From contig JACNKP010000072.1 in NCBI GenBank assembly GCA_014381985.1, positions 1-38,454 on the forward strand: a DNA stretch of 38,454 nt, written 5' to 3'. Of the stretch, positions 1-38,454 are shown piece after piece. Position 1 is the first letter of the stretch; each line of letters begins with the position of its first letter. Made by a program: the position numbers and the translations under genes. The stretch comes from SAR92 clade bacterium (GTDB taxonomy: Bacteria > Pseudomonadota > Gammaproteobacteria > Pseudomonadales > Porticoccaceae). Under the pieces are notes generated by a model. That model saw nothing but the letters and a program-made list of their open reading frames with translations. It did not search any database and was not told the origin of the DNA.

Positions 1-514
1 TAACAAAGATGTAAGACATAGAAGTAACCATGGCCGATTGTTGCTCAACCTTGGTCTTGGTTTTTCTATGGTGCATTGTGTTGAATTTCTTGTTTTAGGC
101 AAAATATTCATTCATATCTTCTGCTCTTCAGCGCGATCAAGTATTTAATTGAGGGTATACCTTAAAGGACTGTAGGCTCGAAGTCATCATTGCTGAAAAT
201 TCAAATTTTCGATCCTTGCACCTTAATTTCCCTAAGCTTTAATTACAGGGCGAGCGTTTAAAGTTATTAGTTTGGTCTCAGTGTTTTGGCTACCATTAAA
301 AATAGGATCTTTCCAAATTTGCGCCCTATAATACCGGTTAGTTTTTTGATTAAACAGGGTGTAACCTGCCAATCTGATTTACTCATTTGAGATTTCAGGT
401 GGGGATCGAATACTTAATTGAGTATCGTTGATTAAAATTAATATACCAAACATACTAAATATTAAGTGTTATATACAATGGTGATACTGAATAAACCGCT
501 AGGACGAACATATA
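1..514. other. Intergenic region without a convincing gene
   Basis: No supported gene lies here. One forward frame is open from base 2 to a TAA at 146-148 (about 48 codons), so the tail of an upstream gene entering from the left cannot be excluded, but its composition resembles no family I recognise. Two similar AT-rich stretches, near 135-160 and 405-430, share a core around CTTAATTGAG or TTTAATTGAG. The second forms a short inverted repeat (ATACT...AGTAT). The slyX promoter must lie towards the right end, but I could not pick a clear -35/-10 pair. Confidence 0.4.
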
Positions 515-724
515 ATGAGTGAAGAGCGATTTCAGGAGCTTGAGGAAAAACTGGCATTTTTTGAGATGACCAATGCCGAATTAGGTGATGAGATTTTCCG
601 TCAGAAAAAAGAGATTGATACATTAACCAAGGCTCATCGTAAATTATTGCAGCGCATTGAATCTCTGCAAGATACGGTCGACCAGGGCGATCAAGAAGAG
701 GGCGAGAGACCACCGCACTATTAA
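515..724 (+). CDS. slyX: SlyX family protein
   Basis: This is a 69-residue protein that is almost entirely a coiled coil: heptad-like spacing of Leu/Ile/Phe runs from residue 5 to about 55, followed by an acidic linker and the PPHY C-terminus typical of SlyX. Length and ending match the family (about 70 residues). SlyX is a small cytoplasmic protein found mainly in gamma- and betaproteobacteria and its molecular role is not established. An AGGA sequence about 10 bases upstream of the ATG supports this start. The aldehyde dehydrogenase gene follows after 50 bp on the same strand and could be co-transcribed. In many relatives slyX lies near slyD; here slyD is about 10 kb away. Confidence 0.9.
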   Translation: MSEERFQELEEKLAFFEMTNAELGDEIFRQKKEIDTLTKAHRKLLQRIESLQDTVDQGDQEEGERPPHY

Positions 725-774
725 CCAGAGACATGTGCCGTCATTCGAATTAAATTAGAGAATAGAGGTTTAAA

Positions 775-2199
775 ATGTCAGATTTAAATGAGCAAGTTAA
801 GCAAAATATTGATAATGCTTTTGCGCGCCAACAGAGCTATGCCATAGAGCTGCGAAAATCAGATTACAAAAAAAGAGTTGCGGTACTCGATCGATTTGAA
901 CAAGCCTTTCGCGATTCAGAAGAAAAAATATATAAGTCTGCCGCCGATGATTTTGGAAAACCTCAAGCTGAGGTGGACATGTCAGAAATCATGGCAGTAC
1001 TGGCGGAGCTTAAACATGTTCGTAAAAACCTAAAAAAATGGATGAAGCCAGTGCCAGTTAAAGCAACCATGGCGCTATTTGGTACTTCATCGAAAATTGT
1101 TAAGGAACCAAAGGGAGTTACCTTGGTGGTTTCACCTTGGAACTATCCCTTTAATCTGACTTTTGGCCCTATGATTTGGTCTATTGCGGCAGGTAATACA
1201 GTCATCATTAAGCCTTCGGAAATGACACCTAACATGTCGGCTGTGATCAGTGAAATTGTCGAAAAAGCGTTTACCCCTGAGGAAGTTTGCTTGTTTCAAG
1301 GAGAAGCAGATGTGGCTAGTTATTTGACTAGCTTACCTTTCGATCATATTTTCTTTACAGGTAGCCCTGCGGTTGGTAAACATGTGATGGCGGCGGCCGC
1401 GAGAAATCTAACGTCGGTGACTTTAGAATTGGGTGGTAAAAGCCCGGTAATCGTCGACAAATCAGTGGATATTAAAAAGGCTGTGCAGTCGATTGCTTGG
1501 GGCAAGTTTAGTAATAACGGGCAAACCTGTATCGCACCGGATTACCTCTATGTTCACGAGTCTATTAAAGACGAATTTTTTAAAGAAATGGTGGCCTGTG
1601 TTGATAAGCAGTATGGGCTAGGCACTGACGCTAAGGATAACGGTGATTATTGTCAGGTCGTCAATGATGGCCACTATCAGCGTATTAGCCGTCTACTGGT
1701 CGATGCGCAGGCGCAGGGTGGTAAGCTGATTACGGGTGGCCAAACGGACGATGCGGGACGATTTATAGCGCCAACATTGATTGAAGGAATGTCGAGGGAT
1801 TCAGCGATCATGAATGAGGAGATATTTGGTCCTTTATTGCCGGTTATTACCTTTACTGATCTTGATGAAGTGATCTCATATGTAAACAGTAAACCTAAAC
1901 CCTTAGCCCTCTACATTTATGGCAAAGATAGTCGCAATATTGAAAAAATACTTACTGAAACCAGTGCTGGTGATACCTGCGTCAATCAAACGATGATGCA
2001 TTTCTTACACCCTAACCTGCCGTTTGGTGGGGTTAACAACAGTGGCATTGGTAAGTCAGGTGGTGTGTGGGGCTTTAACGCCTTTACCCATGAGCGAAGT
2101 GTGCTAACTGATAAATTTAGTTCTGCATCAATGATGCATCCGCCGTATACGCCCAAGGTCAGGAAGTTGATCAAAATGGCGATTAAGATGACATCATAA
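775..2199 (+). CDS. Aldehyde dehydrogenase, class 3 / coniferyl-aldehyde-dehydrogenase type
   Basis: The product is a 474-residue NAD(P)-dependent aldehyde dehydrogenase that oxidises an aldehyde to the acid. The whole family signature is visible: PWNYPF at 121-126 with oxyanion Asn123, IKPSE with cofactor-binding Lys146, the FTGSPAVGK cofactor loop near 194-202, LELGGKSP with general-base Glu218, GQTC with catalytic Cys252, and EEIFGP at 348-353. The short length and the hydrophobic or basic C-terminal tail (KLIKMAIKM) are typical of the ALDH3 / coniferyl aldehyde dehydrogenase group, whose members often act on fatty or aromatic aldehydes and can associate with membranes. The substrate cannot be read from sequence. 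An AGAGG motif six bases before the ATG supports the start. The gene converges on cmoA with a 22-bp gap and no obvious terminator. Confidence 0.92.
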   Translation: MSDLNEQVKQNIDNAFARQQSYAIELRKSDYKKRVAVLDRFEQAFRDSEEKIYKSAADDFGKPQAEVDMSEIMAVLAELKHVRKNLKKWMKPVPVKATMALFGTSSKIVKEPKGVTLVVSPWNYPFNLTFGPMIWSIAAGNTVIIKPSEMTPNMSAVISEIVEKAFTPEEVCLFQGEADVASYLTSLPFDHIFFTGSPAVGKHVMAAAARNLTSVTLELGGKSPVIVDKSVDIKKAVQSIAWGKFSNNGQTCIAPDYLYVHESIKDEFFKEMVACVDKQYGLGTDAKDNGDYCQVVNDGHYQRISRLLVDAQAQGGKLITGGQTDDAGRFIAPTLIEGMSRDSAIMNEEIFGPLLPVITFTDLDEVISYVNSKPKPLALYIYGKDSRNIEKILTETSAGDTCVNQTMMHFLHPNLPFGGVNNSGIGKSGGVWGFNAFTHERSVLTDKFSSASMMHPPYTPKVRKLIKMAIKMTS

Positions 2200-2221
2200 T
2201 CAACCTTAAATGCTGTTTGTC

Positions 2222-2956
2222 TTACTTAAAGGCTACCAGCGAGCAAAAGTTGAAGCATTGAAACCAAGGGCTTGCGGAGTGAAATCCACAAGCCCTTAAT
2301 CGCTGTATATGCGCATCTAAGCTTTCAGGCACTAATACGTTCTCGATGGAGTCTCGTTTTTGGCTGATTTCTAAATCACTATAACCCTGTGCTCTTTTAA
2401 ACTGGTGATGTAGGTCACTTAGTAGTGAATTTAGTGACTCTGGTTCAAAACATAATTTCTCAGAAATAATCAGGCAACCGCCAGGATTTAATCCTTGATA
2501 AATCTTTTCTAGCAATGCTAAACGCTTATCTAAGGGCACAAATTGTAGGGTGAAGTTCATGACCACTAATGACGCATTACTAATGTCAACATCACAGATG
2601 TCTGCATTGATGAGTTGCGTCTTAACCTGTGATGATGTGGTTTCAAGGATAGTCTTACAGCGACTTAGCATGGCGGCTGAATTATCAACGGCAACAATGG
2701 TTGCATCACGCCCTTCAATATGGGGACGCATTGCGAGTGTCGAGGCGCCAAGAGAGCAACCTAGATCATAACAATGGGTTTGTGGTTGCACATAGCGCGC
2801 GGCCAATTCTCCGCAGTGGGACAGAATTGTTTGATAACCTGGAACCGATCGGCTAATCATGTCTGGGAATACGTCAGCCACGGCTTGATCGAAGACAAAG
2901 CCGGGCACATCCCCTAACGGATTAGCAAATAAATTATCGTGCTTTGGGTCTGGCAT
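2222..2956 (-). CDS. cmoA: Carboxy-S-adenosyl-L-methionine synthase CmoA
   Basis: CmoA converts S-adenosylmethionine and prephenate to carboxy-SAM, the donor used by CmoB to make 5-carboxymethoxyuridine at tRNA wobble position 34. The 244-residue length fits the family. The N-terminal phrase D7-N-L-F, the SAM motif DLGCSLG (64-70), acidic motif II VDN near 90-92 and the GYSDLEISQKR block (191-201) match CmoA closely; Arg201 corresponds to the residue known to bind the carboxylate of carboxy-SAM in E. coli. The start lies 5 bp after the stop of the upstream M16 peptidase gene, suggesting translational coupling. The usual partner cmoB is not adjacent and not in this window. Confidence 0.95.
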   Translation of the reverse strand: MPDPKHDNLFANPLGDVPGFVFDQAVADVFPDMISRSVPGYQTILSHCGELAARYVQPQTHCYDLGCSLGASTLAMRPHIEGRDATIVAVDNSAAMLSRCKTILETTSSQVKTQLINADICDVDISNASLVVMNFTLQFVPLDKRLALLEKIYQGLNPGGCLIISEKLCFEPESLNSLLSDLHHQFKRAQGYSDLEISQKRDSIENVLVPESLDAHIQRLRACGFHSASPWFQCFNFCSLVAFK

Positions 2957-2961
2957 ACTGA

Positions 2962-5877
2962 TTAAACCGCCATTATCTCAAGCCCAGTCTTAGCGGCTAA
3001 GTCGACATTGGTTATGACTGCGGTTTGCGCTAAATCTTGGCGCAAGTACTGCTCAGCAACGCGTTTTAAGTCGTGAGAAGTAACGGCCAAAATACGTTGA
3101 CGGAATGCCATCGCTGAGGCTTTATTGCGCCCGTTTAGTTCTGAGTGAAAGGCTTGTATTGCCTCACCAAAAGGAGAGCCTGGCTTATCGAGGCTACCCA
3201 CTACACCAAGGATAGACTCTTCAACTTTGTCGAAACTTATAGGTTCTTTGAGCAACCACTCAATAGATTGATCGAAATCGGCCAGAGTACCAGCGATACG
3301 GGGGTCGCGATAAGAGTAAAAGCGAAAAGTACCCGACTGATTATCTTGAGATGCACCGCCACCATAGGCACCGCCTTGCTCTCGAACGACTCGGTGTAAA
3401 AAACCGTTACGCAAAACACCACCAAGAATCGTCAGAGCAGCAGCATCTGGATGTGCAGCGGGTACTGTAGGATATGCCTTGGCGCAAAAACTCACTTGAG
3501 TGTTGGCTGTCCAGCAATGGTTAACGGAAGATAGTTTGGGTTGATAGCTGATTAAATTATCGTCGGAAGCGCCTATGGGTGAGCCCGCGAAACTTGTTTC
3601 CATTTGCTCACTAAAAGTATTTAAACGTTCTTTTTCTGCCACTAGTAGGTATTGCCGCGGTTGTTTGAGGACTAACTGATGAATCGTTTCAAGCTGAGTT
3701 GCTAAAATTGAAAGGCCTTCATCAGAATCTAAGCCATTATCTAGCGTCTTAAGTAATGAAAGACCTGTTAGCCCCCCCCAGCGCTGGCTTAGGTTGGCAT
3801 TGGCCGATAGCCCACTAGCTGCGGCCGTCATTGCCATAATATGGCCGTTACTAACGACAGATGATTCACGGTGACTGCGAATTTGGGCAATCAGTTCACG
3901 TAATCGAGGCAATTCATCAAAGCGAGCCTGTTGCAAAGATTCTTGCATAAGGTCTGTCATTGCGGATTGATTGGATGATAATCCTTTAGCTGAAAAGCTT
4001 ATATTGCCATACAATTTGTCCAAACTTGCTTTGTCCGAGCGCACGCTCACCGATGCAGAATAAGCACCGACAACACTAGAATGCCAAAGTTGTGTGTCTA
4101 GATAATTACGCTTTCCCACACCCATCTCAGTAACACAGGTACTGTATAACGGTAGCAGATCCATTTGCTGGTCGGTCATCGAGGGCATTGGCATAATAAT
4201 TTGTTGATACACCAAGCCATTGGTGCCGGCACTGTAGCTGGTCAACGGGAGGGGGGTTTTCTTAACCTGATGTTTTTCGGGATAGATAATGTCAGAGGGA
4301 ACGTCCTCTATACCTACCTTGGGTAATATCTCGAGGTCCTCTTCCATCTCTTGACGCTTTTTAAGAGCGAGTGCCGAGTCAACAATGTGCTGCTTTTCGG
4401 CCTCGCTTAAGCTAGCTTGAATACTTACCAACCGATCTTTTTCTTGTTGCTCTTTCGCGTGACTCAGTTCGGTGTCAGGTTTCATTACCAAACGTACCCG
4501 ATGTTGGTTGTCCAGTAGCAGCTCTCGAGCCAATGATTTGATGAAATCAGGATCTTTGATTTGGTGCTGTAATTTTTCCAATACTGGGTCTAGGTTGAGT
4601 AGATCAAGTGGATTGCCTCGATGAGTGGCACTGGTGAGTGAGGTTAAGATCAGCTGTAGACCATAAGGATAGACACCTCCGGATAATTCACGCTGTGATA
4701 ACTCAATCTGGTGAAGGCTTGCGGCTACCTGATCTTCTGGTAATCCATTTTTAGCAACACTTTCCAAAACGTCTAAAATGAGCGCTTCCACAGCATCAGC
4801 ATGTTCTGGATTAGACCCTTCGATACCACAAGCAAAACAAAGTTCTTTTTGCGAATCTTCAAGACCACACATAGGTGAAGGGGAGGTTCCTAGATCGGTT
4901 GTTTCAAGCGCCTGCTGCAATGGCGAACCGCTGTTGTCTAATAACACGCTTGAAAGTAGTCGAGCTTGCATCGTGGCTTCTAAGTCGGTGGACTCGCCAA
5001 GGAGCCAAGACACAATAATGTGGGTCTGATTGTCAGTTGAACCCTCTTCGTTAAAGGCATAATCCTCCTCGACATACTGTGGGCTGCTATAGCGTTGCTC
5101 ATTTTCTACCGCGATGTGACAATCCAACTTCTCAAATCGACTCAGTGCTGAGTCTTCAAACTGTGTCTGATGCTCAATGGCCGGTATATCGCCAAAGGTA
5201 AGAAAAATAGCATTGCTAGGGTGATAGTGAACCTTATAAAAATCTTTGAATTGTTGATAGGTTAAGTCTGGAATATCAGCCGGTTCACCACCACTGTTGT
5301 AGTGATAAGTATTGGTCGGATAAAGGTGCTTGGACATGGTTTGCCACAGGGTCGAATTGATCGAACTCATGGCGCCTTTCATTTCGTTGTAGACCACACC
5401 TTTAAAAGTTAATTCGGACGTGGTATCAGTTGCGTCTGAATACTCAAGCCGATGACCCTCTTGAGCGAAGTCAAGGGGATCAAGACGGGCAAAGAAAACC
5501 GAATCTAAATAGACACTTAGAAGATTATTAAAGTCCTTTTTATTCTGGCTAGCAAAAGGATAAGCCGTCCAATCAGAGCTGGTAAAAGCATTCATGAATG
5601 TATTGAGTGAGCGTCTAATCATCATGAAAAACGGATCGCGCACAGGGTATTTTTCACTGCCACACAAAGCCGTATGTTCAAGAATATGGGCCACGCCGGT
5701 AGAGTCGTCAGGTACGGTTCTCAGAGCCACTAAAAACACATTTTCTTTATTGTCCGCGGCTAGGTGAATATGCTGAGCGCCGGTCACGCGGTGCCGATAC
5801 TCCTGATAATGTAATTTCAGAGAGGGAATAGATTGTTCACGTAAAAGCTCAAAGGCAGGGTGTGTATTTGTAGTCAT
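2962..5877 (-). CDS. M16C-family zinc metallopeptidase (PreP/insulinase-like)
   Basis: A large pitrilysin-family peptidase of 971 residues from the preferred start. The inverted zinc site HILEH lies at residues 64-68, and the downstream NEMKG block supplies the probable third zinc ligand. A long inactive second half, including the RVVREQGGAYGGGAS block near the C-terminus, completes the two-bowl architecture. Layout and length match the M16C group (presequence protease PreP and bacterial relatives), which degrade peptides inside a closed chamber. There is no signal peptide, so a cytoplasmic site is likely. The frame can be extended 16 codons upstream to 5925, but the ATG at 5877 has a GGAG upstream and begins at conserved sequence, so I prefer it. 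It forms an apparent operon with cmoA downstream. Confidence 0.9.
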   Translation of the reverse strand: MTTNTHPAFELLREQSIPSLKLHYQEYRHRVTGAQHIHLAADNKENVFLVALRTVPDDSTGVAHILEHTALCGSEKYPVRDPFFMMIRRSLNTFMNAFTSSDWTAYPFASQNKKDFNNLLSVYLDSVFFARLDPLDFAQEGHRLEYSDATDTTSELTFKGVVYNEMKGAMSSINSTLWQTMSKHLYPTNTYHYNSGGEPADIPDLTYQQFKDFYKVHYHPSNAIFLTFGDIPAIEHQTQFEDSALSRFEKLDCHIAVENEQRYSSPQYVEEDYAFNEEGSTDNQTHIIVSWLLGESTDLEATMQARLLSSVLLDNSGSPLQQALETTDLGTSPSPMCGLEDSQKELCFACGIEGSNPEHADAVEALILDVLESVAKNGLPEDQVAASLHQIELSQRELSGGVYPYGLQLILTSLTSATHRGNPLDLLNLDPVLEKLQHQIKDPDFIKSLARELLLDNQHRVRLVMKPDTELSHAKEQQEKDRLVSIQASLSEAEKQHIVDSALALKKRQEMEEDLEILPKVGIEDVPSDIIYPEKHQVKKTPLPLTSYSAGTNGLVYQQIIMPMPSMTDQQMDLLPLYSTCVTEMGVGKRNYLDTQLWHSSVVGAYSASVSVRSDKASLDKLYGNISFSAKGLSSNQSAMTDLMQESLQQARFDELPRLRELIAQIRSHRESSVVSNGHIMAMTAAASGLSANANLSQRWGGLTGLSLLKTLDNGLDSDEGLSILATQLETIHQLVLKQPRQYLLVAEKERLNTFSEQMETSFAGSPIGASDDNLISYQPKLSSVNHCWTANTQVSFCAKAYPTVPAAHPDAAALTILGGVLRNGFLHRVVREQGGAYGGGASQDNQSGTFRFYSYRDPRIAGTLADFDQSIEWLLKEPISFDKVEESILGVVGSLDKPGSPFGEAIQAFHSELNGRNKASAMAFRQRILAVTSHDLKRVAEQYLRQDLAQTAVITNVDLAAKTGLEIMAV

Positions 5878-5988
5878 ACTGGTTTTTGCTCCAAAGCGAA
5901 GTCCTATACTGACTTCTATTCCCATTTAGCGGCCGCTCATTCTACTTGAATATTAATGTATTAGAAGCCCAATGCTTAGCATCAGGTC

Positions 5989-6999
5989 TTATGATGTTTT
6001 ATTTTGCTGTTTTCGGCGATATTCAATGGGTGTTATACCCTCCCATCGTTTAAATGCCCGATAAAACGTACTTGGCTCACAAAATCCTGTGAGGTAGATA
6101 ATTTCACTGATGCCCTCATTGGTTTCTGACAATAGTCTCAATGAAAGTCGGTGTCTGAGATCGTTTAATATCTTCTGGAAACTAGTGTTGGCGATAGTTA
6201 ATTGATGGCGCAGACCCCGAGAGCTGATTCCCATATTAGCTGATACTCTTTCCAACGTGACATCTTGAGCCTCCAAAAGGGCAGCCATTTGACCACGAAC
6301 TTTATCAATAAAATCACGCTGTTCAAGCATCGCTATATGCTGGTCTGCGGCCTTGACGTTAAGTGTTAGCAGTTGTGGCTCTGCATACAGAGATCTATAA
6401 TTTAAGACTGACTCAGAAAAGAACAACTGAAATGATTCAGCGTTAAATTCGACCGGACATTTAAATATGCGTTCATATTCAGCAATATTGGTATTCGGGG
6501 AGTGATTGAAGACCACTTTCTCTGCCTTGAACGTACCGTCGGTGACTGACTGAAAGACTTTAATTAGACCCAAAACCATGGCCTCGGCGAGATGTGATGT
6601 GGCGTATTGATGGCTGGAGAAATAACTGGTCAAACAAGGTTGAGGCGATTCGCTCAACTGTCCATGCAGAGCGTCACTGATTAACCGTTGATAGTTAATG
6701 ACTCGCTTTAGTCCATCGCCAAACGTTTGACTACTTAATAATAGATATTCGAGAATTTGACCCTTATAGACAGGCATTTTCTCGCCTAGGTGCAGGCCAA
6801 TACAAGAGTCCCCCGAGAGGGTTACGGCGGCTCGCCAAAAATGAGGTTGTGCGGAAAACTGAGTACGTAGATTTTCTTGGTACAGCTTTTCCGGGTCAAA
6901 GCCTGATCGACGTAAGACTTCGTCTGCATCGACGCCCAGCGACCGTAATCCCTGATAGGCAAGTCGAACTAAGGTTCCAGAATCGGTTAAGCCTGTCAT
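5989..6999 (-). CDS. AraC-family transcriptional regulator
   Basis: This 336-residue regulator has an N-terminal ligand-sensing domain of the arabinose-binding-like type (about residues 10-205) and a C-terminal double helix-turn-helix AraC domain (about 235-332). The second HTH ends in the diagnostic stretch around TGFCEPSTFYRAFKRWEGITPIEYR. The architecture resembles OruR-like and other fatty-acid or amino-acid responsive AraC regulators; the effector is not predictable. A clean AGGA six bases before the ATG supports the start. It is transcribed divergently from the MaoC/acyl-CoA dehydrogenase pair across 105 bp, so it probably controls that pair. That link is inferred from position only. 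Confidence 0.9.
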   Translation of the reverse strand: MTGLTDSGTLVRLAYQGLRSLGVDADEVLRRSGFDPEKLYQENLRTQFSAQPHFWRAAVTLSGDSCIGLHLGEKMPVYKGQILEYLLLSSQTFGDGLKRVINYQRLISDALHGQLSESPQPCLTSYFSSHQYATSHLAEAMVLGLIKVFQSVTDGTFKAEKVVFNHSPNTNIAEYERIFKCPVEFNAESFQLFFSESVLNYRSLYAEPQLLTLNVKAADQHIAMLEQRDFIDKVRGQMAALLEAQDVTLERVSANMGISSRGLRHQLTIANTSFQKILNDLRHRLSLRLLSETNEGISEIIYLTGFCEPSTFYRAFKRWEGITPIEYRRKQQNKTS

Positions 7000-7104
7000 A
7001 AAAAATCCTAAGATGAGGTAGCATCATACACAATTGACCCAAATGACAAAACTGTGATTTTTATAGCTAGTGACTTACGCTGACGAGATGTTTAATGTTA
7101 GTAC
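7000..7104. promoter_or_regulatory. Divergent promoter region between AraC regulator and MaoC gene
   Basis: This 105-bp spacer must carry both promoters. On the plus strand it contains TTGACC (about 7037) followed by ATGACA a few bases later, giving a repeated TGAC motif that could be part of an operator. On the minus strand, TTGTCA followed 15 bases later by TATGAT is a possible promoter for the regulator. No textbook plus-strand pair with 16-18 bp spacing was found, which would fit an activator-dependent promoter. The assignment is tentative. Confidence 0.35.
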
Positions 7105-8010
7105 ATGAATAAACTAAAGAACGCATCTACGCCCGACTCTGACGATTATTTGTTAACCGCTCAGCTAGAGCGATTACCCAGTATGGCTGGCTTGTTCTGT
7201 AAGGCGGCACTTAAAGGCGATAGGTATAAGTTGGGTCAGACAATACCTCTGCTAAGCAATTCTGTTGATAATGTTTATATTGATCAAAAACATCTACGAG
7301 CCTACCAAGTTTTGTGTGGCTTTCCTGTGGGCGAAAAGTTACCAGCGACCTATCTCAATATGCTGACTTTCCCCATGGTGCTTAACATTATGACGCATTC
7401 AAATTTTCCCATGAAAGCAATGGGGCAAGTCCATTTGGCGAACAAAATAACTGTACATAAAAGTTTTGATGTCAGGCAACCGATGAGTTTGTGCTCGATG
7501 ATAGGTGAAAGCCAAGTTACCTCCAGAGGACTTGAGTGGACAGTTGAGGGGTCAGTGAAAGTTGATGAAGAAATAGTCTGGTCGAGTGTTTCTACCATGT
7601 TACATCGATGTGAAACTAATATAGACCGAGAACTAAAACTCACAGTAATGAAGGAGGGTGCCCCACAGGATTGGCAGGTAAAGAGCAATATGGGGAGGCG
7701 CTATGCCAAAGTTTCTGGCGATTACAATCCTATTCATCTAGCCAATGTTACGGCCAAACTATTTGGTTTCAAAAAAGCGATAGTCCACGGCATGTGGAGC
7801 AAAGCTCGTTGCCTCGCTATGCTCGCTGAGTATTTACCGGATGATGGATACACGGTTGATGTCAATTTTCATCGCCCATTATTTTTGCCTTCAAAGGTCT
7901 TGTTTTATACTAAACAAAATCAGGGGCAGACCCAGTTTTCACTTTTTAACCAAACGGGTGAGCATGCTCACTTAGAAGGTTCTATTTTACAGGATTTAAC
8001 CAATGCCTAA
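7105..8010 (+). CDS. MaoC-like (R)-specific enoyl-CoA hydratase/dehydratase
   Basis: A 301-residue double-hotdog protein. The C-terminal half carries the hydratase-2 signature: SGDYNPIHL with probable catalytic Asp206 and His211, followed by the conserved HGMW block. The N-terminal half (about residues 30-170) appears to be a degenerate hotdog domain, as in many acyl-CoA MaoC proteins. The predicted reaction is hydration of a 2-enoyl-CoA. The gene overlaps the following acyl-CoA dehydrogenase by 8 bp, so the two enzymes are probably made together and act in sequence on one acyl-CoA. No strong Shine-Dalgarno precedes the ATG, which leaves the start slightly uncertain. The divergent AraC-type gene is the likely regulator. 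Confidence 0.85.
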   Translation: MNKLKNASTPDSDDYLLTAQLERLPSMAGLFCKAALKGDRYKLGQTIPLLSNSVDNVYIDQKHLRAYQVLCGFPVGEKLPATYLNMLTFPMVLNIMTHSNFPMKAMGQVHLANKITVHKSFDVRQPMSLCSMIGESQVTSRGLEWTVEGSVKVDEEIVWSSVSTMLHRCETNIDRELKLTVMKEGAPQDWQVKSNMGRRYAKVSGDYNPIHLANVTAKLFGFKKAIVHGMWSKARCLAMLAEYLPDDGYTVDVNFHRPLFLPSKVLFYTKQNQGQTQFSLFNQTGEHAHLEGSILQDLTNA

Positions 8011-9820
8011 CTACAAAGTTCCCATGAAAGACGTATTGTTTTTGTTTAACGATGTCTTTGATATGCAAACCCTGTATCAGCAAGTAGAGGGTGGCGATCA
8101 GGCAACCCCCGATATGATCGAAGCAATTTTTGCCGAAGGAGCAAAGTTCAGTGAGAATGAACTAGCACCGCTCTACCAATCTGGAGATGAAGGTTGTGTC
8201 TGGGATGACGGTGTAGTGACCACACCTGCAGGATTCAAAGAAGCTTATAAGACGTACATAGAAGCAGGTTGGACATCTCTAACAGGCACTGAAAATGCGG
8301 GTGGGCAGCATCTTCCATCATCTGTTGGGCTAGCGGTCACTGAGATGATAACGACGGCCAACTGGGCTTGGGCAATGTATCCGGGCCTTAGTGAGGGTGC
8401 TATTGCGACCTTGGAAGATCATGGTACAGAGCAGCAGAAGAGCGATTACCTGACCAAATTAATTAGTGGCGTGTGGAGTGGCACTATGTGCTTGACTGAG
8501 CCGCACTGCGGAACTGATCTGGGGCAGATGAAGACCAAAGCTGTGCCTAATGAAGATGGAAGTTACAGCGTCGATGGAACTAAGATTTTTATCAGTGCTG
8601 GCGAGCATGATCTCACCGAAAATATTGTCCATATCGTATTAGCCAAGTTACCCGATGCGCCCAAAGGGACAAAAGGGCTGTCCTTATTTATTATCCCTAA
8701 ATTTCTGCCTGCTGCAGATGGCTCCGTGGGAGAAAGAAATGGGGTCAGATGTGGCTCTATTGAACACAAAATGGGTATTCATGGTAACGGTACAGCGGTG
8801 CTGAATTTTGACGGTGCGAAGAGCTTTCTAATCGGAGAGCCCCACGATGGATTGAATGCCATGTTCACCTACATGAATGTGGCGCGTATAGGCACTGCTA
8901 GTCAGGGGGTCTCTGCAGCTGAGCGATCTTATCAAGGCGCATCAGCTTATGCCCGGGATCGGTTGGCGATGCGTTCTATTTCAGGTGTTAAAAATCCTGA
9001 TGGCCCAGCAGATGCAATTATCGAACATCCCGATGTGCGGCGTATGCTGCTAACTCAGCGTGCTATCGCGGAAGGCGGTCGTGCCATGGTGACCTATGCT
9101 TCCCAATTCGCCGACGTTTATCGTGCCGGTAAAACAGAGGATGCAAAAAAGGTAGCGGAAACTCGATTAGGATTCTGTACTCCAATACTAAAAGGTTTTA
9201 TTACTGAGCTAGGTGTTGAGGCGGCGAATCACGGTGTTCAGGTGTTTGGTGGCCATGGTTATATCAAAGAATGGGGCATGGAACAGATACTCCGAGATAG
9301 TCGTATTGCCACTTTATATGAGGGCACTACGGGTATTCAGGCTCTTGATTTGGTGGGTCGCAAGGTACTTATGGATAAATTCAAGCAGCTTAATGCGTTC
9401 ACTGGGGAAATGTTGTCGTTTGCTAAGGGCTTTATGCCGTGGACTGCAGCGGGTAAGAACAAGGCTGTTCGCAAGCAAGCGTGGCAAGTTGCCAAACTGG
9501 CTATTCGTTGGCGAATGCTGGCGTATAAGTTGGGTGCTGGAGCTAAGAAAAACCCAGACTCTGTTGGCGCTGGCTCGGTAGATTTTTTGATGTTTTCAGG
9601 TTATGCCTATATGGCCTATATGTTTGTTCGAATGAGTGCGGTCGCGACCGCCCAATTAGCCGCAGGAGAAGGAGACGCCGTATTTCTACAAGAAAAGCTT
9701 CATACCGCGAATTTTTTCTTTGAACGCATCCTGCCACGTGCCGATATGCATGCTAAAACCATGAAGGCTAGTGCCGATAGTGTTATGGCTATGCCGACAG
9801 AGTATTTTGATGCTACTTAA
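8003..9820 (+). CDS. Acyl-CoA dehydrogenase, long (about 600 aa) DmdC/FadE-like type
   Basis: This 605-residue FAD enzyme has the N-terminal segment, the middle-domain motif (CLTEPHCGTDL, about 155-165), the conserved block around MGIHGNGTAVLNFDG, and the C-terminal catalytic region GHGYIKEWGMEQILRDSRIATLYEGTTGIQ in consecutive pieces. The probable catalytic base is Glu440 in LYEGTTG. An extra C-terminal domain after about residue 460 distinguishes this long class, which includes DmdC (methylthiopropionyl-CoA dehydrogenase of DMSP demethylation) and several fatty-acyl-CoA dehydrogenases. Sequence alone does not separate these substrates, so I give no symbol. It overlaps the MaoC gene upstream and is followed by a strong terminator. 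Confidence 0.9.
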   Translation: MPNYKVPMKDVLFLFNDVFDMQTLYQQVEGGDQATPDMIEAIFAEGAKFSENELAPLYQSGDEGCVWDDGVVTTPAGFKEAYKTYIEAGWTSLTGTENAGGQHLPSSVGLAVTEMITTANWAWAMYPGLSEGAIATLEDHGTEQQKSDYLTKLISGVWSGTMCLTEPHCGTDLGQMKTKAVPNEDGSYSVDGTKIFISAGEHDLTENIVHIVLAKLPDAPKGTKGLSLFIIPKFLPAADGSVGERNGVRCGSIEHKMGIHGNGTAVLNFDGAKSFLIGEPHDGLNAMFTYMNVARIGTASQGVSAAERSYQGASAYARDRLAMRSISGVKNPDGPADAIIEHPDVRRMLLTQRAIAEGGRAMVTYASQFADVYRAGKTEDAKKVAETRLGFCTPILKGFITELGVEAANHGVQVFGGHGYIKEWGMEQILRDSRIATLYEGTTGIQALDLVGRKVLMDKFKQLNAFTGEMLSFAKGFMPWTAAGKNKAVRKQAWQVAKLAIRWRMLAYKLGAGAKKNPDSVGAGSVDFLMFSGYAYMAYMFVRMSAVATAQLAAGEGDAVFLQEKLHTANFFFERILPRADMHAKTMKASADSVMAMPTEYFDAT

Positions 9821-9850
9821 CGACTAATCTAAACAGGTTTACCCCGAAAA

Positions 9851-9886
9851 AGGGCGTTATGAGAATGATCATAGCGCTCTTTTTTT
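9851..9886. terminator. Bidirectional rho-independent terminator
   Basis: A 12-bp stem (AGGGCGTTATGA paired with TCATAGCGCTCT, two G-T wobbles) with loop GAATGA is followed by a T run on the plus strand. On the minus strand the bases before the stem read as a T5 run. It therefore can end both the acyl-CoA dehydrogenase transcript and the converging TSUP transcript, whose stop codon (9885-9887) lies in the T run. Confidence 0.85.
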
Positions 9887-10676
9887 AGTTCAGTACTTGG
9901 TACAACCCCGCACCCGAGGCACAGAGCAATATTGATCCCAGTATTTGATAGAATTTTTTACTATCCTGGCGCAGTAGCTTTTCATGGGCACCCAAGCCAA
10001 TAAAGTGACCTATAGCTGCGAAGGGCAGCAGATATAAAGCAGGAACGAGATTAAGGCTGACACCGACCCAGGCAAAGGCTGCTAATTTAATACTCACCAG
10101 AACAGTCCAAATAACAAACAAAGTGTCACGAAACTCATAAGGCTTAATGTGACGAAGAGCAACGGCAATAACCATTGGCCCTCCCACCAGTGATGTTCCG
10201 CTGATATAGGCACCAATTATCAAAAATACAATATCCAGTGTTTGACTGCTACTTTGTAGCGGGCGACCCAAGATGTAGGTCATGGAGTAACCAGCGATCA
10301 GCAAGAAAATAATACTATTCATAAGATCAGTAGGTAACACGATGAGACCGATGACACCGGCCAATTTTGGTATAAACATAATCGTCAGCGCAAAGCGCAC
10401 AAAGCGCCAGTTAATACGATGGATATCTGTAACAGGGTTGCCTTCAGCATCAGCTGCTTTTTGTTTACTAAGTAAGATAGTTAAAGGGGCAAACAATAAT
10501 AAATGGATAGAGATGATAGGTAGAAAAAATACCGGATCATCGTGAATCAGTAGCAAAAAAGGGATGGTAAATAGTGCCCCGCCAAACCCTAGCCCAGAGC
10601 GCACAAAGCCACTCCAGGTAAAGACCAATGCAATCAGGGCGTATTGGTACCAGTACAGCTCCATTAGTGGTTGCAA
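9885..10676 (-). CDS. TSUP-family (TauE/SafE) membrane transporter
   Basis: A 263-residue inner-membrane protein with about seven to eight hydrophobic segments. The first half begins with the family-typical phrase SGFVRSGLGFGGALFTIPFLL and the second half has a related glycine-rich block (ISGTSLVGGPMVI), the internal repeat expected of TauE/SafE proteins. Family members are proposed to export or import sulfite, sulfoacetate and other organosulfur or small organic anions; the substrate here is unknown. The start codon lies inside the end of slyD (13-bp overlap), so translation is probably coupled to slyD. A functional link between the two is not evident. Confidence 0.82.
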   Translation of the reverse strand: MQPLMELYWYQYALIALVFTWSGFVRSGLGFGGALFTIPFLLLIHDDPVFFLPIISIHLLLFAPLTILLSKQKAADAEGNPVTDIHRINWRFVRFALTIMFIPKLAGVIGLIVLPTDLMNSIIFLLIAGYSMTYILGRPLQSSSQTLDIVFLIIGAYISGTSLVGGPMVIAVALRHIKPYEFRDTLFVIWTVLVSIKLAAFAWVGVSLNLVPALYLLPFAAIGHFIGLGAHEKLLRQDSKKFYQILGSILLCASGAGLYQVLN

Positions 10677-11149
10677 CCTTGGTCGCCGTGAACATGGCCG
10701 TGGTCGGTTTCTTCTTTGGTTGCTTTTCTAATATCTACAATCTCGACCTCAAAGGTAAGGTTTTTTCCTGCGAGGGGATGATTCATGTCGACATCGACAT
10801 TGAAGCGTCCGACTTTAATGACCGTACCTGGCTTAACGCCATTGTCAGTATTGACATGTATGGCTTTACCTATCGACAATTTCCCTTCGTGTTTAAGGTA
10901 TTTAATGGGAATACGTTGTGTATTATTAACATTTCGTAAGCCATAACCCTCATTTGGGGCTACAGTAAAATTCCTTTTTTCACCGATTCCAGCCTTCGCG
11001 ACTGCCTGCTCAAAGCCAATAATCATCTGCCCTCGACCATGAAGGTAAACCATTGGCTTGTTATCATCGTAAGTTGAGTCAATCAATGCATTATCATCAT
11101 CGGTGAGGGTATAGTGAACGCTAATAACGTGGTGGGCGGAAACGTACAT
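10664..11149 (-). CDS. slyD: FKBP-type peptidyl-prolyl isomerase SlyD
   Basis: A 161-residue cytoplasmic prolyl isomerase/chaperone. The FKBP half contains GQMIIGFEQAV; the central insert-in-flap chaperone region (about 70-125) and the returning DMNHPLAGKNLTFEVE strand are all present. The tail is His/Cys-bearing (HGHVHGDQGCNH), a short form of the metal-binding tail that in E. coli delivers nickel. The frame extends 12 codons further upstream, but the ATG at 11149 has AAGGAG seven bases before it and matches the normal family start. The downstream TSUP gene overlaps its end. Confidence 0.93.
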   Translation of the reverse strand: MYVSAHHVISVHYTLTDDDNALIDSTYDDNKPMVYLHGRGQMIIGFEQAVAKAGIGEKRNFTVAPNEGYGLRNVNNTQRIPIKYLKHEGKLSIGKAIHVNTDNGVKPGTVIKVGRFNVDVDMNHPLAGKNLTFEVEIVDIRKATKEETDHGHVHGDQGCNH

Positions 11150-11172
11150 GGTTGGCTCCTTTAAGGGGCGGG

Positions 11173-11178
11173 TATAAT
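11173..11178 (+). promoter_or_regulatory. Possible -10 element for the Smr-domain gene
   Basis: A perfect TATAAT lies about 70 bp upstream of the Smr-domain start. The best -35 candidate, TTGGCT at 11152-11157, is only 15 bp away, so the assignment is weak. The same bases read as ATTATA on the other strand, where slyD is transcribed. Confidence 0.3.
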
Positions 11179-11248
11179 ACATCAACGATGAGTCTCTCAG
11201 CGACTACCCAAGTTTTAATTTCAGTTGGTCAAGACTAGGATAAGCAAT

Positions 11249-11878
11249 ATGTCATCGACAGATGGTTGGGAAAAATCAGAATTAGACAAGCTAAGTGATA
11301 AGCAATTTGTTGATATGGTGGGAGATGACATCCAGCCTTTGAGCGGCAAGGGTTCTGCGCATATTGCCAAGCCGATTCAGGTTACGCCAGGCGTTTTGGA
11401 GAGACGTAAAGCTGCACAGGAAGAGGTGGTTGCTGAGTCCAATATTCTTGATCCAGCGAGTATCATTGAGCAGGTAGATCCCCTTGCGTATTTAGAGTTT
11501 GTGAGACCAGGGGTTCAACATGGTGTCTACAAAAACTTACGCTTAGGGAAATATGAGATTCAATCGCGGCTTGATTTACATCGGCATACCGTCGAGCAGG
11601 CCCGCAATGCGTTGTGGCACTTCGTCGACGATTGTCATAAACATGGGGTAAGGTGCGCTTTAGTGACGCACGGTAAAGGCGAAGGTAGAGAGCAACCTGC
11701 TCGTCTGAAAAGTTGCGTTAATCATTGGTTGCGACAATTTGATCAGGTCCTGGCTTTCCATAGTGCTCAAAAAACGCACGGGGGAGTCGGTGCTACTTAC
11801 ATTTTGGTTAAAAAAGATAGCTCCGCTCGCAGAGAGACTGGAGATAAAATTAATCAAGCTAAGCGCATGAAACGTTGA
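11249..11878 (+). CDS. Smr-domain protein (SmrA/YdaL-like putative nuclease)
   Basis: The 209-residue protein has a low-complexity, charged N-terminal part (about 1-95) and a C-terminal Smr domain (about 110-195). The domain shows the family marks: LDLHRHTVEQAR in place of the usual LDLHG, VTHGKG, and GGVGATYILVKK near the end. Smr domains of MutS2 and SmrA/SmrB are nucleic-acid endonucleases, and recent work ties SmrB to cleavage of mRNA at collided ribosomes. The length fits SmrA/SmrB, but I cannot decide between them. The frame also allows a TTG at 11225; the ATG at 11249 with AGGA eight bases upstream is more plausible. Confidence 0.85.
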   Translation: MSSTDGWEKSELDKLSDKQFVDMVGDDIQPLSGKGSAHIAKPIQVTPGVLERRKAAQEEVVAESNILDPASIIEQVDPLAYLEFVRPGVQHGVYKNLRLGKYEIQSRLDLHRHTVEQARNALWHFVDDCHKHGVRCALVTHGKGEGREQPARLKSCVNHWLRQFDQVLAFHSAQKTHGGVGATYILVKKDSSARRETGDKINQAKRMKR

Positions 11879-11926
11879 TTCGATGTCCAGATCGGTCATT
11901 CAATAGTTAGAGCAAAGGGAATTACT

Positions 11927-12547
11927 ATGTATCGGCTACTGTTTTTATTACTATTAATACCGACAGGCATTTGTAGAGCTGATAGCGAGATTATTAGATT
12001 TAAAGTGTTTCTAAATGATCAAGAGGTGGGGCAACACAGCTTTACCCTGACTGAGGATGGGAGCGACCTTCGCGTTACTTCACAGGCCTCAATGGACTTT
12101 AAGGTACTGTTGGTTAAAAAAATCAAATATAGACACGTGGCCAAAGAAGTCTATCAGGATGGCTGTTTACAGAGTGTAAAAAGCTCCACCCAACGTAACA
12201 ATAAAAGCACCACGATCAGCTCCAAAATAATAGCCGGCAAATTTGTAGTGACTAATGCAGGCGTTGACGTGAGTCTTAATGGTTGTATAAAAAGTTTTGC
12301 CTATTGGCGACCCGAATGGCTCGACAATGAATTCTTACTCAATGTAGAAACGGGTCAATACACGCCGATTACGTTTCAGTCGCAACAGGACTCGAGTACG
12401 GGAATGACGCATAAAACACTTGGACTACCAAAGACCGATATCCGTCTGCAATATAGTGAATCAGGCGCGTGGCAATCATTGGAGTCTGACGTGAAAGTTG
12501 CCGGGAAGCTAAGATACAAACGGGTCGATGAATCGGAGGGAGAATAA
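11927..12547 (+). CDS. Exported protein of unknown function, DUF6134/DUF3108-like
   Basis: A 206-residue protein with a clear signal peptide (LLFLLLLIPTGICRA, cleavage near residue 18). The mature part is rich in beta strand. The opening pattern FKVFLNDQEVGQHSFTL, meaning a polar molecule property strand followed by a G-x-H-x-F strand, is seen in periplasmic families such as DUF6134 and DUF3108. Two cysteines (in DGCLQS and NGCIKS) could form a disulfide. The lipocalin gene begins 2 bp after its stop, so the two envelope proteins are almost certainly co-translated and may act together. No enzymatic motif was seen. The family assignment is from pattern memory and should be treated as tentative. 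Confidence 0.65.
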   Translation: MYRLLFLLLLIPTGICRADSEIIRFKVFLNDQEVGQHSFTLTEDGSDLRVTSQASMDFKVLLVKKIKYRHVAKEVYQDGCLQSVKSSTQRNNKSTTISSKIIAGKFVVTNAGVDVSLNGCIKSFAYWRPEWLDNEFLLNVETGQYTPITFQSQQDSSTGMTHKTLGLPKTDIRLQYSESGAWQSLESDVKVAGKLRYKRVDESEGE

Positions 12548-12548
12548 A

Positions 12549-13442
12549 ATGCGAGTATTTAGAGTTACCTTACTCATCACAATGATACTAACGGGTGTTG
12601 CCTGCAGTACGCCAGCGCCGATGCCTGTAGTGGATTCTGTGGACTTGGATCGTTTCATGGGTGACTGGTATGTGATTGCTAACATTCCTACTTTTCTTGA
12701 AAAGGACGCATACAATCCGATGGAATCATATAAAAGGGATGCTGACGGCACTATTGCAACCACCTTTACCTTTAACGATGGTAGCCTTGATGGAGAACAG
12801 AAGATCTATCGTCCGCGGGGCTTTGTCTCTGAGAATAGCAATGCGATTTGGGGAATGCAATTTATCTGGCCTATCAAGGCTGACTACAGAATTGTGTATT
12901 TGGATGACAATTACCAGCAAACAATTATTGGGCGTACCAGTCGTGACTATGTTTGGATTATGGCGCGAACAGCCCAAATTTCTGATGAAGACTATGGCGC
13001 GTTAGTATCCCAGGTGAGGTCGTTGGGCTATGACACTGCACTGTTACATAAGGCAGCTCATAACACTGTAAAACAGCCTGTCCCCTTGAAGGTGACAAAC
13101 TTTGAACAGATTGAATACTCGGCGATTTCTCGAGGAAAATCGGAACTAATCGTTGTGCAGAAGGGTAGGTATAGCTACTTTTTAAATGATAAAAAAGTAC
13201 TCCAAACTCTTTTAACTAAGACCAATCTCAATGTCTTGGCAACGATTTTAGCGGGCTTAGATGTGGCTGCTATCGAGGATCTCCAAGCGCCTTCTAAACG
13301 CCATCAGTTTGATGGAGCCATGGTCACCTCATTAGCTATAAAGTCAGAGGGTAAAACACATAGGAGTGTGACATTTGATGATGACAATCCACCCGAAGAG
13401 CTTAAAGAATTGGTTAATTATCTTTTGGGGATGAGATTGTAA
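12549..13442 (+). CDS. Blc-like lipocalin lipoprotein with an additional C-terminal domain
   Basis: The product is 297 residues. A lipoprotein signal ends in LTGVACS with lipidated Cys19. Residues about 30-165 are a bacterial lipocalin: the GDWYVIANIP motif (Trp40), the YRPRGFV strand, the WGMQFIWPIKADYRIVYLD region and the conserved DYVWIMART segment. Blc-type lipocalins bind lysophospholipids or fatty acids at the outer membrane. Residues about 180-297 form an extra domain not found in standard Blc (about 177 aa); it ends with an FDGAMVTSLAIKSEGK strand pair and a PPEELKELVNYLLG helix, a layout reminiscent of emfourin-type small inhibitors. That comparison is weak. The frame can extend to 12528, but the ATG at 12549, preceded by GGAG, is preferred. 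Confidence 0.85.
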   Translation: MRVFRVTLLITMILTGVACSTPAPMPVVDSVDLDRFMGDWYVIANIPTFLEKDAYNPMESYKRDADGTIATTFTFNDGSLDGEQKIYRPRGFVSENSNAIWGMQFIWPIKADYRIVYLDDNYQQTIIGRTSRDYVWIMARTAQISDEDYGALVSQVRSLGYDTALLHKAAHNTVKQPVPLKVTNFEQIEYSAISRGKSELIVVQKGRYSYFLNDKKVLQTLLTKTNLNVLATILAGLDVAAIEDLQAPSKRHQFDGAMVTSLAIKSEGKTHRSVTFDDDNPPEELKELVNYLLGMRL

Positions 13443-13499
13443 GGTAGTCTTTTTAGTTGTCGATAAAAACTACTTATTACGTAAATGACGCGTCACCAT

Positions 13500-13529
13500 T
13501 TGCTGATGAGAGCATCCAGCCTCTATACT
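13500..13529 (+). promoter_or_regulatory. Candidate sigma-70 promoter for ttcA
   Basis: TTGCTG (13500-13505) and TATACT (13524-13529) are separated by 18 bp and lie just upstream of the ttcA start. An AT-rich imperfect hairpin at 13444-13473 precedes it and may weakly end the lipocalin transcript. Confidence 0.4.
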
Positions 13530-13557
13530 GCGCGCACCAAGATAAGTGGGCTATAAA

Positions 13558-14412
13558 ATGTCGCTACAGAAAAATCAATTAGAGTCGAACAAACTGCAAA
13601 AACGTTTGCGGCGTAATGTCGGTAAAGCCGTAGCAGATTACCGTATGATTGAGGAAGGCGATCGAATTATGGTATGCCTCTCTGGGGGCAAAGATTCCTA
13701 CGCGATGCTGGACATCCTTATGAATCTGCAGAAAAATGCGCCGATTCAATTTGAGCTCATAGCGGTTAACTTGGATCAAAAGCAGCCTGGATTCCCCGAG
13801 CATGTATTACCTGCTTATCTTGATAAGCTTGATATTGAATATCATATTTTGGAAAAAGATACTTACAGTATTGTCACCAGTAAAATTCCCGAGGGTAAGA
13901 CCTACTGTAGCCTCTGTTCTAGATTACGGCGCGGTACCTTGTATGGTTTCGCAGAGCAAATTGGGGCAACCAAAGTTGCTTTAGGTCATCACCGTGATGA
14001 TATTGTTGAAACATTGTTCTTGAACATGTTTTATCAGGGTAAACTTAAGGCGATGCCGCCTAAGTTGTTGTCAGATGACAAGAAAAATGTACTGATTCGA
14101 CCACTTGCTTACTGCCGAGAATCCGATCTAATTGCACTGGCTGAACTTAAGCAATTCCCGATCATTCCGTGTAACCTTTGTGGTTCTCAAACGGGCCTGC
14201 AGCGCAATGCGGTAAAGGATATGCTGAGGCAGTGGGAGCGACAGTTTCCCGGGCGTATCGACGCAATCTTTGGGGCGATCAAAAATGTAGCGCCTTCACA
14301 GCTCGCGGATACAGAGCTGTTTGATTTTGCCGGCTTGACACAGGGAGAGCTAGTCATAGACGAGAGCAAGCATATTGAAATTGAATCCTTGATTCAGGCG
14401 ATTAATGTTTAG
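13558..14412 (+). CDS. ttcA: tRNA 2-thiocytidine biosynthesis protein TtcA
   Basis: TtcA installs the 2-thio group on cytidine 32 of certain tRNAs, using ATP and an iron-sulfur cluster. The 284-residue protein shows the PP-loop SGGKDS (42-47) for ATP activation and two CxxC pairs (Cys117/Cys120 and Cys205/Cys208) that bind the cluster and deliver sulfur. The blocks [31 protein letters not shown] and PCNLCGSQ are typical. The N-terminal helix ([16 protein letters not shown]) also fits. A GTG at 13546 would add four codons, but the ATG is favoured although it has only a weak ribosome site. The gene appears monocistronic. Confidence 0.95.
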
Positions 14413-14590
14413 ATTTGCGGTTGATACCCATTGCCAGCACAAAGACCTAAAAAATCTAACCGATTGTTATTAAGTACTGCAATCTGAGGCTCATTGGTAG
14501 CATATAGCGATGATGATAAGGCATAATTCAGCGCTGATTTGGCAAGCATAGGTCGGAGAAGCCTTAAAATAAAAACAACAGGAGTTGGTT

Positions 14591-14977
14591 ATGAAATCTG
14601 CATTAATAAATATTGCTCGAGTATTGCTGGCGCTGTATTTTCTGTTGCCGGGAATTAATAAGTTCGCCGCTTGGGACATGCATGTAACGCTTATGGAAAC
14701 CCATGGCATGATAATGGTTCCGGCGCTCCTGGCTATTGCGGGAATCACTCAAATTGGTGCGAGCATTTGCCTTTTGTTTAACAAGCAGGTTGTTATCTGT
14801 GCCCTTGGTTTAGCGGCGATGGTTTTACTCATTAACCTAAATCTACATGATTTTTGGAATGTTTATGAGGGTGTTGACGCCAAACATGAAATCCAAAATT
14901 TTGTTAAAAACATGGGTATTTTTGCAGGCCTGTTGCTCTTATCCGCAATCAGTATGGGAAGTGATAGTGAGGAATAA
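14591..14977 (+). CDS. DoxX-family small membrane protein
   Basis: A 128-residue integral membrane protein with four predicted transmembrane segments (about 5-25, 40-62, 68-86 and 105-124). The N-terminal RVLLALYFLLPGINKFAAW pattern is typical of the DoxX/DoxD-like superfamily, whose members include a thiosulfate-quinone oxidoreductase subunit and many proteins of unknown role. AGGAG lies six bases before the ATG, better than the TTG at 14585. The putP gene begins 2 bp after the stop, so the two membrane proteins are probably co-expressed. A functional connection to proline uptake is not known to me. Confidence 0.75.
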   Translation: MKSALINIARVLLALYFLLPGINKFAAWDMHVTLMETHGMIMVPALLAIAGITQIGASICLLFNKQVVICALGLAAMVLLINLNLHDFWNVYEGVDAKHEIQNFVKNMGIFAGLLLLSAISMGSDSEE

Positions 14978-14979
14978 GC

Positions 14980-16479
14980 ATGTCTGAGTTGTCTGTCTCT
15001 ACCGTCGTGGCCTTTGTTGCTTATGTGGCAATCGTACTCAGTATCGGTTTTTACGCCTATTTGAAAACTAAGAATGCCACAGATTATTTTCTGGGTGGCC
15101 GCGAGTTATCCCCTGCTGTATCAGCTATCAGCGCCGGCGCATCGGACATGAGTGGTTGGGTACTATTAGGTTTGCCTGGGTATGCCTACTTGGCTGGGTT
15201 AGAGGCGGCTTGGATATCCATTGGACTCGTCATTGGGGTTGCCGCAAATTGGATGCTTGTGGCCAAAAGATTACGTATCTACAGCGCGCTACTGGACGAT
15301 GCCGTTACCTTGCCTACTTTTTTGCAGCGACGTTTTGCTGATAAAACGCCATGGCTTAAGGTAATTGCCAGCATCAGTATTTTATTGTTTTTCCTATTTT
15401 ATGTGGGGTCTGGTTTGATCGCTGGCGGAAAACTATTTAATGAAGTGTTTGGATTCGACTACCATATAGCGGTATTTGTTAGCGTCACCTTGATTCTGGT
15501 CTATACCCTATTTGGCGGGTTTTTAGCCGTCTCTTGGACCGATGTTTTCCAGGGGCTGCTAATGTTGTTAGCGCTGGCCTGCGTTCCAGTTATGGTCATA
15601 TCGCAGGCGGGTGGCGTCGGCGAATTTGCCTCTGGAATTAACCAAACAAACCCTGAGTTACTCAATATGTTTACTGATGCTAATGGAGATGCTCTAGGCC
15701 TGATGGTTATTATTAGTACGATGGGTTGGGGGCTAGGTTATTTTGGGCAACCGCACATATTAGCTCGATTTATGGCGCTGAGGTCCGCCTCAGAGACCAG
15801 TAAAGCAGCCAGTATAGGCGTCTTTTGGGCAGCAGTATGTTATCTGCTTGCGATCATGGTGGGGCTTAGCGGTGTTGCTTATTTACCAGATCTATTGCCT
15901 GATTCTGAGAAAGTATTTATTGCCCTAACAGGCTTAATTTTCCACCCCTTCATTGCGGGTATATTGTTGGCAGCTATTCTTGCGGCCATTATGAGTACGG
16001 TGGACTCTCAACTGTTAGTCTGTTCATCGTCTCTGGCTGAGGATCTATATCCATTGATGGTTAAAAAGCAACTGAGTACTGAGAATAGGTTGCAGGTAGG
16101 GCGCATAGCCGTGGTTGTGTTAGCCCTCTGTGCAACGCTGCTAGCGATGCAACCAGACAGTAAGGTCCTTGATGTCGTCTCTTATGCTTGGGCAGGCTTG
16201 GGAGCTTCGGTGGGGCCGGCTATATTAGTCAGTTTGTACTGGAAGAAAATGACCTCATCAGGAGCTTTGGCTGGAATAGTGGTGGGTGGCCTGACAGTAA
16301 TTGGTTGGTCTCAGTTAGAGGGTGGGATCTTTGATCTTTATGCTCTAGTGCCAGGATTTTTATTGTCTCTAATCGCTATCGGGCTAGTTTCAACGCTCGA
16401 TAAAAAGCCTGAGAGTGAGATAGTGGCTAGTCAGTTTGATCTTATGGAAGAACAGGTGAGAAACGCGTCGATTAAGTAA
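14980..16479 (+). CDS. putP: Sodium/proline symporter PutP
   Basis: This 499-residue inner-membrane transporter belongs to the sodium:solute symporter family, with about 13 hydrophobic segments in the LeuT-like arrangement. Diagnostic PutP features are YFLGGRELSP, GASDMSGW (Asp56 and Ser58 correspond to the sodium-site residues Asp55 and Ser57 of E. coli PutP), LPTFLQRRF, and the second sodium-site segment STVDSQLLVCSSSLAEDLY. Length matches E. coli PutP (502). It probably imports proline with sodium, serving nutrition or osmotic balance; other SSS substrates cannot be fully excluded. It is coupled to the doxX-like gene upstream. No putA is present in the window. Confidence 0.9.
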   Translation: MSELSVSTVVAFVAYVAIVLSIGFYAYLKTKNATDYFLGGRELSPAVSAISAGASDMSGWVLLGLPGYAYLAGLEAAWISIGLVIGVAANWMLVAKRLRIYSALLDDAVTLPTFLQRRFADKTPWLKVIASISILLFFLFYVGSGLIAGGKLFNEVFGFDYHIAVFVSVTLILVYTLFGGFLAVSWTDVFQGLLMLLALACVPVMVISQAGGVGEFASGINQTNPELLNMFTDANGDALGLMVIISTMGWGLGYFGQPHILARFMALRSASETSKAASIGVFWAAVCYLLAIMVGLSGVAYLPDLLPDSEKVFIALTGLIFHPFIAGILLAAILAAIMSTVDSQLLVCSSSLAEDLYPLMVKKQLSTENRLQVGRIAVVVLALCATLLAMQPDSKVLDVVSYAWAGLGASVGPAILVSLYWKKMTSSGALAGIVVGGLTVIGWSQLEGGIFDLYALVPGFLLSLIAIGLVSTLDKKPESEIVASQFDLMEEQVRNASIK

Positions 16480-16520
16480 CAGTCGCGCTAGAGTGGTGAT
16501 TATGGTCGACAATTAGCCAT

Positions 16521-18248
16521 TTACATTTTTTCCATAACGTCGATGCCCAAAAGGTCTAGTCCACAGGCCAATGTTTCTGAGCTTAAAGCACAAAGTTTCA
16601 GGCGGCTTTGTTGAACTTCTTTGGCAACACTGTCCTTTAATACAGGGCAGTGTTCATAGAATGTCATGAAGGCACTGGCTAGCTCGTACAGGTATGTGCA
16701 GAGTGTGTGTGGGTAGCAATCTAGAGCGACCTGATCAATTACTTCCTCAAATTGGATTAACTTTAGCGCTAAGGCTTTCTCTTGGCTCTCAATGATATTG
16801 ATCGATGCTGAAAGTGTTTTAGGGTTTATTTCCGCTTTGCGAAAAATGCTTGAAATTCGGGTGTAGGCATACTGCAAGTAAGGTGCCGTATTGCCTTCAA
16901 ACGATAACATTGATTCCCAGTCGAAAATGTAATCGTTGGTGCGTGTGATACTTAGGTCCGCGTATTTTACCGCACCAATACCTACCTTGTTAGCAACATC
17001 TTTAATTTGCTCTTCACTAAGGGTGCTGTTTTTTTCACGGACTAGTTTTTCAGCTCGCTGAACAGCCTCTAAAAGCAAGTCGGCTAATTTTACGGTGCCA
17101 CCACTCCTAGTTTTAAACGGTCGTCCATCACTTCCCATCATGGTGCCAAAAGAGTGATGCTCAAGGCTCACGGTCTGTGGGACATACTTGGCTTTACGCC
17201 CAGTAATAAATACCTGTTTCATGTGTAAGGACTGACGTGCGTCTATAAAATATAGGATGCGATTGGCCTGCAGTTCATTAATTCGATAGAGAAGGGCGGC
17301 CAAATCACTTGTCGCGTAGAGGAATCCGCCACCAGATTTTTGCACTATCATTGGAGAGGGGTTACCTTTTTTGTCCGCCAATTCAGGCAGAAATACAACC
17401 TTTGCTCCATCAGAGTCCACCGCTAAGCCTTGATTGCTAAGATCGTCGACCACTGCTTCAAGCGAATCGTTATAGGCGCTTTCAGGTTGGATATGAGCTT
17501 CAAGCAGTCCCACGTTAAGTTGTTGATAAATTTCTAAGCTGTGGGCGACTGACACCTTTATGAACTTCTGCCACAGTCTGCGGCAGTGTTTATCGCCGGA
17601 CTGCAGCTTTACCACGTACCCACGAGCCTTGTCGGCAAAATCTGGATCTTCATCAAAGTGTTTTTTAGACTGTTGATAAAACAGTTCTAGGTCGTTTAAC
17701 GCGAGCTCTGCTTGCTCTCCCTCGCCCAAGTGTTCTTCTAACTCGGCAATTAACATACCAAACTGAGTGCCCCAGTCACCCATATGATTTTGTCGTTTAA
17801 CGCTGTGTCCTTGATATTCAAGAACACGTGCTAGGGCATCTCCGATTATGGTAGATCGCAAATGCCCTACATGCATTTCCTTGGCAAGGTTCGGCGAGGA
17901 GTAGTCAATGACGACCGTTTGTTGATCTTCCGACGCCAGTAGGTCGAGTTTCGTATGATTAAGACTTGTAGCTAAAAAGGACTTATTTAGATGGATGTTG
18001 ATAAATCCCGGGCCTGCAATTTCCAGCTTTTCAGCGATACCTTCGAGATCTAGGTGCTGAAGGATATTGGCAGCCAGATCTCTGGGGTTAGCTTTCATTC
18101 TTTTAGCGGCACCCATGGCGCCGTTAGCTTGATAATCACCAAATTGAGGTTTCCCGCTTAAGGCAAGCATGGGAGAGCAATCATCGGGAATGCCCGCGGA
18201 ACGCATCGCCGCGGTGAACCGCTGGGTGAGGAGCGCTTTTAATCGCAT
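16521..18248 (-). CDS. argS: Arginyl-tRNA synthetase
   Basis: ArgS charges tRNA-Arg with arginine. The predicted 575 residues match the E. coli enzyme (577). The N-terminal additional domain covers residues 1-85 (including [10 protein letters not shown]). The class-I signature follows at [17 protein letters not shown] with HVGH at 126-129. The [10 protein letters not shown] segment stands where other class-I enzymes have KMSKS, as usual for bacterial ArgRS. The C-terminal anticodon-binding domain starts near 450 and ends in [13 protein letters not shown]. The frame continues upstream to 18323, but the first 25 codons look non-conserved and AAGGA precedes the ATG at 18248. The gene converges on putP with a 41-bp gap. 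Confidence 0.95.
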
Positions 18249-18387
18249 TTTTGATGATTCCTTTGTTCTGTAGTGCAGCTGAACACGGATTGTAGGTTTC
18301 CTGTCGCAGAAAGCAAAGGGCAACTTGCAAAAACTCTACTTGTTGCTATAGTTTTTGTCGTTTGGTTACCCAAAAGAGCGTCCTAGC

Positions 18388-18415
18388 TGTAACAAAATTA
18401 GACATAGGATATAAT
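18388..18415 (+). promoter_or_regulatory. Candidate promoter of the oadGAB-bolA operon
   Basis: A perfect -10 TATAAT (18410-18415) lies about 80 bp upstream of oadG in the spacer from argS. The best -35 match is TGTAAC at 18388-18393 with 16-bp spacing, which is poor. The assignment therefore rests mainly on the -10 and on position. Confidence 0.4.
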
Positions 18416-18497
18416 CGCTGGCGCGAAGTTGGTTTTAAAGGGCAAAGGCTGCAAGATTAATTTGCCCACGACAAAATTACTCCTTTAAGGCAGAACA

Positions 18498-18740
18498 ATG
18501 GAAGCAACTTTAATTGATCAGGGTCTTGATCTCATGCTGTTCGGGATGGGGACCGTATTTACGTTTCTTACTCTACTGGTGGGTGTCACCCACCTGATGT
18601 CGATGATTGTTAATAAACTAGCCCCTGCAGAGCCAGATGTGTTGGCTGGAGCCTTGACCCTTGATACCTCTGGGGCCGTCGTCGATCCGCGCATCGCAAA
18701 AGTAATTCAGGTGACAATTGATAAGCACCGAGCTCGTTAG
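18498..18740 (+). CDS. oadG: Oxaloacetate decarboxylase gamma subunit (sodium pump)
   Basis: An 80-residue single-pass membrane protein. The transmembrane helix (about 12-38) contains the family phrase LFGMGTVFTFLTLLV, followed by a soluble tail ending in DPRIAKVIQVTIDKHRAR, typical of OadG. The gamma subunit anchors the alpha subunit to the beta subunit and binds zinc. A good AAGG ribosome site precedes the ATG. It opens the oadG-A-B order seen in many gammaproteobacteria. Confidence 0.93.
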   Translation: MEATLIDQGLDLMLFGMGTVFTFLTLLVGVTHLMSMIVNKLAPAEPDVLAGALTLDTSGAVVDPRIAKVIQVTIDKHRAR

Positions 18741-18808
18741 GCGGAAACTGTTAAATACTCGAACGCTAAACTCAGAAAGATAAATTTTTTAATTAGTTGG
18801 ACATATTT

Positions 18809-20590
18809 ATGCCCTCGAAAAAGACTGCACTAGGGATAACCGAAGTTGTATTGCGTGATGCCCATCAATCGTTGTTTGCCACGCGTATGCGAATCGATGA
18901 CATGTTACCCATCGCTGGAAAGCTTGATCAAATTGGTTATTGGTCAATGGAATCTTGGGGTGGAGCAACTTTTGACTCTTGCATCCGATTTTTAGGTGAG
19001 GATCCTTGGGATCGTATTCGAGAAATTAAAAAGGCCATGCCCAATACTCCTCAGCAGATGTTATTCCGGGGTCAGAATATTCTGGGTTACAGACATTATG
19101 CAGACGATGTCGTGATGAAATTTGTTGAGCGTGCAGCTGTTAATGGGATTGACGTGTTTCGGGTGTTTGATGCAATGAACGATATGCGCAATTTAGAAAC
19201 AGCCTTACGCGCGGTAAAACAGGTTGGCAAGCACGCTCAGGGGACAATTTCCTACACGGTAAGCCCTGTGCATACCCTTGAGTTATGGATTGATCAGGCT
19301 CGACAGATAGAGGATGCAGGAGCCGATTCAATTTGTATTAAAGATATGGCCGGATTGCTAACGCCTTATGTTGGCTTTGATTTGGTCACTCGCTTAAAGA
19401 AAGCGGTAGCCATTCCGATACAACTTCATGCTCATGCCACCACGGGCTTATCAACGAGTACCATTCTGAAATGTGTCGAGGCTGGCATTGATAATATTGA
19501 TAGCGCTATTTCGTCAATGTCGATGACCTACGGCCACTCTGCTACTGAGTCTGTAGTGTCGATTTTTAAAGACACTGATCGAGATACAGGTCTTAATATT
19601 GAAAAGCTGGAGGAGATAGCCGCATACTTTAGGCCAGTGCGTAAAAAGTACGCAGAGTTTGAAGGCTCTCTAAGAGGCGTTGATTCGCGCATTCTTGTCG
19701 CCCAGGTTCCTGGAGGAATGTTAACCAACATGGAGGGGCAGTTGCGAGAGCAAGGCGCCGAGGACAAGTTGGATGAAGTGCTTGCCGAAATACCTAAGGT
19801 ACGTGAAGATTTAGGTTTTATACCGCTCGTTACTCCTACGTCCCAAATAGTAGGCACTCAGGCGGTGCTTAACGTGCTAACTGGTGAGAGGTATAAGACG
19901 ATCACTAAAGAGACTGCGGGGGTTTTGCGTGGCGAATATGGTGCTGCGCCCGCGCCGGTGAATGCTGAGCTACAATTACGAGTTCTTGATGAGGGGGAGC
20001 AGGCGATTACCTGCCGCCCTGCCGACAATATTGAGCCCGAGTTAGATAGCTTAAGAGCCGAAGTGACAGGCCTTGCTCAACAGAATGACTTTATGCTGAC
20101 CTCGGGTGAGGGTGAAATCGATGACGTGCTGACTTATGCACTTTTTCCCCAAGTAGGGTTAAAGTTTTTACAGCATAGAAATGATCCGAGCATGTTTGAG
20201 CCCATACCTACAGGAAGACCGGCCGCTAAAGTGAACGAGAAAGGTGAAGAGGCGTATACCGTTGAGGTGGAGGGGAAATCCTACCATGTTACTGTTGCCT
20301 CCGGTGGCGATGTCTCGTCGATCAAACAGTTGGGTGCCCAGTCATCCGCAGTCGTGCAGGCAGAGTCTGCTAGTAATGCTGCTCCAGTTAATGCTCCATT
20401 AGCGGGCACAGTTGTCAAGGTGCTAGTGCAGCCAGGCCAAGCTGTCGTCGAAGGTGAGTCGATTATTATCTTGGAAGCCATGAAAATGGAAACCTCTATC
20501 AGTGCGCCTAATGCAGGCACTATTGTCGCTGTAAAAGTGCAAAGTGGTGATAGCTGCGCTGTGGGTGACCTCCTCGTGACACTGGCTTAA
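18809..20590 (+). CDS. oadA: Oxaloacetate decarboxylase alpha subunit (biotin carrier)
   Basis: This cytoplasmic subunit (593 residues from the ATG) transfers the carboxyl group of oxaloacetate to biotin. The N-terminal carboxyltransferase TIM barrel shows [14 protein letters not shown] (metal-site Asp), the KDMAGLL strand with the catalytic Lys, and HAHATTG (metal-site histidines). A conserved carboxylase domain follows. A linker rich in Ala, Ser and Val (about 510-530) leads to the biotinyl domain with LEAMKMET; the biotinylated Lys559 is about 35 residues from the end, as expected. The frame also opens at a TTG at 18797. The ATG lacks a strong ribosome site, so the exact start is uncertain. 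The start of oadB follows after 11 bp. Confidence 0.93.
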
Positions 20591-20601
20591 AGGGGCGCGC
20601 T

Positions 20602-21774
20602 ATGGAAAACATGTATAGCTTGTGGGCGAGTTCAGGCCTTGCGCAGATTCAACTGGGCCAATTAGTAATGATGGCTGTTGGCTTATCATTATTGTTTCTA
20701 GCCATTCGGAAGGGCTTTGAACCGCTTCTTTTGGTTCCCATTGGATTTGGTACTATTTTAGCTAATATCCCAGGGGCTGGGTTCGATGCCGCTCCAGTCT
20801 ATGATGCTCTTGGTCATATGCAGAGCCCAGGTGGACTACTTTATTATATTTATCATGCGGGTATTGAAACAGGCCTATTCCCTCTGGTTATTTTTATGGG
20901 GGTGGGTGCCATGACCGACTTTGGGCCTTTGCTGGCTAACCCCAAAACCTTATTGCTTGGCGCGGCTGCTCAGGTAGGTATTTTTACGACTGTGCTTGGG
21001 GCTGTTGGCTTGAGTCATTTTGGTATTTTAGACTTTAGCATTCGCGATGCTGCCTCAATCGGCATAATAGGTGGCGCAGATGGGCCGACGGCTATTTTCG
21101 TCACCAGTAAGCTATCACCAGATTTATTGGGTGCCATCGCTGTGGCGGCTTATTCTTATATGGCCTTGGTGCCGATTATTCAGCCGCCAATAATGCGGGC
21201 TCTAACGACACCAGCGGAACGTAAAATCGAAATGGTGCAGTTAAGGCCGGTCAGCAAGTCTGAGCGAATCGTATTTCCCTTAACATTGCTGGTGCTCGTG
21301 GCCTTGTTGTTGCCAGATGCTGCACCGCTGTTGGGTATGTTTTGTTTTGGCAATCTCATGCGTGAATGTGGTGTGGTTAACCGTCTTAGTGATACCACTC
21401 AAAACGCCTTAATAAACATCGTAACAATATTTTTAGGTTTAGGTGTCGGCTCAAAAATGAGTGCTGAAAAATTCCTTAATGCCGAAACCATGGGTATTTT
21501 AGCCTTGGGTGCCGTTGCGTTTTGCATTGGTACAGCGTCAGGAGTGTTGATGGCTAAGCTCATGAACGTCGTATCCACCCACAAGGTTAATCCACTGATA
21601 GGTGCTGCAGGCGTATCAGCCGTGCCGATGGCAGCGCGGGTGGCAAATAAGGTGGGTCTTGAGTCCAATCCGCAGAACTTCCTATTAATGCATGCCATGG
21701 GTCCCAATGTTGCGGGTGTTATTGGTTCGGCGGTAGCCGCCGGTGTAATGATAAACTTAGTTGGAAACATGTAG
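20602..21774 (+). CDS. oadB: Oxaloacetate decarboxylase beta subunit (sodium-ion pump)
   Basis: OadB is the membrane subunit that decarboxylates carboxybiotin and exports sodium ions. The 390-residue protein has about nine to eleven hydrophobic segments. The central [14 protein letters not shown] block, with Asp160, corresponds to the sodium-translocating Asp203 of Klebsiella OadB. The second half carries [13 protein letters not shown] and [19 protein letters not shown], including the conserved C-terminal polar motif, and ends in [19 protein letters not shown]. Together with OadG and OadA it would couple oxaloacetate decarboxylation to the sodium gradient, in line with a marine bacterium. The related methylmalonyl-CoA and glutaconyl-CoA pumps share this beta subunit, but the alpha subunit here points to oxaloacetate. 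Confidence 0.93.
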
Positions 21775-21778
21775 TCTG

Positions 21779-22087
21779 ATGAAACCTGTCGAGCAAGCCA
21801 TAGTGACTAAACTCTCTAGAGACCTAGATCCCAGCACTCTAGAGGTCACTAACGAGAGTTTTATGCACTCGGTCCCAGAAGGGTCTGAAAGTCATTTCAA
21901 ACTTGTAGTGGTCAGTGAAAAGTTTGAAAGTAAAAGATTGGTTCAACGTCACCAAATAGTTTATGCCTTACTGGCCGACGAGTTGGCAGGCCCGGTCCAT
22001 GCTCTAGCAATTCATACATACACGTCTAAAGAGTGGCAGAGAAAAGAAGGAAGAGCGCCTGATTCTCCAAAATGTCATGGTGGGTAA
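21779..22087 (+). CDS. bolA: BolA family protein
   Basis: The 102-residue BolA protein has the alpha-beta fold with LEVTNESFMHS, SHFKLVVVSEKFESKRLVQRHQ in order, and the conserved histidine in HALAIHTYTSKEW, a ligand for a shared [2Fe-2S] cluster with a monothiol glutaredoxin. The APDSPKCHGG tail is typical of BolA rather than IbaG. BolA influences cell shape and stress responses and acts in iron-sulfur trafficking. It begins 4 bp after the oadB stop, so it appears to be the fourth gene of the oad operon. A frame extension to 21761 inside oadB is less likely. Confidence 0.92.
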   Translation: MKPVEQAIVTKLSRDLDPSTLEVTNESFMHSVPEGSESHFKLVVVSEKFESKRLVQRHQIVYALLADELAGPVHALAIHTYTSKEWQRKEGRAPDSPKCHGG

Positions 22088-22170
22088 TTCGTCAATTTAA
22101 GCCACACACAAAAGGTGACTATTGCCTCATACCAAGCCATCTTTTCACTAAACTTTACGGTTTACTGATT

Positions 22171-22180
22171 CTGCCGGCAG
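22171..22180. promoter_or_regulatory. Palindrome upstream of the repeat lipoprotein gene
   Basis: CTGCCGGCAG is a perfect 10-bp palindrome in the 22088-22308 spacer. A possible -10 element, TATAAA, starts at 22190. The palindrome would sit between the -35 and -10, a place where a repressor could act. The rest of the spacer contains a GC-rich patch and the strong ribosome site GGGGGAG just before the lipoprotein ATG. Confidence 0.3.
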
Positions 22181-22308
22181 TTCATCGCATATAAATACCT
22201 GTTCATCGAATTGCTCTGGAGGTTGCCGGCGCGGGGGCAGAGAATCGGACGGTCAATACCTTTCAGCGCGTGCTGGAAGAATAATTAAAATCTTAGTCAG
22301 GGGGAGTT

Positions 22309-25300
22309 ATGCACTCGCAATCAATAGTTACCAATCAGGGTTGGTTCCAAGCTTTTTTCCAAGCCAAACATTTTAGTGCAATTCTTGCACTCTCATTTTC
22401 ATTGATCTTGTCGGCCTGCGGTGGTGGTGGCAACAGTGTTACAGAAAATGACTTGGTTGATCCAGGTTCCGATGGCGTTACACCGACGCTGACAAGCGTA
22501 TCTATCCTTCAGCAGCAAGAAAAGAATTCGAGCCCAGATGGTGTGGCCAAACTAGGACAGTCTATTAAGGTTGATTTCACCGCATCTGAAGCATTAATGA
22601 CCCCAGAGGTTACTATTAATGGCGTAGCAGCTAGCCTTGAAGGAAAAATTGGGGACTGGTCCGCTTCTAGGGCAATGACTGCCGACGATGTTGATGGTTA
22701 TGTCACATTTAATATCTCATTCGAAGACACTAGTGGTGAAGTCGGCGTTGATGTTTCTGAAACGACTGACGGTAGCCGTGTGCAGTATTGTGCAGAGGGT
22801 TGTGTTGCCCCAGTCGAAGATCCACTGGTTGGTGATTGGATGCTTGACGGAGCCGGTGCGGCAGGTGTTGGGCCAACCCCCGGAAGCATGGAGTGGTGGT
22901 CAGCCGATGCAGCAGCTGTTGAAGCTCGCGCATGCTGGTTTGATGACGTATTCTCCTTCACTAAAGCGGGATCTTTCTCTAATGTCTTGGGTGAAGAAAC
23001 TTGGCTGGAGACGTGGCAGGGTGCTGAAGCTGAAGGCTGTGGAGCGCCGGTAGCGCCACATGATGGTAGCGCAGATGCAACCTGGGCATGGGACGAAGCA
23101 GCAGGCACACTAACGATCAACGGTAAGGGCGCTCACCTAGGACTTGCTAAGGCCGTCAACGGCCAGGAATTATCTGATCCAGGTGCCGCTCCAGACTCTA
23201 TTACTTATCAAATTTTAACGCTCACTGCAGACGGCATGAACTTAACCGTCACTGTTGAGACAGGTGCAGGTGTTTGGTGGACATTTAACTTGGCTAAAAA
23301 GCCAGTGTCACCTTTTGTGGGTGCCTGGAAGCTTGACGGTGCAGGAGCTGCCGGTGTTGGTCCAGTAGCTGGCAGTATGGAATGGTGGTCTGCTGATGAA
23401 GCGGCTGTTACTGCGCGCGCATGTTGGTTTGATGATAGCTTTGTATTCGGCACTGACGGTTCTTTCTCTAACCAATTGGGTTCTGAAACTTGGTTGGAAA
23501 CATGGCAGGGTGCTGATGCTGAAGGTTGCGGAGTTCCAGTCGCACCCCATGATGGCAGTGCTGTAGCTACTTTTAGTCATGATGAGGCGGCAGGAACACT
23601 AACAATTAACGGTAAGGGCGCTCATTTAGGTCTTGCTAAGGCGGTCAATGGTCAAGAGTTATCTGATCCAGGTGCTACGCCAGACTCTATTACTTACCAA
23701 ATTTTAACACTCACTGCAGATGGCATGAACTTAACAGTCACTGTTGAGACAGGTGCTGGTGTTTGGTGGACATTTAACTTGGCAAAAGTACCTCCGTCGC
23801 CATTGGCAGGTAATTGGCGATTAGACGGTGCTGGTTCAGCAGGCGTTGGCCCAGTCGCTGGTAGCATGGAATGGTGGTCTGCTGATGACGCGGCTGTTGC
23901 GGCTCGTGCTTGTTGGTTCGATGATCGGTTTACTTTTGGTGACGACGGATCCTTTACTAATGTAATGGGTTCTGAGACATGGCTTGAAACATGGCAGGGT
24001 GCTGAAGCTGAAAGCTGTGGAACACCAGTAGCACCGCATAACGGTAGTGCTGCAGCGACATTTAGTCACGATCAGGCTGCTGGGACCCTAACGATTAACG
24101 GTAAGGGTGCTCATTTAGGTCTAGCTAAAGCGGTCAATGGTCAGGAATTATCTGATCCAGGCGCGGCACCAGATTCTATTACTTATCAAATTTTGACTCT
24201 CACTGCCGACGGCATGAACTTAACAGTCACTGTTGAGACAGGCGCAGGTGTTTGGTGGACGTTCAATCTAGTTAAAGTTCCTGTTTCAGCGCTTGCTGGA
24301 AGCTGGTCTTTAGATGGAGCCGGCTCAGCGGGTGTTGGTCCGACTGAGGGTAGCATGGAGTGGTGGTCAGCCGATGCGGCAGCTGTTGAAGCACGCGCGT
24401 GTTGGTTTGATGATAGCTTTGTATTTGGTGATGACGGGTCATTCTCTAATGTAATGGGTTCTGAGACGTGGCTAGAAACGTGGCAGGGTGCTGAAGCGGA
24501 GAGCTGTGGTACACCAGTTGCGCCTCATGATGGAAGCGCAGTTGCTACCTATAGCTATGATGAAGCAGCGGGTACTATTACAATCAACGGGAAAGGCGCT
24601 CACTTAGGTCTACCTAAGGCTGTTAATGGTCAGGAATTATCTGATCCAGGTGCTGCTCCAGATTCAATTACTTATAAAGTCCTTACCGCTACTTCTGATG
24701 GTAAATACGTCACAGTCACGCTTGAAACGGGTGCTGGGGTATGGTGGACTTTTAATCTTGCTAAAAACGATTCTGCCGCTCCAGTAGATCCAGTAGATCC
24801 AGTTGATCCAGTAGATCCAGTTGATCCAGTAGATCCAGTAGATCCAGTAGATCCAGTGACGGTAGAACTCGTTACAAATGGTGGATTCCAGGATGGCTCA
24901 ACCGGTTGGACTGGTGCTGATACTGCGATTGCATCCTACTATGCCGTAGACGTAGCAACTGCAGGTGACCCGTGGGCAGTGAATTTATCTCAGGTCATGA
25001 CTTTAGTCGCTGGTACTGACTACGAAGTATCCTTTAAAGCACGAGCCTCTGTGGCTCGTACAATGATCGCAGGTCTTGGATTAAATGCCGGCCCATGGTC
25101 AGCTGCCACAGAAACAGTCGATCTAACTACTGATTGGCAAACGTTTACTTATACCATTAATACCACTGACGTTAGCAATGGTGCATTTGGCGATGATAAC
25201 AGCCGTGTGCTATTTGATATGGGAGCCAATGTCGGCGCCGTTCATATCGATGATGTTAGTGTTAAGTTAACCGGTGGTGATGGAGCTGAGCTTCTCACTA

Positions 25301-27282
25301 ATGGTGACTTCCAGGCGGGTTCAGCTAGTTGGGCTAATGCTGATACAGCAATAGCTTCTTATTATGACGTAAATGTAGAAACGGCTGGTGATGCGTACGC
25401 AGTAAACTTAAGCCAGACGATGACGTTGGTGCCAGATACAGCTTATACAGTATCATTTAAAGCGAAGGCTTCAGTCGCACGTACAATGCTTGCAGGCCTT
25501 GGTTTGTACCACGATCCTTGGACTAATGTCGCAGAATCTGTATCTCTGACCACAGAATGGCAAACATTTACGCTGAACCAAACCACGACAGGTTTTGGGG
25601 ATGACAACAGCCGAGTCTTGTTTGATATGGGTGCTGAAGTTGGTGCCGTATCGATTGATGATGTAAGTGTGACGACTGAGTCGGTAGATCCAGTAGATCC
25701 AGTAGATCCAGTAGATCCAGAAGCCGGTGATTTAGGTACTGGTGATAATAATGTTCTTAACGCTGGTGAGGTGATTAACTTTAACTCAACTACCGTTGGT
25801 ATTTATGCGCTGGACGACTTTGGTAACAATGTGAGCACATTGGTTGCTGATCCTACAGATGCAACTAATACGGTTTTGTCAATTATCAAAGGAAATGAAA
25901 CCTGGGCGGGTACTACGATTGCACGAGGTAGCGTGATTTATCCTCTTACAGCAACCGAAACCATCATTACGGCACGTGTCTGGTCTCCAGAAGCAGGTAT
26001 CACGGTCAGATTGAAGCTTGAAGAATCAGGTGACAATACTCACACGGTTGAAACGGACGCGGTGACAACTAAAGCGCAGGAGTGGGAAACCTTAACCTTT
26101 GACTTCAGTAACCCAGCAACTAATGATGGGAACCCTACCAATCCGCTTAATGTCGAGTATGTGTTCGATACTCTGTCGGTCTTTATGAACTTTGGTTCAG
26201 CTGGGTCCTCTGAAACCTACTACTTCGATGATGTAACATTTGTTGGCGCGGCGCCAGTTGTGGCTCCTACAGTGACGGCAGCAGATTTGGTCGGGGACTG
26301 GAAGCTTGCTCCTGTTGCTGGAGCACTTGCTGTGGGTGAATCTGCGGATAACCTAGGCTGGTGGTCTAGTGATGAAGCAACTGCGACGACACGGGCATGT
26401 TTGTTCGATGATGTCTACACTTTTGGTTCAGATGGTTCGTTCTCTCAGGCTATGGGCACTGAAACTTGGGTCGAGGCTTGGCAGGGAACTGATCCTGAAG
26501 GCTGTGCTGCACCGGTTGCTCCTCATGATGGTAGCTACACAGACGGTACCTATAGCGTTGCTGATTCCAAAGTCACCGTTAATGGTTTAGGTGCTCACCT
26601 TGGTTTACCTAAGGTAACGGGTAGTGGTGAAATTTCAGATACTGCTAATGCTGTGTCGACTATTACCTATAATGTTACTGAGTTATCAGCTGATGGTAAC
26701 AACATGACTGTTCAGATTCAGTATAACGGCGCTAACACTTGGCAGTTTAAGTTCGCTAAGTCAGCGCCGCCTGCTCCTGCACCGATTGCAACTGCAGCAG
26801 ATTTGGTCGGGGACTGGAAGCTTGCTCCTGTTGCTGGAGCACTTGCTGTGGGTGAATCTGCGGATAACCTAGGCTGGTGGTCTAGTGATGAAGCAACTGC
26901 GACGACACGGGCATGTTTGTTCGATGATGTCTACACTTTTGGTTCAGATGGTTCGTTCTCTCAGGCTATGGGCACTGAAACTTGGGTCGAGGCTTGGCAG
27001 GGAACTGATCCTGAAGGCTGTGCTGCACCGGTTGCTCCTCATGATGGTAGCTACACAGACGGTACCTATAGCGTTGCTGATTCCAAAGTCACCGTTAATG
27101 GTTTAGGTGCTCACCTTGGTTTACCTAAGGTAACGGGTAGTGGTGAAATTTCAGATACTGCTAATGCTGTGTCGACTATTACCTATAATGTTACTGAGTT
27201 ATCAGCTGATGGTAACAACATGACTGTTCAGATTCAGTATAACGGCGCTAACACTTGGCAGTTTAAGTTCGTTAAAGCCTAA
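22309..27282 (+). CDS. Giant multidomain surface lipoprotein with six Trp/Cys-rich repeats and CBM4/9-like modules
   Basis: The 1657-residue protein begins with a lipoprotein signal (SLILSAC, Cys37, then Gly residues, so outer-membrane sorting is likely). Domains in order are: a bacterial Ig-like domain (about 58-160, ending in TTDGSRV); four tandem repeats of exactly 163 residues (172-823); eight PVD units (825-848); two CBM4/9-like carbohydrate-binding modules (about 853-990 and 993-1122, each starting LxTNGxFQ and ending HIDDVSV or SIDDVSV); a short VDP tract; a third beta-sandwich module (about 1141-1318, ending YYFDDVTFVG); and two further repeats (about 1325-1483 and 1497-1656). Every repeat has SxxWW or GWW early, RAC(W/L)FDD, ETWxExWQG, GC(G/A)xPVAPHDG or SCGxPVAPHxG, GAHLGL, and a final W-x-F. 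No catalytic motif was recognised. A binding or scaffold role for extracellular polysaccharide is inferred from the CBM-like modules and the GH3 gene nearby. Confidence 0.85.
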   Translation: MHSQSIVTNQGWFQAFFQAKHFSAILALSFSLILSACGGGGNSVTENDLVDPGSDGVTPTLTSVSILQQQEKNSSPDGVAKLGQSIKVDFTASEALMTPEVTINGVAASLEGKIGDWSASRAMTADDVDGYVTFNISFEDTSGEVGVDVSETTDGSRVQYCAEGCVAPVEDPLVGDWMLDGAGAAGVGPTPGSMEWWSADAAAVEARACWFDDVFSFTKAGSFSNVLGEETWLETWQGAEAEGCGAPVAPHDGSADATWAWDEAAGTLTINGKGAHLGLAKAVNGQELSDPGAAPDSITYQILTLTADGMNLTVTVETGAGVWWTFNLAKKPVSPFVGAWKLDGAGAAGVGPVAGSMEWWSADEAAVTARACWFDDSFVFGTDGSFSNQLGSETWLETWQGADAEGCGVPVAPHDGSAVATFSHDEAAGTLTINGKGAHLGLAKAVNGQELSDPGATPDSITYQILTLTADGMNLTVTVETGAGVWWTFNLAKVPPSPLAGNWRLDGAGSAGVGPVAGSMEWWSADDAAVAARACWFDDRFTFGDDGSFTNVMGSETWLETWQGAEAESCGTPVAPHNGSAAATFSHDQAAGTLTINGKGAHLGLAKAVNGQELSDPGAAPDSITYQILTLTADGMNLTVTVETGAGVWWTFNLVKVPVSALAGSWSLDGAGSAGVGPTEGSMEWWSADAAAVEARACWFDDSFVFGDDGSFSNVMGSETWLETWQGAEAESCGTPVAPHDGSAVATYSYDEAAGTITINGKGAHLGLPKAVNGQELSDPGAAPDSITYKVLTATSDGKYVTVTLETGAGVWWTFNLAKNDSAAPVDPVDPVDPVDPVDPVDPVDPVDPVTVELVTNGGFQDGSTGWTGADTAIASYYAVDVATAGDPWAVNLSQVMTLVAGTDYEVSFKARASVARTMIAGLGLNAGPWSAATETVDLTTDWQTFTYTINTTDVSNGAFGDDNSRVLFDMGANVGAVHIDDVSVKLTGGDGAELLTNGDFQAGSASWANADTAIASYYDVNVETAGDAYAVNLSQTMTLVPDTAYTVSFKAKASVARTMLAGLGLYHDPWTNVAESVSLTTEWQTFTLNQTTTGFGDDNSRVLFDMGAEVGAVSIDDVSVTTESVDPVDPVDPVDPEAGDLGTGDNNVLNAGEVINFNSTTVGIYALDDFGNNVSTLVADPTDATNTVLSIIKGNETWAGTTIARGSVIYPLTATETIITARVWSPEAGITVRLKLEESGDNTHTVETDAVTTKAQEWETLTFDFSNPATNDGNPTNPLNVEYVFDTLSVFMNFGSAGSSETYYFDDVTFVGAAPVVAPTVTAADLVGDWKLAPVAGALAVGESADNLGWWSSDEATATTRACLFDDVYTFGSDGSFSQAMGTETWVEAWQGTDPEGCAAPVAPHDGSYTDGTYSVADSKVTVNGLGAHLGLPKVTGSGEISDTANAVSTITYNVTELSADGNNMTVQIQYNGANTWQFKFAKSAPPAPAPIATAADLVGDWKLAPVAGALAVGESADNLGWWSSDEATATTRACLFDDVYTFGSDGSFSQAMGTETWVEAWQGTDPEGCAAPVAPHDGSYTDGTYSVADSKVTVNGLGAHLGLPKVTGSGEISDTANAVSTITYNVTELSADGNNMTVQIQYNGANTWQFKFVKA
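22822..24777 (+). repeat. Four in-frame tandem repeats of 489 bp
   Basis: Corresponding Trp codons lie at 22837, 23326, 23815 and 24304, and the closing TGGTGG pairs at 23275, 23764, 24253 and 24742. Each step is exactly 489 bp, so no insertion or deletion has occurred among these copies. The units differ by scattered substitutions. The second halves of copies 1-3 are nearly identical, while copy 4 is divergent there. Confidence 0.93.
24781..24852 (+). repeat. Minisatellite encoding eight Pro-Val-Asp units
   Basis: Eight 9-bp units (CCAGTAGAT, with GTT replacing GTA in units 3 and 5) form a stiff acidic linker between the four-repeat block and the CBM-like modules. A second, shorter tract of four GTAGATCCA units lies at 25684-25719. 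Such tracts can change length by slippage without breaking the frame. Confidence 0.9.
24865..25671 (+). repeat. Duplicated CBM4/9-like module
   Basis: Two related units (about 24865-25266 and 25285-25671) encode beta-sandwich modules with shared landmarks: TNG(G/D)FQ, ADTAIASYY, AVNLSQ, YxVSFKA(R/K)ASVARTM, AGLGL, and DDNSRVLFDMGA then IDDVSV. The start LxTNGxFQ and end xIDDVSV are typical of PF02018-type carbohydrate-binding modules. The first copy has a small insertion near ITTDVSNG. Confidence 0.8.
26278..27271 (+). repeat. Perfect 478-bp direct repeat (516-bp period)
   Basis: Bases 26278-26755 recur without a mismatch at 26794-27271. The difference is confined to the edges: GCTAAG after the first copy and GTTAAAGCC before the stop in the second. 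The linker between them is a short Pro/Ala-rich stretch. The perfect identity, including third positions, indicates a recent duplication or ongoing gene conversion. Confidence 0.95.
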
Positions 27283-27367
27283 TACGGTGATTTAGGGGAG
27301 GAGCTTATTGGGTTGTGCCTTGCTTTAGGTGTAGCAGGAGTGAGGATATAATTTAGTAAGTTTAGAC

Positions 27368-27402
27368 AATAAAAAAGCCAAGCATAGCTTGGCTTTTTTA
27401 TT
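27368..27402. terminator. Bidirectional rho-independent terminator
   Basis: A perfect stem with arms AAAAAAGCCAAGC (27371-27383) and GCTTGGCTTTTTT (27387-27399) has a three-base loop ATA. T runs lie on both strands. It serves the lipoprotein gene and the converging methyltransferase gene, whose stop codon (27398-27400) falls in the right arm. Confidence 0.9.
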
Positions 27403-28045
27403 GATTGTTTATCGATAGAATGAACTTTTCGGTCTTCCAAGGTTGGTAAATTCGTCTTGTCACTATCTCTGCACCTAAAGATTGGGTGCAGTATTCAGAG
27501 AGCTCCCAGAAAGGTGGTCTTCCTGGGTCTGCAATAGTGATTTTCTTAACACCACTTTCTGTCGCTAAGTGAATAAAATCAATAAGTGGTCGCACCATTT
27601 CATCCCAAAAACAGATGTCGGCCGCGATGATAGAATCGTAAGTCGACAAGTCGGCTTGGGTGAGAGTTTCAAAACTTCGAGCTTGAAAGGCAATATCACA
27701 TTTATTGACACTGGCCTGCAGTTGTAAAAAGGGCTCAACACTGGGATCAATATCTATCGCGGTGACACGGGCACTATATTTTTTGGCAAGGAATATACCG
27801 GTCAAACCCCAGCCGCACCCTACATCGAGTATTTTGCTTGAGGTTGTCGGTGGGTATGTTGTCAGGTAGTCCATCAGTACAAAGCTTGAACGCCAGACCT
27901 TGTTGCCGTGAGCACTATGGCCCTGTTGCTGTCGTTTAAGTTTGCGTATTTTAGGGTGACGTGAACGAAGCGCCTTTATATCTAGATAGTCAATAGAGTG
28001 TGAAGTGTTTGTGCTTGTAGATTGTTTTTGATCTGGATTCTGCAT
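27398..28045 (-). CDS. Class I SAM-dependent methyltransferase, METTL20/protein-lysine-methyltransferase-like
   Basis: A 215-residue protein with a polar N-terminus (1-45) and a Rossmann methyltransferase core. Motif I is ILDVGCGWGLTG (about 73-84), and the acidic end of strand two is TAIDIDPSVEP. The IIAADICFWDEM segment stands where METTL20-like proteins (ETF-beta lysine methyltransferase family) have a D-x-x-Y/F-type motif. The HGNKVWRSSFVLMDYL lead-in is also typical of that group, which modifies proteins rather than small molecules. The substrate is unknown. It is transcribed towards the lipoprotein gene and away from the histidine kinase gene, with a 146-bp spacer to the latter. Confidence 0.75.
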   Translation of the reverse strand: MQNPDQKQSTSTNTSHSIDYLDIKALRSRHPKIRKLKRQQQGHSAHGNKVWRSSFVLMDYLTTYPPTTSSKILDVGCGWGLTGIFLAKKYSARVTAIDIDPSVEPFLQLQASVNKCDIAFQARSFETLTQADLSTYDSIIAADICFWDEMVRPLIDFIHLATESGVKKITIADPGRPPFWELSEYCTQSLGAEIVTRRIYQPWKTEKFILSINNQ

Positions 28046-28191
28046 CGTTAACGCACCATAATATAGAGGGAGTTTATCAGTATATTCATACCACGGATAA
28101 TTAAACGTCTAATATAGATACGTCGACCACAATTGGTCTATGATACCTTTACAGGCTAAAAACCCACCGGCTTAAAAGAGTGTCCATTATA

Positions 28192-29349
28192 ATGGAAGAG
28201 AGTAATTTTCATCCCTTAGCAGCAAAATTTTATCAAGACTCTAACGCCCAGTTTTTGTTTTTACAATTAATAGGATGGTTTGGTCTGTCGTTGGTGAGTT
28301 TCTTTAGTTTGACTCTCTGGTATGACCAGCAGGCCCAGCTCACCTATGTTGGCCATACTTTAGTGCAATCAGCGTTGGGCATGGCCGTGTCTTGGCCGTT
28401 AAGGTCTTTAGCGCATTATTTGTGGGATATGAAACTCTGGCTAAGGTTTGTTTTGACTTCAGTTGGTGTATTTGTTTGTTCTGGGATGTGGGCGGTATTA
28501 CGACTCTCAACATTTATGTATATGACGGGAGAGCAAGGGTTATGGCCTGATTTTGGTGGTTGGATGTTTGGCTCGATCTTTATTTTTGTCTCGTGGGCAG
28601 CTTTATACCACGGTATTAAATATTATCAATTACTGCAGTCTGAGCATGCAAGCCTGCTTCGTTTTGCAGCGGATAATAAGGAAGAGCAGTTGAAGCGCTC
28701 TAGAGCAGAGATTTTTGCTCACGAGGCGCAACTTAAAATGCTGCGATATCAGCTTAACCCACATTTTTTATTCAATACTTTAAATGCTATTTCTTCACTG
28801 GTGCGAGACAAGGAATCGGTCAAAGCTAATGCTATGATCGTTCAGTTAAGTAGCTTTTTAAGGTACTCTTTGGACAATGACCCCATTCGGAGGGTTACCT
28901 TAATGGACGAGATGGAGGCGCTTAAGCTTTATCTAGACATTGAGAAAACACGTTTTGGCGACCGACTCAAAGTATGTTTTGACGTTGACCCGAAAGCCGA
29001 GGCGATCAGAATCCCAAGTCTTATTTTGCAACCACTGGCTGAGAATGCAATTAAATATGCCGTTGCCCCTATGGAAGATGGCGGGACTATAACGATCAAA
29101 GCAAGGCGCAGTGGAGACTATGTGGTTATCGAATTGGATGATACTGGCCCTGGAATGCCAGCCTTTAAGTATGATAGTTCCAGCCCTGGTATAGGATTGC
29201 GTAATACTATTGATCGATTACATGGGTTTTATGGTGACAGTTATAGTTTTAAGATTAAAGATAAGTCTTCTAATGGAATCAGTGTGTGCATGAAATTACC
29301 TCTTGAAAAGAAAGAGGTAATCTTGGAAGGCACGACTCCTAATAGTTAA
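28192..29349 (+). CDS. LytS/AlgZ-type membrane sensor histidine kinase
   Basis: The predicted 385-residue kinase has four transmembrane segments in its first 150 residues, a short coiled coil (about 155-180), then a His_kinase (PF06580) dimerisation region with LRYQLNPHFLFNTLNAI. His191 is the probable phosphoacceptor. The ATPase domain shows PLAENAIKYAV (N box), LDDTGPGMP (G1) and GIGLRNT (G2). There is no large external sensor domain, so the signal is probably sensed within the membrane, as proposed for AlgZ/FimS. A GTG at 28180 in the same frame would add four residues. The cognate regulator follows after 24 bp. Confidence 0.9.
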   Translation: MEESNFHPLAAKFYQDSNAQFLFLQLIGWFGLSLVSFFSLTLWYDQQAQLTYVGHTLVQSALGMAVSWPLRSLAHYLWDMKLWLRFVLTSVGVFVCSGMWAVLRLSTFMYMTGEQGLWPDFGGWMFGSIFIFVSWAALYHGIKYYQLLQSEHASLLRFAADNKEEQLKRSRAEIFAHEAQLKMLRYQLNPHFLFNTLNAISSLVRDKESVKANAMIVQLSSFLRYSLDNDPIRRVTLMDEMEALKLYLDIEKTRFGDRLKVCFDVDPKAEAIRIPSLILQPLAENAIKYAVAPMEDGGTITIKARRSGDYVVIELDDTGPGMPAFKYDSSSPGIGLRNTIDRLHGFYGDSYSFKIKDKSSNGISVCMKLPLEKKEVILEGTTPNS

Positions 29350-29373
29350 ATAATATGAAAAGGTGTACATAAA

Positions 29374-30183
29374 ATGTCTAAGCTGAAGACCATTATTGTT
29401 GATGACGAGCCTTTGGCCCTTAACTTCTTGCGTTCTCTGTTGGCGGAGTTCCCTGATGTCGATGTGGTTGCAGAATGCCGTAATGGTCGCGAGGCTGTTT
29501 TAGCGGCCTCTCAAATGAGTCCGGAACTGATGTTTTTAGATATTCAGATGCCTGGGATGAATGGATTTGAAGTCATTAAAGCGTTGCAGTCAGACGTTAT
29601 GCCGATGGTTATTTTTGTTACTGCCTTTGATCAGTATGCTCTAGACGCTTTTGACCTGCACGCAGTTGATTATATTCTAAAGCCGCTAGACCCTGATAGG
29701 GTTAGCCGAGCGGTAAATCGGGCTATCGATCGATTGCGTGACAATGGGGCGGGGAGCTATAAAGCGCCACTGATTGGTGCTATTGGAGCCATAGCAGAGA
29801 GGGTTTCGGCGGCCACGTCAGTCGAGTCAGAGGTCCATGAGCCTGCATCAGATAGTATTAAAGGGAAGCTTCTCGTGCGTGATTCAGGTGTCGTAAAGGT
29901 TATACCGTTTGACGATATTGACTGGGTAGATGCTGCTGGTGATTACATGTGTGTTCACGCCTCAGGTGAGACCCATGTCATAAGAATTACGCTGGGCGAG
30001 CTAATGGAAAAGTTGGACGACAAACTATTTATTCGAATACATAGATCCACCATCGTTAATGTTCAGCGGGTAGTCAGTATTACGCCACTGCCCAAGGGTG
30101 GTAGCTTGCTCGAATTATCGGCAGGTGAGACGCTTAAAGTGAGCCGTAACTATAGAGAATCGATTCGAAATCTATTTAGATGA
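29374..30183 (+). CDS. LytTR-family response regulator (AlgR/LytR-like)
   Basis: A 269-residue regulator. The receiver domain (1-120) carries Asp10/Asp11, phosphoacceptor Asp56 in FLDIQMPGMNG, Thr in FVTAFDQYALDAFD and Lys in ILKPLD. A variable linker (about 128-165) leads to a LytTR DNA-binding domain (about 168-269) with WVDAAGDYMCVHA, FIRIHRSTIVNV and LKVSRNYRESI. It forms an operon with the kinase upstream. In Pseudomonas algZ-algR sits by hemC and argH; here it lies beside a GH3 gene, so its regulon may differ. It could act on the downstream GH3 promoter, though no binding site is proven. Confidence 0.92.
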   Translation: MSKLKTIIVDDEPLALNFLRSLLAEFPDVDVVAECRNGREAVLAASQMSPELMFLDIQMPGMNGFEVIKALQSDVMPMVIFVTAFDQYALDAFDLHAVDYILKPLDPDRVSRAVNRAIDRLRDNGAGSYKAPLIGAIGAIAERVSAATSVESEVHEPASDSIKGKLLVRDSGVVKVIPFDDIDWVDAAGDYMCVHASGETHVIRITLGELMEKLDDKLFIRIHRSTIVNVQRVVSITPLPKGGSLLELSAGETLKVSRNYRESIRNLFR

Positions 30184-30538
30184 ATGCTTTAAAAGTCGAG
30201 CCTTAGTGCTAGATAAATCTATCCATCAAGCCTCAATAAGCCCCCTTTATCGCACTATAGAGGCATGCTGTCGCATGGGGTCTTCCGCTGGGCTTTGCGT
30301 CATGAAATTATCCAATCAAAACTAACTAATAGTTTAAGCTTCCGCCAAACAGCCTAGTTGGCGATATTGTGATCTAAACGTATATGGTTAGGTTATGTGC
30401 CATAATCGCTACCGACCAAATTAATTGGGGATATAGCCCAATAATGGTTAGTTAATGTAATTTATACGAAGACCGGGGGCTGATGTCTTTCTGATCCTTA
30501 TAATAAAGTTATAGTTACAGCAAAAAGGAACGACGTTA
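30184..30538. promoter_or_regulatory. Regulatory spacer upstream of the GH3 gene with 15-bp direct repeats
   Basis: This 355-bp stretch has no gene. ATGGTTAGGTTATGT (30384-30398) and ATGGTTAGTTAATGT (30444-30458) match at 13 of 15 positions and are exactly 60 bp apart, about six helical turns. A perfect -10 TATAAT lies at 30499-30504, but no acceptable -35 is 16-18 bp upstream, which suits an activator-dependent promoter. LytTR regulators are known to bind pairs of direct repeats, so these are candidate sites for the neighbouring regulator. AAGGA precedes the GH3 ATG. Confidence 0.4.
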
Positions 30539-33052
30539 ATGCCCGACCAGAGCCGCTTTTTGAGTATCCCTCTCCCTAATATATCAACCAAAAGATGTTT
30601 AGCTATCGTGCTAGTGCTTTTAGCTTGCTGTATTTCACAAATGGCGTGGGCAAAATCAGCAGTTAATGAGGATGTTGAGATTCGGGTGGCGAGCATTTTG
30701 AAAGACATGACGTTAGAGCAGAAAGTTGGTCAGATGGTGCAGGGTGAAATTAAGGAAGTTACGCCTGACGATGTCGCTAGATATTATTTGGGCTCTATTC
30801 TTAATGGCGGCGGTTCTTTCCCTAACGGACAGAAAAACTCCACGGTTAGTGATTGGTTGGACCTTTCTGATCGATATTACTTGGCGTCGTTGGACAAATC
30901 ACAGGGTGGAGCAGCTATTCCGGTAGTGTGGGGAACTGATGCTGTTCATGGGCACAACAATGTTATCGGCGCGACACTGTTCCCCCATAATATTGGTCTG
31001 GGAGCGGCTAATGATCCTAATTTAATGAGAAAGATTGGTGAGATTACCGCCCGGGAGGTAGCTGTCACTGGAATTGATTGGGTTTTTGCCCCGACTGTCG
31101 CAGTGGTTAAAGACAGCCGTTGGGGGAGAGCCTATGAGGGATACAGTAGTGAGGCACCAATCATCAAAGCCTATGCGGGAGAAATTGTCACTGGACTTCA
31201 GGGAGAGCCAGGGGACTTACGAACAAATGAGCAGCGAGTGATTGCGACGGCCAAACATTTTATTGGAGATGGCGGAACCTATAGAGGTATTGATCAAGGA
31301 GATACCAGAGTCGATTTAGAACAATTACTGAATGATCATGGGCAGGGTTATCTTACCGCCTTGGATGCTGGCGTACAGACTGTCATGGCATCATTTAATA
31401 GTTGGAATGGAATAAAAATTCATGGGCACAAATTTCTTTTAACCGACATCTTAAAAGATAAATTGGAGTTTGATGGATTTGTTATTAGTGATTGGAATGG
31501 CATTGGTCAGGTAGATGGTTGTGTCAATGAGAGTTGTGCTCTGGCTATTAATGCCGGGGTTGATATGGTCATGGTGCCCAAAAAATGGAAGGCCTTTCTG
31601 CAAAATACCTTAGCGCAGGTGAAAGCAGGCGAGATTTCTATAGATCGCATTGATGATGCGGTTACTCGAATATTAAGAGTAAAGATACGTGCAGGTCTTT
31701 TTGAAAAAGGTCTACCATCATCCCGAGAAATTGCTGGACAAGAGTCCCTAATTGGAGCGGCAGAACATCGCGCAGTTGCCCGTGAGGCCGTGCGAAAGTC
31801 ATTGGTATTACTTAAAAATAAGAACCAAGTTTTACCCCTGAAAGCGAAACAGCACGTGGTTGTTACCGGTGACGGTGCGGATGATATTGGAAAGCAAAAT
31901 GGAGGCTGGACGATAACCTGGCAAGGTACTGAGAACAAAAACAGTGATTTTCCTGGTGCAACTAGCATATACGCCGGTTTACGTGATGCGGTGGGTGATA
32001 TTGGCGGTTCTACTGAGCTAAGCGTCGATGGAACTTGGGTTAAAAAACCCGATGTTGCTGTGGTAGTGTTTGGTGAAGAGCCCTATGCGGAAGGTCAGGG
32101 CGACGTACATTCCTTGATTTACCGTGACGGACTAACAGCTGACCTTGAACTATTGCGAAAATTTCAGGCTAAAAACATTCCTGTCGTGGCGGTATTTTTA
32201 ACGGGCCGTCCGCTTTGGATGAATGCTGAAATTAATAGCGCTGACGCCTTTGTTATTGCTTGGTTACCTGGATCAGAGGGCGGAGGGGTAGCAGACGTAT
32301 TAGTGGGGGATCGCCAGAATAAGCCTCGTTACGATTTCACCGGACGCCTGTCTTTTAATTGGCCTAATCGAGAGATTAATCCAGCTGATGTGTCACTGGC
32401 GGTCGTTGACAATTTAGTATCCTTAGGGCATGGCATGAGCTATGGATCCATAGCGTTGATAAGCGGCAGTCTTAACGAAAAGCCTTCATCTGAGGGTTCG
32501 GTGAAAGAAAATATTATTTTTAGCGGTAGTAGCCGTGATCCGTGGAAGACTTATGTGGGCGACGTTAACGATTGGCGGAAGCAAGTGACAGGCATGCAAA
32601 CGTCAACGGCTGGTGGTGCCTTAACCGTCATGACGGTTGATGGAGCCGTGCAAGAAGATTCTAGAGCGCTTACTTGGACTGGCGGGGAAGAAAGTCAGTT
32701 TTACTGGCAGAGCGAAGTGCCCGCAGATCTGACGTTACTGGCCGACAGTGAGGGTGCCCTTATGATGGAGTTTAAAATTGATAAACATCCACTTGGGCGG
32801 GTGGAGCAAAGAATGGATTGCGGATATCCCTGTTCTGGGTCGCTGGATATGACTGCATTTTTTAGGTCTTTGCCCAAAGGTCAGTGGACCCGAAGAGGCA
32901 TCAGTCTTAGCTGCTTTCGTAAACTTGGGGTAAACCTTGCAAAGGTAACAACACCGCTCGTCCTGATTAGTACCGAGCCCTTTGCGGTAACCTTTAGAGA
33001 CGCAAGAGTCATAGCAAATGCGTCTGATGATTCGTTGATCAGCTGTAGTTAG
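30539..33052 (+). CDS. Secreted GH3 beta-glucosidase / exo-beta-glucanase
   Basis: An 837-residue glycoside hydrolase family 3 enzyme. Residues 1-38 form a signal peptide (hydrophobic core LAIVLVLLACC, cleavage after AWA38). The TIM-barrel domain (about 45-400) shows WGTDAVHGHNN, the TAKHFIGDGG substrate-binding block and the nucleophile Asp318 in GFVISDWNG. The second domain (about 430-640) carries FGEEPYAEG with probable acid/base Glu513. A C-terminal beta-rich region (about 660-837) resembles the ExoP-type galactose-binding-like domain. The closest family pattern is the exo-1,3/1,4-beta-glucanase of marine gammaproteobacteria. It probably releases glucose from beta-glucan oligosaccharides in the periplasm or at the cell surface, and sits beside the carbohydrate-binding lipoprotein and a two-component system. 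Confidence 0.92.
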   Translation: MPDQSRFLSIPLPNISTKRCLAIVLVLLACCISQMAWAKSAVNEDVEIRVASILKDMTLEQKVGQMVQGEIKEVTPDDVARYYLGSILNGGGSFPNGQKNSTVSDWLDLSDRYYLASLDKSQGGAAIPVVWGTDAVHGHNNVIGATLFPHNIGLGAANDPNLMRKIGEITAREVAVTGIDWVFAPTVAVVKDSRWGRAYEGYSSEAPIIKAYAGEIVTGLQGEPGDLRTNEQRVIATAKHFIGDGGTYRGIDQGDTRVDLEQLLNDHGQGYLTALDAGVQTVMASFNSWNGIKIHGHKFLLTDILKDKLEFDGFVISDWNGIGQVDGCVNESCALAINAGVDMVMVPKKWKAFLQNTLAQVKAGEISIDRIDDAVTRILRVKIRAGLFEKGLPSSREIAGQESLIGAAEHRAVAREAVRKSLVLLKNKNQVLPLKAKQHVVVTGDGADDIGKQNGGWTITWQGTENKNSDFPGATSIYAGLRDAVGDIGGSTELSVDGTWVKKPDVAVVVFGEEPYAEGQGDVHSLIYRDGLTADLELLRKFQAKNIPVVAVFLTGRPLWMNAEINSADAFVIAWLPGSEGGGVADVLVGDRQNKPRYDFTGRLSFNWPNREINPADVSLAVVDNLVSLGHGMSYGSIALISGSLNEKPSSEGSVKENIIFSGSSRDPWKTYVGDVNDWRKQVTGMQTSTAGGALTVMTVDGAVQEDSRALTWTGGEESQFYWQSEVPADLTLLADSEGALMMEFKIDKHPLGRVEQRMDCGYPCSGSLDMTAFFRSLPKGQWTRRGISLSCFRKLGVNLAKVTTPLVLISTEPFAVTFRDARVIANASDDSLISCS

Positions 33053-33090
33053 AGAACTACTCTTGGCTTGCTCTATTTTTTTGTATAAGT

Positions 33091-33861
33091 TTACACGGTG
33101 AGATGGAACCCTCCATCGAGCAGTATGGTTTCTCCAGTAACGACGGTCGACAGCGCCATTAGGTTGTATATAGATTCGGCAACCTGATCGGCAGTCACGG
33201 CAAGACCTAAGGGCGTTGTTTTTTCGATGTTAGCCAAAGCCGCATCATAATTATCACTACCTAACCCTTTGCGCAGCCATTCGCCTTGAATAAAGCCTGG
33301 GCACACCGCATTAACCCTAATGGGGCCTAAGTTTCTAGCCATGGATTTTGTCATCGTATTAAGAGCTCCTTTTGATGACGCATAGGCCAAACAGCTACCA
33401 ATACCTTTAATGCCTGCAATAGATGACACGTTGACCACATTGGGGTTGTCGCTGTGTATCAAATATTGGCGGCAAGCTTTTACCATTTGAAAGGGCCCAA
33501 CAACATTAACGTTATAAATATGTAAAAAATCACGGCCATCCAGCGCGTCTAAATCACCGTGGTTAAACGCAAACTTGGTGGTGCCGGCATTATTAACCAA
33601 GCAATCTAGGCGGCCCCATTTTTGTATGGTTTGTTCAACGGTATTGAGGCATGCCTGGTTGTCAGAAACATCGGCCTGTAAAGCTTGGGCTTCGACGCCA
33701 AGATCTTGGCACAAGGCAACGACCTTTTCAGCCTGGCTCATTGAACTAGTACAGGTGACGGTAATATTCCAGCCCTTTGATGCCAGCAAAATCGCGGTTG
33801 CTTGGCCAACGCCTCGGCTGCCGCCCGTAATTATCGCTACAGGGTTGGTTGATTTAGACAT
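33091..33861 (-). CDS. Short-chain dehydrogenase/reductase (FabG-like)
   Basis: A 256-residue classical SDR. The cofactor-binding motif TGGSRGVG spans 12-19, NNAG spans 90-93, and the catalytic triad is Ser147 (or Ser146), Tyr160 and Lys164 (YASSK). The C-terminal GETILLDGGFHLTV is a standard SDR ending. The Arg in the TGGSRG loop suggests NADP(H) preference, an inference from the family. The substrate is not predictable. AAGGAG lies seven bases before the ATG. It is divergent from the HD-domain gene across a 176-bp spacer that contains a small palindrome. Confidence 0.9.
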   Translation of the reverse strand: MSKSTNPVAIITGGSRGVGQATAILLASKGWNITVTCTSSMSQAEKVVALCQDLGVEAQALQADVSDNQACLNTVEQTIQKWGRLDCLVNNAGTTKFAFNHGDLDALDGRDFLHIYNVNVVGPFQMVKACRQYLIHSDNPNVVNVSSIAGIKGIGSCLAYASSKGALNTMTKSMARNLGPIRVNAVCPGFIQGEWLRKGLGSDNYDAALANIEKTTPLGLAVTADQVAESIYNLMALSTVVTGETILLDGGFHLTV

Positions 33862-33922
33862 TCAATACTCCTTGTTTGGTCAAAGCTGGGTTGGTCGTTT
33901 TATTAAGAGGTTATTAAATAAC

Positions 33923-33935
33923 TGACCGATGGTCA
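33923..33935. promoter_or_regulatory. Palindromic operator candidate TGACC-GAT-GGTCA
   Basis: A perfect 5+3+5 inverted repeat lies 62 bp upstream of the SDR gene and 102 bp upstream of the HD-domain gene. Similar GACC...GGTC palindromes are common operators of TetR-type repressors. No regulator gene is adjacent, so the binding protein is unknown. Confidence 0.35.
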
Positions 33936-33967
33936 TTGCAAGTTAAATTACTAAATTCTAGTCCTTG

Positions 33968-33997
33968 TTGCTAATATGTCATAAAGCTTGGTATAAC
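33968..33997 (+). promoter_or_regulatory. Candidate sigma-70 promoter for the HD-MOSC operon
   Basis: TTGCTA (33968-33973) and TATAAC (33992-33997) are separated by 18 bp, 40 bp upstream of the HD-domain start. Both hexamers match the consensus well enough to be plausible. Confidence 0.45.
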
Positions 33998-34037
33998 AAG
34001 CTGCCTAAAATTAATAAGAGACCTCGGAGCAGTCCAA

Positions 34038-34610
34038 ATGAACGCTACCTTTACCAAAATGTCGAAGAGTACAGCTGAAGACTGGGCCATCATCGTGCCA
34101 GAGCAAATGAAGTTTTTCAAAAAGCTCCCAGATCGCATTCTTAGCCATATGGAGCTGTTAACTGGGGATTATGGCGGATTTGCCGTGGATCGCCTTCAGC
34201 ACTCACTGCAGACGGCACACAGGGCGGCAGAAGCGGGAGAGGACGATGAGTATATTGTCTGCGCCCTTCTGCACGATATTGGCGATACTCTAGGCAGTGC
34301 AAACCATGCTGATGTGGCCGCGGCTATTTTGCAACCCTATGTATCAGAGGAAAATCATTGGATGGTCAAGCATCATGCTATTTTCCAAGGCTACAATTTC
34401 TTTCATTTTCTGGGTGCTGATCGCAATATGCGTGATCAATTTCGTGAAACTGATCACTTTAAGCGGACTGCTCGGTTTATCGCTAAATACGACGACCCCT
34501 CTTTTGACCCGGACATGCCAAAATTGTCTCTCTCCACATTTGAGCCGATACTTAGACGGGTTTTTAGTCAGCCTAAAAATAGCATTTATAAAGTTCTAAC
34601 CGACGATTAA
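34038..34610 (+). CDS. HD-domain protein, PhnZ/MIOX-like putative diiron oxygenase or phosphohydrolase
   Basis: This 190-residue helical protein has the metal-ligand series of HD proteins: His55 in LQHSLQTA, His79-Asp80 in LLHDIGD, His90 in ANHADVAA, His112 or His113 in VKHHAIFQGY, and Asp152 or Asp153 in AKYDDPSFDP. The length, the GxxxxLQHSLQTAxxA lead-in and the extra His after the HD pair resemble the mixed-valence diiron oxygenases PhnZ and TmpB more than nucleotide phosphohydrolases. The N-terminal residues differ, and no phosphonate gene is nearby, so the reaction stays open. The MOSC gene follows after 14 bp, implying an operon. Confidence 0.75.
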   Translation: MNATFTKMSKSTAEDWAIIVPEQMKFFKKLPDRILSHMELLTGDYGGFAVDRLQHSLQTAHRAAEAGEDDEYIVCALLHDIGDTLGSANHADVAAAILQPYVSEENHWMVKHHAIFQGYNFFHFLGADRNMRDQFRETDHFKRTARFIAKYDDPSFDPDMPKLSLSTFEPILRRVFSQPKNSIYKVLTDD

Positions 34611-34624
34611 AGGAAACTTTGGCG

Positions 34625-35110
34625 ATGTCTAGTAAAACGATAACAGGAATCTATACCGCTCCGGCAATGGGGGGTTTTATGATGGGCCACGCAAAAGTTG
34701 CCTTGAAGGCGGGCAAAGGCATTGTTGGCGATCGCTATTATTCTGAGACCGGGAAAAGCAGGTCAACCTATAAAGGCCAGCCTGATTTTGAGCTTACTTT
34801 GATTGAATCTGAGGTGATTGAAAGCTTCAACAAGGAAAGCGGTAATAGTTTTCATGAGAGTGACTTCCGTCGCAATCTAATTACTAAAGGTGTGCGTTTA
34901 AATGACCTAGAGGGCCAGTATTTCACAATCAATGGGATAAGTCTCTACGGTGTTAGGCTATGCGAACCATGCGCTAGTCTGCAGCGGCGGTTAGGGGTCA
35001 GTATTTTGCCAGAGTTGGTTGGCAAGGGAGGTCTCCGCGCGCAGGTAAGAGGTAGCGGCATCTTGTCTGTAGGGGATAGTTTTAGCCTTGACCTAGTAGG
35101 TAGGCGCTAG
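34625..35110 (+). CDS. MOSC-domain protein
   Basis: A 161-residue stand-alone MOSC domain, the fold of the molybdenum-cofactor sulfurase C-terminus and of YiiM/mARC proteins. Visible family marks are GKGIVGDRYY, LTLIESEVIESF, FRRNLITKGVRLNDL and the conserved cysteine in RLCEPCASL, followed by GLRAQV and SVGDSF. Stand-alone MOSC proteins are thought to bind molybdenum cofactor or carry sulfur; the role here is unknown. A TTG at 34619 in the same frame is possible, but the ATG at 34625 with AGGA ten bases upstream is about equally likely. It is in an apparent operon with the HD-domain gene and its stop overlaps that of tatD. Confidence 0.85.
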   Translation: MSSKTITGIYTAPAMGGFMMGHAKVALKAGKGIVGDRYYSETGKSRSTYKGQPDFELTLIESEVIESFNKESGNSFHESDFRRNLITKGVRLNDLEGQYFTINGISLYGVRLCEPCASLQRRLGVSILPELVGKGGLRAQVRGSGILSVGDSFSLDLVGRR

Positions 35111-35904
35111 CTTAACCCAAAGAAATCTAAGGCGGTGGCAGTGGTCATTTGACTAATAATATCTTCAGGTTCTTCTCTGTTGTCACAAATACATTTGACG
35201 ATGTGCTTTAAAAAAGCGGGTTCGTTCCGTCGATTTTTTGGCAATGGGTTCATATTTCTTGGCAGTAAATAGGGGGCATCGGTTTCTACCATCAATCGGT
35301 CTAATGGAATGTTCTTTACTAATTTTTGAAGCTCTTGACCGCGGCGTTCGTCGCAGATCCAGCCAGTAATGCCAATATACAAGTCTAAATCTAAATAATT
35401 AAAAAGAGTCTTTTTGTCACCTGTAAAGCAGTGAATGACAGCCTTGGGTATAGACTCACGATGGTAGGTTAAGATCTCAAGTTGGCGCTTGGCGGCATCA
35501 CGCTCGTGCAAAAATAATGGCATTTTTAACTCTGTGGCGAGCTCAAGTTGCGCCTCAAAGGCCATTTCTTGGTCTTTTTGCAGCGATAAATTACGATTGA
35601 AATCCAGCCCAGCCTCTCCAATAGCGACTACTGAGGAGTGGCTTGCTAGTTCTTTAAGACAGCTGCGAGAATCTGTATCCCAGGCTTTAGCCTCGTGGGG
35701 ATGAATACCAGCTGTGGCATAGAGCATGTTAGGGAATTGAGATTGGTATTTATCACAAAGAGCAACCACAGCTTGGCTCTCGCTGACAGAAGTACCGGTT
35801 AGAATAATCTTTTCAACGCCAGCTGATAAAGCTCGCTCCAAAACATCGGGAATGCGATTCTTAAATTGTTGGTTAGAAAGGTTAACACCAATATCAATTA
35901 ACAT
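35107..35904 (-). CDS. tatD: TatD-family 3'-5' exonuclease / metal-dependent hydrolase
   Basis: A 265-residue TIM-barrel amidohydrolase-superfamily nuclease. The family start DIGVNLSNQQF, the metal-site blocks GIHPHEA, GEAGLDFNRN, LFLHERDA, IHCFTG and METDAPYLLPRN are all present, and the N-terminal DIG(V)NL form distinguishes TatD from YcfH and YjjV. TatD acts on DNA and RNA in repair and quality control; it is not part of the Tat translocase despite the name. The open frame continues to 35961, but the ATG at 35904 starts at conserved sequence, though its ribosome site is weak. The gene converges on the MOSC gene with a shared CTAG at the stops. Confidence 0.9.
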   Translation of the reverse strand: MLIDIGVNLSNQQFKNRIPDVLERALSAGVEKIILTGTSVSESQAVVALCDKYQSQFPNMLYATAGIHPHEAKAWDTDSRSCLKELASHSSVVAIGEAGLDFNRNLSLQKDQEMAFEAQLELATELKMPLFLHERDAAKRQLEILTYHRESIPKAVIHCFTGDKKTLFNYLDLDLYIGITGWICDERRGQELQKLVKNIPLDRLMVETDAPYLLPRNMNPLPKNRRNEPAFLKHIVKCICDNREEPEDIISQMTTATALDFFGLS

Positions 35905-36027
35905 CGGATACAGCTCGTATTTAGGAGGACTGTATTGTAAATACTTAAATAGCAATGTCACTGATGACGAGGGCCTATTTAGAAAATAACCTCTTAGTGT
36001 GAAATGTTTTAATTCTCAAACGCCCGT

Positions 36028-36462
36028 CTAATTTTTGATTCGTACCGCTAGTACATCACATTGGGCGCCATGAAGTACTGAATTGCTGGTCGATCCAAAA
36101 ATTAACGATAAGCCATGTCTGCCATGGCTGCCCACAACAATTAATTCAATATCTTCAGTGTTAGCCATGCTATGCATCTCTTGGGCAGGATGACCCAAAA
36201 TGACATGCTGATCTGCCGGGTCAACATCTAGTTCGGCACCTAGTATTGAGAGGCGCAGATTGGCCTGATCTGTCAGTTGAGTCTGCACGTCCGATAGATC
36301 TACGGGTATGTCTCCACCGTATGTGAAGGCTAAGGGTTCAAGAATATGGCAAATTGATATTTTTGTTTCGGTGTTGGAAAAGAGAAATTTGACTCGGTCT
36401 ATCACTTGCTGAGATTCTGGCGATAGGTCTAATCCGACCAATATATGCTTGTAGGACGACAT
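36028..36462 (-). CDS. Universal stress protein, UspA family
   Basis: A 144-residue single Usp domain. The start MSSYKHILVGLDLSPES is typical, and the ATP-binding signature G-2x-G-9x-G-(S/T) is intact in GSHGRHGLSLIFGSTSNSVL, so a nucleotide-binding type is likely. The C-terminal strand CDVLAVRIKN fits UspA. The frame continues to 36522, but the ATG at 36462 has AAAGGG nine bases upstream and matches family starts. It stands alone, divergent from the membrane-anchored protein gene. Confidence 0.88.
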   Translation of the reverse strand: MSSYKHILVGLDLSPESQQVIDRVKFLFSNTETKISICHILEPLAFTYGGDIPVDLSDVQTQLTDQANLRLSILGAELDVDPADQHVILGHPAQEMHSMANTEDIELIVVGSHGRHGLSLIFGSTSNSVLHGAQCDVLAVRIKN

Positions 36463-36558
36463 AGTGGTGTACCCTTTAGGTTGTTTGCTTGTAGTATTAA
36501 ATACTATGGCTTTTAAAAGCAATAATTTTTATCAGTCTTACTATAAGAGTAGTAGTTA

Positions 36559-37044
36559 ATGGCGTGGTTGTTAATCATATTTATTATTGCCGTCGTCGTC
36601 TCACCCTTGATGTGGTTTAAACAATCGCCCTACCAAAAGAGATTGGCAGAGTTGCGCAGTGGTGCGGCAGCAGTAAATATTCGGGTTAGCCTACATCGAA
36701 GGCCTGATGCTAGGGAATCGGAAACTGCTTTAGAGACTGTTTGTTATAAAATGCGGTGGGAAGGTTCAGATGGCCAGCGAAATTGGGTGATCCATCGGTT
36801 TAGTGGGCGAGGGTGGGAATCACCTTGGACTGGTTGGCAGTGGGTACAAAGTGAGGCCGATTTAAGTTGGCATGAAATATTATTAGAAATATTGCCTGAA
36901 CTGCCGTTAAACGTGACAGCAATTATTGCAACAGAGGCTGATGTGGGCGCTATTTGGAGCGAGCGTGGGGATCATCAGGACTTGCTAAAAATTGCCGAGA
37001 GTTTAGGTAAATTAAAACGCCACATTGAAAATATTTCGCATTGA
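36559..37044 (+). CDS. Membrane-anchored protein of unknown function upstream of topA
   Basis: I do not recognise this 161-residue protein. The first 20 residues form a hydrophobic anchor (LLIIFIIAVVVSPLMW) with the rest probably cytoplasmic. The soluble part contains a Trp-rich region (NWVIHRFSGRGWESPWTGWQWV, about 79-100) and mixed alpha/beta pattern to the end. No catalytic motif was seen. It precedes topA by 127 bp on the same strand, a position that small uncharacterised proteins often hold in gammaproteobacteria, but a role in topoisomerase function is not supported by the sequence. Confidence 0.7.
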   Translation: MAWLLIIFIIAVVVSPLMWFKQSPYQKRLAELRSGAAAVNIRVSLHRRPDARESETALETVCYKMRWEGSDGQRNWVIHRFSGRGWESPWTGWQWVQSEADLSWHEILLEILPELPLNVTAIIATEADVGAIWSERGDHQDLLKIAESLGKLKRHIENISH

Positions 37045-37047
37045 AGC

Positions 37048-37077
37048 TTGACCAAAGGGCAATAGAACAAGTATATA
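37048..37077 (+). promoter_or_regulatory. Candidate topA promoter
   Basis: TTGACC (37048-37053) and TATATA (37072-37077) are 18 bp apart, 94 bp before the topA start and just after the stop of the upstream gene. Other AT-rich TATAAA-like bases nearer the gene (about 37136) could be a second -10, as topA often has several promoters. Confidence 0.4.
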
Positions 37078-37171
37078 TGCGAACCTTGGACGCGTGTTAA
37101 ACGTGTTGCGTAATCAAAACGAGCTCATTTACTAGTATAAAGTGATGCCGTAATAAGGGAACTTTCGCCAA

Positions 37172-38454
37172 ATGGGCAAATCTTTAGTCATTGTAGAGTC
37201 ACCAGCCAAAGCCAAAACAATTAATCGCTATTTGGGCGATGATTTTATTGTTAAATCGAGTGTCGGCCATATTAGAGACTTGCCTACGGGCGCAAATAGA
37301 GTGCCTAGTGATCCCAAAGATCGTGCAAAGCAGGCGGCTTTGACCCGTAAAATGTCTCCTGAAGATAAAATTGTACATCGCGAGAAAAAAGCAAAATCTC
37401 AACTCATAAAAAGTATGGGTATTGATCCAGACAATAACTGGAAGGCAGATTATGCGACGCTCCCGGGTAAAGAAAAAGTTGTAGCTGAGCTTAAAAAGCT
37501 GGCTAAAAACGCCGACACTGTCTATCTGGCGACGGATATGGATAGAGAGGGCGAGGCTATAGCATGGCATCTAACCGAGGTGATTGGAGGCGACGAAAGT
37601 CGCTATAAACGAGTTGTATTTAACGAAATAACCAAGAAAGCTATACGAAAAGCGTTCGAGGCTCCGGGTGAGCTTAATAAAGACCGCGTTGATGCCCAGC
37701 AAGCAAGGCGTTTTTTAGATCGTGTTGTCGGCTTTATGGTTTCTCCATTACTGTGGGAAAAAGTAGGGCGCGGTTTGTCCGCGGGCCGAGTGCAGTCTGT
37801 CGCGCTAAAATTAGTCGTTGAGCGTGAGCGTGATATTCGTGCTTTTGTTCCTGAAGAATACTGGACCGTTCAAGCTGACTTGGAGGGCAGTGCCAGTTCA
37901 GACGTTGACCAGGACGATGTTAAAATTCGTTTCGATGTAAAGCGGCATCAAGGTAAGGCTTTTCGGCCAACCGGTAAGGTCGAGGCCGACACCTCTTTGA
38001 GTGCGTTAAGAGAAGCCGATTATGCCGTAAGTAAAAGAGAAGATAAGCCAACAAAATCTAAACCTTCAGCTCCATTTATTACGTCGACATTACAGCAAGC
38101 GGCCAGTACTAGGTTAGGTTTTGGCGTTAAGAAAACCATGATGATGGCCCAGCGTTTGTACGAAGGCGGCTACATTACTTATATGCGTACAGATTCGGCC
38201 AATTTGAGTGAAGATGCGGTTATTGCTTGTCGTGACTATATTGAATTACGTCATGGCGCTAAGTACCTGCCTGACGTGGCGATCACCTATAGCAGTAAAT
38301 CTGGCGCTCAAGATGCACACGAAGCGATTCGCCCTTCGAACGTAGATATAGCGCCGGGTAGCCTTAGCGAGATGGACGTTGATGCGCACAGACTTTATCA
38401 GTTGATATCGCAGCAATTCGTTGCATGCCAGCTGACTAATGCAGAGTTCACCTC
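37172..38454 (+). CDS. topA: DNA topoisomerase I (5' part, cut by the window edge)
   Basis: The first 427 codons of a type IA topoisomerase, which relaxes negative supercoils. The Toprim domain starts at once ([17 protein letters not shown], with the catalytic Glu in VIVESP), and the acidic DxDxE motif is in [17 protein letters not shown]. Further blocks are [28 protein letters not shown] and [19 protein letters not shown]. The active-site Tyr is Tyr337 in [11 protein letters not shown] (E. coli Tyr319), so this protein has about 18 extra residues before it, partly in the segment rich in Lys after [13 protein letters not shown] upstream of the ATG supports the start. The C-terminal zinc and DNA-binding domains lie beyond the window. 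Confidence 0.97.

Follow-up and report, generated by a model that had tools for sequence, protein, structure and literature searches.

Laminarin is an algal storage sugar and one of the chief foods of bacteria during algal blooms. Bacteroidota systems for its use are defined by the SusCD pair; SAR92-type Gammaproteobacteria make do without this pair, and we found little on how they accomplish the capture step. The question is raised by a 38,454-nucleotide stretch of a SAR92 clade genome (GCA_014381985.1, contig JACNKP010000072.1, positions 1 to 38,454; hereafter the window), in which one lipoprotein carries six copies of a domain that lacks a name. What does this domain bind, and what might a cell gain from carrying six of them? 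The original prediction, made from the DNA letters, had described a Trp- and Cys-rich repeat and had guessed at a carbohydrate-binding or scaffold role.

The lipoprotein gene (22309-27282, forward strand; Table 1) encodes a product of 1657 amino acids. The motif RAC(W/L)FDD occurs in this product six times, at residues 207, 370, 533, 696, 1362, and 1534, as does GAHLGL, and a six-frame search of the 2.5-Mb genome with one copy returned exactly six matches, all within this reading frame, at E values of 1.4e-41 to 1.7e-105, which exclude a chance origin of the six copies. The motif counts and the genome search thus bear out the claim of six copies of one domain on one lipoprotein, and the aligned copies do share the features attributed to them: the two Cys, the conserved Trp, GAHLGL, and a W-x-F at the end. 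Four copies (R1 to R4) lie in tandem, followed by approximately 1500 bases that hold two CBM_4_9 modules and an unnamed module, and then by R5 and R6; the copies are spaced at 489 bases among R1 to R4 versus 516 for R5 and R6. Relative to R5, amino acid identity is 45-49% for R1 to R4 and 99% for R6, and at the DNA level R1 to R4 are 73-79% identical to one another and 55-57% identical to R5 and R6, with R5 and R6 sharing 99.0%.

Table 1. Features of the lipoprotein gene and of the genes downstream of it, in window coordinates (L numbers denote related loci)
Feature	Position	Strand	Basis
Whole gene, predicted six-repeat surface lipoprotein	22309..27282	+	ORF; same order of same-sized genes in L007 and L009, with a GH3 similar to the window's
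Signal peptide, lipobox LSA-C (Cys37), then Gly	22309..22419	+	Read off the sequence
N-terminal spacer	22480..22791	+	No Pfam best stretch at E 0.1
Domain copy R1	22813..23301	+	Motifs, six-frame search, alignment
Domain copy R2	23302..23790	+	Motifs, six-frame search, alignment
Domain copy R3	23791..24279	+	Motifs, six-frame search, alignment
Domain copy R4	24280..24768	+	Motifs, six-frame search, alignment
Pro-Val-Asp linker	24781..24861	+	Read off the sequence
CBM_4_9 module 1	24862..25275	+	Pfam PF02018, E 8.8e-22 for the whole protein, two stretches; ends set by eye
CBM_4_9 module 2	25285..25683	+	Second of the two PF02018 stretches; ends set by eye
Unnamed module, 173 residues	25729..26247	+	No Pfam match above cut-off
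Domain copy R5 (modeled copy)	26275..26763	+	Motifs, six-frame search, alignment, AlphaFold2 model
Domain copy R6	26791..27279	+	Alignment; 99.0% DNA identity to R5
Histidine kinase and LytTR response regulator	28180..30183	+	Pfam; same-sized genes at this place in L007, L008, and L009
GH3 glycoside hydrolase with Exop_C domain	30539..33052	+	Pfam PF00933, PF01915, PF18559; in L007, L008, and L009 a relative lies close to the host gene

Around the repeats, the protein has the features of a modular lipoprotein that would be sorted to the outer membrane. Its N-terminal spacer is probably Ig-like, judging from sequence, and the unnamed module behind the CBM_4_9 pair may be CBM-like. This module has strong relatives in L007, L008, L009, L013, and L035 and a weak one in L025, and every strong relative in the loci compared resides in a protein that also bears the repeat domain.

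The repeat itself received no name from Pfam or NCBIfam, or from PHROGs, which was queried with R1 and R5 only. Matches to DUF4906, FKBP-like_N, expansin EXLX1, TruB-C_2, and PFKA were dismissed as chance, because they covered short pieces and varied between copies; TruB-C_2 passes the Pfam cut-off for one host protein (L016; 32.2 versus 21 bits), with no single stretch significant. We saw no kinship between the repeat and CBM_4_9, CBM_6, or CBM_35. Since the domain is absent from the family libraries we searched, repeat-bearing genes are likely annotated as hypothetical.

Relatives of the repeat occur in two phyla. The genome collection contains 180 stretches that encode them, and we kept the best 80, corresponding to 79 loci, many of which end at contig ends. 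By their titles, the best 80 of the 180 belong mostly to Flavobacteriaceae, other Flavobacteriales, Crocinitomicaceae, Saprospiraceae, and Porticoccaceae/SAR92, and the nearest among them, at 90% identity, comes from a Porticoccaceae metagenome-assembled genome (MAG; L007). A Bacteroidetes setting beside glycoside hydrolase and CBM modules, mentioned in the original prediction, holds for many relatives, but the window itself is gammaproteobacterial. Some of the relatives' genome titles seem to name lakes. Three MAGs (L013, L018, and L032) are labeled Euryarchaeota, Marinimicrobia, and Rhodobacteraceae, and the gene settings of these contigs, which are probably misbinned, look gammaproteobacterial or flavobacterial.

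A profile search of 94 genomes detected the domain in 31, all of them among the 50 genomes of the same genus (the source genome included), leaving 19 genomes of the genus without it and none with it among 44 genomes that represent other genera within the family and order. The family to which Kordia algicida belongs (L016, titled as Flavobacteriaceae) was sampled with 199 genomes, of which 45 matched, 30 strongly (E <1e-18) and 15 weakly. Viral contigs were scanned from motif seeds, and not one of the 122 motif matches was confirmed; plasmid records held no match to R5. Host proteins carry from one to six copies, and several copies are common.

How conserved the residues look depends in part on how the relatives were collected. 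The loci were found by motifs containing RAC-FDD or ETW-E-W, and because these motifs served as search seeds, their conservation across the 79 motif-found loci is partly selected. To reduce this selection, we drew the conservation set from 40 regions picked from profile matches, representing 28 of the 30 genomes with strong matches in the Flavobacteriaceae sample and 12 of the 31 same-genus genomes, although the profile had itself been built from motif-found copies. Seven of the 86 aligned stretches had 135 or fewer filled columns and were dropped (some may be pieces of the SGBP-B-like domain described below), which left 79 full-length copies.

Both C42 and C77 (profile numbering) are present in all 79 of these copies, as are W9, W65, and W155; W29 and W69 are each present in 77, and position 30 holds W in 58 copies, F in 20, and Y in one. 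Cysteines come in a small number of sets: C42 and C77 in 54 copies, the same two with C32 and C36 in 24 (L111, L114, and others), and the same two with C142 in a single copy, such that the second pair at positions 32 and 36 is always present or absent as a unit. Cysteines that appear and vanish in twos suggest disulfides, and the pattern fits the earlier proposal of one disulfide per domain, which would join C42 to C77. The conserved Trp residues may contact sugar. The Bacteroides fluxus protein discussed below also has cysteines near positions 32 and 36 in its alignment.

To what, then, is the repeat related? We modeled R5 with AlphaFold2 from an alignment of 47 copies, and the resulting structure (pLDDT 96.2, pTM 0.90) has three short helices and eleven strands. 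When this model was compared to the PDB with Foldseek, ranks 1-4 of 823 were all chains of B. fluxus SGBP-B (BfSGBP-B), at E values of 7e-7 to 1.6e-6, TM scores of 0.65-0.68 by query length, and approximately 17% identity; the top matches were 7kv7 (with laminaritriose, E 7.1e-7), 7kv5, and 7kv6 (with mixed-linkage glucotriose). The next rank after the SGBP-B chains stood at E 1.7e-3, and many lipocalin-like barrels followed below it. The structure prediction of a single repeat, which had been suggested as a check, thus yielded one clear PDB match. The repeat is predicted to share the fold of 7kv5 and 7kv7, and a TM score of 0.68 at 17% identity marks a relative that is not near. Calling the domain unnamed remains correct with respect to Pfam, NCBIfam, and PHROGs, but a homologous domain with known function and structure does exist.

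The repeat profile had no match among PDB sequences, and another direct sequence search of the PDB returned nothing useful, so the link between the repeat and BfSGBP-B rests on the fold and on an intermediate family. This family consists of separate SGBP-B-like proteins, encoded in 20 of the 79 best loci (21 when the L044 host protein so labeled is included) and directly after SusD in 17 of those 20, whose C-terminal domain is similar to the repeat. On one side, two of these neighbors matched 7kv5, which is deposited as a PKD domain protein, in phmmer searches (L080, E 1.6e-10; L084, E 6.4e-10). On the other side, a profile of the SGBP-B-like domain (11 sequences) aligned to the repeat in hhalign with a probability of 98.3 and an E value of 2e-14 over 138 columns. 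W9, W29/W30, and W155 are common to the repeat and the SGBP-B-like family, and C42, C77, TW-E-WQG, and APHDG are peculiar to the repeat branch among the sequences aligned. These comparisons indirectly indicate, by way of the intermediate family, that the repeat is homologous to the glucan-binding domain of SGBP-B.

We also examined the genes that surround the relatives. Neighbors were labeled by phmmer (E up to 1e-6) against one representative per class, the representatives having been identified by Pfam, except that GH149 was identified by a full-length match to the beta-1,3-oligosaccharide phosphorylase 6hq6. Among the 79 best loci, SusC and SusD were each found in 46, GH16-like genes in 42, GH3-like genes in 30, and GH149-like genes in 13, and 25 contained a regulator of a class whose representative matched Y_Y_Y and LuxR-type families but no kinase. 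As raw counts, 55 loci held one or more of SusD, GH16, GH3, and GH149, and 24 held none. The host gene lies directly after SusD in 28 of the 79 and adjoins a GH16 or GH3 gene in 26. One common order in Flavobacteriaceae is regulator, SusC, SusD, host gene, GH16, and GH3; another is host gene, two unknown genes, GH16, and GH149. In L016, L033, L034, L036, L044, L049, L057, L064, L069, L072, L075, and L081, the host gene is followed by two conserved genes, whose products have approximately 1060 and 478 residues. Representatives of the two (the one from L036 falls short of its relatives in length) matched nothing in Pfam at E 0.001 and nothing in the PDB, and the products could possibly be unrecognized glucan enzymes. 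The gammaproteobacterial locus L062 encodes a TonB-dependent receptor directly upstream of the host gene, with a GH149-like gene nearby.

In several proteins the repeat is physically joined to other modules. Three genomes of the window's own genus encode a GH16 catalytic domain and the repeat in one open reading frame (L096, L097, and L098), L035 joins the repeat to a GH5-type Cellulase match and CBM_6 modules, and CBM6/CBM35 partner modules occur in host proteins. By these sequence arrangements the repeat would count as a CBM in the sense of a discrete, presumably noncatalytic module attached to carbohydrate-active enzymes. CBM48 is an alpha-glucan family, and it was matched at E 0.01 or better by 13 of the 47 proteins in the scan, which took in 44 hosts and three SGBP-B-like neighbors. 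L020 and similar Crocinitomicaceae hosts have a single domain, CBM48-like-looking repeats, and a C-terminal sorting tail and are encoded beside GH3 and GH16 genes, which puts an alpha-glucan-type module in a beta-glucan setting.

The predicted fold, the intermediate family, the gene context, and the GH16 fusions all support the original guess of carbohydrate binding, with beta-glucans and laminarin as the suggested ligands. We consider it likely that the repeat is a Cys-paired relative of the SGBP-B domain, a barrel that binds beta-1,3-glucan and above all laminarin, and that the six-copy surface lipoprotein serves multivalent capture. There is, however, a modest chance that the domain binds some other glycan (alpha-glucan, mixed-linkage glucan, or cell-wall glucan, for instance) and that it occurs in laminarin loci to some extent by coincidence. 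The CBM48-like modules, the CBM6/CBM35 partners, the GH5-type host, and the 24 loci devoid of the four recognized classes are all consistent with another ligand, and BfSGBP-B itself is reported to bind mixed-linkage glucan as well as laminarins, and yeast beta-glucan weakly (PMC7157763). Nevertheless, the neighbors that could be recognized are mainly SusCD, GH16, GH3, and GH149, and it is GH16 that shares a protein with the repeat in three genomes.

It would surprise us considerably more if the domain were a scaffold or spacer that docks proteins or extends the lipoprotein and leaves sugar binding to CBM_4_9. Multiple copies per protein, up to six, and the CBM_4_9 modules within the same protein are what such a spacer might lead one to expect, yet a sugar-binding protein is the top fold match, some hosts have a single copy, others are fused to GH16, and several aromatics are near-invariant across distant copies, which would be needless in a plain spacer; the scaffold role suggested at the outset gained no positive evidence. 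We give hardly any credence to a lipocalin-like domain that holds a small hydrophobic ligand inside its barrel. A weak similarity to Lipocalin_4 (PF13648) does appear in six of 47 copies at E up to 1 (best E 0.0056) and in two of 47 longer proteins (best E 0.00043), and further down the Foldseek ranking many entries are lipocalins or proteins that bind fatty acids (E 2e-3 or worse, with TM for the most part 0.3-0.45). These fits are far poorer than those to SGBP-B (E ~1e-6, TM up to 0.68), 41 of the 47 copies, R5 among them, had no Lipocalin_4 match at E 1, and most relatives lie in a glucan-breakdown context.

If the repeat is indeed a beta-1,3-glucan-binding barrel, the lipoprotein would be held in the outer membrane as a flexible chain of six such barrels and two CBM_4_9 modules. 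As in BfSGBP-B, a few consecutive beta-1,3-glucan units would be bound by each copy, and the six together would make many weak simultaneous contacts, raising the apparent affinity and keeping laminarin near the cell. GH16 and GH17 laminarinases could then cut the held glucan, a TonB-dependent transporter would import the products, and GH3 and GH149 would finish the oligosaccharides.

The source genome contains candidates for several of these steps. Matches to GH16 (two), GH17 (three), and GH149 (one) all lie on other contigs, and within the window only the GH3 lies near the lipoprotein gene; this GH3 is a probable partner enzyme. The histidine kinase and response regulator genes possibly regulate the lipoprotein gene. 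The order of same-sized genes around the host gene, together with a similar GH3, is kept in the SAR92-labeled L009, and the downstream order is kept in the SAR92-labeled L008. Upstream of the lipoprotein gene, and separated from it by one small open reading frame, are oxaloacetate decarboxylase alpha and beta genes (18797-21774), and same-sized genes occupy this place in L007, L009, L010, L011, and L061.

SusD (PF07980 and PF14322) had no match in the source genome or in 48 of the 49 other genomes of the genus. The one exception among the 50 is G004, in which both families match a single 361-residue frame on contig C43 that may be a contaminating contig or a rare transfer. Within the genus, GH149 occurred in 21 of the 31 domain-bearing genomes versus six of the 19 others (p 0.02), GH17 in 20 of 31 versus six of 19 (p 0.04), and GH16 in 28 of 31 versus 15 of 19 (p 0.40), all p values ignoring kinship. 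Among the 30 genomes that are at least 90% complete, the corresponding p values were 0.23, 0.23, and 0.25, none of them significant. We set this co-occurrence aside as too weak to serve as support.

The history of the copies is only partly legible. In a quick-method tree of 85 copies with SH-aLRT support and unknown root, for which the window copies entered include R1, R2, R4, and R5, the first three fall inside a gammaproteobacterial clade of 15 rows (support 99). Its sister group comprises 21 Bacteroidota copies (88 for the two groups jointly), and R5 is placed elsewhere, with copies that include the one from L008 (82). The gammaproteobacterial label needs five changes on this tree and the starred branches force only one, which leaves a Bacteroidota source of the gammaproteobacterial copies as one possible reading. 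R1, R2, R3, and R4 each find their best match in their positional counterpart in L061 and L007 (for R4 in L007, over 408 bases only). R5 and R6 are each approximately 85% identical to R5 of L007, and the two copies of L007 itself are 96-98% alike in two aligning pieces (280 bases). Given that R5 and R6 are 99% alike and yet differ from R5 of L007 by approximately 15%, a recent event at the C-terminal end, either duplication or gene conversion, would account for them; tentatively, their likeness may reflect gene conversion, repeated duplication, or in part an assembly effect.

A broader proposal, for which we judge the chances to be slightly below even, is that the repeat represents an undescribed CBM family with one or two disulfides, widespread in the laminarin loci of two phyla, and that lipoprotein arrays of it replace SusD/SGBP-B capture in SusD-less SAR92-like gammaproteobacteria. 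Assigning a ligand and a fold to the domain would make laminarin use readable from more genomes and metaproteomes, and the repeat array offers a ready test of multivalent capture without SusD. North Sea Gammaproteobacteria are described as having loci that lack SusCD and contain other TonB-dependent transporters instead, and six of the 22 SAR92 species were found to have laminarin clusters (PMC8371827). A lipoprotein of the repeat type could fill the capturing role in such loci.

Among known systems, the closest is BfSGBP-B (7kv5, 7kv6, and 7kv7), a surface glucan-binding protein of a beta-1,3-glucan utilization locus, with which the repeat shares a predicted fold, a glucan setting, and, via the intermediate family, a pattern of W, VGP, WW, (Y/F)DD, F, G, Y, and W. 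Like BfSGBP-B, the host is encoded after SusD in 28 of the 79 loci, although the source genome itself has no SusD match. BfSGBP-B has one such region behind a PKD domain, whereas repeat proteins have one to six copies, and since the window lipoprotein gave no Pfam match to PKD at E 0.1, we file the repeat as a branch of the domain superfamily and not as an SGBP-B protein.

The SGBP-B-like PKD proteins of Bacteroidota glucan loci belong to the same superfamily and share a locus with the repeat in the 20 cases counted above; the 11 of their sequences that were aligned, unlike the repeat, do not conserve the C42-C77 pair. The repeat is a separate branch from the SGBP-B-like genes that accompany it. 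A 2024 paper describes BfSGBP-B-like domains in Maribacter GH16_3 enzymes and proposes laminarin binding by homology (PMC11345257), and by that description these domains would fall within the same superfamily as well. Lipocalin_4 and other lipocalin-like barrels share the general barrel architecture and a weak profile similarity, but their structural fit is poor, and CBM_4_9, CBM_6, and CBM_35 occur in repeat-bearing proteins as separate Pfam families on separate stretches. In the portions of the literature our search covered, we did not meet the Cys-paired repeat described as a family. What is known is thus the SGBP-B type of glucan-binding domain, and what is new is its Cys-paired, array-forming branch.
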